A stretch of 46,118 nt of DNA from Ectocarpus siliculosus (taxonomy: Eukaryota > Sar > Phaeophyceae > Ectocarpales > Ectocarpaceae), in the NCBI GenBank assembly GCA_000310025.1, contig FN649751.1, forward strand, positions 1,787,030 to 1,833,147. Direction: 5' to 3'. The translations under genes and the position numbers were made by a program. The notes below the pieces were generated by a model, which was not told where the DNA came from, ran no database searches, and was given only the letters and a program-made list of their open reading frames with translations. This document shows positions 1 through 46,118 of the stretch, in pieces (positions within the stretch are counted from its first letter, which is position 1; every line of letters starts with the position of its first letter).

Positions 1-117
1 GAAATTTTCCCCAGGGGTCCATTTAAAAAGGAAAATTTTCCTTTTTTTTTTTTTTAAAAGTGCCCAAAAAAAAAGAGTGTTTCTCCCCCGCCCCGGGGGG
101 GGGGGGGGGGGGGGGGG
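1..117. other. Low-complexity sequence at window edge
   Basis: The segment is made of homopolymer runs: T at about 46-55, A at about 67-74 and G at about 98-117. It also holds a short A/T-rich inverted motif, with GGAAAATTTTCC-like words at the far left. No coding potential is visible. This looks like a contig edge or hard-to-read homopolymer DNA, so base accuracy here is doubtful. Confidence 0.6.
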
Positions 118-870
118 AGGGCTACGGCACGAACTGTGTGTGTCAATACTTAACTCTCTGTAGCGTTTCTTCTCTGTCTTGAAATTTCTATACAAAAGAG
201 GAGTCCGATCAAACGAAAAGCAGCGAGAAGAGTTCTGTGCCCGGCAGAACAGCCGTCCTAAAATAACATGCGGTGGACAAGGCTTTTTTTTTGGGGGGGG
301 GCAGGGCAGCAGGCCGAATCAAAGCTAGGATTTCTACCTGTCTGGATGGGACAAAAATGCACAGAAAGGAACACTGCTGTTGCATACACAAGTGTTCAGC
401 ATACCTGACCAGGCGCAAGAGAGGTTTGGGTGTCCAGAAAAAGTGAATTAAGGAAAACTGACAGCAAGAGGAAGAACCCTTGAAAAAATAAGCGAAGAAA
501 AATCACCGTGCGTGCCGCCTCGAGTCCAACCCGCGGTGTCTACGAAGCGGCCAACGCAGTTTCGGTGACAGAAAAAAAAAAGAGCCGCCAGTAAAAACAG
601 TAGCGGCCGTGTTCCATTTGTTAGACTGATGTTGGCTCTCTTCCCATGTAGTCGGTTTGGTAGGCGAGTCTAGCGAAGTGCGTGGCGTTCGTTTTTACAA
701 TCTGTCCAACCGGCGGGATCTGGGCCGTTATAAAGCCAATTTTTCCAGAAAAAGAACACGCTAACACATGGAAAAGAAGGAAAAACGCCGGTACAAGTAG
801 TGTGTGTCGCACAAATCTTTCGAGTTCAGCAGTGTTTCCTGGCATCCCGCTACTGCCGCCGACGGCCACT
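118..870. other. 3' flank of the PPR gene, no gene seen
   Basis: The stretch lies downstream of the minus-strand PPR gene. It contains short open frames on both strands but no recognisable domain. It may hold the 3' untranslated region or an unrecognised last exon of the PPR gene. One minus-strand frame (869-621) has a hydrophobic stretch, but its composition is AT-rich and intron-like. Confidence 0.4.
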
Positions 871-3800
871 CTACTGTTGTTTGAACGAACATCTCGTTCT
901 CTGCAACCAACCAGTCATGCAAGTCTTCCTTTTCTTGACCAACCGCAAACGACGCCACCTCCGTCGTACTACAGCAGTACAATAGCGGGTTTCGTTTCTT
1001 ATCCTACCTTGGAGGCTTGGCCGGCGGCGCAGCACGCCTTGATTATCCCTCCGTACACGATCTCGTTCGGCTCGATCTGCTCCCGGCGCATCGCAGCCAG
1101 CAGCTCCAGGGCCTACGAATGACAAAAATCACAAAAAAAAATACACACACACACACACAAACACCAACGAACAAGGGGTACAGGTGAGCGAGCGGCGCAC
1201 GTTTCGCAGCTTGTGTCGGCCAGACCGATTTCAAGAGCAGGAGGCCGGCATGATAACAAAAACGAACCATAGCTTGCGAAGGCCCTTTGTATCTGCCGAT
1301 GCATGTATTCTGCTTCCATGGAGCCCTCTTGCGTGCCCCCCCCCATCAACCACAGGCACCACCGAACCCCCTTGACTGCCAATCGTGAATCGTCGAATGT
1401 TTCGAAGCACATGCATGCCTGACGTTGTCTCTCCCCCCCTCCCCCCCCCTCCTCTGCTCCGACATCATTCGCTCTGCGCATGCACACACAACCTCAACAA
1501 CGAAAACCACAACACACAGCGCACAAACGAACCACACTCCTGCGTGCACCACACCCAACCCTCCTCGCCAAAGCAACAACCAACACCAACACCAACACAG
1601 CTGCAATTTACTATCTCCCCCGCCCCACCCTCTACGCGACTCGAGCCGAATACCTCACGGCGCTTCGCGCTTGGTCATGTGAGAGCCCGGTCCGGTGAGA
1701 ACCCGGCGTGCTCCGTCCCGGCTTTGTAGGGGTGCGAGGTCAATGGTCTAACGACTACGGCATGCACCACGACCGTGAGTACCCCCCCCCCTCCTCTCTC
1801 ACCATCTTCCAGTCTGCGGCCCTCTGACAAGCGGCCACGGCGGTCCCGTACGTGACGACCGATGCCTTCACCCCCCTACTCTCCATCTCGTCCATGAGGT
1901 CGAGGGCCTCCGACAGCTGCCCGGCGTCGCCGCAGGCACGGATGGCCGTGTTGTACGAGATCTCGTTGGGCGACACGCCCTCCCTCTCCATCTCCTGCTC
2001 GCGGGTGTGGTGTGACGATACAATCTTCATTCTGTTGTGTGATTGATTGCTTCCTTGCTCGATTGTCTTGGTTCTCTTTTCCTTGTGGTGGTTTCCTAAC
2101 CTTGTCGTCGGCCCTTGTCTAGCTGGACGGGCCGGTTCGGTGTTTTCTTAAAACCCAACAACGAACCGGGACAAGAAAACTATTCCATGGGATGGGACAG
2201 CTGCTGAACGGGTCGACACACTTTTTGGGCGGTTTTCGAGCGTCTATTGTGCCGACAAGCCAAGAATAAACTACAACTGCAATCCCAACAATAAAGTAAA
2301 CTTCAGAGTACCATAAATCGGACTTAGAAGCCGCTTTCCAGCAGTACGCCATCTTTACGAGACAAAAGCGAGATAAACAGGAACGTCTTGTAGTCATGTC
2401 AAAAGCTACTACGGGTAGGGCGAGGGCGAGGCAAAACTTTGGCGTCCCGCTCTTCCTACAAGGCGAGAGGGAAAAAAAAGTGTGCGTGTTTTTTGCGGAG
2501 GGCAGAGCGCCACCTGATACATAAACTTTGCCACGACCCTTGATTCCTACCTAGACGCAACAGCAGAGTCATGACGGCATCGTAATACACCCAGCTCCGC
2601 CTGGCAGTAAACACACGGGCTAACACGATGCATCTCGGTCGACTTGTCACGCGGTACACCTCATCCGGTTACCTTCAGGAGCGCCAAGGCCCGCCGCCAC
2701 TCCTTAGCATCCGCGCACGCCGCTATGGCCACGCTGTAGGTCCGCACATTGGGCATCACTCCCTGATAAAAGCAAGACAAAAAAAAAGAAAACACAAAAA
2801 GAGACACGCCAAAAAAAAAACACCATGCCGGCGGGGATAAGGTAGAGTTCGTACAAGAACAAGAGCGATCTATCTCAAAAAGAGAGAGCAAGAGTGCACA
2901 ACTGACAACAAGACCCCCCCCCCTACCCCTGAGCTGGGAAAAATGCAAGGGACGTACAGGGAGATGTTTGAGGCATGGAATAGAGAGGAGAGGACGGTAG
3001 CTGTACTGGGGAGTAGGAAGTGGTTTGAAAAGGCGGGAAGGGATATCGTTAGGATAGACAGACCAGGGAAGACATTTTTGAGCCACCTTTGGCAAAGTAG
3101 GAAGGGACGATTGGCCATCGGTGATCGGTCCTGTGGGAACAACGCTCCGTCCTCTCGAGGACGCGCGGTCAATGGTCTAACCGCTAAGGCATACACAACA
3201 CAATAATACGCCCCCCCCCTTTGGTAAAGTAGACAACAGCGAAAAAACGATCGCGATAATTGGGGATAGATGGTGGGCACAAGAGGCCCTTGAGGACGGG
3301 GATAAGATGTGCAAGAAATTTTTATGGAGTTTGTGGCAGAAACGTAAAGAGCTCCCAAATGTTGGTGGTGTCTCTAGTAGGTGTAGGAACGGTGCTCCGT
3401 CTCGAAAGGGACGCGTGGTCAATGGTCAAATGACTACGGCAAGCAACAAATGAGTACGCCCCCCCCCCCCCCCCCTACCCCCCTCCCTCGGTTCCTGTCG
3501 ATTTCGCGGGCCCTCCATCTCGTACGATCACGTATCGTATCGTACCTTGGATCTCATGAGGTCGAGGATCTTGATGGCTCTTTCGTGCTGGCCGCCCCTC
3601 CTCAACACCACCATCAGCGACGTGTAGGTGATGACATTGGGGGTGAGGCCGTCGTCCAGCATGTCCTCCAGAAGCTTCTCCGCCTGCACCATCCGTCAGC
3701 CATCAGAGTCGTCATCAACCGCGTCGTTCAAAATACAGTGGCGACGTAAGCACAGCGTTGTTGTTCAATATTACGGAGGCACATAATACGAACAGTCAGG

Positions 3801-6800
3801 ACCAAATTGGAGCAAATGAAAACAGTGTTTACGGGGTGTAACTTTGTAGCAGCTACGCGAGATTCTCTTCTTTTTTCGATTTTGCATTCGAATGTTGAAA
3901 GCCGTGCCGTCAATTCGCGCTACAACCATGTAATCTACTGAAGATCATACCGCAAGAGCGAAAATTATGCCCGTATGTTTTTGTTTTGTTCCTGACGAAT
4001 ACTTTGTATGTGCCTCCGTAATGGTAGATGCGTAATGTTACTTGCGAGACAGACGCGATGCCACACTGCCAAACGCCGAGTCCTTGTAATTCCTTGTGTC
4101 GACGGGGGCCCTCCTTTTCCTGCTGGCACGGCTTTTCCTACCCCTTGTTACCTATGTTTTTGTCTTTGCAGTTGTTGTTGTTGTTGTTGTTGCTGCTGCT
4201 GCTGCTGTTGTTGTTTGGCATCAAAAGCCTCAAGCGTGCCATCGATCAGCTCCTACGGCCGTACTGTGCAGAGATGCATGCATTCGCCACACTTGTGACT
4301 CGAGAACGTCCATAAAACACACACCAAAATACAACAAGCGGCATGAACAGCAACTCTGGCGCCTTCCTGAACTACAAAAGAAAGGAAAAAACGCCATGTT
4401 TGTAACCGTAAACGATACAACCAGTGTGCCACCGGCAAACGTCGCAGACTTCTGCACGAGATATCTCTTTGCGTAAAGTACAAAGTGTATCGTTGAACTT
4501 CAAACTTGTACAACAGTCTGGGTTCTATTGTTTCGTACATAGATGCCCCATAAGCGAGCGTCACACTTCACCTGTGCCCACTGGCCCTTGTCGGCGCAGG
4601 CGCTGATGGCCACGCTAACGGTCACCACGTCCTTGGCCACGCCGTTCGAGTCCATCTCGTCCAGGTAGCGGACGCACCGGGCCCACTTCCCCAGCTGCCC
4701 CGCGGCGTGGATGGCGGTGGTGTAGGCGTACTTGTCCACCCACACCTCGTCTTCTTGCATCTGTGTATGTGTGTGTATTTTTTTCAACAAAAGAAAAGCA
4801 AAAAAAATGTTTTGGTCACACGTGGAGTTGGGCGCGTGGGCCAGGAGTATGTTGCGGGTGCGAGAGAGAGGGGGGGGGGGGAGGGGAGGGGGTCCTATGT
4901 TGCGCGCGAAATACACGAGAGAAGGCGAAACAGAGAGATGTCGCATACTCTCGTGAAATGTGAAATGACGCTGACGGGAAACACAAGGGAAGAAGACGAA
5001 ACACCGATTGATCCCACATCGGCCCCCGCGAACGAATGCCTCATGCGCAAAACGACAATCAACTCGTTTGTTGTCGACGGCCGCACGTGTTTGTTCTCTC
5101 CGAAAAACTAGCCCCTTTAAGCACGTATATGCGTGAGCCAGCGATCCCTACTAGCATTCCAGAAAGAGCCAATGGGGTTCTCAATCCCCCCATTTGAACC
5201 GAAATGAAACATCGGTCAGGTCAACAAGATTATTTTTGCAGTTGCCGAGTTCACGCTTGAATGCACACGTACATACGCGCAAAAATGAGAGAAAATCATG
5301 GTCCCAAAAGCGAAACCGCCAAAAGCCTTTGCCTCGAAAAAGACCAACAAACAAGAAACTCCCAGGTCATAATTTTCGTCAAAGCCAGCTATTGTTTTCC
5401 CCTTCGCCCGCAAGGGGCGGGGGGTGGTGGTGACGCCGACCCAAGCCGGCCCCCACTTGCTAAATCACTCACAAAAAAAAACATGCACACACACACAGCG
5501 CTGCGAGGTCTCTCTCACTTGGTCCATGATGCGGAGGACGTGGTGCCACTGCCTCGCTCGCTCGCAGGCCAGCATGGCACTGGCGAAGGTAACCGGGCCC
5601 GGCGGGCACCCCATGTCCGACATCTCGTCCAGCAGGCTCACAGCAAGGGACCTGGTCACCGCAAGTAGGTCCACAATGGGGGTGGAGGGGGGGTCCCGCA
5701 GGTTCTCAGGGCGGGGTGAGTATATTTTGTTATTGCTGTCATGCTGTCACGATCTTGGCCGCAGCAACAAGCCTTACACGAGGCCAACACTATTTTCTCG
5801 GTCGATACCGAAACACGTGGAAACCAATCTGTTGCCACAGACAACACCCAGCACGACGCTATCAGTGAGTGTGCACTCCTTCTTCCCGTTCGGTCGGCGT
5901 TTCTTTGTCCCCTCCCGCCTCCCCCTCCACGGCCCTCTGCCTCCGCCTCCTTCTCGCCCGTCAACCGCCAACCGTTTCATTTCCCCAGCTTTGTTCCACG
6001 TATCGCTCTTGCTTTCCCGTGTCTCTTTTCTCCCTCTGCCGAAGACCCCCCGCCCCCCCTCCTCTTCTCAAATACCCAATCTTCTTCACCGCTTCCTGTT
6101 CTCTCGTCATGCTCTTGCTCCCAGATATTTTTCGACTCCCACGGCGATGGACCCCTCTCCCCACACCATAACAAACTCTTACGCGACATGCACGCAACTA
6201 AACGCGCCAACCATTACATTGCGCAACCGCCATGTATCTCGCAGCGTGTCAAGAGGGCGAGGCAGCCGATCTCACCACTGCCCGCTCTTGCCGCAGGCGC
6301 TGATGACGGTGTTGTACGTGACGGTCACGGGGAGGATGCCGTCCCTCCGCATGGTGCGGAGGAGCTTGACCGCCTTCTGCCACTGGTCGCTCCGCTCGCA
6401 GGCGCTGATGACGGTCGAGTAGATGACGGCGTTCGGTGCAAGCCCAGACTGACGCATTTGCTGAGTTTTTTTTTGTGGTGCCGTGGTGTGGATTGCGAAA
6501 AGTGACAAATTCCGATCGAAAAAAACAAGCGTCGTCAAGGGGGGGAGGGGGGGGTCAACGACATCGCTTCGTTGTTCCACCGCATTTCTCGTGCGTCTAC
6601 CAGCAGCTACATAAAAAATGCGGGCAAAACAAGACGGGGTTGTATGAAGGTAAACAACATGACGTTGCGCTTTGGCTTTGATCCCCAGTAACGCGGAAGG
6701 GAAGCAACTGCTATCCGCGCCAAGGAACGGAGAGAGGGTTCATGTTGGTTTTGTGGGGGGTCTCTAACATCAACAACACAGCTCAGGCCGTGCCCTAGAA

Positions 6801-8760
6801 TGCAAAGCGAGAGCATCAGACGAGGCCATGTGCATCGCGGCAGGACGTCTCTTCTTCGCAGAGCCTTGCTCGCACGCATTCGCAACCACTTTCTCTCATT
6901 TGTGTGGTCGTATCTCTCGTGTTGTCGATGCCACCCTGCGACATCGACCCAATAACCCAACCCCCCTCCCCTCCCTACCACAGCCCCCAACGCTTCCTTC
7001 TCCGGTCGCTTGGCTCCAAAGCTCAACATGAGCGATTACCAAGACCAGTCCCTCGCACACACCGCAAACAGGTGATAGGAAATACGTATAATGGGAATCT
7101 CTCAAGCAAGCCAGGTCAACCTCAACAGCCGGTGTGAAACCAAGCGTCTTCCCGGCCGCGAAAACGTGTCAGTTGCTGCCAAAAACTGCTGTCACACAAG
7201 AGCGCTTGTCGTGAAACACGCGGCAGTTGCTGCCAAAACTGCTGTCACACAGAGCCCCTGTTCATTCACGTGCAAGCTGCTGGCGTAAGCAAGGACACGC
7301 GTGTCTCGCAAAGCGTCTTTTGCATCTCATACATACCGTACCTCGAGGTAGTTGACCGAGTCTTCCCAGTTCCCCCGCTTGGCGCACGCGCTGATGAGCG
7401 CGCCGTAGGTGAAGACGTTCGGGCGGATGCCCCGCTCCTTGGTCATCTCGCGGAAGATGCCCTCCGCCCTCTTCTGCTTCTTGGCGTTGGCGCAGGCCGT
7501 GATGACGTTGTTGTACGACACCACGTTGGGTTCGACCGCCGGCACCGCCAGCGGCCACTCCTCCTTCTCCTCCTCCGCGGCGGAAGTAGAGGTGACGGAA
7601 ACGCCGAGGTTGTCTCCGCTGGGGTGAACGCCGTACCTTCTCTTCGCCACGTCATTGCCCCCCCCCTCCTCCTCCTCCTCCTCCTCCCCTTCCTCCATGA
7701 TATCGCTTACAACTGTGGCTGTTGTGTCTGGTCTCCTTTCATCCTCCTCGCTGCTGGTGCTGCTTCTCCTCGAAAGCACGCGCGCCTGCCTCAGGAGCAT
7801 GATGGCCATCTCCCACTGGGCGTCCTTCGCGTAGGCCGCCAGCTGCATGTTGAGCTCGAACAGCGCGTCCGAGTCCGCTCTTGGCGCGTCTCTCCACTCG
7901 GGGTCGCTGTCGGCCCAGAGCGAGGGCCCGGCAAAGGCGCCGCCGCCGACGCCGCCCCAATCCTCTTCGTCGTCTTCGTCTGGCTCTACTTGCTGTTCCA
8001 CCTCCTCCCATGTTGCGGCTGCCATTCCGGGGACGTGTTGCTGCTGTTGCTGCTGCTGCTGCTGCTGCGAAAGACGACGACCCAACTTCCCGAAGTTGGG
8101 TTCGTCATCGTGGTTGTTATCTGGATGCTGATGATGCTGATGCTGCTGCTGCTGCTGCTCCGGCCGCCCCTGCCCTCTCTTCGCCGCCCTTCGCTTCGTT
8201 GTTGCCGAGGCTGATACTCTTGCCGCTGCTGGCTCTACGGTCGGCTCTTGAGCTGCTGCAGAGGAAGAGCTGCTACCCGCCGACATCATTGCGTCCGACT
8301 CGTTCGCCGATGCAGGTGCAGCCGAGGAGTACATCATCAGCCCACCGGCAGAAAAAGAGCCTCGCGAGGACGGTCGTGTCGTCAGGGCCCGTTTTCGGCG
8401 ACCACCCGTGGTAAACCCACCGCTGCTGCCTGCGCTACTGCAAGTACGTCGAGACCAGCCTGCATCAGAAGTGTCGGACAACACCGACTGTCTCATCGCT
8501 GGCGCGGACTTGAACCCCCTCCTTCTGCCCCCTCTAGCTCTTCCTTTTCCTTCTGACACAGCAGTCAAAGACCTCACGCGCGTGTCGCGTGCGGCGCGAC
8601 GACAAGAACCCACCACGCGGCACGCCGCAGCAGTGCGCACGAACGCTGATGTTGTTGTCGCCGATGATGGAGCTGTTGTTGCTGCCGTGGGGACAAGCAC
8701 AGCAACAGCCATGCTCCTGTCTACGCCACCTGCCGCCATGGCTCCGAGCATCCACGACAT
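871..8760 (-). CDS. PPR (pentatricopeptide repeat) protein, possibly plastid-targeted
   Basis: This is probably an organellar RNA-binding protein; PPR proteins bind single-stranded RNA and act in plastid or mitochondrial RNA processing, stability or translation. Minus-strand exons: 8760-7342, 6460-6276, 5651-5519, 4760-4572, 3683-3546, 2762-2673, 1994-1803 and 1112-1008, about 817 residues with every phase matching. A short last exon at 900-874 with stop TAG at 873-871 is tentative. About 12 consecutive 35-residue repeats are visible, each with a VxxYxxxIxAC-like helix A (VVSYNNVITAC, VIYSTVISAC, VTYNTVISAC, VRTYSVAIAAC, EISYNTAIRAC). A half repeat precedes them near residue 310. The first 300 residues are low complexity, with poly-Q encoded by a CAG run and a poly-E block. 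Residues 38-40 read SAF, resembling the stramenopile plastid-targeting ASAF motif. Family call is firm; RNA target and compartment are unknown. Confidence 0.88.
1636..1792 (+). repeat. Dispersed poly-C repeat, copy A
   Basis: This copy lies in the PPR intron between exons 1994-1803 and 1112-1008. It contains GGTCAATGGTC near 1738 followed by a short spacer and a C run at about 1784-1793. Over about 150 bases it matches, in reverse complement, the copy at 45510-45663. Two shorter relatives lie at 3120-3220 and 3365-3475. The poly-C tail and intron location suggest a small retroposed or mobile element, but no family is recognised. Confidence 0.7.
2943..3475 (+). repeat. Dispersed poly-C repeat, copies B and C in tandem
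   Basis: Two diverged copies sit head to tail in the PPR intron between exons 3683-3546 and 2762-2673. Each ends in a GGTCAATGGTC-type word (3169 and 3417) and a C run (3210-3219 and 3460-3475). Upstream, both carry a plus-strand open frame of about 70-85 codons. The two peptides are alignable, sharing an R/K-T-[VI]-A-[VI]-[LI]-G start, an FL..LWQ.RK block and an NxAPS..GR.VNG end. This suggests relics of a mobile-element ORF. The family is unknown. Confidence 0.6.
4165..4213 (+). repeat. TTG/CTG trinucleotide repeat in PPR intron
   Basis: A run of TTG units changes into CTG and back to TTG. It lies between PPR exons 4760-4572 and 3683-3546 and is non-coding in the gene model. Confidence 0.85.
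7165..7254. repeat. Two-copy direct repeat with internal dyad
   Basis: Two copies of a unit of about 36 bases, starting near 7165 and 7219, share CAGTTGCTGCCAAAA and ACTGCTGTCACACA. Each includes the near-palindrome GGCAGTTGCTGCC. They lie in the first intron of the PPR gene, about 100 bases downstream of the first donor. Function unknown. Confidence 0.75.
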
Positions 8761-9097
8761 GTAAAATATCCTGCAACGTGTCCGCCTTACCCCTGTGCGC
8801 TACTCGCGAGAGGCCACCTCGACACGCGTGTCCTCGAGAACGCGCGTATGACATATGACATGTTCCGGCCCAGACCCCTCAAGTGCGTTGAAGGGGATCC
8901 GGGAGGGGAGATTTTTGGGATGATACGGGTACCGTAGGCGATACGGATACACGGGGAGTTTTCGAAGGTTTTCTATGTGACTGGTAAGAAGCGTGTTTGG
9001 TTCGCGAGAGCTAAAAAAAAAAAAGGGTTCACGATCCAAGGGCGACACACGAATCCAGGGCTTGTATATCTTTGTAGCCCAGGGTATCACGTTCACG
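8761..9097. promoter_or_regulatory. Divergent promoter region, PPR / Tctex light chain
   Basis: The start codons of the PPR gene (8760, minus) and the Tctex gene (9098, plus) are 337 bases apart and point away from each other. The region must hold both 5' untranslated regions and a shared or back-to-back promoter. It contains GATACGG words near 8935-8950 (GGTACCGTA between them) and an A12 run near 9013. No TATA box stands out. Confidence 0.5.
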
Positions 9098-10587
9098 ATG
9101 AACGGGGTAGGCGCCGACACCGGGCAGCAGCTAACGTACCAGTCGAGGCCGAGTTATCGACACAAGTACGTCAGTAGATCTCCACGGGCTGCTGTATCCG
9201 TGTGTAACGTTTGGGAGGTTTGTTTCAAGTACGTTGGTTGTCTCTCCACTCAACGGTAACCTGCTTGTGTGTTCTGTACTTTGTCATTACCCTGAACCCA
9301 GTCCTACCGCTCACATCGCGATACCAGGGCTTCTGTCAATGCAATGCGAGAGATAATCAAAGGCGTCCTCGAATCGGAGCTGCAGGGATGTACCTATCAT
9401 GTAAGGTTCTGATACACTTACGCCGCAAGAGAGGGCCCTCTACAGAGACTAAACTTCTGCAGTAGTAAGAAGTGGAGATATTAGACTATTCAAACCAGAG
9501 AACCACTTACGTAGCTATGCAAGTTGGATTCAAGCTGGTTGTCGTGGAGGAGGAGGAGAATCACTGGTACAGGGACGGCGGGAGGATTCTTCCAGATGAC
9601 TGACCACACACCACCCATGATGATACAAGCCATCTTCTACATAGAGCATATAATATAGGCATACCCTTCCCCTCCCCTGCTTGGCTTTTTTTGTTTCGAC
9701 TGAATGCATCACTGGTAGGACAAACTGCAATTTTCATATAAATGAAAATCGTTCTTGCGCCGGGGTATTATCCGTGTTGGAAATACAGATGGACCAGGCT
9801 ACAGTACAGACGAAGAGGATTTGCGACGAAATAAAAAATGGGCTGAAGGGTGAGTGCACGTTCACACCAATAACAACGTCGACTTTGTGCAATATCTTGG
9901 TTGGAGAGCGTCATGAGTGCAACCCGACGTATGTTCACAGCTAAGGCCCTCTGGTAAGTAAACAGGGTACCCATTCATTGTGGCACCGTTGAAGACAACA
10001 CACCTGCTGTTCGTTCACGCGGATGCTGTTCCATGTTGACCCAGAGATGAACCTCCCGAGATACAAGTACGTGGTGCAAGTGGTGATCGGAGAACAACGG
10101 GGGGAAGGAGTGCGGATGGGTAGTCGCTGCTTTTGGGACTCCGAAACAGACAACGTTGCAAGCGAGACCTACGTCAATGTGAGGGTAGTGCGGCCGCCGA
10201 CGTACTTAACTACAAGTGTGTGCATGGGGTGCGGGGCGGTGGAGAGGACATACATTCTGTTGTCGTTGCACCCTGCGTTTCAGGCTATTTGTGCCAGTCA
10301 CGGTATCATCGAATTCCCACCCAAGTGCTTTGCTTCTTGCACCAAAGACCGGTTGATTATCTCCGTGTGAGCGAAGTGTCGATTGGTGTAACCTGGGGGG
10401 AAATCCATGCTCTGTGCAGCCCTGAGGTGAATCTTCCTCGTGGCAGTAAAACCTTCGTGCGGACCCACTTATTCGTCGTCGTGACTTCGTACAACTAACT
10501 ACCGTTGCCCTTTTCCTGCGGCTGTGCGATGCGGAGCAGGACAGCGTTTTTTGCGTGGCGACGGCCTACGCAGTCTACCTCTGCTAA
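9098..10587 (+). CDS. DYNLT2B: Tctex1-domain dynein light chain (TCTEX1D2/DYNLT2B-like)
   Basis: Tctex-type light chains bind dynein intermediate chains. The TCTEX1D2 branch belongs to the intraflagellar-transport dynein-2 complex, with some members on axonemal dyneins. Exons 9098-9165, 9328-9400, 9789-9849, 10045-10178 and 10540-10587 (stop TAA) join with phases 2, 0, 1 and 0 into 127 residues; the human homologue has about 142. The N-terminal LTYQSRPSYRHK resembles the family's TY.LRP...KF start. A helical region follows. The diagnostic core YKYVVQVVIGEQRGEGV continues to RCFWDSETDN, and the last exon gives DSVFCVATAYAVYLC, matching the family's NDSLFCV end. The first ATG is in a good position, but a longer 5' exon cannot be excluded. 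The gene suits an organism with flagellated cells. Confidence 0.93.
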
Positions 10588-11673
10588 CCTCAAAGTGTCG
10601 CAAGAGGGAGGCGAGGCGGTCTTTCTTCCGTCCGGGAGGAAACTCAAGACACGGGCAATGTCGTATGCCCTCTCTATCGTGATTCGTGTTTCGTGGGTGA
10701 CTGCCGGAAACGATCCTAAAGAGATAGAAATTGGGCAACTTAGAAACTCCGGCTCGGAATATGCTTACAGTCAACGCCTGTAGACAGCGGTTACTAGTGT
10801 TCATGCGTGAGACAATCGAATGTTGCCACTGTCCCGGGAGCGGGTCGATTCAGTCTCGTATCAGAAGGCGGGAGAGGACTGGGTTGTTGCTGAGTGTGCG
10901 AGAGGAAGATTGTCTTCCTCTCATAGTTGACGAGTTTGGCTGGGTCGATGTTACCGGGCTTGGCTCAATGTTTTCACCGTGTCACAAGCTCAAGCTTCGT
11001 GTTTTCGAGTTTAAGGGAGATTCGGCATCCTATGTTATTCCTCTAGCCACGTAAGACCTGTGGAACGTACGACGTAGTTTGGTGTCTCGCCTGGCGAGAC
11101 ACTCTGGAGATGAATCAGAATGGCTGGCTGACTTCTATGGAGCTGCAAGAAGAGATTGTCAAACGGCCCACCGATGACACGTATGTGCTATTGGCGATTA
11201 CGCTTGGTTGCAGGTCGATTTCACGCCGCGTAGCCATCCAAATACAAAGGGAGGGGAAATAACTTATCATAACCCCGTTTTCTTCACGTTCAACCAACGC
11301 CGCGACCGACTCTCGTTTTCCCTACAGCTGTATTCGCGATTCCCGAAACGACCACAAGCACTCCAGTAGTCTACTAGATAAACAGACAAGGCAGCTCCTG
11401 ATCCTACGACTAAAGCCCAAACTAGTCGAGCAGGAACTGGAACCATTCTCCTGGCGAGGTCTCACGGGGATGAGATCACTTGAGTCTATCTCAGCATCCA
11501 TTAGATAGAGCGTTCCATGCGACGATGTCTACAGTAGCCCTCCCACCCCTCAAATCGTGTCTCGAACTCAGTCTTTGCTTGCTGCTTTTGATAGAGCTGG
11601 GTTGAATGCCGTTTCCTGCAACGGCTGCTTCAAAGTGGTCTTAACTCCCCGCCTTGTCCGGTAACTTCGACCA
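10588..11673. other. Convergent intergenic region, no gene seen
   Basis: The Tctex gene ends at 10587 (plus) and the coiled-coil gene ends at 11674 (minus), so this region holds both 3' flanks. A plus-strand frame at 10731-11054 is open for 107 codons but shows no known motif or exon-like neighbours. I see no gene. Confidence 0.5.
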
Positions 11674-14600
11674 TCACCGTCCTGCTGGTCTTTCCACAGA
11701 CCGTTCCGAAGCTGAGAACTCGATATCTAGGTCATCGTCAGAGGAAAACCCGAAGTCCGGGGCCGACCAGGCCCCAGGGGCGGGGGTGGCACAGGCAGAG
11801 TCCACCACCCCTCGTCTTCCCCCGGGGGTAGGTGTCGAGCGTTCTTCGTCGTCGCTGCCTTCGCCGCCGCTGCCGTTGGGCCGCTCGCCCTGCGCGACGC
11901 CGAGCGGGTTCAACAGAGCTTCGTCGCGGTCGCGGCGGTGAGTGCCTCCGTTGCCTGGTTCTGTTCTCCTAGGGTCGTCGTTGCCGTCGTCATCGCTGCT
12001 GCTGCTGCTCCAGTCGTCGAAGGCTTCCTTGGTGATGCCGCCCTTGGCGCGCGGCCGTTCTCCTTGGTGGCCAACTGGGTCCCGCCCGTCTTTTCGGCCG
12101 CCGCTGGCTCTTTCATCGCCGGATGCCCCTTTAGCACACGTAGAGCCACCTTCATCGACACCCGCGTCGTCGTCGATACCTTTCGGGTCGTCGACTGATG
12201 TGGCGTGCTGCTGGCTTGACCGCTCGGCCGTGGTGGTGCCGCGTCTCGCGCCGCCGTTTTTTTCTGCTTCGTCTTCGTCGTCATCCGAGAAAATAAACTC
12301 GTTTACCGTCGCCCATTCGGCAAGGAGAGACCCTGAACGGCTGCCGCCGCCACCTGCTGCGTGTTTGGCAGCTGAACCAGTGGTGCTCGCGGGGGGCGTG
12401 GGCGTATCCGCTGCACTGCTTTGTCCCACGTCACCGACCACGGCTTCTGGTGCAGGTTCAATCTCCTGTGGAGTCCTGGTGGTGACCCCCGAATCACCGT
12501 TGGGCCCTTTTTCATCAGGGGATGCTGCCACATCACTGGCGGCCGAGGGTCTATCGGGTGAAAACGGGACCATGAAATCCTCTCCCTGCGTATGTGTCGG
12601 CGAGCGAGCAGGTGCTCAAGTTGGACTGGGTGGGGGTAGCATGTGTAATGTCATGTCGTCAACCGCCGTATGGAGACCTTGCATGTCAGCGCTTGTGGAG
12701 GAAACGTAACCAGGAATAGGTGCCTAACGCGAAACCTGGTAGGGATATGTAACGCTCCCAACGAGATCTTTCGGGCTCGCCAACCCTTCGAACCACGAAA
12801 ACGCTCCAAAGTGTGTTCCCCCGCAGTGCGGACACCGGGAGGATGTAAAAGGGATGAAGCGGTAGGCATGATGGTCGTGAACATCGAAAACTTGTAGCAA
12901 TCCAGTCTACAAGAAGTCGACCCCTAGGCAACAACTGGCTGGCTCACTGCGCGCGATTTAATCGTATCAGCTCGAATTTCTTCCGCCTGGTTTGTTGAGC
13001 TCGAAACGCAAGTTGGTTTCTCCTTGGACTTCCCCTCACCGTTTCTTGCTGGAGGTCATAACTCTCCACTCGCGATCGGCTCAGAGGCTTGCCGTCTTCC
13101 CCCGGGTCGCCGTTCTCGCTCTCCGCTGAGCTCGGCGCTTGCTCCCCCACACTGTCATCCTCTTGGGCACCGGCCCATATGGCACGCCGCTCGTGCAGGC
13201 CTCCAGCGGCACCGATGCCGCCGATACCGCGGCTTTCGGGAAGCGACCACCTGCTGTGGGCGCTGTCCCCCTCGAGGCTGCCACCCGATTCTTCGAGCTG
13301 TTGTCCAGCCCCTTGTTCTCCCGGTTCTGTCGCTACCGCCAAGGCACTCCCGCTACAACTGTTCAATCTTTCGGCGATGTTATTTCCCGATGCAGTTGTT
13401 GTCGATTTTGGTGTCGGAGCCGCGGTGGCGGTGGTAGCAGTCGGTGTGGCGCACGGTACACCGGCCGATGAATCAGTGCTCCCTGTCCTTGGCGGCAGGA
13501 CTAGATCGGTGCCATCTCTCTCGCAGTCACCTTCGCCCTCGGTCTTCTCCAGGTTCTGCTGCTGCCGCGGCTGTGCTGAAGCTTTCCCTGGTGTGTCTTT
13601 GGCTGTCCCCACCCCTTCCGCGCCAGCAGGTATTTCCACGTCCCGGCTGAGGATGGTGGTACCGTTTCCTCTGGGTGACAAGGGTGTGCCATTTCCTTCC
13701 CTACCGTGTTGCTCTTCACCCTCGTCTAGCGTTGCAGGTTCCTGAGGTTCCCCGCTAGAAGACTCCCGAGGTTCCGCGCTAAACACTATATCATATGTGC
13801 TGCTACCGTAGGCGCTGCTCCCAGCTGTGCCGCAGCTGCCGCTGCTATCCTTTCGTCCACGCGAGCCCTCTCGTTGATCCACATCGTCTTGTGCTGCACT
13901 CCCGGACCTCAGAGGAAGATTTTCGTTCCCACCACCACCTGCTGCGAGCTCCGTGCGTAAATCCGCTGCGTCCGATTGTGGCACAGCCTTCTTTTCGGAA
14001 TCCGTGGTCTCACCCAACGACGGCCGTTGCGTGCCCAGTCCTACTTCGTTGTCCTTGTCTGCAGCGTTGGTTCCGACCTGCGTGGGGCAGAATAACACAA
14101 GTAAACGCACAACAAATTGTGAATACTGCACTAACCGGCTAGTGGACTATAGAGTGACGTCAAAACAAAGCAGCAGACCAGACCGACGAAGTGTAGCCTC
14201 AGACCAGAGGAAGCGATTCGGCACGAACTCAAGCAATTGTGACGGCAGACCGCGATAGATGTTTGGACGGATCGCGGTACTCTTCGTACCCTGTTTTGGT
14301 GATTGCGAATGACGGGGTTCGCCAAAAACGAAGGGGGGGAGGTCATCTACCAGCACAACGAAGCCGAACGTCGTTTCACACCAGGGGCGCGATAACTGCA
14401 GCTCTTACGGTTGCTCAACCCGTCTTGCCCACATGCCGAGAGGTTGATCTCGAAGCTATATCTTGTGTCTGGTGAGTCCACCCGTCATCACATTGACCGC
14501 TGAATCCTTGGACAATTTGGCCAAGCCTCTCACCTCCTTTTGGCCGGACGACAGCGAATTGGACCCCAACCGCTTCAGCAGCCCGCTCAACCCGGTCCGG

Positions 14601-15683
14601 AAGGCGGGCGCAGTTTGAGCCGCAACTGCGTGTCCTTCTACCGGCATTGCCCCGGCGTGAAGGTGTTGTTGTTTTTGCTGCTGCTGCTCGAGATTTTGGT
14701 GTTTTCGACCACTGTTCAAAAGGATGGATAGGGAGGTGGGGAAGGTGAGGCTGCTGTCAAGAGCGTGCGCAGTTGTGCCGACAGAAGCTAATCATGAATC
14801 ACAACCTCTACGAATCACATTCGTACCGTAGTCTGGACGAAACATGAAGTAGCCTTGTGGGAACAGAACTTGACATCGTTCACGTATCAGAACCAGTATA
14901 AGGAGAAACATAGCAACGTCAACCCAACGACAGTCACGACCCTCAAAAACACGCGTGAAGGCCAAAGATCATTCTCCGCGCTGCGCCTACCAGTCAGGTG
15001 TGCTACTGCTGCGGGTGCTGCTGACGCCATCGCCGGCGTTGGCGCCTCCCTTCACGTTCTTCTCGATGTCAGTGTCGCCTGTCTGTCTCCATAATCCTTC
15101 CAAACAGCGTAACTTCAAGGTGTGCCCGTTTAGCGTTTCGGTTACTTCTTCCAGGCTAAGAGTAAATTGAGTGAGGGACGGGAAAAGAGACGATAGTTGG
15201 AACCAGATTTCAGCCGTGCACCGGTGCTAGTGTTAGCATAGTTACTTGTTGTGTGTTCGGCAACCTAAGGCAGCCATCAAGGGCGCGAGGTGCCTAGGGC
15301 GGTGGGATCCACGTCATTAGTCGCGCTCACGACTGGTACTAGGCTTTGGTACGACCAAATGATCAGCATAAGGTGATCGAGAGACTGCTGCCGGTGGCCG
15401 TGCCTATGAAGCATTTATCATGGAGCCAAAGGTTTGCTCTACGAACACACCTGTTCTCAAATATTGCTCGTTGCCTACTCGCCGCCTCCGCTCCTAACGC
15501 CATCTCCTGCACCGTTTTTGCAATGCCCTCCACCTTTTCCACTGCCGCTGACGAAGGAGCGGTGACCGTGGCGGGTGTGAGGTCGGTCGGCGTCTTTCGT
15601 TCCCACAAACGCTCAAGCTCATCGAGCTTCACGTTTAACCAAACCACACAAAGTCATTGAAAGCGGGCAACCGGAGGCGAGGG

Positions 15684-15731
<48 letters not shown>

Positions 15732-18580
15732 CAAACAGACAGACGGATAACCCACGGCCATAGAAACGAAAATTAACATCGAAACGTAGGCCGAGAAAAC
15801 AGAAGTTTTTGCGTTTGTCATCACAACTACCGTGTCAAATTAAAAGCTTGTGTGCGTAGGCGTACCTGTGGCGTTCACAAGCAAGGCGAAAAACGGTGTG
15901 ATTTGAAAACTGTCCAACCTGGATGATACACACCGCGCTTGTCTAGGTATCCTCTCAATATCAGCCACTGCCGTGCTCACCCTCTTGGCGAGAGGTTTCA
16001 AATCCTGCCTCCCATCAAGTCCGTCCGACACAGATTGAGTGACCTGAGAATTGCGATGCCACCATGTCAGCACACCGATTAAACAACACGATCTCGATCG
16101 AACAGTGCCCAGACAAGATTACAAAGTGGTTAACCTCGTTGGAATCACTACATGTGCGGTCGAGCCCCGTGTGTTGTGGTAACTCTTCCTAAGCTCAAAC
16201 TGCAGGCCATCGTCGTGCGATCTTTTACGGCATTACAATCAGTCCACATTGTGTTTACTAAGATCAACTGTCCTGCACCCAGAGTTCAGGGAAAACTTTG
16301 GCTTGCGCATTCCCGCTTCTCCTCTGAGAACGTGAGGGGGTTGGAACCACCGTTGTCATCGACGAGTCGCCGTTTAAGTGTCGACAACAACGGCGGTTCC
16401 AACCCACGCACGTCTCGGAGGAGAAGCGGGAACGCGCAGAGTCGACCACCTTACCTACCCATATTGGACCCCACCGACAAAAGGTGGGTACACCCTTCTT
16501 CCTCCGCTTCCCTCCCCAGCCTCTCCCCCCCCCCCCAAAAGGTGCAACACACGATGGCAGCAAGTAGTTCGTCTTCCAACCATACACACACGTGTAGCAA
16601 GCCCACCTGCTGCTGCTCTATCGCGCTCAGAGCCGCCGTTTCCGCTGTCTTTGCTGCATTCCGATCGTGGCGTGACCGCAGATCGCACAGCTCATCGTCA
16701 ATTCGAGCAAGGTTTTCCGCGAGCCGCTTTTGCAATGCCTCCATGGTATCTCGAACCCCGAGCGCTCCTTTTATCAATCGAGCGGGCAGAATTCGGGGAC
16801 ACCGATTGTGTGAGGTTTTGAAGCGGAGTTTCGCAAAGGTGTGGTTCAAAGGCGGAGGCACACGCTCTTCCACCGTAGCGAGTGGTTTTCCCAGCGAGAG
16901 GGCTGCCGGGAATGGCTACTGGTTTTCGCTGGGAGGTCGCCGTATGAAGACGTGGAACAAGGTCCGCGCTTGTTTGACTACGCAGAGTTCGTCATGCAAG
17001 CCAGTGCAGGCCATTTCTGCATATGGTGGGCAGCCGACAACAAGTTGGGGACCCATCACCGGCCAGCGAACTGCACAGCCACGGGTGTGTCTTGTTTCGC
17101 TGTGTTCACCCTGTGCCCAGTACCAACCTCGTTCTGATCGAATTGTCAAGATGCGCGGTCAACCATCAGCGCGCGCGAACCACTCACTAGCCAAGGGAGC
17201 AGCAAATGAGATTTTCCGTGTTGTGTCTGTCACACCCAGCGAGAACGTCGCCCTGTCCGCTCAGATTGATTGCCCATCGAACACCCAAAACGGGCGGTCA
17301 CAAGCGTCAAGTCCGGGGTAAACGAAATCATCCTCACCTAAAACTTGTATCAATGACCAGACTATGTTTTGGGAAACAGCGAATTACCTCTCGAAATGTC
17401 TCCCTCGGCCTTCTTGTGTGTCTCGAGCGCAGGACCGTACGCGCTCACTCGCCGTTCAACCTGCGGCATGAAATGAGCATGCGACAGATATGTAGTGGTT
17501 TACATGGTGCGGCCGACGCAATCGGCACAAGCAGTGGTCGTCGCTAACAGTGCTCCAGTTAGTCAACAACCATCACCGAGCGTGCTGAGCCGACGCGTCA
17601 AAAGTTGACTCTTCTTGTAGACGTTCGACACGTGTATGGGCTAATGATATTGCTCTCAGCAAGAAGAGTAGTTCGTCGTTTCTGTGTTTGACTCACTATC
17701 GCGCCACAAGTAAAAACCAACCTTTGCACTTCCACACGTGACGACTCTATCCTTGCACTCGTCCACCCTCTTTCGAGAAAGAATCGAATGAGAAAACTTA
17801 TTTGTAGTCTGGTCCACGAGCATTGGAATACTTGCAAACGTCAGTTTTGGCGTCAGAGGTTGCTCAGCCAGGCACGGTAGAGCAGGCGATCGGTAAGTTG
17901 TACCTCGGCGAGACGGAGCTCTAGACCTATTCTAGCGTCGGCGGTCGTCTTCGCCTCCTCAACAACTTGTTCTCGCACGTATTCTTTCGCCTTCTTCCAC
18001 ACCTGATCGAGCGAACAAAGGAGCAACAAACGGCGGAAAAAACTGCTTCACACGCTGCCCACGCTCCGAATGATCCAGAAGATAAACATCCCCATCGTTA
18101 GCGGTCCCGATTTAGTTCTGCAGCTCTCAACCTTCTGTCCTGGCTCATTCACACACCTCCTCGGCCTTTGCCGACGCTTCCTCCACCGCGATCGATTTGA
18201 CCATCGTCGGATCGACACCAGAAACTGCTGCCGTCGCCGTTGTTTGCGCCTCGTTTTCCAAAGCTGACAAGCGCCTCCGTATCGTTTCGATCTCCTGCAG
18301 GAAGTGTTCCTGAAGTGATGTGCGAAGACACAAGCGTGTAGAGTGAAGAGTACGGAATTCCGTGGAGCAAGGATCGATACACTACCTGGCGGGACGGGCT
18401 TTGACTGCTGCCGTGGCTCCTCCTCTGTCCGTTGATGGTGTTGCTCAAACACCGTTCTGGTTGCTTGTGTGGGCAGAGATGTTTCAGATAGTCTGGGAAG
18501 AGCGATTGCACGGCTCCCCGACGTGAAGTGCTGTGGAACAGAGGATTTGCTTCGCTGTCCGGACCTTAAAACCTTCCCCC

Positions 18581-18619
<39 letters not shown>

Positions 18620-20328
18620 ACACACACCCGAATGGGAGCCATCGCGGACGCCGATGCAGCTTCTCCCACCCTCCTGGTTGACTTCACCAACACCGCCAAA
18701 TCTTCCTGGGCTACTTCGACTTCACCCAGGGCCTTTTGTTGAGTGTGTGCCCGTCGTGAGAGGGCTCTGGAGTCCTCGGTGAGAGAATGTAGCGATTCAC
18801 TGGTCCGAGCGCACCACCCCTCACGATCCGCACGCCACGTTTCCAAGAGGGTGACGGTGCTCCTGTCGTGACCGAGATTGCTTGGGATTTGTTTTCGTAG
18901 CTCATGCGGAATCACTTGGTGTTTCAGAACTTGACCGGATGTTATTCCGAGATCACCCCTTAGTGGTGCCCTCAACTGAAACGTGGCTCAGCATGGTGTT
19001 TCGACAAACATGTTGCGGTGTTGCTACTATTATAGTTGGTTGTTCAAGGAAGCTGAGTGTCGAGGAAATTGGTGAGAAACCCCCTCAAGCACACATTTGG
19101 GCTCGAAACCTGTTGCAGGGCTAGAATCTCAACCACCTTGAACGCCATACACCACAGTACTACAAGAGCCGAACCACCTCGCATGGAGCCCTGCTCCCTT
19201 CTATGGAAGTATGTGGTGTCTTTCACGCAGTTGTAGCGGGAACGCGAGGCCCTACAGTAATACGGGGAGGTTTTCTCGTGAGAATGGCGTTGTTTTATTA
19301 CCCCACACACCTGGTGCGCTGTTGGCTAGCTTGCAGTTGCTCCAAAGCCGTCGCATGTGCAGTAGTAGTCGCACTAGATCTACGGACGATTTCTCCGAGG
19401 CTGGCGACCTCCTCGGCCAGTCCATCAACACGTTGCCTGACAGCTTCTGCGGCTCGCTCCGCAAGGGAAACTCGTTGATCCACCTTTGTAAACACCGGGG
19501 TTACGTTGGGGATCATGTTTGACGTCAACTCGAGGTTTCCACCATATAGGTCTACAGTGCTGTAGGTCTATATTCCTGAATACACCGTTGAAGACTGCAC
19601 TCCGTACTAATCGAAGTTCCGCTGTACAACACACAAAGCGGTGTTTTCACGCGCCTAGTATACAACTGCTGCACGGGAATCTACATCTTGTCCATGTAGA
19701 CTTCACGCTGTCGTGTTGGTGGAACGCACAGAAATACACGAGAGGGTGTAAAGGCGGTACAAAAGACAGGTACAAAGGGAACTTTTGTAGGCCGTACACA
19801 CCGTGTCAGGTTAGTACTTGGAATTATTGCCAACTTCACAATGTATTCCACACAACTGACGCCGCTGCGCTACATGTTCGTCAAACAAAGCGCACTCACA
19901 TCTCTTCGCACCACTGTCTGTACTTCCAGCTTGATCCTATCCTCCATACCGTCGATCCTAGCGCCGTCGACCCTGGCCTCCGCCAGCCTCGAGAACGGTG
20001 CCGGAGCAGGTGGTGGCGGATACGGGGCAGGAAACTTGTCGCCTGACCCACCGCCGTCGCCAACGCGGTCGCGAACCAACAACGACGCACCCCATCCTTC
20101 TGTCCCGCGGCGATATGATGCACCCCTGTCTCCCCGGAAGGTTGAAGGAGAAGTAGCGGAAGAGAGCGGTAGTGGGTTGTGACGATAGCCCCTGTGCGGT
20201 GACGCCGTCCTTCCGCCGCCGTTTTGTCGGGCGTTTGCCGAGGAGCTCAGTGTTCTATTTGCTTGGTCTATAAGCTTGGCGATATTCGATTCCCACCCAT
20301 CTCCCATCCAAGGAGCTAACGTGCACAT
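11674..20328 (-). CDS. Large coiled-coil protein with acidic disordered tail, unknown family
   Basis: I do not recognise the family. Minus-strand exons: 20328-19900, 19483-19311, 18862-18628, 18309-18157, 18002-17904, 17808-17722, 17460-17388, 16767-16607, 16043-15981, 15626-15451, 15086-14991, 14711-14534, 14077-13040 and 12585-11674 (stop). All phases agree and give 1290 residues. Residues 1-140 hold a proline-rich stretch (YPPPPAPAP). Residues about 120-550 are charged and helical with coiled-coil spacing, for example AERAAEAVRQRVDGLAEEV, EIETIRRRLSALENE and EALQKRLAENLARIDDEL. A Q-rich segment opens exon 14711-14534. The last two exons (about 650 residues) are Ser/Gly/Glu-rich and repeat an aromatic-plus-acidic motif (EFIFSDDDED, DDWSSSSSDDD, FGFSSDDDLDIEF). 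Acceptors at 19483, 16767 (alternatively 16749) and 15626 are the weakest. A start at 20492 through a 56-base intron is also in phase. A scaffold role, perhaps cytoskeletal or flagellar, is only a guess. Confidence 0.72.
15686..15729. repeat. GA microsatellite in coiled-coil gene intron
   Basis: About 20 GA units. Read on the coding (minus) strand this is a CT tract about 60 bases upstream of the acceptor of exon 15626-15451, so it may act as part of an extended pyrimidine tract. Confidence 0.95.
16303..16439. repeat. Long intronic hairpin (inverted repeat, arms about 60 bases)
   Basis: The left arm (16303-16363) and right arm (16380-16439) are reverse complements with only a few mismatches and small bulges. 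They share TTCCCGCTTCTCCTC, GGTTGGAACC, CCGTTGT and GTCGAC blocks in order. The loop is about 16 bases (16364-16379). It lies in the intron between coiled-coil gene exons 16767-16607 and 16043-15981. It could be a small foldback transposable element or a microRNA-like precursor; the arms are long for an animal-type pre-miRNA but not for plant or algal ones. Confidence 0.85.
18584..18615. repeat. CT microsatellite next to a splice donor
   Basis: About 16 CT units. On the coding minus strand this is a GA tract that begins about 12 bases after the donor (18627) of coiled-coil exon 18862-18628. Confidence 0.95.
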
Positions 20329-20530
20329 GTATGCACCGAGAATGTCACGGCAGGGCTAAGATGCTGAGTACCCGCCAGAGTGCTGGCGTCGGGAGAAAGG
20401 TGTCGCGACGTCGTGGCGAAGACAACGCGACGAACGGTTTCAAAGAACGCCTGCTGTCGGTACAAAACCTCCCAATCTCCGAAGTCTCCCATAACAACGG
20501 GAATCTTAGCTAGGTGGTGTACATGTGGCA

Positions 20531-20549
20531 AGCTTGCCTGAGGCAAGCT
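20531..20549. other. Small perfect hairpin upstream of coiled-coil gene
   Basis: AGCTTGCC and GGCAAGCT flank a three-base loop. The hairpin lies about 40-200 bases upstream of the candidate start codons of the coiled-coil gene, so it may be in its promoter or 5' untranslated region. No function can be assigned. Confidence 0.6.
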
Positions 20550-23500
20550 GCGTTGCCAAGATACACGCGTACTCGGATGCAATCACAGCAGTAACAACAA
20601 AACGAATGGGTGCAGTATGGATGGATCCTCTTTGCATTTGAAATATACGTGTGTGATACGCACAATGAACGAGTTGTTGTGCCAAATAACCCGGGGGGTA
20701 GCCCCGGCTACTATAATGAAGCCTGTTCCCTTTTCCCTCCCCGCCCCAAGAGCCCCCCCTTGAAATTGAGACCGATCATCCCCCCCGCCTGTGAGGTTCG
20801 AGGGTGGAATGGTCGAGGAAGGGTTGGGTCTTGTGGCACGGAGCTGTAAAACTGTTGTTCATGCCGTGTATCCTGTGTTGGCTTGTGTTGTTGGCTTGGG
20901 TCGGTCCTAGAATCCACACCCTTGTAGCAGTGGTCGTCGAACTGCTGTGTAACAATAACACTGGACAGTGAAACGCCCTATTGTAGAGCAAACATACTTA
21001 TAAAGTGCAGTACTCCATCTGGAAGTGTCCACCTGGAGTATAGCATATTAGCAGAATATACTGGAAGAAGTGGATCACACATGAAGCGCATGTTCGTTGT
21101 GTGTGGCGCGACTGTTTTGTACAAGGCTTTAAGCGCGCAAAGATCGGAGTTGCGGCACATGGAAGTAATAATACTCGTGTCTGCCGAATGTGAACCGTTT
21201 GGTTAGCTGGCATGCCCAATCAACTCATCGCATATATCTGGTTTGGCACAGCAAACGCGAGGATGACCAGCCTCTGGTTCGTCCTTGTGAAACGTAGCCT
21301 GGGCTAGCGAATCCCGGCATAGTCTGTCGCTCCGTCCCGCGGCATTATTTGTAGATATGCATAATAATGTCGGGAGGCGAGGTGTTTGGTCTATGCATTT
21401 AGTACATAGTACACACCCCCGCACCAAGAAGAGTAGACTGGTTGCTGGTAGATCGAAGATTGAAGACAGAGGGGACTAAAAAACAGCGGGGGGTGGCAAC
21501 CGTTTCCGCATTATTAGTGTACAACACACGACGACTGATTCTTCATTCATTCGTTCCTTCCAAGGTGTTGGAGCACGCCGACAACACTCACCACCACCAT
21601 CAAGCCATCAAGACATACATACAATTGTACGAACCAGCTATATACTTTAAGCCGATAGGGACCTCTAGCGTGAAAATCTGTTGATACCCTGAAAATCATG
21701 ACGGAACGCGTTGTTGCCCACACGAACAGCAGGTACGGTTTCCGAACATCGTATGCATATTATATCCCGTAATTTAGTAGCAATAATAGAAGTTAACCAT
21801 ATTCCTTTTTTCGAACTGACTGTTGCCTCAATCTGAGCCTTCAATGAAAAAAGACACTCTTTTTCTATCCCGAAAACTCACTTAAACAGATAATAAGCCG
21901 ATCGTTGCTACTGACCAAGCCACGCTTACACTGCGTGCCCTCACGTTCACGTGTGCAACGTATCGTGCGTACGTGTGTCTTGCCACGCTAAAACACCCCC
22001 GAAAAATCGTTTCTGACGCGAGCAAAACTGTTTCCCCTCGATACAAGGAGCGCCTCTCTCTGTCGTCTTGTCTGAGCTCACTGATGGTACGCGGCGTGGC
22101 TTCAATTTGGTCGTCGCGTGCGCTCTACTTTCAAAAAGCAGTCACCGAGTGAACGAACGGGGTCGCCAATCTTGTTCTCCGCTCTTCAGCGCGCGGAGAC
22201 AGCAGTCCATACACACACCCTGTCTCCCGCCACACGTCACATACTTTCCTCATGGAAACACTCCGCTATTCCACAACACAGAAACATTCTAAAACAAACA
22301 CCTGGGCAGCGTTCTAATGCAACTCCTCTAAACAGGCACACGGGATACTTACTTACTCGAAACACAGCATAGATAGGTACAACATAAACTTTCCGGAGGC
22401 TCTTCCGGCAGGTGGCGAGACCACGCCCGCTTGCTTATTCTACGCTCTATTGTAGCAACATGTCGTCGTCTCCTCGGCCTTATCTCTCCACGCACAAGAC
22501 AACACGGTCTACCATACATTTTTGCGTTGTCCCGTTTCCCCTCTTTCTTCGGGTTGTGCAGGATGAAGAGCCCTCACAGTACATCCACACAAAAAGAAAA
22601 TCAGCAAAAACAAAAACACAAGGAACACCAACATAGAGGACAAACATCGACGATCGATCAACTGTACATCTTTTTCTCCTCTGTCGGTATGAACGACGGC
22701 GACGCTTCGCTGTCGACGAATGATCTAGGCAAAAAATGCAGCAACAAACGTGTGCGCGTTTTTCTCAACTTGAGTACCCTTGCGTTCTCGACCAACCCCC
22801 AACCAACCGAACTCTCTCTCTCGTGCGCGCTACGACATGTATGTGTATCTTGATCTAGAGCAGAACACTAAATCTCGTGCAACACACCACGCGACGGCGA
22901 CCAACACGGAACGGCAGGCCATACAGCGCAGTCGGCGTTTTTTTTCTGTTGCTCTTCTCCCCTCGCCGTGTATCCAACGAGATACCTCCTCCGCCCTCGC
23001 CAGAGCGCCCACAACAAGTACAACAATGACCGGAGGGACGCGCGATACAGTACTCGAGGGCATACATCCGTAATGGATCTTTCAATAGATCTTGCCAACC
23101 TCTTTGATATCCGACCACGTGCTCTCCAAGCCACCGTTCTTTCGGGATCGCGATCCCAAACTCCCAAAAAAAACGAGTTCACTGCCTACGCCCCTCCCGT
23201 CTCTCCTACCCGCCCCCCCGCGCATCGCAATACCCAACCTAGTCGAGCACCCGAAGAGAGAAAAAAAGAAAGCACAGCCCAGGTTATCATTCTCGCAAGC
23301 AGTCCCCTCTCCCTCTTACCGCGGTCGTGAAAACCACGTCGTCGCGGTCAACAACGAGTAGCCTTGAAAGCCAAAAATGGTTCCAACCCCCCCCTCCCCC
23401 GCCCGCAAGCGCACACCCGCGTGCGGTTGTTGGGCTTCATCGCCGATCAAGAACAGGAAAAGAGGAGTTGGTTTTGCTGCAACCCCGACCGAAATAACCC

Positions 23501-24494
23501 CCCTGGCCCTCTCGCTACAACTGTCTTCCCTGTACAGGAAACACGTCGACCAAAAAAAGGGTCCCGACATTTCGAGATGCTGTTAAAAGTCGCCCACCGC
23601 AGGGCGCGGTGGGGACCGCTACCTCGTGCAGGTGCAGTGCGCACAGCACCGCGTTATTGCGCGGCGAATCAACACCTGCGCCCGTTTTATGCCTACTACT
23701 ACCAGTGTTCTGCTGTTGCAGGCCGGCCCGTTGACATGGACGGCTGGTCGTGCCACCGACACTCTTACAAGGCGACCTCTTACAAGGCGACTCCTTAGCT
23801 TGGCTGTCCGGTGGAAAAACTCACAAGAGCTTGAACAACCTTTTCTTGAGAGACTCTTATCTACGCTAAACGGACAAACCAAGAGAAGCCAGCAGATGGA
23901 ATTGTGTGGGGGGTGTCGCTCGCGATCGTCCGCTCGCCCGCCGGAAACGGTCAATCCCGAGAATCAAATAACCTGGGACAATCGGCCTCCGTAGGAAGAG
24001 CAAGGGTTTCCAAACTTTCGTAAACGACTTCTATCAGGAAGGCATCAAATTGCCCTTCAACATGTTGAATTACTTCTACTAGGAAGAGGTAGGTGGCCGG
24101 CGCGGGGGGTGGGCGCACGGATTCTCAAACTGACGAAATAGGGATGAGGGGGGTCGGTGAGGGGAGCCCGACAACTGGCGTAAACTCTGTACCCCGTGAT
24201 ACGGTACTACAGTAGCTTCTCAGAAGCAGATCTTCTCTGCAAAGCTTCGAAACGAGCGCGCACACACAAATGCTCCGTCTTCCGTAACAAAATACCTTTC
24301 AGCTTTCTCGCAAACGGTGGGTCGAAAACAAACGCTTTTCACAGCCCCCCATGTGTTCTCACCCACACCTCAGCACCATTCTCTCCTCTACAAAAGCAAC
24401 GCCCCAAACAACACAAACACCTTTAACGTTTTACCACATAGCAATGCCCACACAATTTTAGCACCAAAACGTTGTCTTGTCGCGGCAAATCCAA
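20550..24494. other. Four-kilobase intergenic region, no gene supported
   Basis: This lies between the 5' end of the coiled-coil gene and the 3' end of the PP2C gene, both on the minus strand. It holds the promoter of the former and the 3' untranslated region of the latter. Many open frames of 60-145 codons occur on both strands, such as 23364-23798 plus and 23182-22868 minus. None shows a known motif, and none could be joined to neighbours by splice sites in phase. The stretch at about 21700-22700 is relatively AT-rich. Confidence 0.5.
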
Positions 24495-24728
24495 TCAATC
24501 CCTTCGGGAGGAAGAGGAGTCTGCTCCCGCAACCAGCGCGTCGAGAGATCCCGAGGGGAACTCCTTGCTGGCCTCTCGAATCTCTCGGCTCGGCTGCCTG
24601 TTCTCTCGCGCCCCGAAGTCCCACTCCCATTCTTCGCCCTCCTCTCCCTCTTCTTCCCCAAGACCTTCCCCGTCGTCTTCCTCCATGTCGTCGAAAAAAT
24701 CGGCTCCCTCTTGCGTCAAAACGTCGGC

Positions 24729-24767
<39 letters not shown>

Positions 24768-27700
24768 TGTCGTCGCCGACTCGCCCGCTCCGGCCGCCGC
24801 CGTCGGCAGTGCCGGCGAAAACGCGGGCGCCAGCGGCGGGGCCGGGCTCCCGCCCTCCCCGGCCATCCTCGCGGCGAGCGCCTCCTCCGGAATCTCGGAG
24901 AACCCCGAGTCTTGACCGCCCTTGTCCTTGCTCGCGTCTGCCCGAGTTGCACCTTCCGCAGTGGGCGCCAAGCCCCCGCTCACCGCGGCGCCGCCGTCGC
25001 CGGCTACGGCCGCCACCGCTGCCCCGTGCCCCCGTTCCTGCTCTTCGTATCCCCCGTCCCTCTGCAGCCCCGTGCCTGTTCCTCCGCCTTCTCCGACCAG
25101 AGCGTCACCGCTGCTACCACCGTCGGGGTTAGCGGTGTCACGAGCAGCGGAATCCTCCAGCTCCGCACCGTCCGACCGATTTTCCACCTCTTCCCGTGCC
25201 GCAGCAGAGGGGGAGGAGGACGTTCCCGCAACGGCCGCCGCTTCCTCTTCTCCCGCCGCTACTGCCGAGGCGGCGGGTGCGTCGCCCTCGTTCGCGCTCG
25301 CGACGTTCATGACCAAGGCTTCCGCCGCCGCCGCGGGCGGCAGGAAGGGGAGCTTGACCACGGTGGCCGTGATGTCGTCGCGGTAGTCGCCGACCATGTC
25401 GGACCATCTCCGGTTCGCCATCTCCATCAGACCCTTGCAGGCTCCCGCCGCGTCTTCTCCCCTGTCGAAAAAGCCCTGCACAATCTCCGACGCCTATCGA
25501 GAGGCCGCATGACACGAAGCAAGAAACAATCATCGGCGGGGGTGGGGGGGGCGGGGGGTTGAGGGCAGTAGTATGAAAATACCATTGATCTGGGCTGCTT
25601 ATTCAAGACGAAGTTTGAGATCCAAGGGCTCATCTCTAGGGAAAAGGGAGCGAGGCGAGCAAGCCTATCTCGCGCCTGCTTTCCATGGCCGCGAAACCAT
25701 CTTGGCCAGCACGGGCAAAAGGCGAAACGTTTTAGGGGTGCACCGTACTCTTATGCAGGCTGACGTGGCAACGGGCTCTCGATGGGACACAGCAAAAAGG
25801 GGGAGCTGGCGAACTGAACATGAAAATATCAATCCGACGACGTGCATACCCGTCAACATATACGGAGGGTGTAGACTCGCGCCTAAACTAGACGGTACGC
25901 AACCTACTCGCCTCCTGGTTGTCGATGAACTCCCAGACTCCATCGCTGGCAAGCACGAGGAACTCGTCTTCGGGCTGGAGGACATACTCCGTTACCTCCG
26001 GCAGGGCGATGACCCCAACCTGAACACAGAAAACCATCCACAATTGTAAAAAAATCGCCACTGGTGGTTTTGCCACGCAACCAACCGTACAGACGGGTGC
26101 TACATGTCCTCAAGATACACGTGCTGCCATTCCCCTAAGCCAGAAACAACCAGACGCGGTATAGACATCGCTCTGCTAAATAGATTCGAGCCGGCGGTCG
26201 GGTACTAGCGTAGCGGTAACCTTGCAACAACCCCCGGCGATATCACGGCGCTAAATCCCGCTGTCCGGAGGGGAAGAGACACAAGACCTGCGTGTCGCAT
26301 GTGTGTCGCACAGCCAACAGAAAAGGACAGCAGCGCAACACTACACGCTAGGTTCGGAATACTACCGCCAATCAATTCATACAAAATCTTGGGGGGGACA
26401 TCTCTCCTACAACGCCTCATTAAGGCATGGCGCACGCCAAAAAAAAAAAAAAAAACTGCGGAATTGGCAACGCCGAGTCCAGTAAAAATTGTTCGGGTGC
26501 TAATCCCCAATGGCCCGTGCGTCAACCGAATATCGAAAGGTGGAGAGCTTCTTTTCTTGTTCTTCCAGAATACATGGCACGAGAGAGAAACATTCTCTCA
26601 CCCCTCGCAAAAAAAACAAAAAAACTCACCCTCTTGACGGCCAGGTCGCCGATCGACCTCGCCATGGCCAGCCCGACCAGCGTCCTCGTCGCGTCCAACC
26701 AGACCTGAAAGATGCGCAAGGGTTATACAATACAACGGATTGGCTCGTCAGGGTGAGACAACGGAGTAGTTTAAGGCATATCGAGGAGAGATAAAGAATC
26801 ATGTGATCGTGTGTCAGTAGGGACAAAACTCCACAGAACACACACACATACACACAACCGCTTGTTCGCACTTTCCCCCCTCCAAGACTGGCGCCCTTTC
26901 GCTGGCCACCATGTCGGCGTGGTCGACAGTTTCAGACACACAACGCACACGGACGTGCGCGCGTAGCAAAACGAGAAACACCATCACGGGGCCTTTTCAA
27001 GCCTCCAGCGCACAGCGTGCCCCTCTTCGTACATACAACGCTGAAGCCAACATCTCTACACAAGCGTACCTTCTCCTTGTGCATACACCAATGCACACCT
27101 CTAGAAGTAAATATTCCTGAAATCAAGGTCCTTGAAATCAGCCTCTCTACACACCCTTGCTGATGCGCCCGCCTCTTCGGGGTCGCTCACGAACCCTCCA
27201 TCTACAAGTAAATATTCCCGAAAGTAAGGTCCCTGAAATCAACATCTTTACACACCCTTGCTGATGCGCCCGCCTCTTCGGGGTCGCTCACGAACCCTCC
27301 CATGGCCTCGATGCGCTCACGCTCTCCGGGGGAGTCGGGGTTCTGTGAGGCCGGCGGCGAGTCGCGGAACAAAATGCCAGGGAGGGGAAGGGGGGATGGC
27401 GGAGAAAACACCGCATGGGACAGTCGTGAGAGGGGTGCAAACGAGATAAAACGCACGCATGACGGTATATTACTATTAATACTTGCAAAGGGATATATGG
27501 GAAGCATGCGCCGGGAGTATCACACCCGCGCACATAACCGCAGCACATACTAGGCATGATATCAACGCACGGCGCACACAACAACAATACATGCCACTTG
27601 CACATAAAAAAAAAAGAAACACGAGTATTTCAGACGGGTCCTACCACAGGGAGGGGGAAAGAGTTGGAAAAGTGGTATTTTACTGGAGTTCGCTGAAGTA

Positions 27701-29069
27701 CATGGCATTTAACCGTAACTTCTACAATATGGCGACGACATGCCACGAAAAAACGTTCGTGTCACCGACAGACCTGATCGCGTGTCAGCCCGCGCGCGAC
27801 GACCAAGCCGTCCTTCCCCCTCCCGGCCACGAGCGCCCGCGAGTCGCCGGCGTTCGCGACCCACACCCTCGGCCCCCTCACCAGAGCCACCACCGCCGTG
27901 CAGCCGCCGAAAACGGCGTTGATGCCGGACTTTGGCAGGGAAGAGTTGATGTCCAAAAACACGTCCTCCAATGCGCTGAGAAAGGGTAGGATCGGGAAGA
28001 GGGGGTAGCGGGACAATAGTGGGAATGGGGAGGGGGGTTCCAGGGGTATATTCTGTGTCTTGGTGGCGAATATCGGGGGGCTGGACGGGGGAGGTGCGAT
28101 ATTCTTTACGCCATGAATGTCGTACCCTTCGGATCGTTGGCGGCAAGAGAGAGGAAAGGGATGGGGGCTATACACGCAGTCAAGGGCCCAAGACGAAATC
28201 AACGCGTTAAAACCTTAAAGAAAGGGAGCACGGACCGGGATCGGAGGGGCGTCCGTCCTGCCCCAAACTGGGGTTAAGGGCCAATACCGGGGGAGGTGTG
28301 GTGGTACGAAATCCTTGATGACACTTTGATCAAGGGGGTCACGAAGAAGATACCGTTCCCGCCCCCCTCCCGGACCCCGGAAAAAGAACTCAAAAGGAAT
28401 TAGTGTAGGGTCCCCATTAGAGCGTGAAAGTCAGTGTTCTCTGGGGTTCGGGGGGGGGGAGGGCTATCTTCTGCGTGACCCCCTCTGACAGGGTTTAGTA
28501 TCCCCCCCCCCTCCGGTATTGGCCCTTATCCCAGTTTGGGGCAGGAAGTCTCCGATCCTGCTCGGTGTGCCCTGTTGGTTTGCCCAACAGGGGGCTCCGC
28601 AGGTATGCCACAAACGCACACCCACAGTTGCGGAATCGTCAACAACAACAACAACAACAACAAATGCAATTCACGGCAAAGAAATTGTAAACGACCCACC
28701 ACAACGCAGTACGAGCAGACTTGCGAGGTTGTTTCCTTCAAGAACTCGTTCGTCCAGCCTTTTGCAGACGATACACAACTTCACACCTACATACACAACT
28801 TTCACACATCGTATCGGAGAGGACGTTGCGCACGTAGTAAAACCACACCAGCAACCAACAGGCACCCACGTCACCATCTGTGGTAGCGGAATAGACCGAC
28901 GTCACCATCTCGTGGTAGCGGATAGAGCGACCAAGACTCGTGTCTTTCAAGTCGTCCTTTGCTGTTGTAAGGAGCGGTACTAGGTTTGTGGTTGGTAGCC
29001 AGGCAACGGATGTATAAGAACAAACGCTCAAACTCTCTCGTTTTTCTCTCTATTTGTCCGCCCGTCAGA

Positions 29070-29139
<70 letters not shown>

Positions 29140-32100
29140 CACACAGGGATCCAGACCTCTGTCTGCCTGTCTGTCTGTCTGTGTGTGTCTCTCTCTCTCT
29201 CTCTCTCCCTACCTCACCTGACGGGGTCGCGAATGGATTCCGGGTGGAGCTCTAATCTGCGGGGCACCTCCCGCATCGTGTACGCGGCCACGTGCTCTCC
29301 GTTCTCCCCGTGTCCTTTTCGGTCAACAGCAGTGTCAAAAAAAGTCGACCCACCCCCCCCCAGCCGACAAGCCGGAAGAGCACACAGAGGGCAAGCGTGT
29401 TGAGCGTGGAGAAAAGGAAGAGATTCAAAAATAAAATAAAAGGAAGTATTATTCTTGATCCATGAAATAGAGAGGGGGGGTTCGTAACCCTTACCTACAG
29501 CCCAACCCCCAACCCAATCCCGTAACCCGTACTAAAACCAAGCCAAGCAATCTCGCATAGGCTATTGCCTGGTACGGCGGATGCTACTGCACACCGCCGT
29601 TATGTTGGCATACTGCTGTATGCACACTCGTACATCACGGGGCGCGCGCACCAACAACGCAGAGGAGGCTCGAACCACAACGGCTCTGTGAGCGAGAGAC
29701 ATGATACTGAGGTGTATAAAATGCAAGCTCGAAGACATCAACGGGTGCCTCGTTGTTACACGGCGAATACGAACTTGAGAGGTTCGCCTGGACTACGCTA
29801 GGCTTCCAACCAACTCGCATGTTCTCTCAGTGTGGCCACAAAACACAGGGCCACTGCTCGGCACCGTTCTTAATTAATGGCACTCGTCCTGCCTCCCCCA
29901 AAGACAATTGATCAGCAGTAAACAAACAGCACTTTGCTTTCCTTTTTAGAACGAACCGAAAAATCGGGGTTGCGAAATCACCACAACAACGATAAAAAAA
30001 AAACAACGGAAATCCGCCTGCTGATTGGGCGATGACTGACGGTCCCTGGCCTGTGCACAAAATGTACATAAGCCGTCTCTAGTTTAAAAGCTCTATCAAA
30101 TGCCCCCCCGAACCCCGAAATCGAGGGGACATTTGATAGGGCTTTTAGAAAACAACCCGCAGGAGCGTGGTACATAAACGAAGCACAGAAAGGAGGTTTC
30201 GAGATATTCTGCTAGGAAGAAAGCGATACCTCGACGTCCAAAGCTCCACCATGCCCGCCCGGTTGCCCATTTTGTCGGTGGGTGAGGTGTGTTTGTTCGA
30301 GCTAGGCCCTGGTAGCGCTGTCTGCCCAGGGACAGATTGACGCGGTGTAACTTCACCGTTGAACCAGCAGGGCTGCAGGAAGCACCTGCCGTACATGGTC
30401 AAATCGTCGCGAGGTCCTTTTCCGCTTCCACCCCCCCCCGTCCAACGCCACAAAAGCCCATGGCGCTCAACGCCTATACCGGCACTCCCCTTGTCGAGGA
30501 GTCCATAGGCGGAGATAGCCATGCAATCCTTCGCCAGATGAAGGGGGCCTACGACCATGATGCCACACGTGCCAGAGAGTTTGTGTTCGATGACGCCGGT
30601 GCGGTCGGTACGGGCTCATGCGCAAACGATAACCCGCCAGGAGCTCTACCAACAGAATTGTGGTCGGGTGTCAAGCGATTTGACTCACGANNNNNNNNNN
30701 NNNNNNNNNNNNNNNNNNNNNNNNNNNNNNNNNNNNNNNNNNNNNNNNNNNNNNNNNNNNNNNNNNNNNNNNNNNNNNNNNNNNNNNNNNTCAATCCTGT
30801 TGGTGGAGCTCCTGGTGGGTTGTCGTTAGCGCATGAGCCCGTACCGACCGCACCGGCGTCATCGAACGAAAACTCTCTGGCACGTTTAGCGGTACGGTCG
30901 TAGGCCTCCTTCATCTGGCGAAGGATTGCATGGCTATCTCCGCCTATGGACTCCTCGACAAGGGGAGTGCCGGGATAGGCGTTGAGCGCCATGGGCTTTT
31001 GTGGCGTTGGACGGGGGGGAGTGGAAGCGGAAAAGGACCTCGCGACGATTTGACCATGTGCGGCAGGTGCTTCCTGCAGCCCTGCTGGTTCAACGGTGAA
31101 GTTACACCGCGTCAATCTGTCCCTGGGCAGACAGCGCTACAGGGGCCTAGCTCGAACAAACACACCTCACCCACCGACAAAATGGGCAACCGGGCATCGT
31201 GGAGCTTTGAACGTCGAGGTATCGCTTTCTCCCTAGAAGAATATCTTGAAAACCTCCTTTCTGTGCTTCGTCAATGTACCACGCTCCTGCCGGTTGTTTC
31301 TGTAAAGCCCTACCAAATGTTTGATAGGCTGATAGGGGGGCATTTGATAGTGTTGGGTACATTTGATAGGGTCTTTAGACCAGAAACGGCTCAGGTGGGA
31401 ACATTGTGCATTGTGCACCGGTCAGGGACCGTCGATCACCGAAACAGCGGGCGATTTTTTTTTCTTTTACACTGCTCAGTGGGGATATTTGTGCACAGGT
31501 CCGGGACCTTCAATCATCGTCCCATCCGCGGCGTTTTTTTCGTTTCGAAATCTTTGTTGTGATCATTTCTCAGCCCCGATTTTTCTGTGCGTCCCAATGT
31601 GGAAACCAGGATACAAGGTAATGATACACATGCGACCGGCAAAGATCGTCGGACTACATGAACAATGTTCTACCGTCCAAGACATTTGCCAGGAAATATT
31701 CACAGAATACTGTGACTATTCATTGACTCTCGGAGATGGGGAGATGGCGGCGAAAGCGCCCCACGCTCCTCACTCTCACACATTCCACCTTTCTTGAACT
31801 AGATAGCTAAGGCCAGACTCTTGGCTACGCTTGGCACTTCCTCGCCACATTACAAGAAAGGCGATTTTACCTCCGTTGGTGAACGGTTATTCACCACTTC
31901 AGGGACCCTTTGCTCGAAACAGAGAAAGGGTATTCTCATTGGCGTCGACGAAGAACCAAAGGGGTTCAGATTAAGCGTACCACGTAAAAAAAACAACCTC
32001 AGCGACGGTGCGAAAAAACACTCACCGTCGAACACACCAAAGACGGTGTGTTTCGCCCTGTTGAGGGAAGGGTGCGAGATGAGCCCCCTGTCCTGATTGA

Positions 32101-33667
32101 CCTTGTAGATCACTCGCCCCTCGTGGGTCACCATCAACCCCCCCCTCGAGAAAGATCCCACGGAGCCTTTCAGGAAGGTCGCCGAAGGCTTCTTCTTCTA
32201 TTATGCAGATTTTTTTTTTATTCGCACACACGAAGGTGTGGATAGACCGTCGTGGTGTTGGGCGTCGGTCGTCCACGTGAAAACGAGGTACGGGTTATTG
32301 CGCGCAGCAGCAAGTAGAAGCACGAAGACATTCGGGGTGAAGAGAGAGAGAGGGATGTTGATCGTACCATCTTACAGAGAAATAGCAAGAGCTGGGTAGG
32401 GCCGCGACTTAGCCCGAAAAGCGAAGTATTCATGATGTGCCCACATCCTGACCAGTTCCTGCTGCTGAATCTAATAGAGACCGGCGTGTAAACAACGGCT
32501 CACTACAGCAACCACCAACAACGTCCTACGTATGTATATATGTACGCGGCCGTGTTTTGTGGTACACCACACACTCCATACAGCCGTTGTAACGTAATCG
32601 TACCTAAGGTGCTAAACAGCGGTGCGCGGCAAAAATCGTGAAAAGGCACACATACCAGCCCATCTCACGTGCCCATGGACCGTACACCCAGAAAACACAC
32701 ACACAACACGCACGTATGCATACGTATCTTTGACCTATTTATTTGAAATTTCTGTGCGGGGAACGCCAAAAAAAAAATTCCTGCATGAATCCTTTGAGGT
32801 GCCCCACGGGGGTTGTACCAGTGTTGAAGGGTGCACCCGATTTGAAGATTTACTCAAGTGTCCGGCGTAGATTCTTCCTGGATGCTGCGTACCAAGGACT
32901 GCTGCTGCAAAACCGCTGCCGCTGCTACTGCTGCTGCTGCCGCCGCCGCTACTGGCGTCGTGCGAGGAAAGGCCGCGCTGTGGAAGACCGGCTGAGGTGT
33001 AGGTATAACATAGGTTCCGGGTTCCGAATCAAAGAGCAGCCTCTTTCAGAGGCGGATCGCACCGCACACACCCGGGGTGTCTCTCCCCTTCACCGACAAC
33101 GTCTGACTTCCAACCACACGGTCTGAAATGCTCAAAGGTTCGACGATGTACTTCGTACCTACACAGAGATGGCCGCATACATGCCCCGCGTGGGCTTACC
33201 TTGGCGGTTTTCGACTGCTCCTGCTGTTCCTTGCCGAGAGCATGATCATCCCCGTCGTCCCCGGACCCCACCTGCGTGGTAGCAACTTCCTCAATCTCGC
33301 CCCCGCCTCGGCGCCGCAGGTGGCTGGCCAGGTAGCGAATCACGCCCGCGAAGGCCACCGAAGGGCTGCGTCCTGCGTACGACGCAACAGCAGTAGCTTC
33401 GGCGGCAGCAGCCGGCGGCGGCGGCGGCGGCGGCCCAGCAATAGCAGTCGCCTTTCGTGTGTCGGACATCTCCTCTATCGTTGACGGTGTTCGACCGGCC
33501 GACGCGGGGTTGTTGCCCCCCCCACCTCTCGCGGTAGCGACCCATGCCGCCGGGCTCGCCAGCTCGAAGAAGGCGACGCAGCACAGCAGGACGATGAGGG
33601 TGTAGCCGGGCCAGGGGAGGGAGAGAGAGGCCAAGCACAGCACCCACGCTGCTACTACAACCCACAT
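24495..33667 (-). CDS. PP2C-type protein phosphatase with hydrophobic N-terminus and acidic tail
   Basis: Metal-dependent Ser/Thr phosphatase. Minus-strand exons 33667-33200, 32197-32026, 29314-29218, 27975-27774, 27342-27256, 26704-26630, 26019-25912 and 25493-24495 (stop) join in phase to 735 residues. Residues 1-45 are strongly hydrophobic in two blocks, suggesting a signal anchor or membrane hairpin. A poly-proline stretch follows. The catalytic domain spans about 170-455: KVNQDRG (metal Asp192), [16 protein letters not shown] (Asp213-Gly214), [20 protein letters not shown] (289-294), [24 protein letters not shown] (354-362), [19 protein letters not shown] (Asp393) and DDITATVV (442-449). 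The key metal-binding aspartates are present, so it is probably active. The last 280 residues are disordered, with about 12 Asp in a row and an acidic [13 protein letters not shown] block. The last intron needs a GC donor. The intron 32025-29315 carries the inverted-repeat element and assembly gap. Membrane placement is inferred. Confidence 0.92.
24731..24767. repeat. ATC trinucleotide repeat coding poly-aspartate
   Basis: A near-perfect CAT/ATC run on the plus strand. On the minus strand it is in the last PP2C exon and encodes about 12 consecutive aspartates in the acidic tail. The repeat is likely length-variable between strains. Confidence 0.95.
27105..27300 (-). repeat. 101-base tandem duplication of a PP2C exon tail and donor
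   Basis: Two copies start at 27105 and 27206 (period 101 bases) and are about 90 percent identical. The right copy (27206-27300) contains the last part of PP2C exon 27342-27256, its GTGTGT donor and the first bases of the intron. The left copy repeats the same codons ([15 protein letters not shown]) and donor inside the intron. The exon's own start (the [10 protein letters not shown] part) is not duplicated, so the extra copy lacks an acceptor and is probably a decoy or alternative donor. Confidence 0.85.
28229..28567. mobile_element. Foldback (MITE-like) element, about 340 bases
   Basis: The ends are inverted repeats of 60-70 bases: 28229-28297 pairs with 28511-28567, sharing GATCGGAG, CCTGCCCCAAACTGG and AAGGGCCAATACCGG. 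The homology continues inward: GGGGGTCACG.AGAAGATA at about 28336-28354 pairs with its complement near 28468-28487. Almost the whole element is thus one imperfect palindrome. It has no ORF and lies in the PP2C intron between exons 29314-29218 and 27975-27774. This fits a non-autonomous miniature transposable element; a target-site duplication is not obvious. Confidence 0.85.
29072..29136. repeat. CT microsatellite in PP2C intron
   Basis: About 32 CT units, followed by TGTC/CT-rich DNA up to the donor at 29217. On the coding minus strand it is a GA-rich tract starting just after the donor of exon 29314-29218. Confidence 0.95.
29925..30690 (+). mobile_element. Left arm of a long inverted repeat, with partial ORF reading into the gap
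   Basis: This arm matches 30791-31615 in reverse complement, with roughly 5-15 percent difference and small indels. The outer limit is near 29925-29950, where GAAAAATCGGGG is shared by both arms. Near the outer part lie several copies of CATTTGATAG or its complement, like subterminal transposon repeats. An open frame with ATG at 30460 (starting [10 protein letters not shown]) runs into the N gap at 30691, so its end is unknown. It has a conserved central block around [12 protein letters not shown] and a later [19 protein letters not shown] block. I recognise no family; a transposon gene is likely from context. Confidence 0.75.
30691..30790. other. Assembly gap of 100 N
   Basis: Exactly 100 unknown bases sit at the centre of the inverted repeat. 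The round number suggests a placeholder of unknown true length. Translations that run across it are artefacts. Confidence 0.99.
30791..31615 (-). mobile_element. Right arm of the long inverted repeat, with partial ORF reading into the gap
   Basis: This mirrors the left arm. The same open frame starts with ATG at 30992 on the minus strand ([10 protein letters not shown]) and runs down into the gap at 30790. Its peptide differs from the left copy at scattered residues but has no frameshift or stop, which suggests both arms derive from a coding element. The outer part contains a tandem duplication of about 85 bases (near 31415 and 31495, each with GTGCAC.GGTC.GGGACC), absent from the left arm, and several CATTTGATAG words at 31310-31375. 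Confidence 0.75.
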
Positions 33668-34253
33668 AATCGCTCACTCTCACCCTGGCGGCAGGAGTAC
33701 AGTAGTCGTTTGCCGACTTGAAGTTGGAGCTGTGAAGTTGTGTTGGGTTTTCTGTCGACACACGCACTATCGCCCGCCAACAGCACCAACAGTATCGGTG
33801 GGGCACGATAACCCCGAGGGCGGCGGAACGGGGGGCAGATCGGTGGTAAAAGGCCCCTCCCTCGGTGCTGTGTTTCGTGCCCACAGGCAGGCACACGTCA
33901 CACAGCAGAACAGCAGGTACGTGGGGGCGCCGCAGAATCGTACAGGCTTTCGCTCGTCGTAGGGGTGATGGTTCTAAAACGACCGTTACACGTCATCTCA
34001 ACCTTCTCCTTCTCCTTCTCCTTCTCGACACGTGCATCCTCTTGGAAAAGGAGGACATACTTTACAGTATACATACGCCGTGGTCTAGAGAGGGGGTGCA
34101 TGGGCTCAAGAGTCGAGTACGTGTGCGCACGGCATTGTAAGTCACGACGCGAGCCACGAAACCTGCAGCAAAGGAGGGAGGCGGCACTACTGCTGTAACA
34201 AGTCGGCTGGGGTCGACCAGAGTCTGTTTGTCGATCCATGACTCGGTCGGCAC
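33668..34253. promoter_or_regulatory. Divergent region between PP2C and the kinase gene
   Basis: The PP2C start (33667, minus) and the first candidate kinase exon (34254, plus) face away from each other across 586 bases. The region contains a short CTTCTC-repeat tract near 34005-34027. It should contain the PP2C promoter, and the kinase promoter too if the 34254 exon is real. No clear core promoter element is visible. Confidence 0.4.
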
Positions 34254-36179
34254 ATGACGTTGACGCAACAGCACAGCGGGGGCGGGGGCCGCGAATCCGC
34301 CTCCAGCTTTCCCCAGCAAAGCCGACGGACAGGAAGATTAGACGCTGACAGTAAACAAATGCGAAGTACCAAGACGTCGATGTCGCGCGGGGTGACGAGG
34401 TCCGCGACGAACAGCAAGAACGGCAGCGGCAACGATCGACCAGAGCATCCGCTGTCTTCGCTTTCAAGGTTGGCAGCCGAGGACTCAGCAGCGGCGTCTG
34501 AAGGAGGAGATGTTCTCGGCACCACCGCCTCGAGACTAGGAGCAGGAGCTGGAGCGGGAGGAGTTGGGGGGGGGCATAGGCGAATAATGTCGGATATGGG
34601 TTCGTCGCATGGGTAGGTAAACAGCAGGTTGTTGTTGTGAGACTATGCATAAAGTTCAATGCATGAAAGTATCGTGGATAATGGTGGGTTGTGCTTGGCC
34701 CTGATCCCTCCGGTGGGCTGCGAACAGCGTTGTGTCGCGACCTCACTATTTCAAGGGTTCTGGATCGCGACAGATATCGTCCCATCTTCCGACGACTTAG
34801 ACTACAGTTTTTTTTTCCTCCGTTGCCGTCACCAACAGCAGCACTCAATCAATCACTCATACGAAGGAAGTAGTAGTTGTTTCTTCGGTGCGCAGGCGCT
34901 GTGTGCCCAGTTTTGTCTGCTGCACATATGCGTACATATTCCGCACAAGACCATTTGTAGCCAATGTGGTCGTACCACCAGTGAATCAAGGCCGCAAACA
35001 CCGACGAATTGCAGTGACTATTTTTCCCTCTCTGGCGAAGTGAAGAATTGAACCTTTTCTCTCATCTAAACTTACTCCTCTTTGTATCAATTCGTACTTC
35101 TACAAACATTGGTATGTGTCTCACTTCTTGCTTGTTTACAACACAACACCATATTCGCCATTTGGGTAAGATGATGTGAACTTGTGGGCTACAAATTTCT
35201 GGTTCTCGCTTGTGGAGAGTCCTGGCGGTGGAAAATATGCCACACACGTGAGGACCAAAGATAACAGTCCGTGTGCTGCGCGATCGATACGGTGATGTCG
35301 ACTGAAAAAATATCTGTCATTGATCGAACTCCTGTTGGCTGGTCAATAAAACCGTGCAGGGCTGGATACATTTTTCGACACTAATCTGAGCCCTCGCCGG
35401 AAACGACGAACGTCGACATTCACTACCGATACGATTGGTCTCTAACATGAAGAAGTGCCGTACACAACTGATCTCGGTATGACCAGAAGGTCGTCCTTTC
35501 CCGCCTCTGTTGCAATTTCCTCGTGGACACTTGAACGGCAAGCACCAAGCAAGACTGACGCCAAAGAAGACACACAAACAGCAGCTAGTTCCCTTAGATC
35601 TCCTCGTGGACACTTGAACGGCAAGCACCTGACCCCAAAGCAGACACAAAAACAGTTAGTTCCCTTAGAGGACAACGTTGTCGAGCAAGAGCGTTTTGCC
35701 ACCTTCACAACTTGCACTAGACGAGAGCGGTGGGTTGCTCGTGAAACAGCCACAGACGACGCTGACTTGTCCCCCTGAACGTGCAAAGCATGCTATACCC
35801 CGCTCTACCATTGCTTCCCCGATGATACGGCCCGTACGTTCGAGACGTCACCAAAACCAGCCACCTCACAACAATCTCACAACCACTACGCGTCCAACAC
35901 AAACAACGGCACGAACGCAGCGACGGCGTGGATCGCCGGCTCTCCCACAACCGGGACCCCTTACGTCGGAGCAGAGACACGGCCGTTTCCGACACGCCCA
36001 GCTTGGCGGAACGGGGTGGACACGGCAGAGACGGCCCGATAATCCCTCGAGACCCCGCCATCAGCACGAACGCCGGGGGGGCGGGCGGCGGCAACGCAAG
36101 CAGACCTGGAGGGGGCGGGGGCGGGGGTGAGCGGGAGCGCACCGCTCCGGTGTTCAAGGTGGGGGAAGAGGAGCTCCCC
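34254..36179 (+). CDS. Candidate 5' exons of the NEK-like kinase
   Basis: The kinase-domain exon is open upstream of its first ATG back to 35826 without any Met. It encodes a Gly/Arg-rich, disordered stretch, which suggests that coding sequence starts in an earlier exon. A plus-strand frame at 34254-34612 (M at 34254, 119 codons plus two bases) ends at a good donor GG|GTAGGT. It joins in phase to an acceptor CAG at 35918-35920, giving about 206 residues before the kinase domain and a total of 1120. The peptide is Ser/Gly-rich without a domain. Alternatively translation starts at 36180 and this stretch is promoter and 5' untranslated region. Confidence 0.35.
35518..35670. repeat. 83-base tandem repeat, two copies
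   Basis: The units start at 35518 and 35601. Both share TCCTCGTGGACACTTGAACG, a CCAAAG.AGACACA block and TAGTTCCCTTAGA. It lies upstream of the kinase-domain exon, in the putative first intron or promoter. Confidence 0.9.
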
Positions 36180-39100
36180 ATGGAAGTTCCGGGACGCTAC
36201 GAGAAGATGCGCGTGCTCGGGAGGGGGAGCTTTGGGGCGGTGACCTTGGTGAAGGACCACCGAGACAGCAAGCTGTACGCGATGAAAACGCTGAACTGCG
36301 CAGATAAATTGGAGGAACGCGTCACAGCGATGGCTGAGGTGCGGCGATGTGCACGGCTTCATGTTTTCGTGAAGCGCTTTCTGGCGACTTGCGCTCCTTC
36401 TGTAGGCGACGTGGCACAAGGATCCCAATGACACCATAGCTTTATTTAGCCCGCTACAGAAATACAGGCAGATCTTTGCAAGGAGAGAGACTTCCAGCAT
36501 ACCCGTCATCGACACTTGGTTGCTATGGTCTGTATCGTTTGGTAGACTAGTGTCAATACCACGGCTTCCCTCGTCCTTAGTACTGCTGCTGCTTTTCCTG
36601 ATCAATAGCGGTCAAAGAGACCACCTTTATTTGTTAATTCCATGCTAAACCCCTTGTCCAGCAAACGTGTTGCCGGAATCGTGCCCACCACGAATATCTT
36701 GCGTACGCTGCATAGATGCTCGCCGCTCGACCATGATAAAGATTTTCACACGATATCGGGCAATTCGACCGTTTTATTTATCTCGAAACGCACTCGGTTT
36801 TGTTTGTTCTCGGCGCCAATAGCAAAGGTTTACCTTGCGTTACCGGCACAGAGGGAACAAGTGGCCATCGCAAATCTCGTGGCCTATCCGAACGGAAATT
36901 GCCTCGTGAGGAAGCCTCGTTTGCGCACAAAAGCAACTTTTTCTATCGCCTGGTCGAGATTTGACATACACAGAAATGTTCTAGAAAGTCCCACAAGAAT
37001 GGTGCGGTGTGCAGAACGGAGAACAAATCGCAAGCTTGTAGATCTTTGTTCGAGTTTCGGGTTCGATTGGGAAATGTTCGCGGTTGTGCATCACCTTCAA
37101 CTGTACTTTTCAACGGCTTTACGACGGACGTTTCCCTTTCCCACTCACTCGTCCGGGGGAACCGGACGAACGGGTGGTTTGCGCCCCCCCGCCGTGGTGC
37201 GCCTTTCCTTCCTCTTGCGGGGGCACGCGTTTAGGTCCGTTTGCTCAAGTGGCTCAAGCACCCTTGCGTGCTGACGCTGTTCGACGTCTTTCTGAGCGCC
37301 GACAGCCGATTGGTGTGCCTCACGACGACCTACTGCGAGTCGGGGGATCTCGCCAAGATTGTGAAGCACGCTTCCAAGACTAAATCGCCTCTGGGAGAAA
37401 AGACGGTGTTGGGATGGTTTGCACAGGTACGCAGTCGCCGGGGAACATTGACCCTTGCTGTGGTTGTAGCTACGGCAGCAACACCGTCAAGAGTGTTGGC
37501 ACGCAGGAGATGACGCACGTTTTCAGGGGGTCGGTCTGTTGCGTAAGTAGGCATTTGGGTAGGTTGTCGGGAATACGAGTACTGCGTACACTCAGGTCGT
37601 TGCATTGTCTACCGCGATACTTCACAAGATCTGCCCAGTATCCCAACGGTCGAATGACGTAGCTTTGGCAGTGGCAAGGGGAGCGTGAACCTCGCAAAGG
37701 CGACCCATCACGACCCAAGCCAGAGCCGTACGTGAACCTGCTCGATAGATGGAGGAAGGTTAGGGGGGGAAGCCGTTTAAGCCCAGGGCTCGCCTCAGCA
37801 CCGGGCCACACATCTATCCATGAAAGCACATGGACGGCTCCCTCCAGAAATACCCCGTAATTTCGACGGGTTTTACTCTCACCTGCCAGAGAGAACCGAT
37901 TGGAGAAAGTGCCTCACCCGTTTGTTCAATCCGAACGATATTCTCTACCCTTTTGTGCCGCCTACAATTGACGACACGGTGCCCCACTCGAACCCTCTTT
38001 GGAACCGCCACCGAAAACGCCAACAACGCGGCGCTCGTACAGCTGTGCCTGGGCGTGCACAACCTGCACGAGGAGAAGAAGGTGCTGCACAGAGACATCA
38101 AGCCCAACAACGTCTTCCTCATGGACAGCAAGAAGATCGTCCAGCTGGGGGACTTCGGGCTCGCAAAGGTCATAAACGACGGCGACAAGCAGGTTAAAGC
38201 CGAGGTGAGCGACGAGATTCAGTCTCTTCGTACAACGTTGCCGTGGCTTTGCTCTGTGCGACGTGTGTACTCTATCTACCAGCAGCTGTCTTAATTCAAG
38301 GTTTTGGTGGCTGAGCAAGCAAGTTCCACGCGGCTTCTCGAAAGAGTTGGATACGGAAACGCGCGGTGCGCTTCCCGCCAAGCCCGCCACCGCCACCATC
38401 GTCACTACGATCAAGCACCATGGCCGGTTCTCGGAGCGCGGCTCGCACCATATCAGGCGGGCAAGCAATCGCACCCACGGCAGTACCCCCCTGATACACG
38501 TTATCATTGAACGACCTCCCGCCACGTCGTCGGTCCGTACCGCCGGTGCCGGTGCCGCCGCCACTAAACCTAACCGCAGGTAGGCACGCCGTACTACACC
38601 TCTCCGGAAATGTGCAACAACCAGCCGTACGGCTTCCCCTCCGACGTGTGGAGCCTAGGGATCGTCCTCTACGAGCTCCTCTCGCTGGACGTGCCGTTCC
38701 GATCGAGGGACGTCGTGGCGCTAGTATCCCAGGTGCGTTCGCAACCAATTGCACCGCTCTCGAAATGCATCGCAACCACCAAGTCCCCCGGGAACGCCAC
38801 CACACAGTTGACGGCGGCCAGACCTGGCAGGTTGGACGCCGTTTACCACCTGTGGGAGGTTTGGGCCGGACCCTGGGAGGGCGGGATCGACCTGAAACTA
38901 CGTGATTTTCCTGTGCTGCCAGCAGCCCGCCCTGTTGGTTGGACCACCGCTGCAATCCGCGATGACGGGGTTAGCTGCCCGCTGTGTGGTGTGCAACCTT
39001 GTTGAGATTGTAATTCGTGCTCCCACAACCTGACACCTCTGGCCACCCGTGCACCGTGGTCGATAGAAATTGATTGAGCGGTAAAGGACAAAGAGGTGCG

Positions 39101-42100
39101 AGGGGGTTTCTTATTTCTTCCGTCCGTCCTTCGTTTGTAAAAGCACCGTCCTGACGGGCGGTTTTGTGCCGGGTGCTGTCTGGTTCGCTTCCGCGTTGAT
39201 GCCGCCCCGTGTTGCGCGGCCGAGCAACACACAGAGGTAGCTCTGAAAGACCACGACCAGACTCCTCCCATACCGAGAGTGCCTTCGATCGGCGGCCGCA
39301 TGCCAGTGCAATCCAGGCGGCAGAAACGACAGCAAGTGCGCTTCGCAAACGATCGAATACTTTCCAGGTAATAAAGGCGCCGCCACCGCCACTTCCAGAA
39401 GTTTACAGCGACGAGGTCACCGCGCTCGCTCGCTGGATGTTGCAAAAGGATCCGCTCCGACGGCCAACCCTAACCCAGGTGCTCTACCCAAACCCCAAAC
39501 CCTCTACCTCTCACCCAAACGAGATGGCTGGTACGTACTTTCTTCTGTTCCCTCCCACACCCCAGGCGAAGGGGACTCTTTGCATGCGTTATTCTTACAG
39601 CTTGCCTCACGGCTGGCACCAACCAGTGCATAGCTCTCAATCGCTCTTTATGTTGTTGGAATGTGGCAAAGCCGTTTCTTTTGAGTTTTCATGTGGTCAT
39701 GGAAAGTAGCGTATGGGGGTGACGACGACGTCCAAGAAGTTGGAGTCGTACCCAGAAAGAGAGGAAGGTAGGTAGGGTAGAGATTTGGTTTGTCGTCTGC
39801 CCCAAAGCAGAGCTTATTGGCTAGGAACGGCGGTACAATATTCGACGTCGTTTCTTAATATCGTTCTTCAGGAGACTCGCCCAAAGGAGTAGTCGTGTTC
39901 CGTAGCTCGGTTGCGGCCGTTGTCTTGAAACTTAACTCCGGTTGGCTGGGTTATTCCTCGCAGGCACTCGCTTGTCAGCCGCTGCGCCGGCACATGAGCT
40001 CGTTCGTGAAGCACTACCGTCCGATGAACATGGCGGAGCGCCAACGACGGCACGACATCAAGGACCTCGAGGCTCAGGTGAGGAGATCAGAAGTGCCCGG
40101 TTCTGCGCGAAGCTCTCTTTGGGGTATCTACGGTACGTAGGATAGCGCAAGCATGTATGCAACCGGCCGGCCTTGCTGCGAGATGTGTCCTGTGCGTGCG
40201 TTTGTGTCGCCGGTGGAGGCAACCAAGCAACGGACTTCGCCGTATGTTACCGGCATGCGCTGGATCGCACCCATAATCGATAGTGGCCGCTGTTGGAGTT
40301 AACCCCACTACATGCTACCCAAAACCCAATGGGACAGCAGTAGCGGCGTAGCATGGTACAGCAAACACGTCGCTTAGTCTGTGGTTCCAGCCAACGTCAA
40401 CAAACTTGTTATCCCACGGCCAGGGGCCCAAACCGCCTACTGTGTTGTCCCCCCCCGCGCCGTCCCCAACCCCTTTTGGCCTCCTCCGGCTTCCCTCTCT
40501 CATCCACGACCACCCGCAAGGTGGCTTCGATCATCGAGCACGGAGGTGACGATCCTCAGATCCCTCGGGACGTCACCGACGGCTGCGGGACTCTGCCCGC
40601 CGGTGCTCAAGACGAGACCGCTACGGACACCTTGAATCGGGCCGACTCCAAGAGCCACCCGGGAGAGGCACGGGGAGGGAGCGTTGAGGGGGTCGAAGGG
40701 GCTGCTGCTGTTCTGATGGAAACAGCGGCGGGGGGAGGGGAAGGTGGGTTTGCGGCGGCCGCCGCCGCCGGCAGGACGAGGACGGCCGATAGGAGCTCTG
40801 TAAGGAGCCCAAGTGCGATCAGCATAACGGCTGACGGTATCCCGGTGGCGGCGAGAGCGGACGAGGCGGAAAACGCGGGGGCGGCGGCGGCGGCGGCGGC
40901 CACCGGAGGCGGGGGTTGCCCCCGTTGTGGGGCGCGGGTACCTTGCGCGTGCGGGGGGGCGCGAGGTGGCGGAGGCGGCGGGGGCGGAAACGCCACCCCC
41001 GGGCGCCGATTCGGCTCCCCTCAGCAGAGCAAGGGACTGCGAAACGTCATGTCGTGGGCTACGGGCGGTTCGATCACGCCCCCCGCCGGTAGAGGCAGCG
41101 AGGGTGATGACGGTGACTCGCAAGACGGGTCGCGATCGAGCAATGACGTCAACCGCGACGGGATCGAAAGACGACGACGGTCGACGGACTACGAGAAAGG
41201 CACCACGGAGTGGCATTCAGCGTCCAGTGGCGGTAGTGTCAGATCGTTTTCGTCGGTGGAATCGTTCAGCAAACCGTCCAGCTCGCATGGCTCGCGCTGG
41301 AGGGACAGGAGAAAAACCGGCGATGGAGGCAAGTGCTCCAGCAGCAGTCCGCGAGATAGTGGTGCAAGTATTGTAGGTAATGGTGGAGACAGAAAACGGA
41401 GTAGTCGGGGTACGGGGTTTCGGAAGTCAGAGGAGGGCGACGACGGCGCCGACGGTGGCGGTGATCACGAAACCGACAGCGTCGATCGCAGCGACAACTG
41501 CCTTGCCGCGCCCGCCCGCCCGAAGTCTCCGCGCTCCCCGCGGGCTCACAGGTCCACGAGACTGAAGCGTGTGAGCGGCAGCAGCAGCGCAGAGGCCAGC
41601 GGGTGTCCGGACGGGGGCGAGTCCGAGGGCGAGGGGATGACGGCGGCGGTGGCGGCGGCGACAACCGAAGAGAGCGATTCCATGCGGAGAAGAGGGAGTA
41701 GTAACACCGGTGTGACGGATAAGGGCTACGAAGACATGGGAGAAGGGACCCCTCGACCCGCACGAAGTCAACCACCAGGGGTCGACGAGAGCACAGCGGT
41801 GTCGGCACCAGCAGACACCACTGAGTCTAACGTGGCGCTTCACGAAGCGTCGCCGACAGAAGCCGGAACATCACCCACCAGAAGAAGACAAGGAGACGGA
41901 GCTGAGACAGAAGTTTCGTCGAAGGAGACGGGTCCGGGCTCACCTCATCTTGTTGCGGTAGAAGGCGGGGCAAGCGAAAAGGGGATCCGACAGAGCGGCA
42001 GCTCCACCAGCCCAGCAATACGGAGGAGTTCGACTGCAGCCGCGGCGATTGCATTGGATCGCTTAGTGCTCACTCCCCGAACGCCGCGCTCGCCGCGCAT

Positions 42101-42374
42101 CGTCGGCTCCGACTCTGAGCCGTTCAAGTCGGCCAAGAGGTTATCGGAGGCCCTGACATTCGCCGCTAGCAGCAGCGAGGAAGATTTTCTCACGGGCACA
42201 GCCACCGCTGCCGCCGGAAGCACAGGCCCTACCCCGAGGCGGGAGTCTGGCGCTCTCGGAGGGGCGTTGGCCATTGTAGAAGAGGCCAAGGGCGTGCGCG
42301 AGGGGATGACTGTAGGAGGACGAGTAGCAGAGGGCCGGGGGAATCCTGCCGCGGTATTAGGGGCTCCGTCGTAG
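36180..42374 (+). CDS. NEK-type (NIMA-related) Ser/Thr protein kinase with long C-terminal tail
   Basis: Exons 36180-36338, 37235-37426, 38043-38204, 38580-38732, 39368-39478, 39964-40077 and 40521-42374 (stop TAG) are all joined in phase 0, giving 914 residues from the first ATG. Catalytic motifs (numbered from 36180): P-loop LGRGSFGAV (13-21), YAMK with Lys36, helix-C Glu53, HRDIKPNNVFL (Asp135), LGDFG (Asp154), VGTPYYTSPE (172-181) and SDVWSLGIVLYELL. HRDIKPxNxFL plus GTPYYxSPE is typical of NEK kinases. All catalytic residues are intact. NEKs act in mitosis, centrosomes and cilia. Exon 39964-40077 gives a basic helical segment after the kinase domain. The last exon encodes a tail of about 617 disordered residues, rich in Ser, Gly and SP/TP-like sites. 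It carries one Cys cluster, CPRCGARVPCACGG. The exact NEK subfamily cannot be told. Confidence 0.92.
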
Positions 42375-42582
42375 TATGCACTCGACAGCAGTGTCTTTGT
42401 GTGGTCGTGCTCCTTTCTGTTTCGTTCCGGTTGAGTTTTGCACCGGGTCAACTTGTCTGTAGGAATATTTGCTTAGATACCCTGAATGAACACGGAGCGT
42501 ATGTATGAACGAAACGTTTAGCCTAGAGCAAAAAAACGAAAATCACAAATAGAAACACGACACAGGATAGACAGTCATCTTT
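42375..42582. other. Short convergent intergenic region
   Basis: The kinase stop codon (42374) and the stop codon of the next minus-strand gene (42583) are only 208 bases apart, facing each other. Their 3' untranslated regions probably overlap. Confidence 0.6.
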
Positions 42583-42750
42583 CTACTTTAGATGGACCCA
42601 TTCTCCCGTGTCGCCCGAAAGCACCACCGCCGTGTGAAGCATGGCGACTTCGTTATGATCATCCTCGGTGCCAAGCATAATCTTCTGAAAAGTGACGTCC
42701 CTGAGTATCGCCACGTAGACCGACAAGGGCATTTCCACGAACCAGAAAAT
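42583..42750 (-). CDS. Terminal exon of an unknown minus-strand protein
   Basis: An acceptor preceded by a CTCTCTCTCTCTTTG pyrimidine tract and ending CGTGCAG opens an exon at 42750. The exon runs 55 codons to a TAG at 42585-42583. It begins IFWFVEMPLSVYVAILRD, an amphipathic to membrane-like stretch, and ends HTAVVLSGDTGEWVHLK. Codon use is GC-ending like the neighbouring genes, which supports real coding. The upstream exons could not be identified: frames at 43569-43252 and 43810-43499 include hydrophobic segments but no clear splice chain. A small membrane protein is possible; the family is not recognised. Confidence 0.55.
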   Translation of the reverse strand: MFWFVEMPLSVYVAILRDVTFQKIMLGTEDDHNEVAMLHTAVVLSGDTGEWVHLK

Positions 42751-45000
42751 CTGCACGAAATGACGTACAGCAAAGAGAGAGAGAGAAAAGGTGCCCGCAG
42801 TATTCTGATTGGTCAAATATTTTGAAAGGAAACTCCCTTTGGTCGAATAGTAATCCGATGAGAACCCTTTGGTAGCGTAGCGCCTCTCTCTGGCTTGAAT
42901 CGCGTGCGGCTCTGCCGTGCAGCAGGCAACAGCCGTGGTTGGTTTTCGTCCCCCGCCCGACAACAAACACCGCGGACGGCTGTACGAGGTACCCTCCCTG
43001 CTCAACATTTTCACCCGCAGTTTCTGTGTCCGAAACTGGTCTCGAGGGAGAAGAGAGCAGTTTCTTGTCCGAAGCTGGCCTCGGAGCAGTTTCTTGTCCT
43101 AAGCTGGCCTCGAGCGAGATGAGAGCAGTTTCTTGTCGGAAGCTGGTCTCGATGGAGAAGAGTCGCGTCACGGTCACATGACCACCGGTTGATCTCTTTT
43201 TTACGACGCCCTACACATGCAGTAGATAGAGTGTGGGAACTTCACGGGTATTCAAACGCACGCGGCGTGACTGCCCCCGAACAAGAAGCCCTCCCTGGAA
43301 AGACCTCTGAACACATCCGTCAGAACGGGTGCCATCTCGACCGGGTATTTAACGCTTTCTTGATGCCATGTGTGCATTTTAGTCAACGCGGCGGAAAGCA
43401 CCACCAAGAGAGATAAAACTCTGACACGGGCACAAAACAGCAAGCGCGACGCAAGACAGAAAGACAGAAGGGCGCCATCAATAGAAACGCCTTCACCATC
43501 AGAACCACAAAAATGTAAGCCCGTAAAGACGTGAAGGACTGGGGGGGGGGCAAAGACCGAGAACAACAAAAACGAACAAGCACACAGGTCTACGGCTTGC
43601 GTTGATATGACAAGCAGCTCGAAATTTTAATTTTCGTACCGGCAAAAAAATCGCCCGGGTGATGAGTAAATAACGTGCTAAATATAGAGTGAATGTACAA
43701 ATGAAGGTTAGGACAGCGCACGCAACGTCGAGACCGACGAAATCAAAACATCCGAAAATGGACCAGACGTCACCGAAATTGACGACGTGACCCCTTCCTC
43801 CCTCTGTCATGAACTACCGACGCCCCCCATCTTCTTCTCTCTTTCGTCTACACCTACAACACTTTCGGCGAAACAGCAAGCGCGGCCAGAACAAGACTCG
43901 CGCGGCAACTTCGACATGTACGCGTGAAACATACACTAGAGACCAATCAGCAAGCTACAAAATGTGGAGACCGCACCCCCGAGGGTAAAAACGTAAAAAA
44001 TGCCAACAAACGCGAAGCAACAAGTGCCACCAGGCCACATAAACAAACGAAAAAACGCATTTTATCTGTACAAGGCAAGCAAACACAAGAATAAATAGCA
44101 AACCCTTTGACCACACGCTTTTCCTACCCATTGCATTGTTTTCCAGCCCTCGCGACTGCGACGTGTCGTCCCGAAAAACGAAGCTCTAGACTGTGGCTTA
44201 GAATTAGAGTTTTTTTTACTACAGTAACAGTACGTTCTGTACAAAGACGCACGGAGTCAAAGGGAAACACAAATACACACCATCACCACACCATTCACAC
44301 CCCCGCTAGAATACCTAAACCAAACGAACCGAAACTACACGACACCATGCCACACCACACCACACCACACAACACAACACAACAACAACAACATACTCTC
44401 ACTTTTTCTCAGGGCTTGCGGCACAAAACACAAACGACACATGACAACACCCCTTTGGCATCACATACATCAATGTGACTGCAGAATACGCGGCTAGTCT
44501 GCCACCTTGCGCCCGCTTGCTCTACCCCCCTGTCGATACTCTTCTCTCCCTGGCCCGCGGCGTGCTCAACGCGCCAACATATGATGAACCTCTACCACTT
44601 CCGTTGTTCTCGTTTATGCTCGTCCCCGTGAATAGTGCGAGGAATCTTCAATTTCGATAGTCCACGAACGGCCGCGCACGCAGGACGGAGACGATTGTTA
44701 CAGCCAAGGGGGCAGCAGCAGCACTCCAAAGTGCCGCCACGCCCCGTCTCGACGGACGGATGCCTTATCGCCAAGAGGCTCAAAGGAGGCTCAAAATGAG
44801 CTGCTCGTACCGCCTCTTACCCCCCTTTTACACAGCGGCACCACCCCCGGCGCAACAACTACCGCTGTCGCCACCGCCACCTACGGCAACTATGACGCCC
44901 GCGCTGTGGACACGCCCTTTGGTCGCAGAGGCAGCCGCCGCCCCCCCCCCGCGCGCCGTGATCTCGCACTCCCTCACCACTACTGTTGACGCCCCCGCCG
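42751..45000. other. Intron or intergenic DNA, no gene supported
   Basis: This should contain the upstream exons of the 42583-42750 gene, but none is convincing. Hydrophobic minus-strand frames at about 43810-43250 are AT-rich. A CACACC/CAACA-rich simple stretch occupies 44270-44400. A plus-strand frame after an AG at 44482-44483, ending near 44660, looks mildly exon-like but stands alone. Confidence 0.4.
43018..43160. repeat. Minisatellite, four units of 30-40 bases
   Basis: Units start with CAGTTTCT at 43018 (CAGTTTCTGTG), 43058, 43086 and 43124, and continue GAAGCTGG.CTCGA.GGAGA. The second unit is shortened. It lies upstream (on the minus strand) of exon 42750-42583. Confidence 0.85.
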
Positions 45001-45156
45001 CTATTGGCCAGGCGGGGCAAGCGGCGGCAGAAACTCCCGCTTCCGTTTCGAGGCTTGCTTTGCGGCCTTGGCTATCTGTCGGAGGTGGTGCTCCTCCAGG
45101 CGCACGTCGGCGCTGCGGCTCCATTTGCGGCAGTGGATGCTCTTCATACACCGCTC
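45001..45156 (-). CDS. Terminal exon of an unknown, basic helical protein
   Basis: A long CT-rich tract (45203 to 45161 on the minus strand) and a CCCAG acceptor open an exon at 45156. It has 51 codons and a TAG stop at 45003-45001. The peptide has an Arg/Lys-rich helical stretch (VRLEEHHLRQIAKAAKQASK) after two cysteines (CMKSIHC). Third codon positions are strongly GC, unlike the two competing frames, which supports this frame. The upstream exons must lie at higher coordinates, probably beyond the window. The family is not recognised; the basic helix might bind nucleic acid, but this is a guess. Confidence 0.5.
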   Translation of the reverse strand, partial: ERCMKSIHCRKWSRSADVRLEEHHLRQIAKAAKQASKRKREFLPPLAPPGQ

Positions 45157-46118
45157 CTGGGAAGAGAGAAAGAGAGGGAGAGGGAGAGAGAGAGAGAGAG
45201 AGTCAGAAAACGCAGCGCGGGCGTTTGGCGATTTCGGCTCGGACAATACAACAAGCACAACATGATTGTCTGCGTCGGAAGGGGTGTTTTCCGTTGATGG
45301 AAGCTGTTCCTGTTCCGTTGCAAGTGCTCTCTCAGCGACAGCTACAAGACGCCTGGGCTGGTAGAAAAAGAGTATGTGCCTTATGGAAGCATCGATCGAT
45401 CGTCAAACGCGAGCGGTCGAATGGTAACACCGTCTCGCCGTGACATGTTTGACGTGTCGAAAAAAAAGTCGTGAGAGTAGGCACCGCACTAATCAACGGT
45501 AGGGGGGGAGGGAGGGGGGGGGTACTCATAGTCGTGCACGCCATAGTCGTTAGACCATTGACCTCGCATCCCTACAAAGCCCGGACGGAGCACGCCGGGT
45601 TCTCACCGGACCAGGCTCTCACATCACCAAGCGCGAAGCACCGTGAGGTATTCGGCGAGTCGCATGAAGGGTGCGCTGCATCCTACCAAGGGTGTTCGGC
45701 ATCTTGTGCTTACTTCTTACTTCCTGGCGTACGAATGACAGCTGCGTATGACTTATTTTATTTTCTGGTGCTTTGATCTACTCGACCACCATTACGGTTA
45801 CCGCAGAACAAAAAAAAAACAGAGGGGGGGGGGGGGGGGGGCGAAGTGCTTTTCCCATCATCCGATATTCAGGCCGGCAAACGCGCAGACCCGCTAGTTT
45901 GAAACGCGTGATGGAGTAGGCACATTTACTCTAGGCCCGGTTGTGTCCTACATGCTGTTCAGATGATGTAGCAGAATAAACAAGACGATCGCGGGTCTCT
46001 GAGGGGCGGGGGAAGGACTGAGGTTGAGAGAGGCAGGATGGCAACGGTTCACGGTCGCCGTGTTGGCTAGGCTGGGCGAGAGCACAAGCAGAGGTGGCAA
46101 GCAGGCGGGCGGGGAAAC
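45157..46118. other. Right edge: intron-like DNA with a repeat copy and a G run
   Basis: The stretch contains the GA/CT tract at 45168-45203, repeat copy D at 45510-45663 and a run of about 18 G at 45824-45841. No exon is recognised. It may be an intron of the gene ending at 45001. Confidence 0.4.
45510..45663 (-). repeat. Dispersed poly-C repeat, copy D
   Basis: This copy reads on the minus strand, with its C run appearing as G on the plus strand (45502-45521). It is the closest relative of copy A at 1636-1792, matching over about 150 bases through GACCATTGACC (complement of GGTCAATGGTC) to the CGAGTCGC-type end. Confidence 0.75.

What the first reader, a model, noticed from the sequence alone, without database searches (positions are those of the whole stretch)
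29925..31615. Long inverted repeat around an assembly gap, both arms coding inward
Each arm carries the same ORF start reading toward the 100-N gap, preceded by repeated CATTTGATAG words. The arms differ by substitutions, indels and one extra 85-base duplication, so this is not a simple assembly mirror. Both ORF copies remain open. It may be a transposon with very long terminal repeats that include coding sequence, or two element copies inserted tail to tail. The ORF matches no family I know.
Basis: partly seen in the sequence, partly recalled or inferred. Interest (0 to 1): 0.7.

Follow-up and report, generated by a model that had tools for sequence, protein, structure and literature searches.

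The report
Palindromic relic of a piggyBac transposon
An old, decayed piece of jumping DNA whose same end was copied twice, face to face, sits around an assembly gap, most likely inside an intron of a phosphatase gene; its layout resembles the maize Mu killer locus, but it looks like a relic rather than a working device.

Summary
The inverted repeat is real: arms 29941-30660 and 30791-31602 around a 100-N gap. Both arms are the same (5') end of a piggyBac-type DNA transposon, head to head. The shared ORF is the first exon of an unclassified element gene (ORF1); relatives carry ORF1 opposite a piggyBac transposase (PF13843, E=1.5e-12), and 11 of 13 relatives' 5' ends carry TTAA. Two more palindromes of the family, without gaps inside, lie on C33 (1706-nt arms, 5 mismatches) and C75, so palindromes arose repeatedly. 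Window arms are mosaic: 65/210 outer and 27/507 inner sites differ (0 of 1000 shuffles); regional rate explains part of this step, arm-to-arm conversion or inverted copying probably the rest. Parts of a PP2C gene lie on both sides of the gap in the order seen in a paralogue, which supports the join and an intronic site. The layout closely resembles maize Mu killer, but the window palindrome shares at most 12 of 1530 21-mers with any of 11 other loci tested: a relic, not a present silencer. Interest is modest.

The parts
29937..29940 (.). CTTT at the place where relatives carry the TTAA target site (decayed or never TTAA)
   Evidence: alignment with C10, C107, C83 (TTAACC) and C75
29941..30150 (+). 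outer part of left arm: 5' end of a piggyBac-type element, nearly as distant from the right arm as from other subfamilies
   Evidence: changepoint: 65/210 mismatches to the right arm outside it
30085..30147 (+). subterminal hairpin with inverted CATTTGATAG copies; exact inverted pairs also in C10 and C75, single exact copies in C33 and C24, none in L020, L021, L055
   Evidence: I8; motif positions
30151..30660 (+). inner part of left arm, 5% different from the right arm
   Evidence: 27/507
30460..30660 (+). ORF1 exon 1 fragment, 67 codons, left copy
30661..30690 (+). sequence after the end of homology, start of the palindrome's centre
   Evidence: 31-base pattern covering it found once in the genome with up to 3 mismatches
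30691..30790 (.). 100-N assembly gap
30791..31299 (-). inner part of right arm
30792..30992 (-). ORF1 exon 1 fragment, right copy
31300..31602 (-). outer part of right arm with a diverged tandem duplication (31411-31441 and 31488-31544)
31603..31606 (.). AAAC at the expected target-site place
32026..32161 (-). probable 5' exon of a PP2C phosphatase gene, ending FDG|GTGAGT (splice donor read by eye)
   Evidence: (47% match upstream of the C23 PP2C exons); no Pfam or PDB hit to PP2C
25906..28214 (-). later exons of the same PP2C gene (PF00481 profile 99-134 at 27792-27911 and 185-222 at 25906-26019)

Best explanation
It is a dead, palindromic (foldback-type) derivative of a two-gene piggyBac-type transposon, most likely lying in an intron of a PP2C gene. 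Shown: both arms are homologous to the 5' end of dispersed elements, carry the first exon of ORF1 and face inward; relatives carry ORF1 and a piggyBac transposase on opposite strands; two other palindromes of the family exist. Inferred: the palindrome arose when a broken or replicating element end was copied back on itself by template switching (in C33 the centre holds a 66-nt piece of the transposase end joined with about 9 nt of overlap), or when such a copy ran into an older inverted end. The inner arms were then probably kept alike, or remade, by gene conversion while the outer arms drifted, helped by a higher rate of change in the outer part. With two 5' ends, no transposase in the arms and no TTAA, it can probably no longer move. 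If the host gene is transcribed, its intron would contain ORF1 sense, spacer and ORF1 antisense, a natural hairpin RNA.
For: The longest matches of the arms to C33, C24, C10, C107 and C83 are 67-73% identical, the arms to each other 86% over 688 nt. 5' ends carry TTAA in 7 of 8 copies of families a and c and in 4 of 5 copies of family b; the 655-bp relatives have TTAA at both ends in 3 of 3. PF13843 is over cut-off in the >99% identical family b that shares ORF1, and phmmer hits piggyBat transposase (2.5e-5). ORF1 and transposase lie on opposite strands in L055, and by tblastx in C24 and L060. Palindromes C33 and C75 have no N inside. Divergence step, LL gain 39, 0 of 1000 shuffles; its outer/inner ratio 6.2 exceeds those of 13 other pairs (1.1-4.0). 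PP2C order matches the C23 paralogue. ORF1 dN/dS 0.2-0.3 between the window and C10/C33, so ORF1 was a real gene.
Against: No TTAA at the window's own ends. The transposase fragment in the nearest two-gene subfamily (C24) gave no Pfam hit over cut-off and is linked only by tblastx (37-54%), where the opposite frame of the same piece also aligned (38-45%). The genome-wide PF13843 search did not complete. The gap hides the centre, so a larger insert is possible. For the step: among close pairs the outer part also changes 1.5-4.0 times faster than the inner part, and the window's step is not clearly beyond two of seven of them (z 0.9 and 1.35). The PP2C 5' exon has no Pfam or PDB hit to PP2C, and no exon for profile positions of about 35-95 was found.
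Confidence: 0.78

Rival explanations
1. Two separate elements of related subfamilies inserted head to head (one near or into the other), lost their 3' parts, and their inner parts were later made alike by gene conversion.
For: Outer arms are nearly as far apart (27%) as each is from C75 (26-31%) or C10 (28-35%), as expected of two independent subfamilies.
Against: Needs two insertions at one spot, two similar 3' deletions and a conversion; two other single-locus palindromes show that the family makes palindromes.
Confidence: 0.13
2. Assembly artefact: a scaffolder joined two contig ends that each stop in a copy of the same repeat, with wrong order or orientation.
For: A 100-N gap sits at the centre; other 100-N gaps also fall inside repeats of this kind (L052, L062).
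Against: PP2C parts are in the right order and strand on both sides, matching the C23 paralogue. Inner arms are each other's closest relatives by far among the copies aligned (5% against 22-26%). Flanks are not mirrored. Palindromes of the family without N inside exist.
Confidence: 0.06
3. A working natural silencer like maize Mu killer: intronic hairpin RNA of ORF1 feeds small RNAs against the transposon family.
For: Same-end-twice layout, partial inverted gene copies, a host gene probably reading through, 204 of 734 left-arm 21-mers exact in the right arm. The C33 palindrome shares up to 2123 of 3553 21-mers with C10 and lies about 0.9 kb downstream of a GatB domain exon on the same strand.
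Against: The window palindrome shares only 0-12 of 1530 21-mers with each of 11 other loci tested and none with the one copy of family b tested, L055. No RNA data.
Confidence: 0.03

Closest known systems
Mu killer of maize (PMC3440606, abstract and passages read)
   Same: Both element ends come from the same end; two partial inverted copies of an element gene; the centre could not be sequenced; read-through from a neighbouring host gene is reported.
   Different: MuDR, the gene is the transposase gene mudrA, and the locus silences MuDR in crosses; here piggyBac type, the gene is ORF1, the arms are diverged, no RNA evidence.
Foldback-type elements such as Galileo (PMC2775673, passages read) and Tetris (PMC4079207, search listing only)
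   Same: Very long inverted ends; copies without coding capacity described for Galileo; derived from cut-and-paste transposons.
   Different: Galileo is placed in the P superfamily and occurs as a family of copies (recalled in part); the three palindromes here differ in arm length and centre, so each looks like a separate event.
piggyBac superfamily (transposase 9c0f piggyBat found; the Ectocarpus table entry DNA/PiggyBac, PMC12477816, passages read)
   Same: TTAA-flanked ends in relatives, DDE_Tnp_1_7 transposase.
   Different: The window copy has two 5' ends and no transposase in the arms; relatives carry a second gene, ORF1, on the other strand.
Coral piggyBac-linked MITEs (PMC2872659, abstract read)
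   Same: Short non-autonomous derivatives linked to piggyBac-like transposons, as L019-L021 here.
   Different: The abstract describes tandem arrays, not palindromes of one element end.

Membership tests
piggyBac superfamily (tested on relatives) | TTAA target-site duplication | tested here: met
   5' TTAA in 7 of 8 and 4 of 5 copies; both ends in 3 of 3 short relatives; 3' ends of the long copies were not reached
piggyBac superfamily (tested on relatives) | DDE_Tnp_1_7 transposase | tested here: met
   family b, PF13843 E=1.5e-12 over cut-off; nearest two-gene subfamily C24 by tblastx only, no Pfam hit over cut-off
piggyBac superfamily (window copy itself) | TTAA at both ends | tested here: not met
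   CTTT and AAAC: filed as a relic derived from the family, not as a working member
piggyBac superfamily (window copy itself) | own transposase | tested here: inconclusive
   none found in the arm ORFs; the centre is a gap
Foldback-type element | long inverted ends making up most of the element | tested here: met
   720 and 812 nt of 1662
Foldback-type element | amplified as a family of similar palindromes | tested here: not met
   three palindromes found, each different in arm length and centre; one search scored only 40 of 119 candidates
Mu killer-type silencer | same element end twice with inverted partial gene | tested here: met
Mu killer-type silencer | exact sequence shared with other copies to be silenced | tested here: not met
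   0-12 of 1530 21-mers with each of 11 loci
Mu killer-type silencer | small RNAs from the hairpin | not testable with these tools
   no RNA data

The most novel reading that the evidence does not exclude
In this genome a two-gene piggyBac lineage repeatedly folds its ORF1 end into palindromes beside or inside host genes; the young one (C33, arms alike at 1701 of 1706 sites) is a live, Mu killer-like hairpin source that restrains the lineage, and the window is an old, decayed example whose core was kept alike by arm-to-arm gene conversion.
Probability: 0.1. Interest if true: 0.7.

Novelty: new variant of a known kind. Interest (0 to 1): 0.36.

Why it matters
Mu killer is a well-studied natural hairpin locus that silences a transposon; a similar same-end-twice layout at three loci of a different superfamily in one genome would suggest that such palindromes are a recurrent by-product of DNA transposons and give small-RNA biologists concrete loci to test. 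It also shows a piggyBac lineage with a conserved second gene of unknown function. If only a relic, it is ordinary transposon decay, and the gap may simply mark a palindrome that is hard to assemble.

Tried and rejected
Haplotype mirror rejected: flanks outside the arms show no inverted similarity (28500-33500). Known RNA family in the window: none at Rfam gathering scores. Named protein family for ORF1: no hit in Pfam and only two weak PDB-profile hits (E 0.36 and 0.96). Faster change of the outer arms as the whole cause of the divergence step: not fully rejected. Six window-to-relative pairs have outer/inner ratios of 1.1-1.5 (z 5-6 below the window arms' 6.2), but seven close pairs have 1.5-4.0 (z 0.9-3.6), and the pairs are not independent; so a part of the step is regional rate, and conversion stays an inference. 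The shuffle control tests only against one uniform rate. ORF kept open by selection after the palindrome formed: not supported, dN/dS about 0.6 on 15 changes, too few to decide. The 3' end of the long family b element was not reached in L055 plus L062. Papers: neither of the two listed (piggyBac, long terminal inverted repeats, palindrom) has piggyBac palindromes in its title or abstract start; searches listed none in theirs either; this is no proof of absence. Organism not identified.

Full report
OBSERVATION. The window is C26:1787030-1833147 of a 189-Mb unnamed assembly of 492 contigs; the spliced genes and elements in it point to a eukaryote (inference). The inverted repeat is present as described around exactly 100 N at 30691-30790. 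Alignment with relatives puts the element at 29941-31602. The left arm follows the family to 30660 and then leaves it; the right arm follows it to its last base at the gap. The 31-base pattern that covers the left tail occurs once in the genome with up to 3 mismatches.

WHAT IT IS. A DNA search of the genome with the left arm gives 13 matches (counts there are lower bounds): the two window arms, a pair on C33, single places on C24, C10, C107 and C83, and five weaker ones. C33 is a second palindrome: 1706-nt arms with 5 mismatches, 83 nt between. C75 is a third, recognised by comparison with C24, with arms of about 400 nt in blocks at 91-97%, TTAA at the right and ATAA at the left end. Of the seven loci with a long match to this 5' end (C26, C33, C75, C24, C10, C107, C83), three are palindromes; in C24, C10, C107 and C83 no inverted repeat of 30 nt or more was found in the 7.5 kb fetched, of which C10 and C107 hold 1460 and 1286 N.

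The relatives carry TTAA at the 5' end in 7 of 8 copies (six TTAACC, C24 TTAAAC; the exception is C33) and in 4 of 5 copies of the other family (the exception is L052). The three 655-bp relatives L019-L021 have TTAA at both ends. Family b (main pieces of six compared copies over 99% alike, across up to 5.8 kb) carries ORF1 on one strand and transposase exons on the other: PF13843 with E=1.5e-12 and 4.1e-5, both over cut-off, and one phmmer hit, piggyBat transposase. C24 and L060 show the same arrangement by tblastx, where both frames of the transposase piece align (54% and 45% to L060, 37% and 38% to L055). The transposase fragment of C24 and the C-terminal exon of L055 gave no Pfam hit over cut-off; I recognise their motifs from memory only.

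ORF1. The protein search lists 44 matches. The first exon ends in RNQ|VS, a likely splice donor (inference). Members of distant subfamilies are 35-39% identical to the C33 copy. Between the window and C10 or C33, dS is 0.88-0.96 and dN 0.19-0.25 on 67 codons, so ORF1 was under purifying selection as a gene. No named family was found.

MOSAIC ARMS. Along 717 aligned sites the arms differ at 65 of 210 outer and 27 of 507 inner sites, with the best break at 30150|31299, log-likelihood gain 39.3 against a maximum of 9.6 in 1000 shuffles. The shuffles assume one uniform rate and independent sites. With a fixed break, distances between the arms are 0.27 outer and 0.05 inner; those to C75, C10, C33 and C24 are 0.26-0.35 outer and 0.22-0.26 inner. 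So the inner arms are four to five times closer to each other than to any other copy, while the outer arms are hardly closer. Against a special history: close pairs of family members also change faster outside (outer/inner ratios 1.5-4.0 in seven pairs; the window's is 6.2, z 0.9-3.6), though deep pairs do not (1.1-1.5 in six pairs, z 5-6). The break lies next to the CATTTGATAG hairpin. I read it as conversion between the arms, or inverted copying of one core onto an older end, on top of a regional rate difference. C75 shows no clear outer-inner contrast overall (14/264 and 8/144), though its outermost 40 sites have 5 differences. The 5 mismatches of C33 lie at both extremes of the arm (positions 15, 54, 1673, 1701, 1704).

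MECHANISM OF ORIGIN (inferred). In C33 the left arm runs for about 1.8 kb, then a 66-nt piece matching the transposase end of C24 follows, and the right arm starts with about 9 nt of overlap with that piece. This looks like template switching after a break or stalled copy. The window's centre is hidden.

HOST CONTEXT. Left of the palindrome on the minus strand lie PP2C exons (PF00481 positions 99-134 and 185-222). Right of it lies an open frame with FDG|GTGAGT. The only other match listed for it in the genome, on C23, is 47% identical (E 0.0014) and stands on the same strand just upstream of PP2C exons 96-147, 149-198 and 199-237. The order therefore matches, which supports the join and places the palindrome in an intron. 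Pfam and PDB tests of this short exon found no PP2C hit.

COMPARISON. The passages read of PMC3440606 describe Mu killer as having both ends from the mudrA side, two partial inverted copies of mudrA, and a centre that could not be spanned, and discuss read-through from a neighbouring gene. The window matches this layout. It fails the test of exact sequence shared with other copies: 0, 12, 12, 12, 5, 0, 0, 0, 0, 0 and 1 of 1530 21-mers for the eleven loci tested (C24, C10, C107, C83, C33, C75, C21/L055, L060, L019, L020, L021), while the C33 palindrome shares 1368, 2123, 1898 and 646 of 3553 with C24, C10, C107 and C83. C33 lies about 0.9 kb downstream of a GatB domain exon (PF02637, 4.3e-11) on the same strand. 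So C33, not the window, is the locus to test.

VERDICT. A real palindrome, a relic of a piggyBac-type element, unusual in layout and repeated in its family, with a strong known analogue. Modest interest.

Noticed in passing
27100-27300: Tandem duplication of 101 bp, 2.0 copies at 92%, overlapping open frames next to the PP2C exons.
   Followed up: no
43017-43151: 68-bp unit in two copies at 88%, containing a 29-bp inner repeat.
   Followed up: no
L014:1303-4875 (C33:1323802-1327374): Palindrome without N, 1706-nt arms with 5 mismatches, downstream of a GatB domain exon; best candidate for a live hairpin source.
   Followed up: partly
L059:3317-4348 (C75:103816-104847): Third palindrome of the family, about 1 kb, TTAA at one end and ATAA at the other.
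   Followed up: partly
L052-L057: Two-gene piggyBac-type family, six copies compared at over 99% in their main pieces, about 19 matches of nearly equal score; probably recently active. Contig C14 ends inside a copy (L053).
   Followed up: partly
C12, C2, C241, C16 and others: Many 250-280 bp matches to the part of the arm around the CATTTGATAG hairpin, probably a short non-autonomous family of its own.
   Followed up: no
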